Origin: a virus
IMG/VR virus record: IMGVR_UViG_3300041403_000826
Span: 1 to 32,849 of that record
Length of the DNA stretch: 32,849 nucleotides
Direction: 5' to 3' (one strand)
Notes under the pieces: generated by a model
What the model was told of the DNA's origin: nothing
Database searches by the model: none
What the model saw: only the letters and a program-made list of their open reading frames with translations
Translations under genes and position numbers: made by a program
Part shown: positions 1-32,849 of the stretch, in pieces
Position numbering within the stretch: position 1 is the first letter of the stretch
How the letters are laid out: each line of letters begins with the position of its first letter

Positions 1-1
1 G

Positions 2-2986
2 AACCTGCTCTACAACACTGTCGATCTGGGGCATCTCTCTGAGAAATATGTGCGAATCATGCAGGATCCGCAGAGGCGAAAAGCTATCACGAACCTCTGG
101 TCACAGGAAGCAGATCCACAGGCGACCAGGGCAGCGTTTGATCGTGACCTGGTTCAATACCTCAACAACATGGCGAACCCGGATTCATCCGAGGGAGTTC
201 TTAAGGGGTTGGGTGACCCAGCTATCGCCAGGAAGAAAGCCAACGTACTTTCGGCCTTCCTGGGATTTAAAAAGAAAGACATACAGTTTCGAAACAACGC
301 ACAACGTCAGCGCATACTGCTCGAGCACCTCAATCCGGATCGCGCAGACAATCTGATTCGTGGTCGTCGTCTCGATGCGATCAATGACGTTTCCCCAGCT
401 CAGTTGGAGAAGATGCCGCTGAACAGGGATGCGTATCGGCGGATACAGGAGAACTTTGAACCTGGACAATCCTCTGATCTGGACTCACTGGTTATCAGTG
501 AATCCTCCGTCCGCAAAATGGATGTTGGGGATAAAGCGAAAAAACAAGTTGGCCTCTCCATAGCGGATTACCCAAAAAACCCTGTCAAGGACTCCGTTGC
601 TCTACCCGCTCGACTGGGTGTCGTTAATCAGAATATTGCTGGGGTGCCCAAAAGTTATAAGGAGGTTTTGAACATTGTGAAGCAGCAGGTCGATCGCATT
701 GCTGCTGTTCGCAAAGAAGACCCCGAATTCGCAAAGCGAAGTGCTGGGTTCTACGAGGACATGGCTCAGGTTGGAATGAATGTCGCCGAAAGCATCCGAC
801 CAGTAGGTCGAAGCCAATACGACACTGCTGACCTCATCATCCGATTGATTGCTTTAGGGTCTCCGCGATCATCTGTCAGCAGTAATGCGTCTAAATCAGT
901 TCGCAGCTTCATGTCGCCTTTCGGCACCCCCGCTGGATACAAGCTGGGAATGGGTACCGCTCAGAGGGGCGCACAGAAAACGGCAAACGACTGGCATAAC
1001 GGGAAGCACTTTGATGTGTTGTCAGAAGATGCAGTTGGTGCGGATGATAAAGTTCGCAACTTTTATTTGAATGCCATGGCAGACCTCATTGATATGGCTC
1101 GGGCCGATGGCGATCAGACAGAGGTCAAACGTCTGACGAAACGTGTCGCTCAGACGTTGGGACTGCATAAATCCGGGGAGATGACTCAGGAGATAGCTGA
1201 GAAAACCCAGACATTTCTCGATGGTCTCGCTACCGTGGACATGTGGGATATGGCATCCAAAGGCTATGCTCACCCGGCATACATAATCAAGCGAGGTAGG
1301 AAGTATGGAAGTGACAAACCATTCCAGTGGTCGGTTCCAGAGCAACGTGAGAGACGGCGCATCGACGATCCTCTTTTTGAAAAAGCCCTGAAAGAGTCTC
1401 CCATCATGGTGATGACGACCAAAGGCAAACAGAAGCCGCGCCCGGCGACTAGTATCATGGAGTTGGACTACCAGTATGCTCGCGCATTTCAGATCGATGG
1501 AAAAAGAGACTGGAACAAATTGTCATGGGAGGATCGCAAAGCTGAAGGGTTTGACCCTGATACTGAGTGGTCGTATTACAAGCGACCTGACGAGGGGGGG
1601 CTTTCCCCGGGTGGATCCGGACCCGTTTACGATGCCCAGCAAACGATCGACGGATTGATTGCCGATGAAATGAATTTGCAGGGTCTAGCTGGCTTTTACG
1701 GCAAAGAGAAGCTGAAGGCTAGGAACGCTCAAGAAATTTTGTGGGCAGTTGAAAAGCGTGACAACCCGCTGTTGTCGAATCGAAATTTGGAACTGTTTGG
1801 TGACAGACTCAACACGTTTACCGAAACCCTTAAAAAGATGTTTGCAGGGGAAGACTGGGCAACAAACATGGACGAGAAATCTGCCCGTGCAGTTGAACTG
1901 ATCAATGACACATTTAATTCAGTTGCCGACCAGGCATTACCGATTGAGGTAACGTCAATGGGAACGAGCGCAGAGGCGAAAGCGATTCAGTCGCTCGAGG
2001 CAGACCTGGGTGTTGAGGCGATGACAGAAGCTGTTGCGGACGGGTTAGCCGAAGAGCTTCAAGCCGCGATCGACGTTGCTGGGGGCAACGCACTCATCAA
2101 TGTTGTCAGGACTGGACAGGGTGGATTTTTAGAAAAAGGGTCAGCAAACTTTTCTTCAAACATCGTTATCGGATTGCGAGGAGATCCATCGCAAACAAAA
2201 ACGATCATGGACGCTCTTTCCCTCGCATGGGATCAGAAGAGCGGAAATATCATACGCCCGGCGACACTCGAGGAAAGAGCTGCTGGAACGGGTATGAACA
2301 CTGCCATTCAGTTTGACACACGCAAACTGGACGCAGCTCAAAAGAAGGCTTTTTATGAGGATCTTTCAGCACTAAAAGACGCCGACGGGAACACGTTCCT
2401 GACGGGGTTCACGGAAACTCCGGAAGGAATGTTTATCGGCGATCAGTTCTATGATGGAAACATGCAGGACGCTATTACCGAAAACCGTGACACCATTCTG
2501 TCCATCAGTGATAAGTATGATGTTCCTCAATACGACATCACAGATATTGTGATTGAGACCTTTGATCGCCCTGTTGATGAAGCAGGTCGAAATGCTGTAT
2601 TCGAGACAAACGAGACTCTCGCTCGAGCAGTATTTGCTTTAGGGAAGTCCAGAATTGATGCAGCCAGGGAAAAGGCATCAAAGAGGTCTCCAGGCAACGT
2701 GGACGAGAGGCTGGATGTTGTTGGAAGATCCAGACGGATAGCATCCGAGACTGAAGGGCCAATGCTGAAATCGCACAGAGACGACCTTTTGGTGAGACTG
2801 TCTGAACCCATCGATGTCATGGCGTTGGACGGTTTGCTAGAAGACAAAGAGGTTAAAGCAATAAAGAGCGACCTCAAGAAACTGGTAGCGGCGATTCCTT
2901 TGGCGAAGAAGGCAAAGAAAAAACCATTGAAAAAGCCCAAAAAGAAAGTAGCTTCGAAAGGAAATAAGAAAAAAGGTAGTCAATGA
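2..2986 (+). CDS. Large virion-associated / polyvalent phage protein, 5' end missing
   Basis: The frame is open from base 2, so the gene enters the window already in progress. A GTG at 50 could be a start but has no Shine-Dalgarno sequence, and the codons before it (NLLYNTVDLGHL) read like protein. About 994 residues are visible. Counting from the GTG, residues about 230-480 hold a pattern I associate with large polyvalent phage proteins: FYEDMA, then ALGSPRSSVSSN, KVRNFYLNAM, ATVDMWDMA and finally ELDYQYARAFQ. The rest is mostly helical and charged. The last 30 residues are a lysine-rich tail (KKAKKKPLKKPKKK) that could contact nucleic acid. It follows the tail and internal-protein genes if the genome is circular, so a virion protein ejected with DNA is the likeliest role. 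This is inference; no enzyme active site was identified. Confidence 0.7.
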   Translation, partial: NLLYNTVDLGHLSEKYVRIMQDPQRRKAITNLWSQEADPQATRAAFDRDLVQYLNNMANPDSSEGVLKGLGDPAIARKKANVLSAFLGFKKKDIQFRNNAQRQRILLEHLNPDRADNLIRGRRLDAINDVSPAQLEKMPLNRDAYRRIQENFEPGQSSDLDSLVISESSVRKMDVGDKAKKQVGLSIADYPKNPVKDSVALPARLGVVNQNIAGVPKSYKEVLNIVKQQVDRIAAVRKEDPEFAKRSAGFYEDMAQVGMNVAESIRPVGRSQYDTADLIIRLIALGSPRSSVSSNASKSVRSFMSPFGTPAGYKLGMGTAQRGAQKTANDWHNGKHFDVLSEDAVGADDKVRNFYLNAMADLIDMARADGDQTEVKRLTKRVAQTLGLHKSGEMTQEIAEKTQTFLDGLATVDMWDMASKGYAHPAYIIKRGRKYGSDKPFQWSVPEQRERRRIDDPLFEKALKESPIMVMTTKGKQKPRPATSIMELDYQYARAFQIDGKRDWNKLSWEDRKAEGFDPDTEWSYYKRPDEGGLSPGGSGPVYDAQQTIDGLIADEMNLQGLAGFYGKEKLKARNAQEILWAVEKRDNPLLSNRNLELFGDRLNTFTETLKKMFAGEDWATNMDEKSARAVELINDTFNSVADQALPIEVTSMGTSAEAKAIQSLEADLGVEAMTEAVADGLAEELQAAIDVAGGNALINVVRTGQGGFLEKGSANFSSNIVIGLRGDPSQTKTIMDALSLAWDQKSGNIIRPATLEERAAGTGMNTAIQFDTRKLDAAQKKAFYEDLSALKDADGNTFLTGFTETPEGMFIGDQFYDGNMQDAITENRDTILSISDKYDVPQYDITDIVIETFDRPVDEAGRNAVFETNETLARAVFALGKSRIDAAREKASKRSPGNVDERLDVVGRSRRIASETEGPMLKSHRDDLLVRLSEPIDVMALDGLLEDKEVKAIKSDLKKLVAAIPLAKKAKKKPLKKPKKKVASKGNKKKGSQ

Positions 2987-3186
2987 GTGAAGATAAACCA
3001 GCATTCCGAGAGATTTCCATGGAAGAGTTCAAAAAGCTTTCTCGGGCCGAGAAAACAGCATACATGAACGAACAAGCCAAAGCGGACGGTCGTTACTACG
3101 GAAAACACATCTTTAATAACCAGCATGAAGCACTGGGGATTTTTGGTGCCATCTCAGGCGCGATGGCAAAGGACGAGGAAGATTGA
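2983..3186 (+). CDS. Small acidic hypothetical protein (67 aa)
   Basis: I do not recognise this protein. It starts at an ATG that overlaps the stop codon of the preceding large gene (ATGA-type overlap), so it is probably translated by coupling. It is short, charged and predicted mostly helical (MEEFKKLSRAEKTAYMNEQAK), with an acidic end (KDEED). It is the last gene before two intrinsic terminators, so it closes the late (virion) operon. A small accessory to the preceding virion protein is possible, but nothing in the sequence shows a function. Confidence 0.6.
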   Translation: MSEDKPAFREISMEEFKKLSRAEKTAYMNEQAKADGRYYGKHIFNNQHEALGIFGAISGAMAKDEED

Positions 3187-3225
3187 GGTTCATCGGTAAA
3201 AAGAAGCTTTGCCCAGCAGCAACTC

Positions 3226-3250
3226 AAGCACCCATTCGGGTGCTTTTTTT
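3226..3250 (+). terminator. Rho-independent terminator of the late operon
   Basis: An 8-bp perfect stem AAGCACCC / GGGTGCTT closes a 4-base loop and runs into seven T residues. It sits 40 bases after the stop of the last virion gene on the same strand. This is a textbook intrinsic terminator and marks the end of the late transcript. Confidence 0.9.
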
Positions 3251-3315
3251 ATTGAATCCCAGCTCTGACTGTGTCAGCTTTCTCCCGTAATAAGTATGCA
3301 ACGCCTATTACTTTC

Positions 3316-3360
3316 GAGCGTCTACCGTGGTTTTGCCGGACCCCAGACGCTCTTTTTTTT
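3316..3360 (+). terminator. Second intrinsic terminator upstream of attP
   Basis: A perfect 8-bp stem GAGCGTCT / AGACGCTC with a 21-base loop (which can form a further short CCG/CGG pairing) is followed by eight T residues. With the terminator at 3226 it makes a double stop between the late genes and the attP/integrase region, shielding the promoter at 3428 from readthrough. The large loop makes it less certain than the first one. Confidence 0.7.
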
Positions 3361-3427
3361 GCCCCGCTCAAACTAGTCATAATCATACTGATGCATTATC
3401 ACGCGTTTCCACCAAACCTCGCTGGAG

Positions 3428-3456
3428 TTGACTGTTCTATAGTTTCATAATAATAT
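3428..3456 (+). promoter_or_regulatory. Sigma70-type promoter pointing through attP to the integrase
   Basis: TTGACT at 3428-3433 (-35), a 17-base spacer, then TAATAT at 3451-3456 (-10). Both boxes are close to consensus and the spacing is ideal. Transcription would start near 3463, at the left arm of the inverted repeat, cross the attP core and reach the integrase start at 3583. The region is AT-rich and free of genes. No other good promoter was found between here and the integrase. After integration the promoter and the gene would be on opposite ends of the prophage. Confidence 0.7.
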
Positions 3457-3461
3457 ATTTT

Positions 3462-3566
3462 CTCAGTGAGAGGCAGAAAACCTTTATGTGACTACGGATC
3501 AGGAGGTTTGGGGTTCGACTCCCTACGGGTGTACCATTACTAATACACTATCTGCTTCTCGCTGAG
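3462..3566. repeat. 16-bp inverted repeat flanking the attP core
   Basis: Left arm CTCAGTGAGAGGCAGA (3462-3477), right arm TCTGCTTCTCGCTGAG (3551-3566). As DNA the arms are complementary at 14 of 16 positions; both exceptions become G-U pairs in RNA, so the transcript can form a continuous 16-bp stem. The repeat is centred at about 3514, inside the T-loop of the tRNA-like core. It may be a pair of integrase arm-binding sites, an RNA structure in the integrase leader, or both. Confidence 0.7.
3490..3536 (+). other. attP: attP core: 3' part of a tRNA-Arg(ACG) gene
   Basis: Read as tRNA: anticodon loop CTACGGA (3492-3498) with anticodon ACG, 3' anticodon stem TCAGG, variable region AGGTT, T-arm TGGGG-TTCGACT-CCCTA (3509-3525, five pairs counting one G-T), acceptor 3' strand CGGGTGT, A73 and CCA ending at 3536. 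The matching 5' half (acceptor, D-arm, full anticodon stem) is absent, so this is not a working tRNA gene. Tyrosine integrases commonly use tRNA 3' halves as attachment sites, and an integrase begins 46 bases downstream. The exact left border of the identity segment cannot be fixed without the host sequence. Confidence 0.8.
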
Positions 3567-3582
3567 TAAGAAAGACTTAGTT

Positions 3583-4641
3583 ATGAAGCTTGAGTGTAAA
3601 ATAAACCTATTTAAGCGCGGAAAAACCTACTTTGCGAAATCCACCGTTTTGGGTACAGTCGCGACGGTCTCCACGGGGGTGCGCTGCAAAAAAACGGCAA
3701 AAAAGATTGCCGAGCAAAAATTGACCCTCCTCCTCCAGCAGTCAGACTCCGTCTGGCGCGTGCGCTACCTGGTCGATGAGTTCTCCAAAAACGCCTTCCA
3801 CATTCGACGGGCGACCATCAGCGGGGTGCGTGGGTTCGTCGCCATGTTTTTGAAAACACTGGACCTATCGTGGGATCACCCCGTAGAGGAGGTGTTCACC
3901 AAAGATAACGCCAACGCATTCTTCCGTTTACGGCTCAATGGGGCAGCTCATTCGGCGAGAACAACGGCATCGATAACGGCGAACACAATCCTTCGATCAG
4001 TCAAACAGCTGTTCAGCGACCGGATGGTGGACACGTATTCCAGGTCACTGCCCGATTGCGTAGACGGTTTCAAAGCAGTCAAGCCACTGCCAGTCAGGCA
4101 GAAACAATACACCGTCTCGGATAAAAAGGATAAAATGCTCAAGGTCATCCAACAGTGCGAAGCACTCAAAGAGTCGGATCCGGGCGCATACCTGGCTTAT
4201 TGGCTCATGCTGCACTGCGGTCTGCGGCGCGGAGAAGCCGCCGCTGCTCGCTGGTCATGGATCACTCCTCACGGTCTCATGGTTCAGGAGGAGGAGGATT
4301 TCAGCACCAAAAGTGGCAGGTCGCGCCTTATCCCGCTTTCCAAAGACCAGATTGCCCACCTTGAGACGTTTAAGGAGGAGCGAGTCCACATACTGCCCGG
4401 CCCCATGACGGCACGTCTGAGAGACCATTCTGACGTTGTCGCCAAAATCATTCGTGCAGCAGGTTTCACCGGATCCAAATCAGTCCACGAACTTCGCAAA
4501 TACTTTGGAGCAAACGTAGCGACCCAGCTGGGGTTGTTTGCTGCTCAAAAATATCTGGGGCATCACTCCCCGGAGATCACCTCACGATACTACGCTGACT
4601 TGATCGATCAAAAACCCGTGGAGATTAAAATCCTGGCTTGA
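3583..4641 (+). CDS. int: Tyrosine-family site-specific integrase
   Basis: Catalyses integration of the circular phage DNA into the host tRNA gene and, with help, excision. The 352 residues have the usual order: an N-terminal DNA-binding part (about 1-60), a core-binding helical domain (about 55-160) and a catalytic domain (about 175-345). The catalytic set is visible: R215 in HCGLRRGE, K243 in TKSGRSRLIPL, H302 and R305 in VHELRK, H327 in YLGHHSPE and the nucleophile Y336 in TSRYYADL. The length is normal and nothing is missing. It lies directly downstream of the tRNA-like attP core, in the same direction, as expected. The ATG at 3583 has only a weak ribosome-binding site. Its promoter appears to be the one at 3428, on the far side of the attP core. 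Confidence 0.96.
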   Translation: MKLECKINLFKRGKTYFAKSTVLGTVATVSTGVRCKKTAKKIAEQKLTLLLQQSDSVWRVRYLVDEFSKNAFHIRRATISGVRGFVAMFLKTLDLSWDHPVEEVFTKDNANAFFRLRLNGAAHSARTTASITANTILRSVKQLFSDRMVDTYSRSLPDCVDGFKAVKPLPVRQKQYTVSDKKDKMLKVIQQCEALKESDPGAYLAYWLMLHCGLRRGEAAAARWSWITPHGLMVQEEEDFSTKSGRSRLIPLSKDQIAHLETFKEERVHILPGPMTARLRDHSDVVAKIIRAAGFTGSKSVHELRKYFGANVATQLGLFAAQKYLGHHSPEITSRYYADLIDQKPVEIKILA

Positions 4642-4648
4642 CAGGATC

Positions 4649-4681
4649 AGGTGCCTGGCCCGATGGGTGGGTCAGGCACCT
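4649..4681 (+). other. Strong 14-bp hairpin just after int
   Basis: Bases 4649-4662 pair with 4668-4681 (core AGGTGCCTG / CAGGCACCT, extended by four pairs and two G-U pairs) around a 5-base loop. It starts 8 bases after the integrase stop and ends one base before the ATG at 4683. There is no T-run, so it is not a classic terminator. It would cover the ribosome-loading region of the next gene, so it may block or couple its translation, or protect the 3' end of the int message. Confidence 0.6.
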
Positions 4682-4682
4682 C

Positions 4683-5144
4683 ATGAAACTACAGTTCAAC
4701 CACTCAACCATCACAACCGTCTGGCTCGAGGTGTGGGAAACACCTGCGCTCACCAGGCGATCCAAAACAAACCCCATGTTCAACACGCACCCACTCTCCG
4801 GTGCGATGCGAAACCGCCAGGCTTCCTTCCTGGCCGAACTACTCATGAACATTGCTATAGGAAACGGCGCACAGTTTGGCGCGATCTCGACTGTGGACGT
4901 GCCTCCGGATATTGAGGTCAAATGGTCTGCCAAAGCTCACAAGCTGATCGCATCCCCTAAAGAACTCAAACCCGGCTACAAATTCGTTCTGGCTACCGGG
5001 TTCCCAGAAATCGAGATCCTGGGCTGGGCTCACGCAGAGGAGATCACCCGGCCCATGCCAAATCACCCCAGAAACGCGCGATACATTGGCCGGGACAAAC
5101 TGCATGCGATCGAATCGTTGATAAAAAAATATGCGATCAAATAA
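4683..5144 (+). CDS. Nuclease-like phage protein of unknown function
   Basis: 153 residues from the ATG at 4683. A TTG at 4638 overlapping the int stop would add 15 residues, but those would be encoded by the hairpin at 4649-4681, so I prefer the ATG. The middle and end (RQASFLAELLMNIAIGN, then DIEVKWSA, then FVLATGFPEIEILGWAHAEE) resemble small phage proteins whose conserved pattern ends in a 'VLVTG-P-F-I-GW--G-EA' block. The spacing of E, D and E-V-K is what a PD-(D/E)XK nuclease fold would need, but the match is weak. It lies between integrase and the regulatory switch. Function is inferred only at the level of fold. Confidence 0.65.
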   Translation: MKLQFNHSTITTVWLEVWETPALTRRSKTNPMFNTHPLSGAMRNRQASFLAELLMNIAIGNGAQFGAISTVDVPPDIEVKWSAKAHKLIASPKELKPGYKFVLATGFPEIEILGWAHAEEITRPMPNHPRNARYIGRDKLHAIESLIKKYAIK

Positions 5145-5181
5145 GGGGTTGGACGGTTTTTGTCCTACGGGGACTGTTCAG

Positions 5182-5403
5182 ATGAACAGCATGAAGGTTC
5201 ACCCGTCACTCATCGCTATTCTGCGCCGAATTGCTCGAGAAGAGCACTCAACTCCGCAGCATATTCTGAGTCGGGTGCTTGATCAATCTGACGCTTTGCT
5301 TCCGCCAGAATCAACAACTCCAGAACCTGGGTGCGGGATCTGCGAGATTTCTTTGCCAGGCTCGAAAGAGCCTCCTTCGCGTTGGAATCAATCCAGGCAT
5401 TGA
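5182..5403 (+). CDS. Possible ribbon-helix-helix protein, antisense to the 5216-5458 gene
   Basis: The N-terminal 32 residues (MKVHPSLIAILRRIAREE then HSTPQHILSRVL) look like a short beta strand followed by two helices, the RHH plan. The frame is open upstream to 5131, overlapping the previous gene, but I favour ATG 5182 or 5191 because a purine-rich stretch precedes them. From about residue 45 the composition becomes unlike a protein (proline, cysteine and tryptophan rich). Most of the frame lies opposite the better-looking minus-strand gene. Either it is a shadow, or only its first half is real. Confidence 0.35.
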   Translation: MNSMKVHPSLIAILRRIAREEHSTPQHILSRVLDQSDALLPPESTTPEPGCGICEISLPGSKEPPSRWNQSRH

Positions 5404-5458
5404 AATTGGCTTTGTTTTTTGCTCTGACAGGTAAACTCACGCTCACACAATACATCAT
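5216..5458 (-). CDS. Ribbon-helix-helix candidate repressor (80 aa)
   Basis: The only convincing minus-strand gene in the window. Residues about 16-55 (KANFNAWIDSNAKEALSSLA, then KKSRRSRTQVLELLILAEAK) fit a strand-helix-helix RHH fold with a basic turn, followed by an acidic helical tail. It is transcribed away from the operator and promoter at 5501-5536, the place where a temperate phage keeps its repressor. This makes it the best candidate for the lysogeny repressor, though no classical CI-type HTH is present. The start could be either of two adjacent ATGs (5458 or 5455) and neither has a clear ribosome-binding site. Identity as RHH is by pattern only. Confidence 0.6.
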   Translation of the reverse strand: MMYCVSVSLPVRAKNKANFNAWIDSNAKEALSSLAKKSRRSRTQVLELLILAEAKRQIDQAPDSEYAAELSALLEQFGAE

Positions 5459-5500
5459 CGAACGAAAAGAAAAAGATAGAAAAATAATTTTAATTTTCTA

Positions 5501-5536
5501 TTGACCTAGGCGCACAATAGGCGCATATTGGGCGCA
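5501..5536 (+). promoter_or_regulatory. Early promoter overlapped by an 11-bp-phased operator
   Basis: TTGACC at 5501-5506 and CATATT at 5524-5529, 17 bases apart, form a plausible promoter for the gene at 5536. Three heptamers follow at exact 11-base steps: AGGCGCA (5508-5514), AGGCGCA (5519-5525) and GGGCGCA (5530-5536). They cover the spacer, the -10 box and the start point, so a bound protein would block transcription. An 11-bp step places each copy on the same face of the helix, as expected for a cooperatively binding RHH repressor. The predicted start is at or beside the ATG at 5536, so the mRNA may have no leader. Confidence 0.65.
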
Positions 5537-5763
5537 TGGAAAACACGGAAGCCAGAGAGGCAATAATCAACAACGTAGCGGCAGAGGCCGTTCAGGCATA
5601 TGAGTTCAATTGCTCATGGGGTCAGACTAAGCAGTCAATCGTTGAAGGACTCATAAACAACGGAATCTCGGTCAACAAGCCACTCGTCCTGCATGTCCTC
5701 AACCTGGCCAAAGTGAAATGGCAATCATTATCACAAAAGACTCGGGCTGAAATTTGCGCTTAA
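5536..5763 (+). CDS. First early gene, hypothetical (75 aa)
   Basis: I do not recognise this protein. It is 75 residues, predicted mostly helical (EAREAIINNVAAEAVQAYEF ... KQSIVEGLINNGISVNKPLV), with no membrane segment. The ATG at 5536 begins within the third operator heptamer, with no room for a ribosome-binding site if transcription starts at the predicted point. As the first gene under the operator, on the side opposite the candidate repressor, it sits where Cro-like or anti-repressor genes are found. A helical DNA-binding or regulatory role is therefore possible but only from position. An isolated fourth operator heptamer begins two bases after its stop. Confidence 0.6.
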   Translation: MENTEAREAIINNVAAEAVQAYEFNCSWGQTKQSIVEGLINNGISVNKPLVLHVLNLAKVKWQSLSQKTRAEICA

Positions 5764-5764
5764 T

Positions 5765-5771
5765 AGGCGCA
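5765..5771 (+). promoter_or_regulatory. Isolated fourth copy of the AGGCGCA operator heptamer
   Basis: AGGCGCA preceded by T, as in the first two copies of the upstream array, lies directly after the TAA at 5761-5763 and 13 bases before the ATG of the RHH gene at 5784. It could be a site for autoregulation of that gene. A seven-base word will also occur by chance in a window this size, so confidence is limited. Confidence 0.4.
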
Positions 5772-5783
5772 TTGTATGCATCT

Positions 5784-5918
5784 ATGAAAATCAAAAACAT
5801 TCAAATTCCAAATGCCCTACACCAGCAGATCAAACTGCTGGCGGTTCAGAAGGGCGTCACCATTCAGGCCTGGGTCGCTGACACGCTCCAGGCCGCAATC
5901 AACAGAAAACGAAAATGA
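5784..5918 (+). CDS. Arc-type ribbon-helix-helix DNA-binding protein (44 aa)
   Basis: A very short protein with a clear RHH plan: beta strand MKIKNIQIPN, helix ALHQQIKLLAVQKG, then helix VTIQAWVADTLQAAI and a basic tail NRKRK. Proteins such as Arc bind DNA as dimers by inserting the paired strands into the major groove. It follows an AGGCGCA heptamer and lies two genes from the operator array, so it probably regulates early genes or itself. Its stop overlaps the ATG of the next microprotein gene (ATGA). It was identified by translating the gap between longer genes. The fold is well supported; the target is inferred. Confidence 0.75.
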   Translation: MKIKNIQIPNALHQQIKLLAVQKGVTIQAWVADTLQAAINRKRK

Positions 5919-6001
5919 GCATCATCATTGGAACAACATTAATCACGCTTCTCTTCGTGTGCGCCATCAGCGGATTCGTTGGGGAGGAAAAACACTGGTA
6001 A
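5915..6001 (+). CDS. Single-pass membrane microprotein (28 aa)
   Basis: Begins in the ATGA overlap with the RHH gene and ends one base before the ERF gene's ATG. It encodes MSIIIGTTLITLLFVCAISG followed by FVGEEKHW: one uninterrupted hydrophobic segment of about 20 residues and a short charged C-terminus. Coding potential rests on the tight coupling on both sides and on the clean membrane segment. Small membrane proteins in phage early regions include superinfection-exclusion and host-takeover factors, but nothing here identifies which. The GGGGAGG that serves as the ribosome-binding site of the ERF gene lies within its last codons. Confidence 0.5.
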   Translation: MSIIIGTTLITLLFVCAISGFVGEEKHW

Positions 6002-6002
6002 A

Positions 6003-6503
6003 ATGACTACAGAAACAGCACCCACCCAGCCAGGCACCAGCGATCTCTTTTGCGCGATCGCGAAGGCGCAGCTGAAAATTTCAGCGGTAACTAAGGAGGG
6101 CAAAAACCCTCACTTCCGCAGCAACTACGTCACGCTCGATAGCATCCTGAACGGGCCCGTGAAAGTGTTCTCAGAACACGGGATCGCCATCATTCAGATG
6201 CCCAGCATCGTGGACGGCAAAATCAACATTCGCACCGTACTGGCTCACGCTGGGGGAGCAAACATCCAGAGTGACCTCTCCATGGTCTGCGATGTGTCAA
6301 ACCCACATAAAGTGGGATCCACCATCACTTATTTGAGACGCTTCTCGTTAGCGTCCATCCTCGGGATCGCGGGTGAGAACGACGATGACGGTAACGCCGC
6401 CGCCGGGGTGCAGCACAAACCAACTGCTACCACAAATCGGCGCCCCGTCACCACGGCTCGAGTGGTGCCAGGCAATAAACCCAAATTCAACCTGGATTTA
6501 TGA
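6003..6503 (+). CDS. erf: ERF-family single-strand annealing protein
   Basis: ERF proteins bind single-stranded DNA and anneal complementary strands in phage recombination and genome circularisation. The 166 residues carry the family pattern: FCAIAKAQLKI near the start, NPHFRSNYVTLDSILNGPVK, then a beta-rich stretch (IRTVLAHAGG), and the diagnostic block GSTITYLRRFSLASILGI followed by the acidic ENDDDG (about 105-130). The last 40 residues are low in order and basic, typical for the family. ATG 6003 is chosen because GGGGAGG lies upstream; a TTG at 5979 in frame is less likely. It is followed, with a 4-base overlap, by an exonuclease-type gene, the usual partner of annealing proteins. Confidence 0.9.
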   Translation: MTTETAPTQPGTSDLFCAIAKAQLKISAVTKEGKNPHFRSNYVTLDSILNGPVKVFSEHGIAIIQMPSIVDGKINIRTVLAHAGGANIQSDLSMVCDVSNPHKVGSTITYLRRFSLASILGIAGENDDDGNAAAGVQHKPTATTNRRPVTTARVVPGNKPKFNLDL

Positions 6504-7483
6504 GCGACGAACGCAAACATCACCCATTTGGTTGCTCCAAATGGCCCGACCTGTTGAGGTGCGCCGACTACAAAGCGGTGGAAGGGGAATCCTCGGAAGC
6601 CGCACAACGTGGAACCCGGATCCATAAATACTGGGAACTCCTCGGGACCAATCAGGAACTTCCTCACAACCCGGATCCAGAGGAGCTGGCGAATGCCGCA
6701 TGGGCGGTAGAGGTCATCGACGAACTGGCCCAGGGCGCGACAGTGGAGTGGGAACTTGAGCTTCACTCTGAGTCCCCAGAATATTTCGGACACGCCGACT
6801 GCGTTTGGCAGTCAGATGGCACCACTCTCCACGTAGCCGATGGCAAATCAGGTCAGGGAAACCCGGAGCAATACATACAGCTGGTCGGATACGCCAACGC
6901 TATCCTCCAGGATAGACCAGAGATCGAGCAGATAGAACTACATTTCATCTACTGGGACACCCGTCAAACCAGTAACTTCAGCTTCACCAAAGCATCCATC
7001 CTGAGCACGGTTGAGAAATTTCTTGACCACGTTGGAAGCGGCAAACGTGGGATCGGAGTTCAGTGTCATCGCTGCCAACTTTATGAAGGTTGTAGTGAGA
7101 TTAAAAGTGTCCTCTTCCGGGCCTGGCAGACGGACTGGGAGTCAGTCTGGTCTGATCCGAAAAAAGTCGCCGATCTGAAAGACGATCTCGATTTCCTCAA
7201 CAGCATGCGCGAGCGAGCCACTGCTCGCATCAAGGAGTGGGTCGATGGCGGGACAGATGTCCCCGGCTACAAAGTTTTCACTCGATCCGGATCCTCAAAA
7301 GTGGACGGGGTGGGGGCATGGCAGTCACTCAAAGACACGCTGAATGCCGAGGAGTTCCTCAAATGCTGCTCAGTAAACCTCAAACAACTGCAATCACTCT
7401 ACCAGCTGCGAACCGGGCGCGAGCTGGACGGCGAATATATCAAACCCGGCAAACCCATAACAATGTTAAGAAAGAGTAAATAG
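6500..7483 (+). CDS. PD-(D/E)XK nuclease of the RecB/Cas4/DUF2800 type, probable Fe-S cluster
   Basis: A 327-residue nuclease with the fold's motifs in order: RGTRIHKYWE (37-46; H42), GHAD (97-100; D100), VADGKSG (D114, K116) and QYIQLVGYA (124-132). It then has cysteines at 199, 202 and 208 in a C-x2-C-x5-C spacing. With a distant N-terminal cysteine (C12 or C21) this is the pattern of the iron-sulfur clamp seen in Cas4 and AddB nucleases. It overlaps the ERF gene by four bases and precedes an SSB-like gene. The likely role is resection of DNA ends so that ERF can anneal strands, comparable to Red-alpha/Red-beta systems. Exonuclease polarity cannot be told. Confidence 0.85.
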   Translation: MSDERKHHPFGCSKWPDLLRCADYKAVEGESSEAAQRGTRIHKYWELLGTNQELPHNPDPEELANAAWAVEVIDELAQGATVEWELELHSESPEYFGHADCVWQSDGTTLHVADGKSGQGNPEQYIQLVGYANAILQDRPEIEQIELHFIYWDTRQTSNFSFTKASILSTVEKFLDHVGSGKRGIGVQCHRCQLYEGCSEIKSVLFRAWQTDWESVWSDPKKVADLKDDLDFLNSMRERATARIKEWVDGGTDVPGYKVFTRSGSSKVDGVGAWQSLKDTLNAEEFLKCCSVNLKQLQSLYQLRTGRELDGEYIKPGKPITMLRKSK

Positions 7484-7486
7484 ACT

Positions 7487-7783
7487 ATGGCTATAGCACC
7501 AGGCTCGAAACCTCGAGCGACATACACACGCATCGCATACGCGAAGTTGTTCGCAAACAACAGTGACAACCCAGCTGCTCCCTCGCTGGGGAACAGTAAG
7601 GTTGAGATCCTCGAGGATCTTCAAAAAGGGGACATTGTCTCATTTAGCGGATGGGTGAACCAGGATCAACAAACGGGGGATAAAACCCTGTCGATCATGA
7701 TTCAACGGCGCGACGATGCCCCGGAGGCAGTCGCACAACCTGCGCCTGTCGCGGTGACAGAAGACGACATCCCGTTCTCATGA
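7487..7783 (+). CDS. SSB-like single-stranded DNA-binding protein (98 aa)
   Basis: The C-terminus is TEDDIPFS, nearly identical to the acidic tip (DDIPF) with which bacterial SSB proteins recruit partner enzymes, here followed by one extra serine. Before it is a proline/alanine linker (PEAVAQPAPVAV), again SSB-like. The first 75 residues contain YTRIAYAKLFAN and KGDIVSFSGWVNQD, plausible OB-fold strands, but the domain is shorter than a standard SSB (about 110 residues) and the N-terminus is unlike it. It lies between the nuclease and resolvase-like genes. Single-stranded DNA binding is well supported by the tail and context but is not proven. Confidence 0.75.
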   Translation: MAIAPGSKPRATYTRIAYAKLFANNSDNPAAPSLGNSKVEILEDLQKGDIVSFSGWVNQDQQTGDKTLSIMIQRRDDAPEAVAQPAPVAVTEDDIPFS

Positions 7784-8112
7784 CTATTAACTCAAAGCAG
7801 AAGGGGGCCCGGGGTGAACGCGCCTGGCGCGACAAACTCAGGGAGCACGGGTATGATGCTCATCGTTCCTGTCAATACTCGGGAAAATCCCCAGACGGAA
7901 CGTCCGCTGACGTTCACTCCGAGCTGCCCTTCCACTTTGAGGTTAAACACTGCGAGCGTTGGCCCATCCAGGACTGGATCTCACAGGCAAAATCAGACGC
8001 TGAGAGATCGGGTCTGCCATGGGTCATCGCTGCGAAACGCAACCACGCGCCCTTCACCGTGATGATGGACGCAGACACATTTTTCGCCATGTTGGCGGAT
8101 CGAGGTCACTGA
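7780..8112 (+). CDS. Holliday-junction-resolvase-like PD-(D/E)XK nuclease
   Basis: A 110-residue single-domain nuclease. Catalytic pattern: E13 in KGARGERAWRD, D44 in TSADVHSE, and E54-x-K56 in FHFEVKHCE, followed by the helix WPIQDWISQAKSDAE, as in small archaeal-Hjc/VRR-like phage resolvases. These cut branched DNA made during recombination or clear junctions before packaging. It overlaps the SSB-like gene by four bases (ATGA), and a hairpin that looks like a terminator follows about 40 bases after its stop, so it closes the recombination operon. A different endonuclease role in the same fold cannot be excluded. Confidence 0.85.
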   Translation: MTINSKQKGARGERAWRDKLREHGYDAHRSCQYSGKSPDGTSADVHSELPFHFEVKHCERWPIQDWISQAKSDAERSGLPWVIAAKRNHAPFTVMMDADTFFAMLADRGH

Positions 8113-8152
8113 TCGTTTTTTAATCAGATTGTCCGGTCATTGGCTTCGATCT

Positions 8153-8175
8153 GGGGGAGCGAGTGCTCCCCCTTT
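8153..8175 (+). terminator. Terminator-like hairpin between recombination and replication genes
   Basis: Perfect 8-bp stem GGGGGAGC / GCTCCCCC with loop GAGT, followed by TTT. The short T-run suggests partial termination (attenuation). It lies in the 77-base gap between the resolvase-like gene and the dNMP kinase gene. Confidence 0.6.
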
Positions 8176-8189
8176 ACCAAACTTTACAA

Positions 8190-8696
8190 ATGAAAATAAT
8201 TGGACTTTGCGGAAAAAAACGCTCGGGGAAATCATCCGCAGCCGAGCACCTACAACACATTATCGGTGATCGGTGCTACCGATTCTCGTTTGCCGACCAG
8301 ATCAAATCTGAGGTCGGGAAAATATTTGGAAAATACCGCGAGGACCGCAAAGAGACTCTGCGCCCGGTATACCAGAGTGTGGGGGAGGCAGCGAAACAGC
8401 TGTTCGGCACAACGGTCTGGGTAGACAAACTCGCCGACAAACTCAGTCGCCTCGAGGATCCGAGCGCCGTTGTTGTCATCGACGATCTGCGATTTCCCAT
8501 CGAGTCCGAGTGGGTTCGATCCATGGGCGGAGTCGTCTGGCGGATCCGCCGCCCGGCTACGGACTGCATTGAGGACTCGCATGTATCGGAGACCAGCGTC
8601 GATTTAATCACCCCAGACGAAATTGTGTTCAACGATTCAACACCATTAAATTTCTATGACCGCATCACTAAGCTATACAACTCAGCACGTCATTGA
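8190..8696 (+). CDS. Deoxynucleoside monophosphate kinase-like P-loop protein
   Basis: Predicted to phosphorylate dNMPs for phage DNA synthesis. The 168 residues have a P-loop near the N-terminus (IGLCGKKRSGKSS, 4-16), FSFADQIKSEV after it, and VVVIDDLRFPIE (94-105), which matches the 'DVRFPNE' motif of T4-gene-1-type kinases. RIRRP follows, probably the phosphate-binding arginine region. The length is shorter than T4 gp1 but normal for small phage versions. ATG 8190 is preferred over a GTG at 8163 because the latter lies within the hairpin at 8153-8175. Related adenylate-kinase-like P-loop proteins are the alternative. Confidence 0.8.
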   Translation: MKIIGLCGKKRSGKSSAAEHLQHIIGDRCYRFSFADQIKSEVGKIFGKYREDRKETLRPVYQSVGEAAKQLFGTTVWVDKLADKLSRLEDPSAVVVIDDLRFPIESEWVRSMGGVVWRIRRPATDCIEDSHVSETSVDLITPDEIVFNDSTPLNFYDRITKLYNSARH

Positions 8697-9036
8697 GCGC
8701 ATGGCGCAGAGCATAGGAGCCGAATTCCAGGTTGATACGGAAATGATGCTCAGCAGATCACGGATCGAACAAGCTGCAATGGCTCGGCAGGTTCTCATGG
8801 TCATGCTTTGCCGAAAAGGCATGAGTTTGCATCAGTGTGCGCGGGAATTGAACCGCGACCACGGAACCATTAACCACGCTCACAAAAGCGTTCAGAACAG
8901 GCGCGACACAGACAGGCACTTCGACGAGGTATTCCGCAGAATCGATGCCGAGTTTCGCGAGATGCCGTCAATACACCAACCCAAAGCCTGGGCGATCTCG
9001 TCGGTTGGAGACCTGGCTCAACCCTACTATTTTTAA
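8656..9036 (+). CDS. Orphan DnaA domain IV-like DNA-binding protein
   Basis: Residues about 22-82 match the C-terminal DNA-binding domain of DnaA: FQVDTEMMLSRSRIEQAAMA, RQVLMVMLCRKGMSLHQCA and the signature RELNRDHGTINHAHKSV (63-79). In DnaA this helix-turn-helix reads the DnaA box. The AAA+ ATPase part of DnaA is absent; the protein is only 126 residues. It lies between the dNMP kinase and the initiator/loader genes and overlaps the kinase gene by 41 bases. It may mark the phage origin, compete with host DnaA, or bring the helicase loader to the origin. I saw no perfect DnaA box (TTATNCACA) while reading the window. Confidence 0.85.
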   Translation: MTASLSYTTQHVIERMAQSIGAEFQVDTEMMLSRSRIEQAAMARQVLMVMLCRKGMSLHQCARELNRDHGTINHAHKSVQNRRDTDRHFDEVFRRIDAEFREMPSIHQPKAWAISSVGDLAQPYYF

Positions 9037-9038
9037 TC

Positions 9039-9230
9039 ATGCGTGAACCCGAACCAATGAGGGCAGACTTCTCCGGAGACACTCACCCAAACCATGTTAT
9101 CAACGCCTCTGAGTTCCAGAGAGCGTTTCGAAGGTTCTTTGGAAAACGCGGCATAGAGATTGGCTGGCATGCCGAGAAGCGTGCGGCTTCCAGGCGAAGG
9201 AACCTTCCGGCGATGGAGGAGGAAGAGTGA
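9039..9230 (+). CDS. Small hypothetical protein (63 aa)
   Basis: I do not recognise it. It is a short, charged protein with a basic middle (FQRAFRRFFGKRGIEIGWHA, EKRAASRRR) and an acidic end (MEEEE). It starts two bases after the DnaA-like gene stops and overlaps the next gene's start by four bases, so it belongs to the replication operon. The arginine-rich helices could bind nucleic acid; nothing more can be said. Confidence 0.6.
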   Translation: MREPEPMRADFSGDTHPNHVINASEFQRAFRRFFGKRGIEIGWHAEKRAASRRRNLPAMEEEE

Positions 9231-9958
9231 AATACATCAAGCTCTACTTTGATGAATGGGCATTGTCCACCCGTATGCTGACGACTGAAGAGAAGGGGGC
9301 ATGGGTGGAATTAATACCAGCATTGTGCGCCAATGATACTCCAGGTGAACTGACCGTGAACAAGCGATCTCTAGCCCGACTGTGGGGGTTTCGGGCATCA
9401 AAAACAGCTGCTGTTTTGGAGTCTTTGAAAGCCTCAAACCTTATCACTTGTGAGCTTTCGGGAGACAACTTTGTGCTAAAAAGTGAGCATATTACGAACA
9501 AAATCGCGCACCAAAATCGTTTGGAAAAGGCAGCAAAATTTGCCGTAAGTGTCAGGGAATCAACAAAAATTCAGGAAAACCGATCAGAAAAACCTGATCG
9601 AAACGCTATCCCTAAAGACAAAAGACTAAATACTAAAAGTACTACATGTACAAAAAAGAAGGAAGCCAAAGCACTTCCAACCCTGGAGGAGGTTTTGTCA
9701 TTCTGCGAAAAACGCAGAATTCCTTCATCCACCGGGGAGGCATTCTTCAACTACTACGAAGGTCACAACCTGTGGCTGAACAAAAACAAGGAACCCATCA
9801 AATGGTGGTTCGTCATCCAGAACGAACCATGGAAATCCAATCATGAACACAACAGCAATCGTAACGGATCTTTTCGGTCAATCAGTCGAAACACGGGAAC
9901 AGCAAACGAGACAGACGGCAGTGAATACGCAGAAGTGGGCAGAGTGGTTCAAAATTGA
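9227..9958 (+). CDS. Replication initiator-like protein (winged-helix type)
   Basis: The N-terminal ~75 residues (YIKLYFDEWALSTRMLTTEE, KGAWVELIPAL, SLARLWGF) match the winged-helix start of phage replication proteins of the DUF1376 / DnaD-like kind. A low-order, basic linker follows (about 105-150), then a second helical block with LEEVLSFCEKRRIPSSTGEA and PIKWWFVIQNEPW, typical of the C-terminal part. It lies next to a DnaC-like loader, as is usual: the initiator binds the origin and the loader delivers host DnaB. The frame continues 116 bases into the loader gene; those last ~38 residues look unlike protein and may be a by-product of the overlap. Confidence 0.8.
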   Translation: MKYIKLYFDEWALSTRMLTTEEKGAWVELIPALCANDTPGELTVNKRSLARLWGFRASKTAAVLESLKASNLITCELSGDNFVLKSEHITNKIAHQNRLEKAAKFAVSVRESTKIQENRSEKPDRNAIPKDKRLNTKSTTCTKKKEAKALPTLEEVLSFCEKRRIPSSTGEAFFNYYEGHNLWLNKNKEPIKWWFVIQNEPWKSNHEHNSNRNGSFRSISRNTGTANETDGSEYAEVGRVVQN

Positions 9959-10463
9959 GTTGGTCGATGACAACGTCGAGCGCATGGTATGTGCAGCAGC
10001 TGAGTGGGCTATTGCCGTCAAGGCGGGAGACAAACCTCGCTGGCTATCCCTGCTGGGGAGCAGCGGAGCTGGAAAGACACACATCGCAAAACGCCTTTGG
10101 GCGTGGCTTTCAAAACGACCAGACTTCCAGGGACGGGCAAACTACCTGCCGCAGTTCGTTTATTGGCCAAAGCTCATGGATGACATGCGAACTGATGCCA
10201 GCCTCTACAGCCGATTCGGTGACATGCAACGCTGGCGATACCTCGTCCTCGACGATGTAATGGCCGAACGTCAGTCCGACTGGACGCTCGAGAAGATCAA
10301 CACGCTGCTCGGTTGCCGTGTAGGAAAATGGACAATTTTAACCAGTAACCTGTCCATGATGGCAATCGCCAAAACAGAGAAACGCATCGCATCCCGGCTC
10401 ATTCGGGACAAAGGCATCGTCGCCGACATACAGACCACAGACTACAACCTGCGACACAGATGA
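9843..10463 (+). CDS. DnaC-type helicase loader (AAA+ ATPase)
   Basis: Predicted to load the host replicative helicase at the phage origin. Motifs in the 206 residues: Walker A GSSGAGKTH (73-80 region), Walker B YLVLDDV (133-139), sensor-1 WTILTSNL (163-170) and an arginine-finger/sensor region RIASRLIRD (181-189). The order and spacing match DnaC/IstB-type proteins. The N-terminal ~60 residues would contact helicase or initiator. The ATG at 9843 lies inside the 3' end of the initiator gene. The stop overlaps the next gene by four bases. Confidence 0.9.
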   Translation: MNTTAIVTDLFGQSVETREQQTRQTAVNTQKWAEWFKIELVDDNVERMVCAAAEWAIAVKAGDKPRWLSLLGSSGAGKTHIAKRLWAWLSKRPDFQGRANYLPQFVYWPKLMDDMRTDASLYSRFGDMQRWRYLVLDDVMAERQSDWTLEKINTLLGCRVGKWTILTSNLSMMAIAKTEKRIASRLIRDKGIVADIQTTDYNLRHR

Positions 10464-10723
10464 ACACAATCCTCCTAAATGGCATCGAGCGAGATGTGCT
10501 TACCCAACAGCGAGCAGAGGAGCTGGGTTATCGACCCATGACATACGCCTGTCATCCGGAAAACGAATTGTGGATCCTCAACCGTATCGCCAAAGACATG
10601 GACCGCGCCGGGCACATCATCGTCCTGGTTGAACAGCCAGATCCACACCAACACGATGACGAATGCGTCTGGCTCGAGATCTGGCGGCGCGTGTTCAGGA
10701 AATCACTCAGAAAGCCTCTGTAA
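10460..10723 (+). CDS. Hypothetical protein (87 aa)
   Basis: I do not recognise it. It is coupled to the helicase loader by an ATGA overlap. It has a mixed strand-helix pattern (ILLNGIERDVL, ELWILNRIAKDM, HIIVLVEQ) with a histidine/aspartate-rich stretch (DPHQHDDE) that could bind metal, and a basic end. Its place suggests a replication or host-takeover function, but this is inference. Confidence 0.65.
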   Translation: MNTILLNGIERDVLTQQRAEELGYRPMTYACHPENELWILNRIAKDMDRAGHIIVLVEQPDPHQHDDECVWLEIWRRVFRKSLRKPL

Positions 10724-10725
10724 CT

Positions 10726-10809
10726 ATGGGATCTATTGTGACCGCTATGATGACACTACTTAAGACTGCAAATGCGTCAGGCATGATCCTGAAGCGATTG
10801 AGGGGGTAA
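10726..10809 (+). CDS. Possible microprotein (27 aa) before the small terminase
   Basis: An ATG three bases after the previous stop opens a frame ending one base before the ATG of the terminase gene: MGSIVTAMMTLLKTANASGM then ILKRLRG. It could form one amphipathic helix with a basic end. It has no visible ribosome-binding site of its own, and its last codons contain the GAGGGGG that serves the next gene. It fills the gap exactly, which is the main reason to list it. It may be only a leader. Confidence 0.25.
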   Translation: MGSIVTAMMTLLKTANASGMILKRLRG

Positions 10810-10810
10810 T

Positions 10811-11521
10811 ATGGAGAAAAGACCAATGAAGAGAAAGGGAGGGAACGGTGGACTCACCCGAAAACGAATCAATGATGACCAACGCGCCATCTCAATCAAA
10901 AACAATTCAGGGCAGTCATGTGGGCTGGCAAAAGCACTCGCTCCACATCAGGACGCAATCTCAGCCATATGCCCTCAGTCAGCGATCGATGCCAGCATGG
11001 AGGGTGTCAGATCCAATCAGACATATAACAGAGAGTCTGTCATGCCTATATTGAGAATGATCGCCATAGGAATGACCCAGGAAGACGCCGCCGCGCTTGT
11101 TCACATCACTCCGAGCACACTCAGCAAATGGAAAAGCAAACACGCGGACTTCGAGACCGCATGCGAAAGGGCGAAGTCTATCAATAAAAACCTGCTGCTC
11201 AACGTGATCTACCAGGGAATGGAGAAGAGTCCGAGGCTGGCGTTGGACCTGTTGGAACGGGTGCACCCGAAAGAATATGCACAGACGAAGAGGGTGGACG
11301 GACAGATGAATCACACCCACGCTCACGGTCCATCTGCTTTACTACAAACGCTTCACGCTGAACGATTGAAGGTGGATCAGGCACGAACATCTGATGACCA
11401 ATCAGTCGTTCTGGACGCTCAAGTCGTTGATGGAGAACAGAAGCAGCTCAATCCAGGTGAAGAAACAGCGGAAGGGGGTAGTGGGGAGGGGTCCGTCCCC
11501 AGCGGAGGTCAGGACATTTAA
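10811..11521 (+). CDS. terS: Probable terminase small subunit (HTH DNA recognition)
   Basis: The 236-residue protein has a helix-turn-helix at about 87-108 (GMTQEDAAALVHITPSTLSK), followed by helices (FETACERAKSINKNLLL, SPRLALDLLERVHPKEY), the plan of phage small terminases that recognise the packaging site and feed DNA to the large subunit. The N-terminal 70 residues and the glycine/glutamate-rich tail look disordered. GAGGGGG precedes the ATG with good spacing. It is 4.2 kb upstream of the large terminase, with cargo genes between. A 30-bp direct repeat begins 10 bases after its stop. No other gene here fits the small terminase better. Confidence 0.7.
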   Translation: MEKRPMKRKGGNGGLTRKRINDDQRAISIKNNSGQSCGLAKALAPHQDAISAICPQSAIDASMEGVRSNQTYNRESVMPILRMIAIGMTQEDAAALVHITPSTLSKWKSKHADFETACERAKSINKNLLLNVIYQGMEKSPRLALDLLERVHPKEYAQTKRVDGQMNHTHAHGPSALLQTLHAERLKVDQARTSDDQSVVLDAQVVDGEQKQLNPGEETAEGGSGEGSVPSGGQDI

Positions 11522-11530
11522 CACCCCCCC

Positions 11531-11662
11531 CCTCCTTTTTTGACCCTATATGATTTTGGTTACCTCGAGGAGACGATTTGAAGCTGGTGACGACCAGTGG
11601 ATCTGGAAGGCGAAGCATCAGAGCAGCGGTAACCTCCTTTTTTTGACCCTATATGATTTTGG
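11531..11662. repeat. Two-copy direct repeat (29-30 bp) after terS
   Basis: Copy 1 at 11531-11559, copy 2 at 11633-11662, start to start 102 bases. Each reads CCTCC, a run of six or seven T, then GACCCTATATGATTTTGG; the only difference is one T. Copy 1 directly follows a run of nine C at 11524-11532 (the last two shared). They lie in the 255-base gene-free gap 11522-11776 after the small terminase gene, where packaging signals are often found. The rest of the gap holds a short hairpin (CCTGGG/CCCAGG near 11694-11710) and no clear promoter. An insertion scar from the cargo arrival is the alternative. Confidence 0.85.
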
Positions 11663-11776
11663 GTGCCCAACAAATTCTACTGACGATGTGGTGCCTGGGG
11701 AGATCCCAGGACAGGGTTGCGAATCCCGCATGAATCAGAGTCAGTTTCAGTGAATGCGAAATGAGAGGCTACAGTT

Positions 11777-11866
11777 ATGAATGAATTGATTAAATTGATG
11801 GATGCACTGGCATCTGGACGCGTGGCTGAGACAGCTCGCCTGCTCGGTAGGGAGGGGTTGCTATGA
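11777..11866 (+). CDS. Microprotein (29 aa) coupled to the next gene
   Basis: ATG at 11777, stop overlapping the ATG at 11863. It encodes MNELIKLMDALASGRVAETA then RLLGREGLL, probably one or two amphipathic helices. GAGAGG lies just upstream as a ribosome-binding site, and GGGAGGGG inside its last codons serves the next gene. I do not recognise it. Translational coupling is the main support. Confidence 0.45.
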   Translation: MNELIKLMDALASGRVAETARLLGREGLL

Positions 11867-12213
11867 AAACCGAACTACCAACAAAGCCAGGACCATATTA
11901 CTGGCGCGAGTCAGACGGGGATGAATGGGAAATACACACCGTTTTTATTGATGACGAGCTGAACCACACGCTCATGGCCTTATGCCCGATAGACGACACA
12001 TGGTATGCAACCGAAAATTGGGGTGGCCAATGGCTCCCAATCCCTACCGCAGAGGAGCTGGTGGAGTTGTTGCGGCTAGTGGATGAGGTCACAGGCTGGG
12101 AGAATGATCTGATAGACACCAACGAGTTCCCAGTCGATGGAGAGGCAATGATAAACGACATCGGGAATTTGCGAGAATACGCCGCCATACTCAGGAAGGA
12201 GATGGAATCATGA
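11863..12213 (+). CDS. Hypothetical phage protein (116 aa)
   Basis: An acidic protein with a pattern seen in many phage accessory genes: an N-terminal PGPYYWRESDGDEWEIHTVF block, then WGGQWLPIPTAEELVELL, and a helical C-terminus. I know no function for this type. It overlaps the microprotein before and the gene after it by four bases each, so all three form a tightly coupled unit in the cargo region between the terminase genes. Confidence 0.65.
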   Translation: MKTELPTKPGPYYWRESDGDEWEIHTVFIDDELNHTLMALCPIDDTWYATENWGGQWLPIPTAEELVELLRLVDEVTGWENDLIDTNEFPVDGEAMINDIGNLREYAAILRKEMES

Positions 12214-12545
12214 ACGACAACAAACGTAGAAAGAAGATGGGTTGTATGGAGGCTGAGAAAAACTTTTTAAAACAGAAATCTGTTTACTCAGGTCTTCTGC
12301 GATATGCTGAGGAGGAGAACCCGTTTGTTTATTCATACCTCGGACTGTCTACCCTGATTGAGACAACGGAGAGGAATGTGATTTGCATTAGTTTTACGAG
12401 CGAGCGATCTGAGTGTGCAGATCTGCTGGTAAATAAAGTGACTATGCAGTTCCTCGAATCTGCTCTACGGGACATTGGAGCATCACATTACAAGCTTAGG
12501 TTTTACGTGGAGGTCAGAACAAATGACGGTATCCATCCACACTGA
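12210..12545 (+). CDS. Hypothetical protein (111 aa)
   Basis: I do not recognise it. A basic start (NDNKRRKKMG) is followed by a helical region and a mixed strand part (NVICISFTSERSE, YKLRFYVEVRT). It is coupled to the preceding gene by an ATGA overlap. Base composition is somewhat richer in A and T than its neighbours, in keeping with accessory DNA. Confidence 0.6.
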   Translation: MNDNKRRKKMGCMEAEKNFLKQKSVYSGLLRYAEEENPFVYSYLGLSTLIETTERNVICISFTSERSECADLLVNKVTMQFLESALRDIGASHYKLRFYVEVRTNDGIHPH

Positions 12546-12563
12546 ATACACGGGTATAAAACC

Positions 12564-12731
12564 ATGAAAACCAAATACTGCGGAGGATGTGACCAGACCA
12601 AACCAGAACATCAGTTTGCCAGAAACAGGCTCGCTCCAGACGGTAGACAATACCACTGCCGAGAGTGCCTCAATGCCTACAGTGTCATCCGAAAAGCCGC
12701 CATCAAAAACGGCACATGGGGAGTTAAATAG
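12564..12731 (+). CDS. Small zinc-ribbon protein (55 aa)
   Basis: Two cysteine pairs, C6-x2-C9 and C32-x2-C35, separated by 22 residues in MKTKYCGGCDQTKPEHQFAR and GRQYHCRECLNAYS. This is the zinc-binding half found at the start of many HNH-type or zinc-ribbon phage proteins ('C-x2-C--KP-xxF ... DG--xxC-x2-C'). No nuclease HNH residues follow, so only binding can be proposed. It is too short to be a complete HNH enzyme and may be a trimmed remnant. Confidence 0.65.
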   Translation: MKTKYCGGCDQTKPEHQFARNRLAPDGRQYHCRECLNAYSVIRKAAIKNGTWGVK

Positions 12732-12742
12732 ATAGAAACCGA

Positions 12743-12985
12743 ATGAAGGAAATTAAAGATTGTGTTGCGTGCGGATCCACCGCCCGGGTTGTCCTGGGTG
12801 GTCGGGTGAAATGTATGAACAGGAGATGTCAGATGACCGGGCCAAAAACGGATCGCTACGGCGAGAAGTGGAACAAGCTGCCACGGAAGACACAGGGCAG
12901 GTCGGGTCGCAGGACACCTTCATGGCAAAAGGGAATCAAAGAGGTTGAAACCAGACCTACCGATGAGGCAGGAGGTGAGCAATGA
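12743..12985 (+). CDS. Lar-like zinc-ribbon protein (80 aa)
   Basis: C7-x2-C10 and C24-x4-C29 with the spacing and the trailing 'GP...WN' of the Lar / restriction-alleviation-type zinc ribbons: KDCVACGSTARV, VKCMNRRCQMTGP, EKWNKLP. Rac Lar modifies type I restriction, but most small relatives are of unknown function, so an anti-restriction role is only a possibility. The C-terminal half is basic and low in order. It overlaps the next gene by four bases. Confidence 0.6.
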   Translation: MKEIKDCVACGSTARVVLGGRVKCMNRRCQMTGPKTDRYGEKWNKLPRKTQGRSGRRTPSWQKGIKEVETRPTDEAGGEQ

Positions 12986-13173
12986 TACGCATCGTGGTCG
13001 AGGTGTCTGAGGACGCAAATGGCGTTGCCTTTCAGAAATACGTCCAGGCATGTGGGGCGACACCTGGTGAAGTTGAGGTAGGAGAGGGGGTTGATGCGAT
13101 CATTGACGAATATTTGGACACCCTCGAAGAGACTGACGATGTCATCGATGCTCAATCATTTGCGCGGAACTAG
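12982..13173 (+). CDS. Acidic hypothetical protein (63 aa)
   Basis: I do not recognise it. It begins with a strand (MIRIVVEVSEDANG) followed by helices, and is strongly acidic in the second half (DAIIDEYLDTLEETDDVID). Such small acidic proteins are frequent among DNA mimics and anti-host factors, but there is no specific evidence here. GAGG lies six bases before the ATG. It ends 10 bases before the glycosyltransferase gene. Confidence 0.55.
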   Translation: MIRIVVEVSEDANGVAFQKYVQACGATPGEVEVGEGVDAIIDEYLDTLEETDDVIDAQSFARN

Positions 13174-13183
13174 CGCGAGACCT

Positions 13184-14230
13184 ATGGAAAAACGGCTCAT
13201 CATACGTGGTCAGCTCGGGGATAACTCGAGCTACGATTATCACTCGCGCATCATCATCGATGGCATGCTGGAGCGTGGATGGGATCTCTGCGTGGTTCCA
13301 TACAATTCGGACGCATGGTCGCGTGTCCTCGATGAGCGGTATGAGCGGATCATTGCGCGTCAACCGAAATGGGACGCTCCTACCCTCATCATCCACCCAC
13401 CCAAACAAACACCCGACGATCCTGACCGGACGGTGTATTCGACCATGTGGGAGACCACTCGGATCCCCCAGGCGTGGATCCGAAACCTGAACAGGTGCCG
13501 TGCCGTGATTGTTCCATCAAACCCAAACATAATGACGTTCTCGGCTCAGGGGGTAACGTCTCCCATGCACTGTGTGCCGTTCGGGGTGGATACATCAGTG
13601 TTCTATTCCAGGTCATTTGTCAGGCGAAGCACGGTTGTGTTTGGGACATCAGGTATATCCCGTCATGGTTGGCCCCGCAAAGGGTTTGACGAGGTCGTCG
13701 ATGCATTCCTGCTGGCGTTCCCGGAAGGCAACGAAGACGTGGAACTTCGCATTAAATGCTACCCGAGGGACCCGATGCCGTCATGGACGGACCAGCGCAT
13801 CGTGCGCGATGAGGGGGAGTGGACAAAAACGGATTTGGCGGCGTGGTATCACTCCATCGACTGCTACGTGTCGATGAGCAAAGGTGAAGGTTTTGGTTTG
13901 ATGCCGCTCGAGGCTATGGCATGCGGAAGACCATGTGTGATCCCGGCCTGGTTTGGCCCGGAAGCGTATGCGAAGGAATACAACTCGTTCCTGGTGGATT
14001 ACAAGCTGGTCCCGGCTACGAATTATTACGAGGGACAGGGATTGTGGTGTGATCCATCGGTGGAAAGTGCGGCGAATATTATGCAGCAGATAGTAAAGCG
14101 TCCATTGATGATTACTGCAAAGGCGCGTCAAGCCCGGATCGATGCGTCACGATTTACCTACGCACGCATGGTGGATGGTTACATTGATGTCATCAATAAA
14201 TATTTTGGGAACAAACCGTATGGATATTAA
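13184..14230 (+). CDS. GT4-family (GT-B fold) glycosyltransferase
   Basis: 348 residues from ATG 13184; the frame is open further upstream but that part overlaps the previous gene in another frame. The N-terminal domain shows LIIRGQLGD and a donor-half of the GT-B fold; the linker region has VIVPSNPNIMTFSAQGV and VPFGVDTSVF, typical of GT4 enzymes; the C-terminal domain carries the retaining-enzyme E-x7-E motif in KGEGFGLMPLEAMACGRP (213-230; E215 and E223). It should transfer a nucleotide-sugar residue; the sugar and acceptor are unknown. It forms an operon with a methyltransferase (overlap 11 bases) and a GT10-like enzyme, so a glycan or glycoprotein is probably built or altered. Confidence 0.9.
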   Translation: MEKRLIIRGQLGDNSSYDYHSRIIIDGMLERGWDLCVVPYNSDAWSRVLDERYERIIARQPKWDAPTLIIHPPKQTPDDPDRTVYSTMWETTRIPQAWIRNLNRCRAVIVPSNPNIMTFSAQGVTSPMHCVPFGVDTSVFYSRSFVRRSTVVFGTSGISRHGWPRKGFDEVVDAFLLAFPEGNEDVELRIKCYPRDPMPSWTDQRIVRDEGEWTKTDLAAWYHSIDCYVSMSKGEGFGLMPLEAMACGRPCVIPAWFGPEAYAKEYNSFLVDYKLVPATNYYEGQGLWCDPSVESAANIMQQIVKRPLMITAKARQARIDASRFTYARMVDGYIDVINKYFGNKPYGY

Positions 14231-14879
14231 TATGCCAACATTCCGTGAGGGGACGTGGGATTCTGGGATCTGGGATGAGGCGAGATCTTACCCTGTCCAC
14301 AATTTTGAAGGAAAGGTCATTGTTGACCTGGGCGCTCACATAGGAGGGTTTACGACTAAAGCTGCTGAGTCAGGTGCGAAAATGGTCTACGCATACGAGG
14401 CATGGGCTGAGAACTTTGCGGTTCTTAAAAAGAATGTCGAGGGATATGAAAATGTGAAAATCAACAACCTCGCCGTCTGGAAATCAGATAGTGATGTTAA
14501 AAGCGTCTTTTTCCATGATGATTTTGACACAACGAACACCGGAGGTGGGGGTGTGTTTGAGGGTAGTGGATTAGGGGTGGAGGTGGAGACCATAGGTCTA
14601 GACGATGTGCTAACGGACACCGGACCTGTTGACATTGTAAAGATCGACATTGAATCGGGAGAATATCCGGTGATCTACACATCACGTCTGATCAGCAATG
14701 TTCGAGCGTTTATTGGGGAGTATCACCACGGCATGCTTGACCATAAAGCCGAAATTGACGGGGTGACATATCCATACAACATCTTCGCCTTAAAAACATA
14801 TCTGGAGCTAGTCGGATTCTGTGTTGCCATTGATCCAAAAAGTGATGCGTTGGGAAATTTTGCTGCGTTCAGGTTATGA
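14220..14879 (+). CDS. FkbM-family SAM-dependent methyltransferase
   Basis: 219 residues from ATG 14220 inside the end of the glycosyltransferase gene. SAM-binding motif I is VIVDLGAHIGGFT (33-45), with the ribose-binding acid at E60 (YAYEAW). The FkbM hallmark is VDIVKIDIESGEYPVI (137-152). FkbM enzymes methylate hydroxyl groups, often on sugars of surface glycans or natural products. Between the GT4 and GT10 genes, O-methylation of a sugar added by the cassette is the obvious role. The stop overlaps the next start by four bases. The frame could be read from 14142, but the extra residues lie within the previous gene and look non-protein. Confidence 0.9.
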   Translation: MDINMPTFREGTWDSGIWDEARSYPVHNFEGKVIVDLGAHIGGFTTKAAESGAKMVYAYEAWAENFAVLKKNVEGYENVKINNLAVWKSDSDVKSVFFHDDFDTTNTGGGGVFEGSGLGVEVETIGLDDVLTDTGPVDIVKIDIESGEYPVIYTSRLISNVRAFIGEYHHGMLDHKAEIDGVTYPYNIFALKTYLELVGFCVAIDPKSDALGNFAAFRL

Positions 14880-15721
14880 GGGTTTGTTTTGTCGATACAA
14901 ATTACGAGTGGCATGATCGTGACAACGTGATCTTTCAAAGCCTCATTAGACTGAGAGAGAACGTCACGATCTGCAACAGGTCACCGGATATTTTGATAAC
15001 AAAAGCTTTTGGCAACGCAAAGACGTGGGAAATGTTCGATTGCGCCAAATGGCTTTATACTATTGAGTCTCCCTGCCCGAAGCACCCGAAGTTGGATTTT
15101 AATTTTACCCACGATGCCGACTCAGACACGAACGCTTACTTTCCCTGCTACCATTCCTGGATTAATTACTACAATGAAGTAGACAGGCACTACCCCGAAT
15201 ACTTGATTCTACCCAAATATCTCGACAGTGCCATCCCTCTCAAACAGGCGCGGAGGAACACTTTTTCTGCATTTTGGACGGCGAACGGTCCGTTGAGATC
15301 ATCGGTCACATGTAGCCTGGAGTCAATGGGGTTTGCCGTCGAAAAGTATGGGGCGTTTTTCGGTAAAGCATCTACAACAAACAAGTCAAAGTGGCTAAAT
15401 ATGCTTGAGACTAAGTATAATCTCGCATTCGAGAACCGGCTCTACCCCGGGTATCACACAGAAAAAATAGTGGAAGCCAAAGCCGCAGGGACAATCCCCA
15501 TATACTATGGTCACACTGACATGAAAAACCTGAACCAGGATGCGTGCCTTAATTTGGCGAACTACGAGGATCACGATGAAAGGATGAATGCGATCCTGGA
15601 CCTGGTGAACGACGAATCTAAGCAGCGACAAATGATTGAGACTCCGCTTTTTCATCAGACACCAACTGCTGAAACGGTGATGAAACAAGTGGAGAGGGGT
15701 CTTCAACGGGTATCACTGTAA
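14876..15721 (+). CDS. GT10 fucosyltransferase-like enzyme
   Basis: Residues 180-212 hold the GT10 donor-binding signature: KYNLAFENRLYPGYHTEKIV followed by EAKAAGTIPIYYG, matching the alpha-1,3/4-fucosyltransferase pattern 'F-LAFENS---GYVTEKI--A---G-VPIYYG'. The N-terminal half (MRVCFVDTNYEW ...) would form the acceptor domain. 281 residues is within the range of bacterial versions. GT10 enzymes use GDP-fucose, but substrate cannot be assigned from sequence. The gene ends exactly at the start of the large terminase (TAATG). No GDP-sugar synthesis genes are in the window, so the donor must come from the host. Confidence 0.88.
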   Translation: MRVCFVDTNYEWHDRDNVIFQSLIRLRENVTICNRSPDILITKAFGNAKTWEMFDCAKWLYTIESPCPKHPKLDFNFTHDADSDTNAYFPCYHSWINYYNEVDRHYPEYLILPKYLDSAIPLKQARRNTFSAFWTANGPLRSSVTCSLESMGFAVEKYGAFFGKASTTNKSKWLNMLETKYNLAFENRLYPGYHTEKIVEAKAAGTIPIYYGHTDMKNLNQDACLNLANYEDHDERMNAILDLVNDESKQRQMIETPLFHQTPTAETVMKQVERGLQRVSL

Positions 15722-17148
15722 TGCCAATCCACGCAAAACCAACCAGGGTTACTGGTCCGCAGAAAAACTCGATCGATCGATCTCTCGTCCACCTCGACAG
15801 GTTCGCCTCCGATGTGTTCGGTCTCAAACTCTATAAATGGCAGAAGCAGGTTTTGGGGGATCTGGACGAAGCTGGATCCAGAGTTGCCCTCAAGGCAGCG
15901 AACGGATCAGGGAAAACTGCCATGTGTGCGGCACCTGCGGCTTTGTGGCATGCGCTCATGTTCCCGGATTCCGTATGCGTCACAACATCCGGTGTTTATC
16001 GCCAGGTCAAAGAGCAGATGTGGCCAACGATCAGATCCCTCTCCAACTCGGTCAAAGATTTTGGCATCGAGATCAATCAGACGGATCTTCGAATTCCAGA
16101 ACTGAACTCTCGCATCGTTGGTTTCTCGACCGATGATCCAGGACGGTTTGAAGGTTGGCATTCCGATAACCTTCTCATCGTGGTGGACGAAGCTAAGTCC
16201 GTAAAAGACGGCATATTTGAAGCGATTGAGAGGTGCCAGCCGAATCGCATGCTCGTTATGTCGTCACCCGGCGGAAACTCGGGAGAATTCTATCGGATTT
16301 TCACGAAGCACCATGACATGTATCGACTCCACACGGTCACGTCATTTGACTGCCCTCACATTCCGAAAGTGTGGGTGGATCAGCAAATCAAAAAATGGGG
16401 CGAGGATCACCCGCTTGTGCGCTCCATGATCTTTGGGGAGTTCATGCAGACGAGCGATGAGTCGCTTCTGGTCAACTACGACTCATACCAGGCGTGTTTA
16501 CGCAACCCACCGAAATATGAGAACGGAGGGATAGTCGCCGGGGTAGACTTCGCCGGGGGCAACGACGAGAACGTGATCGCTATCAGGGAGGGAAACAAAA
16601 TCAAAAAGATCGTCGCGTGGACAGACCGCGACACGATGGCATCTGTGGGGAGATTTGTGGTAGAGTTCACTAAGGCAGGTTTGAAACCGGAGGATGTGTT
16701 TTGTGACGAGGGTGGACTCGGTCGCCCGATGGCAGACGCACTGCGAGATGCGGGTTGGCCCATCAACCGTATTAATTTTGGAGCTCGCCCCCGGGATCCC
16801 GAAAAATTCACGAACCTGGCGGCGGAGATGTGGTATGAGACTGCTCGCCTGATCGAGAAGAACGAAATCATCCTCCCGACCGACGACGAGGTTTTGATGG
16901 CACAACTCACCAGCAGACGTTGTCGGGCGAACAAAGTTGGCAAATTGGAGTTGGAGACGAAGGGTGAGATGAAGGCGCGAGGGCTGGCATCACCCGACCG
17001 GGCCGATGCTGTTTGTATGTCTGTCGCGCTCGGTCATGAGCATGACTACATGACTCAGTTCTCTAAGCCAACCATCGAGGAGATTTTTGCCGGGATGGAA
17101 CTCGACGTTGAAGCTCCGGACTCTCGCAGGGGTTTTGATTGCGGCTAA
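15721..17148 (+). CDS. terL: Terminase large subunit
   Basis: Packaging motor and nuclease. In the 475 residues: adenine-binding Q motif region LYKWQKQVL (Q41), Walker A AANGSGKTA (59-67), Walker B LLIVVDEA (151-158; D156 and E157), coupling motif SSPGG (181-185). The RNase H-like nuclease domain has its acidic residues at D276 (VAGVDFAGG), D329/E330 (VFCDEGG) and D426/D429 (SPDRADAV). All motor and nuclease residues are present. The start overlaps the stop of the GT10-like gene (TAATG). It is 51 bases before the portal gene, the standard order; only its distance from terS is unusual. Confidence 0.95.
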   Translation: MPIHAKPTRVTGPQKNSIDRSLVHLDRFASDVFGLKLYKWQKQVLGDLDEAGSRVALKAANGSGKTAMCAAPAALWHALMFPDSVCVTTSGVYRQVKEQMWPTIRSLSNSVKDFGIEINQTDLRIPELNSRIVGFSTDDPGRFEGWHSDNLLIVVDEAKSVKDGIFEAIERCQPNRMLVMSSPGGNSGEFYRIFTKHHDMYRLHTVTSFDCPHIPKVWVDQQIKKWGEDHPLVRSMIFGEFMQTSDESLLVNYDSYQACLRNPPKYENGGIVAGVDFAGGNDENVIAIREGNKIKKIVAWTDRDTMASVGRFVVEFTKAGLKPEDVFCDEGGLGRPMADALRDAGWPINRINFGARPRDPEKFTNLAAEMWYETARLIEKNEIILPTDDEVLMAQLTSRRCRANKVGKLELETKGEMKARGLASPDRADAVCMSVALGHEHDYMTQFSKPTIEEIFAGMELDVEAPDSRRGFDCG

Positions 17149-17199
17149 AGGGAAAAATTTGTTTTGAGATCTCCCTCAGATTGGGCCAAAGCGGGGTAA

Positions 17200-19113
17200 A
17201 TGGATTACTCGGATCTCTATGCCAAATCCTCCCAGGATCTACAGGATCGGTCACAGTGGGAGACCAGGCAGCGTCAATTCTACGAAATGCGTCACCACGG
17301 TTTGCGCCGCAAAACCAAACCCTGGCCCGGCGCATCAGATGCCCATTTCCCTCTTTCCGATACCATTATTACCAACCTTAAACCCTACTATGTCCAGCAG
17401 CTGTTTGCGTTGGACACAGTCGCATCGTTTGTCTCTCTCCAGCAGCAACAGGCATCGTTGACCACTGCTGCCAGTCAGTGGATGGACTACAAGCTCAAAC
17501 ACAGGTCCAACCTACAGACCGAGATCATCTCGACGATTGACACGATGCTGTTGACCGGGCGAGGGATACTGAAAGTCACATACGATTTGGATCGCAGTCA
17601 GCTCAACTTTGAGAATGTGGATCCAATGCACCTCATTGTTCCGTCTTACTGCAAAGACATAGAGACCGCTGATCGCATCACGCACATCCAACACTACTCC
17701 CCGGATTCATATCGTCGGAAGGCCGGGTTTAATCAGGACGAAGACTTTATCTCCCGGGTAACAGGGGGGAGCGCAAATGATCGCGGCGACCACAACAGGC
17801 ATCAGATCGCGAAACAGCGTGAGGGGGTGATCGACACCGATAAAGATACGATTGTGGTGTGGGAGACATACGTTCAAAACGACGATAAAACGTGGACTAT
17901 TTATACATACTGCCCTCACGATCTGGAGTTCGACGTTAGACCTCCTATGGAGGTTCCCTACGACCACGGGAAGCCTCCGTTTGTGTCATGTCAATACGAG
18001 CATAAAGATGCTGGTTGGTATTCCCCGCGAGGAGTGACCGAGCTGGTCGCAGTTTTTGAGGCATCATTGTCGAAGCTGCTCAACGAGAAAAACGACACGA
18101 TGTCTCTCTACAACAGACCGTTGTTCCGGTCTACGAGAGCACTGCCAAATACAGCCAACCTGCGGTTTCAGCCTGGGCAGATACTCCCGGAAGACATCCA
18201 GCCGATTCCGATGCCATCCCCTCCGATCAGCTTTGATCAGCACATGATTCTGCACAGGGAGATGGCGCAGCAGCGTGTTTCAACACCAGATTTCGGGATC
18301 GCCCAAACCCTCGACCAGAACCAGAGGCGAACAGCAACTGAGATCAGCGCGATTGGGAACCTGTTTACCCAGTCGGCAGATCTTCGCATGCGGACGTTCC
18401 GCTTATTTTTGGGCGATCTCTACCGTCAATGTTGGTCACTGCTCACTCAGTTCGATCGATCCAGTCTCAACTACTACTACCTGGACACGCTCGAACAGAT
18501 TCCGCAATCCGCGCTTCACCAAAACTACGACATCACCCCGAGCGGATCCGCTGACGGGGTCAACAAACAGTTCCATTTTCAAAAAGCGGTCGCCCGTTTT
18601 CAGATGTTCGTAAACGACCCGCACATCAATCAAGTGGAACTACGTCGAAGTGTGCTCGAAGCAGATGACAGTGGATTGGTGAAGCGTTTGCTCACGGACC
18701 CTGGCATCGAGATCGCCAACCAGGCGGAAGATCAGGCAGTCGAATTGTCTGTCATGCGCCTGGGATTCCCGGCTCAGGTTAAACCGAGTGATGATCATGC
18801 GACTCACGTTCGCACGATGCTCGACTACCTCGCACTTAAACGCGCCCAAAACGCGCCAACAGACCCGATGGAGTTGCAGCGGATCCAGGAACACATAGGC
18901 ATGCATATGGAACAGTTTCGTCAGCAGGATGGAAAAGCCGCGCAACAACTGACCATGGAGATTCAGGAGATTTCAGATGCAATTAATCAGACTAGTGAGG
19001 TCGGTTTACCGACTGATGCGAATGGTGCCGGGGGTGCAATCCCCGGGATGGACCCGACAGGAAGCGGAGCTGCTGCGGCAATTCCTAGCCAGCCCATTGG
19101 GTCAGCGAATTAA
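17200..19113 (+). CDS. Portal protein
   Basis: A 637-residue protein directly after terL. The N-terminal part (KPWPGASDAHFPLSDTIITN, then LKPYYVQQLFALD) and the long helical middle match portal proteins of podovirus-type phages that use N4-gp56-like capsids. The portal is a twelve-subunit ring at one head vertex, docking the terminase and later the tail. The C-terminal ~150 residues are helical and glutamine rich (MHMEQFRQQDGKAAQQLTME), ending in a glycine/alanine/proline tail. The tail's last 137 bases overlap the next gene in another frame. Confidence 0.88.
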   Translation: MDYSDLYAKSSQDLQDRSQWETRQRQFYEMRHHGLRRKTKPWPGASDAHFPLSDTIITNLKPYYVQQLFALDTVASFVSLQQQQASLTTAASQWMDYKLKHRSNLQTEIISTIDTMLLTGRGILKVTYDLDRSQLNFENVDPMHLIVPSYCKDIETADRITHIQHYSPDSYRRKAGFNQDEDFISRVTGGSANDRGDHNRHQIAKQREGVIDTDKDTIVVWETYVQNDDKTWTIYTYCPHDLEFDVRPPMEVPYDHGKPPFVSCQYEHKDAGWYSPRGVTELVAVFEASLSKLLNEKNDTMSLYNRPLFRSTRALPNTANLRFQPGQILPEDIQPIPMPSPPISFDQHMILHREMAQQRVSTPDFGIAQTLDQNQRRTATEISAIGNLFTQSADLRMRTFRLFLGDLYRQCWSLLTQFDRSSLNYYYLDTLEQIPQSALHQNYDITPSGSADGVNKQFHFQKAVARFQMFVNDPHINQVELRRSVLEADDSGLVKRLLTDPGIEIANQAEDQAVELSVMRLGFPAQVKPSDDHATHVRTMLDYLALKRAQNAPTDPMELQRIQEHIGMHMEQFRQQDGKAAQQLTMEIQEISDAINQTSEVGLPTDANGAGGAIPGMDPTGSGAAAAIPSQPIGSAN

Positions 19114-19291
19114 AAGGGAGATTTTTGTGTGGATCGTTCGTCAAACTGTGACAACGGTCGAGCGAGGGGCAGATAATGCCTCCTACAATATCGGATACTC
19201 AGCTGGTTTCCGGGACGGCATAGCTGCCCTGGACACGTTGGTCGCGAATGGACTGCTGGCAGAGGCCGATGGCGAAAACGAATATGACTGA
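18977..19291 (+). CDS. Small head-region protein overlapping the portal gene
   Basis: 104 residues, starting within the last 137 bases of the portal gene. The overlap looks real: CAGGAGA at 18965-18970 is a good ribosome-binding site for ATG 18977, and residues about 25-45 (WTRQEAELLRQFLASPLGQR) match a pattern seen in small proteins next to phage portals ('f--S--G--l'), followed by NIGYSAGFRDGIAAL. An internal ATG at 19022 is an alternative. Its stop lies past the start of the scaffold gene. The role is unknown; head assembly is likely from position. Confidence 0.7.
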   Translation: MQLIRLVRSVYRLMRMVPGVQSPGWTRQEAELLRQFLASPLGQRIKREIFVWIVRQTVTTVERGADNASYNIGYSAGFRDGIAALDTLVANGLLAEADGENEYD

Positions 19292-20156
19292 AACGATGGA
19301 GCGGGACGAAATCATGCGTCTCATTTCGGGCGAAAACGAAGCAGCTGCGCCCACTGCTGAACCTATCAATGAGTCACCATCAGTGGATGAGGCACCCACT
19401 GTAAACGAAGAGTCTCAAGCAGGGGAACCGTCTCCGGAAATTAAAACCGAAGAGGATGATAGGTCTGACAAAACCGAGTCGAGATACGAGAAGCTCAGGA
19501 AAGCCGAAGCTCGCCAGAACAAAACATGGCAGAAGCTACAGGAAGAAAAGGAGCAGATCAGGAAGCTGAAGGATGACCTGGAGGCTTCCCGGAAACAACT
19601 CGAAGAGGATCGCTCGAGGATCGCCGAGGACATCGTAAACAAAGGTGACGAAGCGTCACCCGATGTTTATGAGGCGGTCGCTGAACGATTCCGCGACTCA
19701 GGTGAACCTGAGTTGGCCGAAGAGGCGGCTCGGATGGCGGAGGAAGCTCGCCGAAAGCGTGCAAACGCCAGTCAGGCTGTAGAAATCAACCGGTTTAAAA
19801 AGGAGTGGGCAGACTCTGTGAGTGAGTTGGTGAAGGCAAAACCTGAGCTGAATGATCAGGAGAGTGATCTCTACAAAGCGACTGAGTACCTGCTGAAAAA
19901 CAAGCCAGCTTTAACAACTTATTCGAGCGGATTCCGCGATGCGGTCGAGGTAGCCGAATACTACGTCAACTCGAAGAGGGCGGAGTCCGTTGCAGACGAA
20001 AACAAACGGCTTCGAGCCGAGCTCGAAAGCTATAAACGCAAACTCAATTTAGGAACCAGCGATGTCCCGCGAAGGTCAGGCCCGAAGGGGTTCGACGACA
20101 TGAGTCGAGACGAACAACGTGAGGCGATTCTTCGCATGACTCGCGCAAATAGATAG
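19269..20156 (+). CDS. Scaffolding-like protein
   Basis: 295 residues, very acidic at the start (glutamate/proline rich, about 15-60), then a long coiled coil (RYEKLRKAEARQNKTWQKLQ, EEKEQIRKLKDDLEASRKQL, about 65-165) and a second helical half ending in a basic segment (RAELESYKRKLNL). This composition and the place between portal and major capsid genes identify a scaffold, which directs capsid assembly and leaves before packaging. ATG 19269 follows AGAGG; a start at 19248 is possible. Identification rests on position and composition more than on conserved residues. Confidence 0.8.
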   Translation: MAKTNMTETMERDEIMRLISGENEAAAPTAEPINESPSVDEAPTVNEESQAGEPSPEIKTEEDDRSDKTESRYEKLRKAEARQNKTWQKLQEEKEQIRKLKDDLEASRKQLEEDRSRIAEDIVNKGDEASPDVYEAVAERFRDSGEPELAEEAARMAEEARRKRANASQAVEINRFKKEWADSVSELVKAKPELNDQESDLYKATEYLLKNKPALTTYSSGFRDAVEVAEYYVNSKRAESVADENKRLRAELESYKRKLNLGTSDVPRRSGPKGFDDMSRDEQREAILRMTRANR

Positions 20157-20164
20157 GATTTAAA

Positions 20165-21145
20165 ATGCCAGCAGATAGTACAATCACAACCAGCGGCGGA
20201 AGCGGATCGAACGACATTTCGGTCGCAATGCAGCGATATTTCTCACGCGAACTTTTGGCGACCATCGAAAAAACGGTCGTCCTGGATCAGTTCGCCATGA
20301 AGGCACCACTCCCAGAGAAGAGCGGTGGAAAAACCATGCGCTTCTTCCGCTACGAAGAAGGTGATGCAGCGAACGTAGACACGTTGACCGAGGGAACGAC
20401 ACCGACAACCAAAGCTCTCCAGATGGAGACTGTGGATGTTGACCTGGTTCAATACGGTCAGGTGTTGAGCATCTCTGACATCGCAGATGCGACTGCTCTG
20501 TTTAACAACATCGAACAGGCGACACTTCGCATCGGTCGAGACAGTGCTCTCAAGCTTGATAGCGTTATTCGCACTGAGTTGTTCAGCAACACAACTGGAA
20601 TCTCCGATATTTATTCCGGTGCCACAACATCATACGGTGCTTCAATCACGGCAGCAGACGCCAGCGACTGGTTGGATGCCGCTACCGCACTCAAGATCAA
20701 TGCCGCCAGCCCCCTGGACGGAGGATTTGTTGCCATCGTCGGACCTCAACAGGCGCGGGATCTGTTGGCCGATTCCGAGTGGCAGGAAGCGCACCACTAT
20801 GCCGAGCCCCAGGCTCGCCTGCGTGGTGAGATTGGACGAATGCACGGTGTCCGGTTTGTCGAAACGACTGAGCCATTCAGAGCGGGTTCCGGTGGATCCC
20901 AATACACCTACAACTCATCTGGTGACATCTATGGATCCGTTGTGGTGGGTGCTCAGGCATACGGTGTTCCGAGCCTGTCGAGCCAGAGTCCTTACAGTCC
21001 GTCTGTCTACATCGTTTCCGGTGCGGATAAAAACGACCCATTGAACCAGCGCATCCTGGTTGGTTTCAAATCGTTTTTCGCTGCGAAAAACATTCAACCT
21101 AAACACATCGCCCGAGTTTACTCTAAGACTGGGTACTCAGCATAA
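20165..21145 (+). CDS. Major capsid protein, N4-gp56 family
   Basis: 326 residues forming the icosahedral shell. The start (SVAMQRYFSRELLATIEKTV, VLDQFAMKAPLPEKSGG, KTMRFFRYEE) and the middle (EGTTPTTKALQMETVDVDLV, QYGQVLSISDIADATA) match the N4-gp56 family, which has an HK97-type fold without a fused protease. The end (GFKSFFAAKNIQPKHIARVY) is also typical. AGGA precedes the ATG. It follows the scaffold by 8 bases and is followed closely by a small head protein. A terminator-like hairpin further on probably limits the transcript, giving high capsid expression. Confidence 0.92.
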   Translation: MPADSTITTSGGSGSNDISVAMQRYFSRELLATIEKTVVLDQFAMKAPLPEKSGGKTMRFFRYEEGDAANVDTLTEGTTPTTKALQMETVDVDLVQYGQVLSISDIADATALFNNIEQATLRIGRDSALKLDSVIRTELFSNTTGISDIYSGATTSYGASITAADASDWLDAATALKINAASPLDGGFVAIVGPQQARDLLADSEWQEAHHYAEPQARLRGEIGRMHGVRFVETTEPFRAGSGGSQYTYNSSGDIYGSVVVGAQAYGVPSLSSQSPYSPSVYIVSGADKNDPLNQRILVGFKSFFAAKNIQPKHIARVYSKTGYSA

Positions 21146-21149
21146 TATT

Positions 21150-21395
21150 ATGCCTATTAGCGTCACAATCCCAATGGAAGCACTCGCGATCATGGATGGC
21201 GAGGAGTCAGTGGCACCGTCCGCTGGTGACGCGATCAGCGTCACGCTTGAAGGCACGGTTGAAGACATCGCAGATGGAGCGGTTACCGTATACGCGACAA
21301 CCGCAAACGGCGTGGATCTTGAGGGTGAGACTGGACCTGAGCCTGAAATGGACAGGGAAGGAATGCTCTCCATGTTAGAGGGTGCTCAACTGTAA
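21150..21395 (+). CDS. Small capsid-associated protein (81 aa), possible decoration protein
   Basis: Starts four bases after the capsid stop at ATG 21150 (the frame is open upstream within the capsid gene). A beta-strand-rich start (MPISVTIPMEALAIMDG, AISVTLEGTVEDI, VTVYATTANGVDL) and an acidic end (PEPEMDREGML). Small proteins at this place in N4-gp56-type phages are probably head decoration or cement proteins, but no experiment-based family is recognised here. The hairpin at 21406 follows 10 bases after the stop. Confidence 0.65.
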   Translation: MPISVTIPMEALAIMDGEESVAPSAGDAISVTLEGTVEDIADGAVTVYATTANGVDLEGETGPEPEMDREGMLSMLEGAQL

Positions 21396-21405
21396 CTGTA
21401 GTCAC

Positions 21406-21431
21406 GGGGGAGGGTTTCCTCCCCCACTTTT
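21406..21431 (+). terminator. Terminator-like hairpin after the capsid genes
   Basis: Perfect 8-bp stem GGGGGAGG / CCTCCCCC with loop GTTT, followed by ACTTTT. With only four T it would terminate part of the transcripts. It separates highly expressed head genes from tail genes, and ends two bases before the ATG at 21433, so it may also affect that gene's translation. Confidence 0.65.
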
Positions 21432-21432
21432 A

Positions 21433-21684
21433 ATGCCGAACTACACATACATTAACGAAGCCGGGCATCGGTCAGAGTTTATTAAACCGATTGGAACATC
21501 TGATTTTGTATCAAACGGTGTTCGTTGGAGTCGGGTGTCAGAACCGGAAGGATTCCGGATGCAAACGGGAGCATCTCTCCCGGATCAACGCGATCAGATC
21601 AAACGAGGATATAAACGCCTGGAGGATCGCGGGTGGAACAGCAAATTTTCTAAACAACAAATCAAAAAAGCCTGGGACATATGA
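21433..21684 (+). CDS. Small basic hypothetical protein (83 aa)
   Basis: From ATG 21433 (a start at 21382 would place the hairpin in the coding part). MPNYTYINEAGHRSEFIKPI is strand-like; the end (DQIKRGYKRLEDRGWNSKFS, KQQIKKAW) is helical and basic. I do not recognise it. It overlaps the next gene by four bases. Position suggests a minor head or connector protein. Confidence 0.6.
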   Translation: MPNYTYINEAGHRSEFIKPIGTSDFVSNGVRWSRVSEPEGFRMQTGASLPDQRDQIKRGYKRLEDRGWNSKFSKQQIKKAWDI

Positions 21685-21905
21685 GAGACTACATACAGGG
21701 CAGAGGTGTCATCATCGATGATAATTCCACGCACACTGGCAAATTTAATTACATAGTAGCGATCACCGACTGTGTTGTGTCCGCGATGACGTGTGCGCTT
21801 ACAGGGACGTTCTCAGGTAAAACAATCCCAGCTGGTTTGCACCTACGAGTGGATGCTACATCGATCACGCTCACATCAGGGCAAATGGTCGCATACGCAG
21901 AATGA
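21681..21905 (+). CDS. Small beta-rich structural protein (74 aa)
   Basis: MRDYIQGRGVIIDDNSTHTG, then GTFSGKTIPAGLHLRVDATS and ITLTSGQMVAYAE. The last part resembles a motif common in small phage virion proteins ('IPAG--I-G--T-ItLtSG---AY'), probably a compact beta sandwich. Coupled by ATGA overlaps on both sides. No defined function; decoration or fibre-attachment is possible. Confidence 0.6.
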   Translation: MRDYIQGRGVIIDDNSTHTGKFNYIVAITDCVVSAMTCALTGTFSGKTIPAGLHLRVDATSITLTSGQMVAYAE

Positions 21906-22120
21906 TCAGACATCTCCAGAGAATTATCACTCAGTTTTCGGTCATCACCGGGGGTTTTGCGCCCCCGGCAGTGACCGGAGATGCGATTGTGACTGATTCC
22001 GGGAGGACGCTGATCGATGCATCAAACACAATCGTAGCAGACGCAATTTATGTGGTCTCCAGCAATGGTGACACGCTCACTGACGGCACAAATTTAATTA
22101 ATCACATACGACATGGCTAA
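21902..22120 (+). CDS. Small hypothetical structural protein (72 aa)
   Basis: I do not recognise it. It is beta-prone and rich in aspartate, threonine and valine (TGDAIVTDSGRTLIDASNTI, VADAIYVVSSNGDTLTDG), as in fibre or decoration proteins. It overlaps the preceding gene by four bases and the fibre gene by eight, so it is probably made with the fibre. Confidence 0.55.
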   Translation: MIRHLQRIITQFSVITGGFAPPAVTGDAIVTDSGRTLIDASNTIVADAIYVVSSNGDTLTDGTNLINHIRHG

Positions 22121-24389
22121 TATACGAGTCAAAGACTTACCAAACACTGACACGCTCGTCGATGGTGACGAGTTGATCGTGGACAGTTCATCGGCTGGAA
22201 CCAGGCGCATATCGTTCGGAGAACTCAAATCCGAAACTGCGTCCGATTTTGTTGCAGCTCCCAGCACATACAAAGTGGCTACCCTGGCCGCCGACAACAA
22301 GCTGGATCCGTCACAGATTCCTGACACGCTGACCAACGGACTGAACTTCGTCGGTGTCGCAAACAGTGCTCCAGATTTAGTGAGCACGACTCAGGGTGAT
22401 TTTTACGTCATCGGCACCGCATTCGGGGTATACTCGGTTGGAGATCAGGCAGTGTATGACGGGAGCGCATACGTTCGAGTGACGGATGGCACCAAGCAGA
22501 TCGGCGAAGGCGGAACCGGAGCTACTACAGCAGCTGGTGCTCGAACCAATTTAAGCGTTAACTCCATTGACGAGGACGCACAGGCTAATGCGTTGAAGGT
22601 CACGGCACCTGCTTTGTATTTCAATGGGAGTTCTTCAGTGGTGGAGGTGGCTGATGATGATAAGTTGACATTTAGCAGCTCAACCGAGTTTGGAACCAAC
22701 AGCTCTGGAACGTGGTCACCAAATGACAATACGCCAGCACTCACCGATGGGTCGGGAACACTTAACCAGCACTACCGCGTGGACAGCGGAGCTGGAACTG
22801 TCACACAGGGCGGCAGCACTCTATCCGTTATCAATGGCACAGCAACTACCGCTGGGCAGGCTGTGTATTATGATGGGTCGGTTTGGCGTTTGAAGGATGT
22901 TGATGATTTGCCTTTTAGTGTTAGTGCTTGGGTAAAGATGGAGGATGCGACAGATTTTAATGTCGTTTCAAAATTTGGGTCAGGGGGTTCGACTAGGGAA
23001 TGGATGGCGACTGTTCAGCAGAATGACGATATTCGCCTTTATATTCAGGACACAAGTGGAAATTACGCATTAATCCAGTCAGCCAATCCCTTAACGACAT
23101 ATGAAGGTCAATGGGTTCATCTGGCTTGGACATATGCTGGAGCGGGGCCTAATTCGGCAAACGCTTTCACTGCCGCAATGGACGGTGTGTCCCTTTTTGT
23201 CAACGGTGAAGCTGTATCTCTGGATACTGCTACCTATTCTGGGACTTATACTGGAATGTCAAACACTAGCCAAGCTGTTCACATCGGTAGAAAAGATACA
23301 GATTACGCAAAAGGCCACATCCGTGACTGCAAAATCTTCAACCGTTCTCTCACATCCACAGAAATCGCCCAACTCGCCCGTGGCAATGATTTGGGATTTT
23401 CTGATGAATGGGGTGGGGCGTTCGGGGGGGTTTATACGAGTGATTTCACAAGCGACTCAACAAACAGCTTTTCTGCAACAAGGACCACTCTTGATGCAGT
23501 TTCAACGGTAGGCGGTGACACTGACAACTTGAAAATCGTGTCCGATGCCACAGCTTCAGCAACGCATTCCGCAATCAGAGCCTCATCGGCTCCCGCGTCT
23601 GGTAAAGGTGCCTCTATTAGAGGTGAGTACTATATCCCTAGCGGACAAACTGCCGTGGATGGGTTTGAAGTGTATATCGGTGGCGGGTCAACAGCCCTGC
23701 AAGTAACTACTGGCACAACTGACGCATGGACAGCTTTTGAATTTGAGGCGACGGATTCAAGAACAGACACCAGTTTGTTTATTTACCTTACAGATGGTGG
23801 CAATCCGACATTTAACGGGGTTTCTGGAGAATATGTTGCGTTTCGCAACATTAAAGTAACTCAAATCGGCACCCTCGCATCGTTTTCAGCAGAACGCTAT
23901 GACACCAGCACCAACAAGCTCTACGACATCAGCGACAATGGCTTTGTCGGGACAGGAACCAGTGTCAGCCTTACTGGGCGGGAACAACCAGTGTATGAAA
24001 CCGGAACGTGGACTCCTTCTATAAGTTTCGGAAATGGTTCTACTGGAATCGGTTACACCACGCAGGAAGGCGTTTACACGCGCATAGGCAATACCTGCTT
24101 TATCACTGGCGTGGTGACACTGTCAGCTGTTGGTTCTGACACAGGGACGGCACGTTTGGCTGGTTTGCCATTCGTCAACCACAATATGACAGCAACGAGC
24201 TACGGTTCCTCGTCCGTTGTGGCGTTTGACATGACTGGCCTGACCTCTGTCATAAATCTGCTGAATGAGGACAATCAACCGAATGCTATTCTTTATGACT
24301 CCGGAGCAACGGGTGCGACTGCTGTGACTCACGCCAACTTCACAGCGATTAGCAGTTTGAGGTTTTCGATGACCTACCAAATTCAATAA
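22113..24389 (+). CDS. Tail fibre with interrupted LamG-type domain
   Basis: 758 residues. Residues 5-40 hold a short fibre module (VDGDELIVDSSSAGTRRISF). A LamG/concanavalin-like domain starts at about 167 (ALYFNGSSSVVEVADDDKLT), stops at 187, and resumes at 267 (PFSVSAWVKMED) to about 425 (WVHLAWTYAG, LFVNGEAV, AVHIGRKDTDYAKGHIRDCK). The 79 residues between contain another fibre unit (QHYRVDSGAGTVTQGGS, VYYDGSVWRL). A beta-rich section (430-620) and a C-terminal receptor-type region (GTWTPSISFG, GVYTRIGNTCFITG) follow. LamG folds bind carbohydrate, so host surface binding is likely. The T-rich DNA of much of 22600-23800 differs from its flanks and suggests exchange. Confidence 0.85.
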   Translation: MANIRVKDLPNTDTLVDGDELIVDSSSAGTRRISFGELKSETASDFVAAPSTYKVATLAADNKLDPSQIPDTLTNGLNFVGVANSAPDLVSTTQGDFYVIGTAFGVYSVGDQAVYDGSAYVRVTDGTKQIGEGGTGATTAAGARTNLSVNSIDEDAQANALKVTAPALYFNGSSSVVEVADDDKLTFSSSTEFGTNSSGTWSPNDNTPALTDGSGTLNQHYRVDSGAGTVTQGGSTLSVINGTATTAGQAVYYDGSVWRLKDVDDLPFSVSAWVKMEDATDFNVVSKFGSGGSTREWMATVQQNDDIRLYIQDTSGNYALIQSANPLTTYEGQWVHLAWTYAGAGPNSANAFTAAMDGVSLFVNGEAVSLDTATYSGTYTGMSNTSQAVHIGRKDTDYAKGHIRDCKIFNRSLTSTEIAQLARGNDLGFSDEWGGAFGGVYTSDFTSDSTNSFSATRTTLDAVSTVGGDTDNLKIVSDATASATHSAIRASSAPASGKGASIRGEYYIPSGQTAVDGFEVYIGGGSTALQVTTGTTDAWTAFEFEATDSRTDTSLFIYLTDGGNPTFNGVSGEYVAFRNIKVTQIGTLASFSAERYDTSTNKLYDISDNGFVGTGTSVSLTGREQPVYETGTWTPSISFGNGSTGIGYTTQEGVYTRIGNTCFITGVVTLSAVGSDTGTARLAGLPFVNHNMTATSYGSSSVVAFDMTGLTSVINLLNEDNQPNAILYDSGATGATAVTHANFTAISSLRFSMTYQIQ

Positions 24390-24397
24390 TTTAAACT

Positions 24398-24682
24398 ATG
24401 GACCCAAAAATCAATTATCTACGAAGCCAGATAGCTGGCATTGAATCGCAGCTCGCAGCCGATAACGGCAAATCCACCATCCTGCAACTGCTCGGCAAAG
24501 CCAAAGCTCTGCTGAACGCACGCGAGGAATTGAACGAACCAGTTAACCGTGCCAACACCGAGGCACTGCTCACGCAGGTTGTAGCAGCAGTTACTGCATA
24601 CAATGCTTCCAACCAAATCAGCATGGATTCGGTTGCTGACATTATGGCTGGATTTGATGCCGCTGTTGCACCTGCCGAATAA
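24398..24682 (+). CDS. Helical hypothetical protein (94 aa)
   Basis: Not recognised. Almost entirely helical (INYLRSQIAGIESQLAADNG, LQLLGKAKALLNAREELNEP, EALLTQVVAAVTAYNASNQI), with heptad-like leucines that could form a coiled coil. It lies between the fibre and the lysis-type genes, and its TAA overlaps the next ATG by one base. A fibre chaperone or a small tail component are possible; neither is shown. Confidence 0.65.
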   Translation: MDPKINYLRSQIAGIESQLAADNGKSTILQLLGKAKALLNAREELNEPVNRANTEALLTQVVAAVTAYNASNQISMDSVADIMAGFDAAVAPAE

Positions 24683-24861
24683 TGCAGAACTGGGCAGAGC
24701 ATTCCAAACTGGGGGTCGTGAGTCTGCTCGGGGTCACAGTCACGCTGACTCAGATCAACATCGTCATCCAGCTCGGGATAGGGCTCGCGTCATTGGCGTA
24801 TGCCGTAATCAAAGTCATGCACGCATACCGCGATTATAAGCGTAAAAAAGATGAAAATTAA
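24682..24861 (+). CDS. Holin candidate (59 aa)
   Basis: A 59-residue membrane protein. Two hydrophobic segments, about 11-29 (GVVSLLGVTVTLTQINIVI) and 31-46 (LGIGLASLAYAVIKVM), are followed by a strongly charged end (RDYKRKKDEN). This size, two membrane passes and a basic C-terminus fit small holins, which form lethal holes in the inner membrane at lysis. It overlaps the next gene, a lipoprotein with a membrane segment, by 11 bases, which supports a lysis cassette. No endolysin gene accompanies it. Identification is by topology and neighbours only. Confidence 0.65.
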   Translation: MQNWAEHSKLGVVSLLGVTVTLTQINIVIQLGIGLASLAYAVIKVMHAYRDYKRKKDEN

Positions 24862-25318
24862 AAGTCATGTGTATGTCGCTGGGGTTATCGGGATTCTTTT
24901 TTTAGGATCAGGGTGCGCTCAACTCAAACGTATTGGGGATAGTTTCTACACTCCTCAAATCGTTTCGAGCACGAACGTGGTAAACACTCCCATGGGCCCA
25001 ATCGATGTGGTCACAACTCGGACAAACTGGGTGGTTTCATCTGGTAGCCGAGCAGCAGCGGAGCTTCCAGGCGAGATCGGGATCCCGTTTGGTTCGCTCG
25101 TCACATTTTTGGTGATGTCTGCGCTGACGATTGGAGCAGCGATCCGATCAAAAAAGTATAGGGAAGCGACTCTCAGTGCGCTCGATGCTGGGAACCAGTT
25201 CAAGGAGGAATTGAAGAAAAACAACATCGATGTCAGTGGCATGCTCAAGGGAATCGTCAGGGATCAGAAAGCCAAAAAGACGTTCCCGGTCATCAGAAAA
25301 CTTTTGGACTTGATTTGA
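24851..25318 (+). CDS. Lipoprotein with internal membrane segment, possible single-gene spanin
   Basis: 155 residues. A signal peptide (VYVAGVIGILFLGSGCAQL) ends in a lipobox with C22; alanine at the next position favours outer-membrane sorting. Residues 23-76 would span the periplasm. A membrane segment lies at about 79-98 (PFGSLVTFLVMSALTIGAAI), followed by a ~55-residue charged, helical tail (KKYREATLSALDAGNQFKEE). One protein tied to both membranes is the plan of unimolecular spanins such as phage T1 gp11, which fuse the membranes at the end of lysis. In T1 the membrane segment is nearer the C-terminus, so the long tail here is unusual. It directly follows the holin candidate. Confidence 0.65.
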   Translation: MKIKSHVYVAGVIGILFLGSGCAQLKRIGDSFYTPQIVSSTNVVNTPMGPIDVVTTRTNWVVSSGSRAAAELPGEIGIPFGSLVTFLVMSALTIGAAIRSKKYREATLSALDAGNQFKEELKKNNIDVSGMLKGIVRDQKAKKTFPVIRKLLDLI

Positions 25319-25319
25319 T

Positions 25320-26441
25320 ATGGGTTTAACTACCGGACACGTATTCAGCGATGGCGACACGGTCACTGCTGCAAAGCTTAACGCGATGGTTAACAATGCG
25401 ATCATCAGTGCGGACACGGTGACATCATCGATGCTCTCAGATGACGTGATTGAGTCACGCCATATCGCGGATGGCGCAATCACATCCAATCACATTGCCA
25501 ATGGCGCAGTCTCATTGGGGATTATCTCCAGCGAGACCAGTGCGCCAGGCACGATCATTCAGTCAGGCAGTGGGGGTACATGGGAGGAATTGTCACCGGG
25601 CACAACTGGCATGCTGCTGACCAGCAATGGAGCAGACACTGCTTTGACGTTTGGTTTGCTGGGATCCGCGAGCCTGGGGAACACATTGATCAGCGGTTTG
25701 GTTGAGCACGCAAACCCAATTGTCGGTGATCTCCTGATGGTCAAGGACACGGTAGCCGGGGTAAACAAACACACAACGATTCAGGGGGTGCTTAACTCCA
25801 TGACCGGGCTCGGGTTGATCGACGCAAACGACATTGCCTCCGACGATGAGGTGATGGTTTATGATAAGAGCACAACCACTGCCAAAAGGATGTTGTGGTC
25901 CGAGATACAGGAGAGTGTCCTGAATATTCCCACGCTTGAACCACTAAGCCAGGCGACTGTGGAGGATGCTGATTTGTTGGCAATTTATGACGTTTCGTCC
26001 GGTGAGACAAAAAAAATAACAAAGGCCGATCTGGGGACCGGAGGATCAATGTTAGAAGCTTCTTACACAGTGACAGTGCCAAGCTTTAATGGCTCTACTG
26101 TCGCACATACGATTGATGCCTCCCCTGCGTCATACGACTCCGGAGTAGTTACGGTTTATACGTTGGAAGTCTCTGGTTCCCCTGGTTCCTCACCTGGATC
26201 CGGATTATTGCAGGTGACGCTACCGAATGCTGCTTTGTATGTTGGTGAGGGAGTCAAGCAACTGTACATTTTGATTGAGAATGTCGATAATTATGGTGTG
26301 GAGATAGGGGCGACTGATGCCAGCGGAAACGTGGTGTATCGAACCTCGTCCAGCTACGTATTCCCGCAGGGTGCTCCAATAATCTGCACTCCATACGTTG
26401 TGGCTGGATCACACTATTGGGGCGTTGGCGCAATATCATGA
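25320..26441 (+). CDS. Repeat-containing tail fibre / appendage protein
   Basis: 373 residues. Residues 27-66 are short repeats of about ten residues (IISADTVTSSML, VIESRHIADG, AITSNHIANG), as in trimeric fibre shafts. Three longer modules of about 40 residues follow at about 131-160, 171-200 and 212-240, each with the pattern 'D-LL-VYD-S----K--T--EL' (for example DADLLAIYDVSSGETKKITK). The same module occurs once at the start of the 22113-24389 fibre. The last ~130 residues are a beta domain (LEASYTVTVPSFNGSTVAHT). Probably a second fibre or an adaptor for the first. Confidence 0.75.
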   Translation: MGLTTGHVFSDGDTVTAAKLNAMVNNAIISADTVTSSMLSDDVIESRHIADGAITSNHIANGAVSLGIISSETSAPGTIIQSGSGGTWEELSPGTTGMLLTSNGADTALTFGLLGSASLGNTLISGLVEHANPIVGDLLMVKDTVAGVNKHTTIQGVLNSMTGLGLIDANDIASDDEVMVYDKSTTTAKRMLWSEIQESVLNIPTLEPLSQATVEDADLLAIYDVSSGETKKITKADLGTGGSMLEASYTVTVPSFNGSTVAHTIDASPASYDSGVVTVYTLEVSGSPGSSPGSGLLQVTLPNAALYVGEGVKQLYILIENVDNYGVEIGATDASGNVVYRTSSSYVFPQGAPIICTPYVVAGSHYWGVGAIS

Positions 26442-27418
26442 CACTATCCTCCATAGCAGATTTCGTTTGTAAGAAAGTTGGAAAAACCGATTCCGCTTCC
26501 GTTGCCATTTGCAAAGATTTTATTCGGCAGCGGCATGAGATGGTCTACGACACAGGGCTATGGAAAGACTCGATCAAAATCGAGCAGTTCTGTTTATCCA
26601 CCAAAGACAGTCCGGATTCCAACCCTTACACAACGGATGCGGTGACCCCCTACGCATACGAGCAGGAAATCACGCTTCCCTATGAGATTGCCCGGCCAAT
26701 CGCGGTTCTGTATGAAACCACTCTCATGAGCTGCCGTGATCTCCAGGCATTGGTCCGGATTCAACCGGAGGCAATGTTCTCCGAGGGTGTGCCAGCTTCC
26801 TACACCGAGATCGAGCCAATCGCGTTCGGAAAGTCTACTTCATCGGATCCGTTTCGAGTGATGTTAAGAGCGCGATCCAGTTCCGCCGATGACGGTAAAA
26901 CAGTTTACTTCAAGGGCATCCTCGCTGGTCGCCCGGTGAGCGAGACATTTGTTCTCAGCACCACATCGCGATACGGATCCCAGGAGTTTGATGAGGTCCA
27001 CTATGTTTCAAAGCCTGTGACCAGCGGGACCATCACATTCTCCAACGGAGCTACCGACCAGATTATCCCGGCGGAGGAGACGAGGTATTCTCTGTGCCGA
27101 CTACGACTGAGTCTGGTCCCTGAATACGTTTCAGGTGAGCAGGTCTGTATGATTGTGGTCGGGAAGAAAAGGCTTCGTCCACTTCGAAACGACTACGACG
27201 AACCTCAGATCCGGGGCATTGATAATGCTCTCATCGCTTTTGCCGAGGGAGACATGCTCGAGCGTTCCAGGCAGTTCGGGAAGGCACAAATCAAATTTAG
27301 TGAAGCGTCCAGTTTGCTCGAGATCGTTCGAGACCTGGAGAGGGGGCAGTCTTCTGCTGTGAGCGTTCTTCAACCAAACCCAGACGGGGCATACACCCGT
27401 GATGATTTTGGATTCTGA
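26438..27418 (+). CDS. Head-tail adaptor / tail protein
   Basis: 326 residues from ATG 26438, which overlaps the previous stop. The helical start (SSIADFVCKKVGKTDSASVA, ICKDFIRQRHEMVYDTGLWK) followed by beta-rich sections matches proteins placed between fibres and the beta-propeller tail protein in this phage type; the 'RQRHEMVYDT-LW' block is the recognisable part. The end (DALIAFAEGDMLERSRQFGK, AQIKFSEASSLLEIVRDLER) is helical. A connector ring below the portal is the likely role, assigned from position and overall plan. Confidence 0.65.
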   Translation: MTLSSIADFVCKKVGKTDSASVAICKDFIRQRHEMVYDTGLWKDSIKIEQFCLSTKDSPDSNPYTTDAVTPYAYEQEITLPYEIARPIAVLYETTLMSCRDLQALVRIQPEAMFSEGVPASYTEIEPIAFGKSTSSDPFRVMLRARSSSADDGKTVYFKGILAGRPVSETFVLSTTSRYGSQEFDEVHYVSKPVTSGTITFSNGATDQIIPAEETRYSLCRLRLSLVPEYVSGEQVCMIVVGKKRLRPLRNDYDEPQIRGIDNALIAFAEGDMLERSRQFGKAQIKFSEASSLLEIVRDLERGQSSAVSVLQPNPDGAYTRDDFGF

Positions 27419-29127
27419 TGCCAGTTTACTTCAATGACGCAACCGATGATCCTTTGGCATTTGACTCTCAACCGTTGATCGGTGGTGTCAACTCGTATGG
27501 TCGCGCATCCACCATTCCCCAACAGTCCGCATCCTATCTAAAAAACGTAGAACTTTCGACCAGCGGCATCACTAAATCACGCCGGGGTGCTCACTACCTA
27601 TACACTCAGGTGTATGGGACCATTCACGCCATCATCGCCCTACGGACCCCGATCTGGGACTACGGTGTGATGATTTTTGCTGACGGACACGTCTACCTTC
27701 ACACCGAAGATGTCCAGGGGATCCTATTCAACGATGTCTACGACTCCTCCGTTCAGGCGCATAAGTGCAGCGTCACAGAAATCAACGGAGCAGTGTTTTT
27801 CACTGACAGCAACGGTTCCATCATCGCGGTTCGCCAAAACGGTAGTGAAGACATACTGGTGGACGCTGACGGTAATACAATCTGGGACGATGTGGATTCA
27901 ATCGCAACCTATGACGTTGCCGTCGAGGTCACTGATCCAGAAGCTCCGACTGATGTTCGGTGTCTGACCGCGCACAGGTTTCGTTTAGTGTGCGCCAATG
28001 GCATCGATGAGGTTCATTTCTCGAATATCCTACCGGATGTAAGTGACCCAGCTTTGGGTGACGTGTTCCCCGCTGGTGGGGCAAATTCCCTCCGGGTAGG
28101 TGATGGGCGATCGGACAAAGTGGTTGCACTGGTTCCATTCAAGGATTTCAGGATCGCAGTTTTAAAGGAAAACAGTGTTCACATAATTAATGCTGACCCG
28201 TCATTGGACACAGTCGCAGATTATGAGATCCAAATGGTTTCAGATCGCGTTGGATGTCTCGCTGAGAAGTCCGCAGTGCGAGTTGGTGATGACATCCTCT
28301 TTTTGAGCCGCGATGGCATTCGGTCGATTGGGACCGCTTACCAACAGGATCAAATTGGAACGTCTGATCCTCTATCACTGCCAATTCAGGACATCATCGA
28401 GAAAATCAATTGGTCATACGCACAGAAATCCTGCGCCACATTTTGGCGCGGTCGATATATGCTTACTGTGCCGTATCTCAACTCTACTGTCCCAAATGTG
28501 ACCATCGTCTACGATACCAACACCAAAGCATGGGCCGGGATCTGGACCGAATGGAAGCCGAGCATGTTCGACGTGTATGAACCGCTCAACGGTCGTAGAC
28601 GCTTGATTTGGCCTGACACCAATTACAACAACATCGTCTATCTCCGTGACCACATCGACGAGGATGCCACGGTGGAGACTGACTTCACTGACAACCTCGA
28701 TGGGACGTTTCAGCCTGTTCCGTTTGAAATCATCACCAGGGCGATGACGTTCAATGATCCAATCAGTCCTAAACAATGCGACTTCGCCGAACTCGAGTTC
28801 TTCAAGTCGAAGGCGAGAGTTAACGTGGAATTGATCGTGGATGGTTTGGATCCTCAATCGATCGAATCGGGCCAACTGCTTGTGACAGGGACGGGTGACC
28901 TGACGTTGGATTTTATCCTGCCCTCTGTCCTGGGGACTCCAGGAGTGATACGTCACAACCTATCGCTTCTCGGCAACGATGTTGGAAGAGAGTTTCAGGT
29001 CCGTGTGACCAGCTGCCCGGAGACACAACTAACAGAAGCCGGGCTCACCAACAATGAGCAGCGTTACATCGCGATGCGATACGTCACCATGGGGGCATAC
29101 CTAGAGACCATGGACAGCCAAAAGTGA
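27418..29127 (+). CDS. Beta-propeller-type tail protein
   Basis: 569 residues, nearly all beta strands. Recurrent units such as GTIHAIIALRTPIWDYGVMI, GHVYLHTEDVQG, EINGAVFFTDSNGSIIAV and VGDDILFLSRDGIRSI suggest propeller blades, like the P22 gp10 or T7 gp12 tail-hub proteins of podoviruses. The start (QPLIGGVNSYGRASTIPQQS) and the block KSRRGAHYLYTQ are typical. It is joined to both neighbours by one- to four-base overlaps. It should form the short tail tube or hub below the adaptor ring. Confidence 0.75.
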   Translation: MPVYFNDATDDPLAFDSQPLIGGVNSYGRASTIPQQSASYLKNVELSTSGITKSRRGAHYLYTQVYGTIHAIIALRTPIWDYGVMIFADGHVYLHTEDVQGILFNDVYDSSVQAHKCSVTEINGAVFFTDSNGSIIAVRQNGSEDILVDADGNTIWDDVDSIATYDVAVEVTDPEAPTDVRCLTAHRFRLVCANGIDEVHFSNILPDVSDPALGDVFPAGGANSLRVGDGRSDKVVALVPFKDFRIAVLKENSVHIINADPSLDTVADYEIQMVSDRVGCLAEKSAVRVGDDILFLSRDGIRSIGTAYQQDQIGTSDPLSLPIQDIIEKINWSYAQKSCATFWRGRYMLTVPYLNSTVPNVTIVYDTNTKAWAGIWTEWKPSMFDVYEPLNGRRRLIWPDTNYNNIVYLRDHIDEDATVETDFTDNLDGTFQPVPFEIITRAMTFNDPISPKQCDFAELEFFKSKARVNVELIVDGLDPQSIESGQLLVTGTGDLTLDFILPSVLGTPGVIRHNLSLLGNDVGREFQVRVTSCPETQLTEAGLTNNEQRYIAMRYVTMGAYLETMDSQK

Positions 29128-29579
29128 GGATTCAAGATGTCATTGATTTTGCTAAAAGACACGGAAATGGGCGCGTATATATCGGGTGGAGCGACGAAGA
29201 AATCGCCCACCATCTCAAGTTTCATGCGAACGATGGAACACTCATGGTTACGGAGTCAGACGGCGCGATCACTTCGTTCTGTGTTTACAAACAAATCCGT
29301 CAGTTTGACGGGGACATTGAGAAGGTATTTTGGCAAAGCTCGGATCGGAGTGGGCAGGATGTTTATCTGCACGAACTGGTCTCCATCAGCGGTGTCTCAG
29401 CTGCTCATATGCTTGACGTATTTGAGAGGTCTGACCCCAGAGCTATTGACATGACCTATTGGGCGCACAGAGGAGGAAAACTCAAGCAATACACATTCAA
29501 CCAACTTAAGAGATTTTTATGTCATCACCGAAGACACCACCACCACCAGACTATGCCGCAGCAAACCGTGAGGGCATAG
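29124..29579 (+). CDS. GNAT-like phage protein in the tail operon
   Basis: 151 residues. TESDGAITSFCVYKQI, YLHELVSISGVSAAHML, ERSDPRAIDMTYWAHRGGKL and KQYTFNQLKRFL resemble the short GNAT-like proteins found among tail genes in related phages. No acetyl-CoA loop with all usual residues is visible, so enzyme activity is doubtful. The last ~20 residues (HHRRHHHHQ...) come from the 61-base overlap with the next gene and are probably not selected. Confidence 0.6.
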   Translation: MRIQDVIDFAKRHGNGRVYIGWSDEEIAHHLKFHANDGTLMVTESDGAITSFCVYKQIRQFDGDIEKVFWQSSDRSGQDVYLHELVSISGVSAAHMLDVFERSDPRAIDMTYWAHRGGKLKQYTFNQLKRFLCHHRRHHHHQTMPQQTVRA

Positions 29580-30397
29580 AGGCAGACATCGAGACGCTCC
29601 CGGTCAGAAAGCTGATTGAGGCCGCTGCCCGGATGGGGACACGAGCAACTTATACCGATCCGGACGGCAACGAGAAGACTGTCGATTTCACGGGTTTTGG
29701 TGACATCGACCAGACCAGGCAGCAGTTGGAGTTTTTGGCTGAGTCAGCAGACACATTGGCGGAGGCACAGATCTCGACTCAGGAGAAGTTCGGTGAGCGA
29801 TTTATCGCACAACGAATGAAAGAACTTGAGCAGTCCGATCCGCTCGGCACGAAGGTGAGAAAAATGTTGGGCGAGGAGGCTATCAAAGACCTGGAAGCGG
29901 GGTATGGGCTCGGTGATGAACTGCGATCACAGGTTGAGCAGAGTGTGCGTGGAGCACAAGCAGCTCGAGGAAACATCCTGGGAAGTGCCGCAGGTCAGGC
30001 TGAAGCATTCGCTTTGGGAGATGCTGCGATCAGGCTTCGTCAGCAGCGGTTGGCCAACGCTGCCAGCTTCCTGTCCGGGGTGACACCAGTCGCTCAGTTT
30101 GGAGCGATCTCAGGAGCGCAGCAGGGGGCAGCTGCCTTCAATCCAATGGGTATTCAACAGGGCATTGGTATCAATCCGAATGCTGGACAATTGGGAACAC
30201 AGTTTGCGATGAACAGTTATCAACAGCAGTCACAGAACGCGATTGCGAAGGCGCAGAACAACCCATGGAACACGGTTCTGGGAGCAGTCGGTGGAGTCGC
30301 CATGTCTGGTCTGACAGGGGGGCTGGGGGGAATGATGGCAGGTTCTGGAAGTTCATTTATCAGTGGATTTGGGAAGGGTATCGGAGGTCAAGCATGA
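29519..30397 (+). CDS. Internal virion / DNA-ejection-type protein
   Basis: 292 residues. A proline-rich start (SSPKTPPPPDYAAANREG), a helical middle (QQLEFLAESADTLAEAQIST, KFGERFIAQRMKELEQSDP, AARGNILGSAAGQAEAFALG) and a hydrophobic, glycine-rich end (about 247-292: NTVLGAVGGVAMSGLTGGLG). The plan fits small internal virion proteins ejected with DNA that can insert in membranes, as in P22 and T7-like phages. It starts 61 bases inside the previous gene and overlaps the next by four bases. Confidence 0.65.
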   Translation: MSSPKTPPPPDYAAANREGIEADIETLPVRKLIEAAARMGTRATYTDPDGNEKTVDFTGFGDIDQTRQQLEFLAESADTLAEAQISTQEKFGERFIAQRMKELEQSDPLGTKVRKMLGEEAIKDLEAGYGLGDELRSQVEQSVRGAQAARGNILGSAAGQAEAFALGDAAIRLRQQRLANAASFLSGVTPVAQFGAISGAQQGAAAFNPMGIQQGIGINPNAGQLGTQFAMNSYQQQSQNAIAKAQNNPWNTVLGAVGGVAMSGLTGGLGGMMAGSGSSFISGFGKGIGGQA

Positions 30398-31782
30398 GCT
30401 TTGAGAGTGGATTCAACAGTGGGATAAACCTGACCGCACAACTCCGGGCCGATGCCCGGGCGCGGCGACAGGAGGAACGTCAAGCGGACCTCGATGAGAG
30501 ATCTGAGACCCGGGCTAAGGTTCAGGATGAGGTGAACCAGCTTCAGATCGATCAAATTAAGCGAAAGATGGAGTTGGAGCAGAGGGTTTCAAAGCGCGAA
30601 ACTATGGAGCGGCACGCATCTAAGATCGCTCTTTCCGAGTTTGTGAAGAAGGCCAAAGATCTGGATCCAGACGATGTCAACGCATACGCAGACCTGTTTT
30701 CAGATTACCGGGCAAAAGTTATTCATCCTGATGTCGCCGCTTCCATGAACAACATCCATGCTGTTTATGCTGCCAACTACGCAGACCGAAAAGGAACTGT
30801 TGACTTTTTGAGAAAGGAAGCCAGGCAGAGGGAATACGCTGTTATTCAGGAGAAGATGGCAGATCGCGGAATCAACGTGGATTATCGCACTCCATCGGGT
30901 CAGGAAAAGATTATGGGTTTCAAGCGATGGGACCAAATCAACGAGCAGCTCTCAAAGTCGGGTATTACCTGGGACCAGCTGGAAGTTGAGCCGAGTGGAT
31001 ACAACTTGACTGTCGCGGACTACGAGAAAGCTGAACGCTCTCTTCAAAAAATGAAAGGTGAGCGAGAGGTGATCTCTGACATGTCTCCGCAGGAAAGACA
31101 AATGCTACGTTCCAGGGAGTTTGTCAATGACCCCAAAAACACAAACATCTACATGAAGCTCGACGCATCGTATCGAGGATCATCTCTGTCTCAAAATGAC
31201 AATGAGAATGTCGAAGATGCGATGCTCGCAATGGAACTTCTCGAGGACACTTCCAGAGCATTGGATGCGCTCAATATACCCACAGGGAAGGGCATCGGAC
31301 CATTGGTTGACTCGCTGATGAGCCTGGCTCAACAGGATGCATCAACGTCTGATTTTAAAGCGTCTGTTCAAAAGCTTATTCCTAAGCTCGCTCGCGGCGT
31401 TTTCGGTGAGGTCGGAGTTTTGACGGACCAGGACATCGAGAACTACAAGCGCACTGTCGCTAGTCTATCGCAGTCCCCGGAGGCAAATGAACTGGTCATG
31501 GCGCAAACACAAGCACTCATCGCCCGTGGCATCCGGAACAAGCTGGAAAGGCTGGCTTCCGATGGATACAACGTGTCCAGCTATTCCGAGCGTGTAAAAG
31601 CATACGCCAACGCACCAACTATGGTTTACCGATCAGCAGACGCAGCATCCAAAAACCTCTATCAGGACATCCGCAGTGGCATCGTGAGACCAGGTGAACG
31701 AGTGTTTATCTGGGACAACGGAGCATTCATGCAGACACGTGCGAAACCTCTTTCTGAATACAGGACTCCGAATGGCAGATAA
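30394..31782 (+). CDS. Large helical internal virion protein
   Basis: 462 residues from ATG 30394, preceded by GGAGGT with ideal spacing; the frame is open upstream, but only opposite the previous gene. It is almost wholly helical with a basic coiled coil near the start (LRADARARRQEERQADLDER). The section KLIPKLARGVFGEVGVLTDQ then DIENYKRTVASLSQSPEANE is a pattern common in phage structural proteins that sit inside the head. Together with neighbours on both sides, an ejection protein is the best guess. No lytic enzyme motif was seen. Confidence 0.65.
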   Translation: MSFESGFNSGINLTAQLRADARARRQEERQADLDERSETRAKVQDEVNQLQIDQIKRKMELEQRVSKRETMERHASKIALSEFVKKAKDLDPDDVNAYADLFSDYRAKVIHPDVAASMNNIHAVYAANYADRKGTVDFLRKEARQREYAVIQEKMADRGINVDYRTPSGQEKIMGFKRWDQINEQLSKSGITWDQLEVEPSGYNLTVADYEKAERSLQKMKGEREVISDMSPQERQMLRSREFVNDPKNTNIYMKLDASYRGSSLSQNDNENVEDAMLAMELLEDTSRALDALNIPTGKGIGPLVDSLMSLAQQDASTSDFKASVQKLIPKLARGVFGEVGVLTDQDIENYKRTVASLSQSPEANELVMAQTQALIARGIRNKLERLASDGYNVSSYSERVKAYANAPTMVYRSADAASKNLYQDIRSGIVRPGERVFIWDNGAFMQTRAKPLSEYRTPNGR

Positions 31783-32849
31783 TATAACACTCGACATCGA
31801 TGACATTATGACCTCCGAGGAGGAGGATACGAACTCATTCGACATATCAATCGAAGAGATTATGTCGGCATCAAACGTCGGGCCTGACGATGACGTTGTG
31901 TTGTCTGAGCGAGACATGTTCGATCGGTTCTCGACAGGCGATCCTGAACGTCTGTATCAGTCCATGAAGCAGAACCCTGGCCGGGCATACTCCGACGAGC
32001 AGGTTGACACCTTCCTGGAATACTCAATCGAGAAGGGGTTCGATCCATACAAAGTCATCGACGGTATGATCTCCTCCGCGATCCCGATCGTGAAGGATTA
32101 TGCGACGAGTGTATTGGACACGGCGAAGTTTGCACTTAATAAGACGCAGTCGTATGGTGTAAAGCCCCCCGGCAATCAATATTCACCAGTGATGGGTGGG
32201 AGCTACCCGACACCGTCACTCACTCCCGGGAAGGTGGAGATCGACAGGAACGCACAGGATCCGGTCGTATCGCTCACTGAGGGAGCTTTGAGAGGTGCGA
32301 GTGAACTGGGTGTTTTGGGAGCGTCCATTGGGTTTGCTCAATCGTTGGACAGATACGAGCGTGAGTCCCCCGGGTATTCAAAGTTTGGCGCGAGTCGTCG
32401 CAAACGGAAAACCTGGGGGCAGTTCAGTGAGGCAGAAAAAACGACTGCCAGGAATAAATTCAGGTCACTGAATAAGCTGCTCGCAGATCAGTTAAAATAC
32501 CAGGCAGGCGAAGCGACGATCCTCGGTGATGTTGTGGGATCCGTTGCCACAATAGCTACTGGGGATTCTGGGGTCGGGGATGAGGTGACAGATCAAATTC
32601 TCTCCATGGTTAACCCGGCGACTGCCAATCTCGCGAGCTACCATTTCGGGGGTGAGGGCCTGGGGGCAGCTATCGCAAAAGGTGCGATTAAAAAGAGCGG
32701 ATCCAGCATGATAAGGTCAGCCACCAGCGAAGCAGCTGGAGCAACTGGATCTGGAACCGCAAAGGTCGGGAAAGCTCTGGAAGGAGTGGAGCAGGTCACG
32801 AATAAGGCAAAGGATCTCCCGTTCGTTGGGGATCCTGCACGTTCATTGA
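31772..32849 (+). CDS. Large virion protein, 3' end outside the window
   Basis: Starts at ATG 31772 inside the end of the previous gene and stays open to the last base (359 residues visible). An acidic start (LDIDDIMTSEEEDTNSFDIS), helices (SDEQVDTFLEYSIEKGFDP, YKVIDGMISSAIPIVKDYAT) and several long hydrophobic or glycine-alanine segments (GALRGASELGVLGASIGFAQ, ILGDVVGSVATIATG, GEGLGAAIAKGAIKK) suggest a protein that inserts into membranes. It may be the start of the same gene whose 3' end fills 2-2986, with some sequence missing between. A direct join of the window ends would not keep the frame, so this needs the full genome. Confidence 0.75.
   Translation, partial: MADNITLDIDDIMTSEEEDTNSFDISIEEIMSASNVGPDDDVVLSERDMFDRFSTGDPERLYQSMKQNPGRAYSDEQVDTFLEYSIEKGFDPYKVIDGMISSAIPIVKDYATSVLDTAKFALNKTQSYGVKPPGNQYSPVMGGSYPTPSLTPGKVEIDRNAQDPVVSLTEGALRGASELGVLGASIGFAQSLDRYERESPGYSKFGASRRKRKTWGQFSEAEKTTARNKFRSLNKLLADQLKYQAGEATILGDVVGSVATIATGDSGVGDEVTDQILSMVNPATANLASYHFGGEGLGAAIAKGAIKKSGSSMIRSATSEAAGATGSGTAKVGKALEGVEQVTNKAKDLPFVGDPARSL

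Follow-up and report, generated by a model that had tools for sequence, protein, structure and literature searches.

An attP core that probably separates the integrase promoter from its gene in a tailed phage

Introduction

The closest described systems are ICEs whose integrase promoter depends on the state of the element. In ICEKp1, int is transcribed from the tRNA-Asn promoter when the element is integrated and, when it is excised, from a far-end promoter which lies 5' of attP and was mapped by 5'-RACE (PMC13023037). The same source describes a 15-bp segment between the start site and attP that relieves the inhibition by stem-loops of the int leader, proposes pairing of this segment with the stem-loop SL3, and gives analogous results for ICEclc and ICEEc1 (PMC13023037). 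In KplE1, intS is repressed by IntS and TorI, and its promoter lies within attL (PMC2951348). A limited look through the literature, covering few subscription papers, yielded no phage in which a promoter parted from int by a core had been tested. In phage lambda, the target of sib is the 3' end of the int message, and sib does not serve as a promoter, and enzymes of the lambda Int type bind both core and arm sites.

Here we describe the window, that is, the whole stretch of 32,849 bases that makes up one IMG/VR virus record. Its plus strand carries, in this order, a promoter-like site, a core made of the 3' part of a tRNA-Arg and the integrase gene int (Table 1). The initial annotation, made from the letters of the stretch, proposed that such a promoter would serve int only in the circular form of the phage.

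Results

The phage and its integrase

The window was filed as a phage because terminase, portal and major head proteins are present; an Erf-like annealing protein and an exonuclease are encoded as well. The gene 3' of the core, annotated from the start as int in the same direction, indeed matches a PHROG integrase (1.1e-21) and PF00589 (5e-11). Its predicted fold (mean pLDDT 74.6, with the last 46 residues under 50) begins with a beta-beta-beta-alpha N-domain (residues 8-54), followed by helical and catalytic domains, and the top solved-structure match of the model was full-length lambda integrase (E 6.1e-9, TM 0.49). Judging by the model, Int is predicted to be a heterobivalent enzyme of the lambda type, with N-terminal arm-binding, core-binding and catalytic domains. 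Solved structures searched by sequence gave no match to the integrase, nor did a comparison with 50,697 phage and 72,556 plasmid records. A peptide-pattern search of genome_contigs for its relatives matched 12 stretches, none of which was confirmed, and the sole match of the DNA near int to phages was a 44-nt tRNA-Arg stretch in one record.

Right after int, at 4649-4681, lies a strong hairpin that lacks a T-run; it is kept in the related records L002 and L003, whereas the representatives of the other families showed no such hairpin behind int. It is possibly a message-processing site.

Table 1. Features around the attP core of the window
Feature	Position	Strand	Basis
Terminator-like hairpin (3226-3245) and T-run, 3' of the last late gene	3226..3251	+	sequence
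Second terminator-like hairpin, 8-bp arms GAGCGTCT/AGACGCTC at 3316-3323/3345-3352, 21-nt loop, then eight T	3316..3360	+	sequence
Proposed int promoter, TTGACT-17-TAATAT	3428..3456	+	consensus match, weight matrix, comparison across families
Arm 1 of inverted repeat, CTCAGTGAGAGGCAGA, beginning close to where transcription is predicted to start; putative Int arm-type site	3462..3477	+	repeat search
attP core, equal to tRNA-Arg(ACG) from the anticodon stem-loop to the 3' CCA	3490..3536	+	identity to host tRNA
Arm 2 of inverted repeat, TCTGCTTCTCGCTGAG	3551..3566	+	repeat search
Short arm 3, ACTTAG, a possible pairing partner of CTGAGT (3562-3567) beside the int start; weak in this phage, shuffle p 0.67	3575..3580	+	
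int, lambda-type tyrosine integrase, 352 aa	3583..4641	+	PHROG, PF00589, predicted fold

Relatives with the same layout

Scanning viral_contigs for the integrase and the core revealed the promoter-core-int order in 13 IMG/VR records (the window and 12 others), which fall into five integrase families. A tRNA-Arg core is found in family A (the window, L002, L004 and L003), family B (L018, L019 and L007), family D (L039, L040 and L041) and family E (L044/L050 and L052), and the core of family F (L048) is the 3' part of a tRNA-Lys, with the anticodon CTT read by eye. The integrases of different families are 46-69% identical. Since B and E, the closest pair, reach 69% and are also alike in their upstream DNA, the five families are not independent, and the common layout may have been inherited by all of them. 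L004 equals L002 over the DNA compared, the three D int genes are identical, and L052 equals L044 over 400 nt. A large late gene is about 1 kb longer inside in L002 and L004 (L002 884-1870 against about 455-465 of the window). Later scans gave no new family, and the 13 records are thus probably what viral_contigs contains under the patterns used. Ten rows were scored in the count of TTGAC, nine in the repeat search, and eight each in the RNA opening calculation and with the promoter matrix.

Several loci and the repeat fetches of the same contigs were left out of the counts. L005 was excluded as its integrase is 29% identical and another tRNA is used; at about 4450-4600 this distant integrase follows what appears by eye to be the 5' half, not the 3' part, of a tRNA-Leu. 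L045, L046 and L047 were excluded because they have no core within 330 nt upstream and their integrases, 53-54% identical to that of the window, lack the arm-binding N-terminal part. L009 and L011 were excluded for having a complete tRNA-Arg and an unrelated integrase: in these viral contigs the complete tRNA-Arg(ACG) contains an identical core, shares flanks over 170 nt on each side and has a different integrase nearby.

The promoter-like site 5' of the core

The proposed promoter matches 9 of the 12 consensus positions. By hexamer counting such sites are near chance, with 10 per 9 kb versus 6.3 +/- 2.4 in shuffles. Scored with a sigma-70 weight matrix, which derives from E. coli and may not suit Verrucomicrobial promoters, the site is the best of the 140 nt 5' of the core, and its score is reached by 0.4% of 234 windows of 140 nt. 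For the representatives of families A, B, D, E and F, the scores of the upstream promoters are reached in 0.4%, 4.0%, 3.1%, 6.9% and 4.6% of the 140-nt windows, respectively, and a poor -10 box is seen in E (TTACTT) and in F (TACTCT). From the start of the core to the ATG, the best site by the same matrix is at background (reached by 62, 60, 69, 100 and 94% of windows in the same order). On this score no active promoter is predicted between core and int, including 3537-3583, the interval in which the initial annotation had considered a competing promoter.

A single TTGAC occurs in the 120 nt 5' of the core, 49-62 nt away from it, in all ten rows scored, which represent the five families. The motif is shown by 12 of the 13 records, and L040 starts downstream of the -35 box. 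This comparison of families carries more weight as evidence for a predicted promoter than the hexamer or matrix scores, and the near-consensus promoter described initially is thereby upheld. So are the two terminator-like hairpins, each with a T-run, that stand between the late genes and the promoter-like site; terminators lie 5' of this site in families A, B, E and F, and none was seen in D.

Further along, L002 and L003 keep the frame of window positions 5216-5458 (minus strand), which encodes a small ribbon-helix-helix-like protein with a weak RHH_1 match below the cut-off. This frame is divergent from a promoter-like TTGACC-17-CATATT (window 5501-5536) carrying three GGCGCA words at an exact spacing of 11 bp (5509, 5520 and 5531). 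For the lytic switch, the protein is a candidate repressor and the words are a candidate operator.

The core, the host tRNA and a fossil attL

In four Verrucomicrobiota genomes, the 3' part of tRNA-Arg(ACG) matches the core exactly over all 47 nt. In genome_contigs the exact core was found in four stretches, L014 to L017, all from Verrucomicrobiota, with L015 titled Pedosphaera sp.; the four genomes belong to one family, which has 11 genomes in the collection. The virus probably infects Verrucomicrobia bacteria. ARAGORN detected no complete tRNA in the phage, and the idea of a full tRNA mimic in the leader was set aside on this result.

In three of the 11 genomes of the host family (L015, L016 and L017), the complete tRNA-Arg(ACG) is followed, 55-56 bp past the CCA, by the start of an int gene on the same strand. 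These int starts are open or decayed, cover residues 1 to about 78 and are about 60% identical to the integrase of the window. The remnants of L017 and L016 have an early TAA, and the one of L016/L032 is split in two pieces; L014 has the tRNA-Arg without int. Because the remnants end at about the same residue and lie in syntenic DNA, they probably descend from one old insertion. In the three related host genomes L030, L031 and L032, at about 100-340 nt past the tRNA, the first 78 or so int codons are followed by an ankyrin-like gene, so labelled by reading its sequence, and this remnant is by its appearance the scar of an old shared prophage.

We read the tRNA-Arg with the adjacent int start in the three genomes as a fossil attL, by which recombination in the core is shown indirectly. 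As int adjoins the restored tRNA in the fossil, the promoter side of attP must go to the opposite end. The integrated state would thus have int next to the tRNA and pointing the same way. Of the two junctions that the initial annotation proposed to look for in host genomes, attL is represented by these fossils, which place int beside the tRNA. Neither an attR or second core copy nor an intact prophage was found in the core-bearing Verrucomicrobiota genomes. No junction that would put the core elsewhere was found. An activation of host genes by the promoter from attR was considered and set aside, as no attR was seen. In the phages of family B and in the fossils, the CCA is directly followed by 6-8 T, a run that might halt the read-through from the tRNA.

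Wider searches returned few loci of this kind. One of 384 genomes matched class-wide and proved to be the known G004 remnant, and one of 387 matched phylum-wide, L049, with an unrelated integrase; in this other genome of the phylum a 3' fragment of tRNA-Arg (2896-2943) adjoins the unrelated integrase, which points away. With a cut-off of E <= 1e-12, the order-wide search matched 49 of 320 genomes, for the most part in the catalytic half. Among the 30 loci listed from it, a quick look for tRNAs showed the tRNA-core-int layout only in the known remnant L077; L055 and L056 were discarded after a closer reading.

An inverted repeat across attP

The core is flanked by an inverted repeat in all five families (p 0.0005-0.002 for the representatives, by shuffles), a feature that was absent from the earlier sequence-only reading. 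The combined p of 2e-11 assumes independent families, which these are not. Arm 1 starts 31-36 nt past the first base of the -35 box, arm 2 is located 9-28 nt 5' of the int ATG, and the gap between them, as set by an ungapped search, measures 64 nt for families D, E and F, 73 nt for A and 73-77 nt for B. The sequences of the arms vary by family; a TGYAAGC/AGAAAGC-like word recurs in ten arm regions (shuffle p 0.02), and for the arm 1 regions by themselves the shared word does not reach significance (p 0.16). Since Int resembles lambda Int, which binds core and arm sites, the repeat is most simply read as a pair of lambda-type arm sites, and this is most likely its nature. Int could also repress its own promoter, because arm 1 sits at the promoter start.

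Discussion

We consider it likely that attP splits the int promoter from int across the tRNA-Arg core and that integration moves this promoter away, with the inverted repeat being the likely arm sites and Int possibly repressing itself. In the circle, the promoter would transcribe arm 1, the core, arm 2 and then int. Recombination in the core would leave int beside the restored host tRNA and place the promoter at the other prophage end, directed into host DNA, so that the synthesis of int would end or drop to read-through from the tRNA promoter. Before integration cuts the promoter away, Int bound at arm 1 could already repress it. The promoter would thus make int only when the phage is circular. 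In all five families the putative promoter is placed 5' of attP and faces the core, a position that integration would turn into the opposite end. The parting of promoter and int by integration, as initially annotated, gains support from the fossil attL in three genomes and from the layout kept in five families.

One could argue that the promoter-like site arose by coincidence and that int is expressed only via read-through, since the hexamer count is near that of shuffles. However, the site is in the top 0.4% of windows, its counterparts lie at a narrow range of distances from the core in five families, and terminators stand upstream in four of them, though not in D; we regard a chance match as very improbable. 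Somewhat less improbable, yet still hardly to be expected, is that int has its own promoter of a non-sigma-70 type in the 46-bp leader or the tRNA core, and that the upstream promoter serves, for example, host DNA by attR. Verrucomicrobial promoters are little known, the matrix comes from E. coli, and with it the host tRNA promoter scores only 6.2-6.8. Against this, nothing between the core and the ATG scores above background in the five representatives, and TTGAC is kept upstream in all.

The repeat could also act in the RNA, which we find doubtful but well worth weighing, as it is compatible with the reading as DNA sites. Paired with arm 3 at the start codon, arm 2 would keep the leader closed, and paired with arm 1 it would leave it open; as arm 1 would be present only in circle transcripts, the leader would sense the integration state and open int translation only in the circle. 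The transcript of the window folds 3 sd better than shuffles, and the model gives the start region (-5 to +13) a greater opening in the circle transcript than in the processed lysogen transcript, namely 0.47 vs 0.31 in A, 0.76 vs 0.24 in D, 0.89 vs 0.36 in F and 0.72 vs 0.62 in E. The gain in A, D and F is lost when the leader is shuffled, the hairpins of arm 2 with arm 3 give a combined p of 0.001 for five representatives, and the 15-bp segment of ICEKp1, with its proposed SL3 pairing, offers a parallel (PMC13023037). On the other hand, L018 of family B has no gain (0.53 vs 0.55), and shuffled leaders of family E give nearly the same value at the start region (0.69), with a clear rise in E only just 5' of the ATG (0.74 vs 0.51 at -20 to -1). 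The window's own hairpin of arm 2 with arm 3 is no better than shuffles (p 0.67), and the gaps of 64 nt and of 73-77 nt are roughly one helical turn of DNA apart in length, a spacing that favours sites in DNA. Because any three repeats of alternating orientation would fold alike, the RNA switch stays a rival or an added layer to the arm sites. It is less likely still that one element reads integration twice, with the repeat serving as Int arm sites, Int operator and RNA switch and thereby tying both transcription and translation of int to the circle. If this were true, the 15-bp segment of ICEKp1 would be a separate case of the same design.

If the promoter is indeed split from int, these phages would make integrase only until integration, with no repressor needed for that step, and a switch proven in ICEs would extend to tailed phages from a phylum that has been little studied. 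ICEKp1 raised the question of how a short segment near attP relieves the inhibition by the int leader, and the inverted repeat across attP offers a specific, comparative lead on it. Additionally, the exact tRNA core allows a host to be assigned to contigs that would lack one.

A state-dependent int promoter has been proven for ICEKp1, and reports of one exist for ICEEc1 and ICEclc; we read the layout in the window as a phage variant of this kind. In this group of ICEs, as predicted for the phage, the integrated int is beside the tRNA and co-directional, and the promoter is at the other end 5' of attP (PMC13023037). Between the start site and the core, the ICEs also have a short segment that interacts with the leader of int; for the phages, the folding models show a clear gain in A, D and F, a partial one in E and none in L018 of family B. 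These ICEs, unlike the phage, conjugate and come from Proteobacteria, and their int is about 200 bp from the tRNA compared to 46 bp here. Their int expression is proven, whereas the state-dependence in the phage is inferred from sequence. A visible inverted repeat of the arms in five families of tailed-phage contigs is a further difference from the ICEKp1 group. For intB13 of ICEclc an outward promoter, Pcirc, is listed, which resembles the one proposed here; that element, however, uses tRNA-Gly, is an ICE and has no phage genes (PMC2892462). KplE1 intS and similar autoregulated integrases linked to a tRNA share with the window a tRNA before int in the same direction (the 'STI' shape) and Int arm sites that overlap an int promoter, which in the phage are proposed sites (PMC2951348). 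Contrastingly, their promoter in attL stays with int in the prophage, and the promoter of the window lies across the core (PMC2951348); an int promoter of the KplE1 type within attL was not seen in the window, where the stretch from core to int is at background. With lambda int and sib, the phage has in common a heterobivalent Int of the lambda type and an int expression that depends on DNA moved by integration; in lambda this works through the 3' end of the message, and in the phage it would work through the promoter.

Follow-up and report, generated by a model that had tools for sequence, protein, structure and literature searches.

A candidate ribbon-helix-helix repressor and its putative operators in phages with a tRNA-Arg(ACG) attachment site

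In the window, that is, the whole 32,849-bp linear virus record analyzed here, three short direct repeats at 11-bp steps overlie the predicted early promoter, and a minus-strand gene for an 80-aa ribbon-helix-helix (RHH) protein, RHH80, faces the early operon. Judging from sequence comparison and a structure model, this is probably, though with much room for doubt, the region that controls lysogeny and the early genes in a temperate phage integrating at tRNA-Arg(ACG), with RHH80 as the prophage repressor. The preliminary description had proposed a switch built from two RHH proteins, one repressing the early genes and the other opposing or modulating it. The repressor part is supported by comparison of synteny and operator-like arrays across five lineages, whereas the opponent part is not.

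The octamer array and the predicted early promoter

The features of the region are as follows.

5216–5458, minus strand: RHH80, ribbon-helix-helix gene, putative repressor, 80 aa (Pfam and PHROGs, fold, pN/pS, orthologues in all sister lineages)
5476–5501, no strand assigned: AT-rich inverted repeat ATAGAAAAATAA..TTAATTTTCTAT in the divergent spacer beside the −35 box, unchanged in the sister contigs
5501–5529, plus strand: sigma-70-like early promoter TTGACC-17-CATATT (9/12 consensus; about 1.5 such sites per 2 kb expected by chance)
5507–5514, plus strand: candidate operator octamer 1, TAGGCGCA (repeat search and sister comparison)
5518–5525, plus strand: candidate operator octamer 2, TAGGCGCA (repeat search and sister comparison)
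5529–5536, plus strand: candidate operator octamer 3, TGGGCGCA (repeat search and sister comparison)
5536–5763, plus strand: 75-aa orphan, first early gene (pN/pS 0.14; all-helical model)
5764–5771, plus strand: candidate operator octamer 4, TAGGCGCA, 12 bp before the RHH44 start
5784–5918, plus strand: RHH44, 44-aa RHH-like protein (weak but consistent RHH/Arc/HicB matches; pN/pS 0.19–0.33)
6003–6503, plus strand: ERF single-strand annealing protein (ERF 8.7e-20), the next gene downstream of RHH44

Octamers 1, 2, and 3 follow each other at steps of exactly 11 and 11 bp and would therefore lie on the same face of the helix, an arrangement of several short sites on one helix face. The first two bases of the −10 box fall within octamer 2, and octamer 3 runs from the last base of that box to the A of the ATG at 5536, where the first early gene begins. 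The pair TTGACC-17-CATATT is the only sigma-70-like hexamer pair over the octamers and is a promoter by consensus match only. Since the −10 box ends 6 bases before this ATG, the gene at 5536 is probably leaderless. No Shine-Dalgarno sequence was found at the genes starting at 5536, 5784, and 5458, whereas several other genes of the phage have strong ones; a strong promoter was not found for RHH80 either.

The repeats are unlikely to have arisen by chance, as judged from shuffles of the window and of the spacer. The window has a single case of one hexamer repeated three times at a fixed step of 8–16 bp, and 2 of 100 dinucleotide shuffles have such a triple too; if another copy is required no more than 300 bp away, 1 of 100 does. 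When the 82-bp spacer is shuffled instead, the triple beats 300 of 300 shuffles. A search of both strands of the window and of the loci spanning the two sister contigs gave no other exact TAGGCGCA, and among viral contigs the exact triple pattern is matched in sister contigs only. In genome contigs the pattern was met once, in a Rhodobacteraceae MAG (L035 489–518), where the same letters recur in three tandem repeats of 11 bp; no phage genes were found nearby, and this copy is apparently unrelated.

Close sisters of the window were located through ERF and integrase searches and are ~94–96% identical to it across the switch region. They comprise IMGVR_UViG_3300023116_000091 (L003, 43.9 kb), of which L002 is an identical copy in this region, and IMGVR_UViG_3300025769_000790 (L004). 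In L004 all four octamers are kept and all read perfect TAGGCGCA, including octamer 3, despite a replaced gene between them and changed flanks. The octamers are kept rather than their surroundings: between the window and L004, 0 of 23 bases in the core GGCGCA are changed versus 8 of 28 neighboring bases (Fisher p 0.006). The preliminary description had reported three heptamers at exact 11-bp steps over the −10 box and a fourth downstream. Both the array (5507–5536) and the downstream copy (5764–5771) are confirmed, but the conserved unit is the octamer. A degenerate inverted half-site at 5755–5762 is missing from L004 and therefore probably dispensable.

The replaced gene in L004 is the first early gene; the 75-aa gene is swapped for an unrelated 55-aa gene (L004 2250–2417), and the two are alternative cassettes between two candidate operator blocks. 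The model of the 75-aa protein gave no convincing structural match. One apparent relative, in L038, was discarded as spurious, since the match sits inside a 757-aa ORF.

The position of the AT-rich inverted repeat should also be noted. The stretch 5459–5506 shows 0 differences in 48 bases between the window and L004, and the repeat in it may serve as a second operator or as an UP-like element.

RHH80 and its orthologues in the phage family

RHH80 matches Pfam RHH_1 at 8.5e-4, 0.9 bits below the curated cut-off, and does not match PF03869 (Arc). Its AlphaFold model (pLDDT 82.5) adopts the RHH fold. The closest structures by superposition are all RHH proteins, namely the Rv0298 antitoxin, PutA, CopASO, CopG, and Arc, and the model fits the RHH domain of PutA at 1.0–1.2 Å over 44–46 residues. 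The Foldseek E-values are all poor, and the assignment was made through superposition of the RHH core; with structural Z values below 6, RHH80 is assigned to the fold only. By predicted fold, RHH80 thus falls within the ribbon-helix-helix superfamily, and the earlier suggestion of a minus-strand RHH candidate is borne out by this fold and by the near-cut-off RHH_1 match. The pN/pS value is 0.27–0.47 in the RHH80 frame versus 0.79–1.45 in an overlapping plus-strand ORF (5182–5403), though these rest on few substitutions. The plus-strand ORF, with its weaker coding signal and no family match, was rejected as a gene; it overlaps the tail of RHH80, and its first 40 residues look RHH-like.

Upstream of RHH80, the window carries the following features.

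3489–3538, plus strand: attP core, the 3′ half of tRNA-Arg(ACG) from the anticodon loop to CCA, 44 bp before the integrase gene
3583–4641, plus strand: tyrosine integrase (int), 352 aa (Phage_integrase 5e-11; 51–56% identical in sister lineages)
4683–5144, plus strand: p153, conserved gene between int and the putative repressor gene (36–55% identical and in the same place in sister lineages)

The attP core lies in a 396-bp noncoding gap (3187–3582) before int. The T-arm and acceptor part (3509–3536) is identical in the sisters, and the same tRNA stretch is found within the complete tRNA-Arg(acg) genes of L045/L046 and precedes int in the sister lineages. With an intact-looking integrase and a tRNA-Arg attP, the phage is judged to be temperate. 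The gap also carries two hairpins with a T run after each.

The wider family was found by probing viral contigs with the half-tRNA, and an alignment search with DUF2800 added L054–L061. The half-tRNA attP is an effective probe for this phage family. Four divergent sister lineages were recognized: L044/L048, L056/L057/L061, L058, and L060. In L044 and L048, int is 51% and p153 40% identical to those of the window, and the ERF protein of L044 is 44–45% identical. Where contigs cover both ends, the gene order is attP, int, p153, the minus-strand RHH gene, the divergent spacer, a small plus-strand gene, ERF, and the DUF2800 nuclease; some contigs begin or stop inside it. Among isolated phages, no relatives of the integrase, RHH80, RHH44, or the 75-aa protein were found.

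A minus-strand RHH gene faces the early operon in five lineages including that of the window. The sister orthologues are ~60 aa long and match the PHROG "Arc-like repressor" at 4.7e-6 to 3.1e-4; the L044 orthologue reaches 0.13 against the Arc family. A profile built from the sister RHH proteins alone has RHH80 as its sole match in the window (E 0.0023), and the two sides align in hhalign at E 1e-5 (probability 82%).

Candidate operators are also seen in the sister lineages. In L060 the early start is closely preceded by a triple, TATCAACA/TAACAACA/TATCAACA, whose steps are 11/11 bp and whose letters differ from those in the window; its 22 of 24 identities were reached by 0 of 300 shuffles. 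Immediately upstream of the ATG, L057 and L058 have the block GATGTTAAAC..ATGTTAAC.A..GTAAACA in common, with the rest of the spacer much less alike. The arrays of L057, L058, and L044 are weak singly, their scores being reached by 17, 23, and 48 of 300 shuffles, respectively. In L044/L048, TTAACA/TTGACACC elements are kept in conserved stretches, and a significant triple was not found in the spacer. Taken over L060, L057/L058, and L044/L048, direct repeats spaced by about one turn seem to be characteristic of the early start in this family, with letters that vary by lineage. The conserved RHH gene in the repressor place, together with the independent triple in L060, suggests that the minus-strand RHH protein is the likely repressor of the family.

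The predicted ribbons of these proteins should be compared with the sites. In the four sister lineages a near-identical ribbon, K.M.GLW, occurs beside GTTAAC/TTAACA-type sites, whereas in the window lineage the ribbon is NKANFNAWI and the sites are GC-rich, both unlike the sisters. This covariation, drawn from few lineages with the sites compared by eye, argues for the minus-strand RHH protein as the one that binds the octamers.

No CI-type repressor was found that could take this role. In Pfam scans and family searches over most window genes and the unannotated gaps, HTH_3 appeared only in the putative small terminase, and these scans also returned a DnaA-C-type protein and replication proteins. 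Across eight records, some of them fragments, there were no matches to Peptidase_S24 or Phage_CI_repr and none to HTH_3 beyond frames of ~200–240 aa, in profile searches that are by nature blind to an unknown repressor family. The end and start of the window are joined in a sister contig (G001) through ~1.86 kb missing from the window. This stretch lies wholly within one giant ORF, over 1,400 aa long, so no CI-type gene is hidden there. The absence of a CI-like HTH gene, as first described, is thus supported, and the missing part holds no standard repressor as far as the sister genome tells.

The giant ORF corresponds to L032 6759–11099 in a sister contig and spans the window ends; its part inside the window (50–2986) has no Pfam match. 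The DnaA-C-type protein (8656–9036) is a stand-alone C-terminal domain (domain IV) in the early region. In L057/L058, a small gene behind the first early gene is DnaA-C-like by eye, with no Pfam match.

RHH44 and other readings of the repeats

The early operon encodes a further RHH-like protein, RHH44. Its matches are phrog_9151 (4.8e-5), phrog_5333 (9e-4), YlcI_YnfO_N (0.001), Antitox_RHH (0.003), and HicB (0.0046), none of which is above a curated cut-off. The preliminary description had listed a 44-residue Arc-type RHH gene after the promoter and the fourth heptamer. These weak but consistent matches suggest that the 44-aa gene is RHH-like; the gene directly behind the promoter is the 75-aa orphan. 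The first early genes of the four sister lineages have no homology to RHH44 (hhalign 0.06, probability <1%) and no RHH family match, suggesting that a second RHH protein is limited to the lineage of the window. A role for it as the opponent is therefore not supported.

RHH44 could itself be the octamer binder, acting as an early Arc-like autorepressor (a Cro/Arc role) that damps the early operon, with RHH80 bound elsewhere, for instance at 5476–5501. We regard this as unlikely but deserving serious weight. RHH44 looks to be essentially a bare RHH domain, the fourth octamer lies 12 bp before its gene, and the sites persist in L004, where RHH44 is 95% identical; the inverted repeat that would be left to RHH80 is unchanged among the sisters. 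The fourth site fits autoregulation by RHH44 as well and in this respect counts against RHH80. RHH80 is also 94% identical in L004, so the close sisters do not discriminate between the two proteins. The divergent lineages are more telling: no counterpart of RHH44 is detectable in them, yet the array of L060 exists without it. The comparison thus favors the minus-strand RHH protein as the putative binder, and RHH44 may act as a Cro/Arc-like damper through the fourth site.

The repeats might instead be sites for an excisionase/regulator of the 186 Apl or P2 Cox type, or arm-type integrase sites. The phage has an integrase, and Apl acts at direct repeats of six bp that are spaced by one turn and occur both at pR-pL and at attP (PMC7498355). 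Phage 186 thus resembles the window in that its lysis-lysogeny region contains direct repeats with a spacing of one helix turn. It differs in that its sites are also at attP, whereas here attP (3489–3538) is ~2 kb away, the exact octamer is absent between 3187 and 3582, and the repeats in that gap are different ones. This explanation is improbable.

Somewhat less credible still is a toxin-antitoxin pair, with the 75-aa protein as the toxin and RHH44 as the antitoxin autoregulating the operon. The best matches of RHH44 do include HicB-like and other antitoxin families, but its 44 residues leave little room for a toxin-binding tail. In L004, moreover, the 75-aa gene is replaced while RHH44 is retained, which is unexpected of a cognate pair.

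The least credible reading is that the octamers are boundaries of cassette exchange by homologous recombination, or a relic of tandem duplication, with no regulatory role: they do lie near both ends of the gene that is replaced in L004, and 11-bp tandem repeats with similar letters arise by chance elsewhere (L035), but the core is kept while spacers and flanks change, L060 has a different array at the same position, and the octamers overlap the −10 box and the start codon.

The proposed switch and comparable systems

With RHH80 as the putative repressor, we infer a switch in which RHH80 dimers would bind the three TAGGCGCA-type sites cooperatively, side by side. The complex would extend over the −10 box and the predicted transcription start as far as the start codon of the putatively leaderless early transcript. 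RNA polymerase would be blocked, and the early operon, comprising the 75-aa orphan, RHH44, ERF, the nuclease, and the replication genes, would be off. Because the divergent spacer is only 77 bp long, the complex would also touch the promoter of RHH80 and set the RHH80 level. At the fourth site, either RHH80 or RHH44 would damp expression from just before RHH44, and the gene between the two operator blocks would be an exchangeable cassette.

Extension of this scheme to the whole tRNA-Arg(ACG) phage family is tentative. An RHH protein of 60–80 aa might be the only lysogeny repressor there, with operators made of direct repeats at one-turn spacing fused to the start codon of a leaderless early gene and an exchangeable cassette between two operator copies; the repeat letters might have diverged together with the ribbon, giving different immunity types.

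The functionally nearest precedent, likened by description, is F55 of SSV1, a 55-aa RHH protein whose repression of early genes maintains lysogeny and which binds tandem copies of an 11-nt sequence at early promoters and at its own promoter (PMC9608457, PMC5569661). F55 belongs to an archaeal fusellovirus, is reported to be unique to SSV1, and has another motif, ATAGATAGAGT, whereas here the gene is conserved next to int in a bacterial tailed-phage family.

The immI region of P22 contains mnt and arc, whose products regulate the antirepressor gene ant (PMC2629481). These are likewise phage RHH repressors; the sister proteins match the PHROG Arc-like family, and the RHH80 model superposes on Arc. 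However, Mnt and Arc act on ant in a prophage that also has the c2 repressor, whereas here the RHH gene lies opposite the early operon, with no CI-type repressor found.

The layout itself is that of lambdoid CI/Cro regions, with a minus-strand regulator facing a plus-strand early operon, sites in between, and int nearby. It differs from them in that no HTH/S24 repressor was found, the repeats are direct rather than palindromic, and the first gene is no known Cro. RelB dimers bind 6-bp repeats on one DNA face with a spacing essential for cooperativity (PMC2812701), but that system is toxin-antitoxin autoregulation and its hexads lie on both strands. In SP-beta, YosL, a predicted Arc-type RHH protein, is linked to prophage lysis-lysogeny control (PMC10516654). 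Contrary to the role proposed for RHH80, YosL is present upon induction and may act in favor of the lytic cycle, and the master repressor, MrpR, is another protein. No RHH repressor precedent was found in a paper on phiLM21-like prophages.

A role of RHH proteins in lysogeny is therefore already known from P22 and SSV1. What would be new, if the proposal is right, is that such a protein serves as the main repressor, in the position of CI, throughout a family of bacterial phages. In many environmental temperate phages an integrase is present but no CI-type repressor can be recognized. RHH genes beside int would then be a repressor class to look for. The cross-lineage set, in which ribbons and repeat letters differ and the layout is the same, would make RHH recognition and heteroimmunity testable with very small proteins.

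Elsewhere in the window, glycosyltransferase group 1, FkbM methyltransferase, and GT10 fucosyltransferase-like genes lie just before the large terminase gene (13091–15721), a cluster with a possible function in surface-glycan modification.
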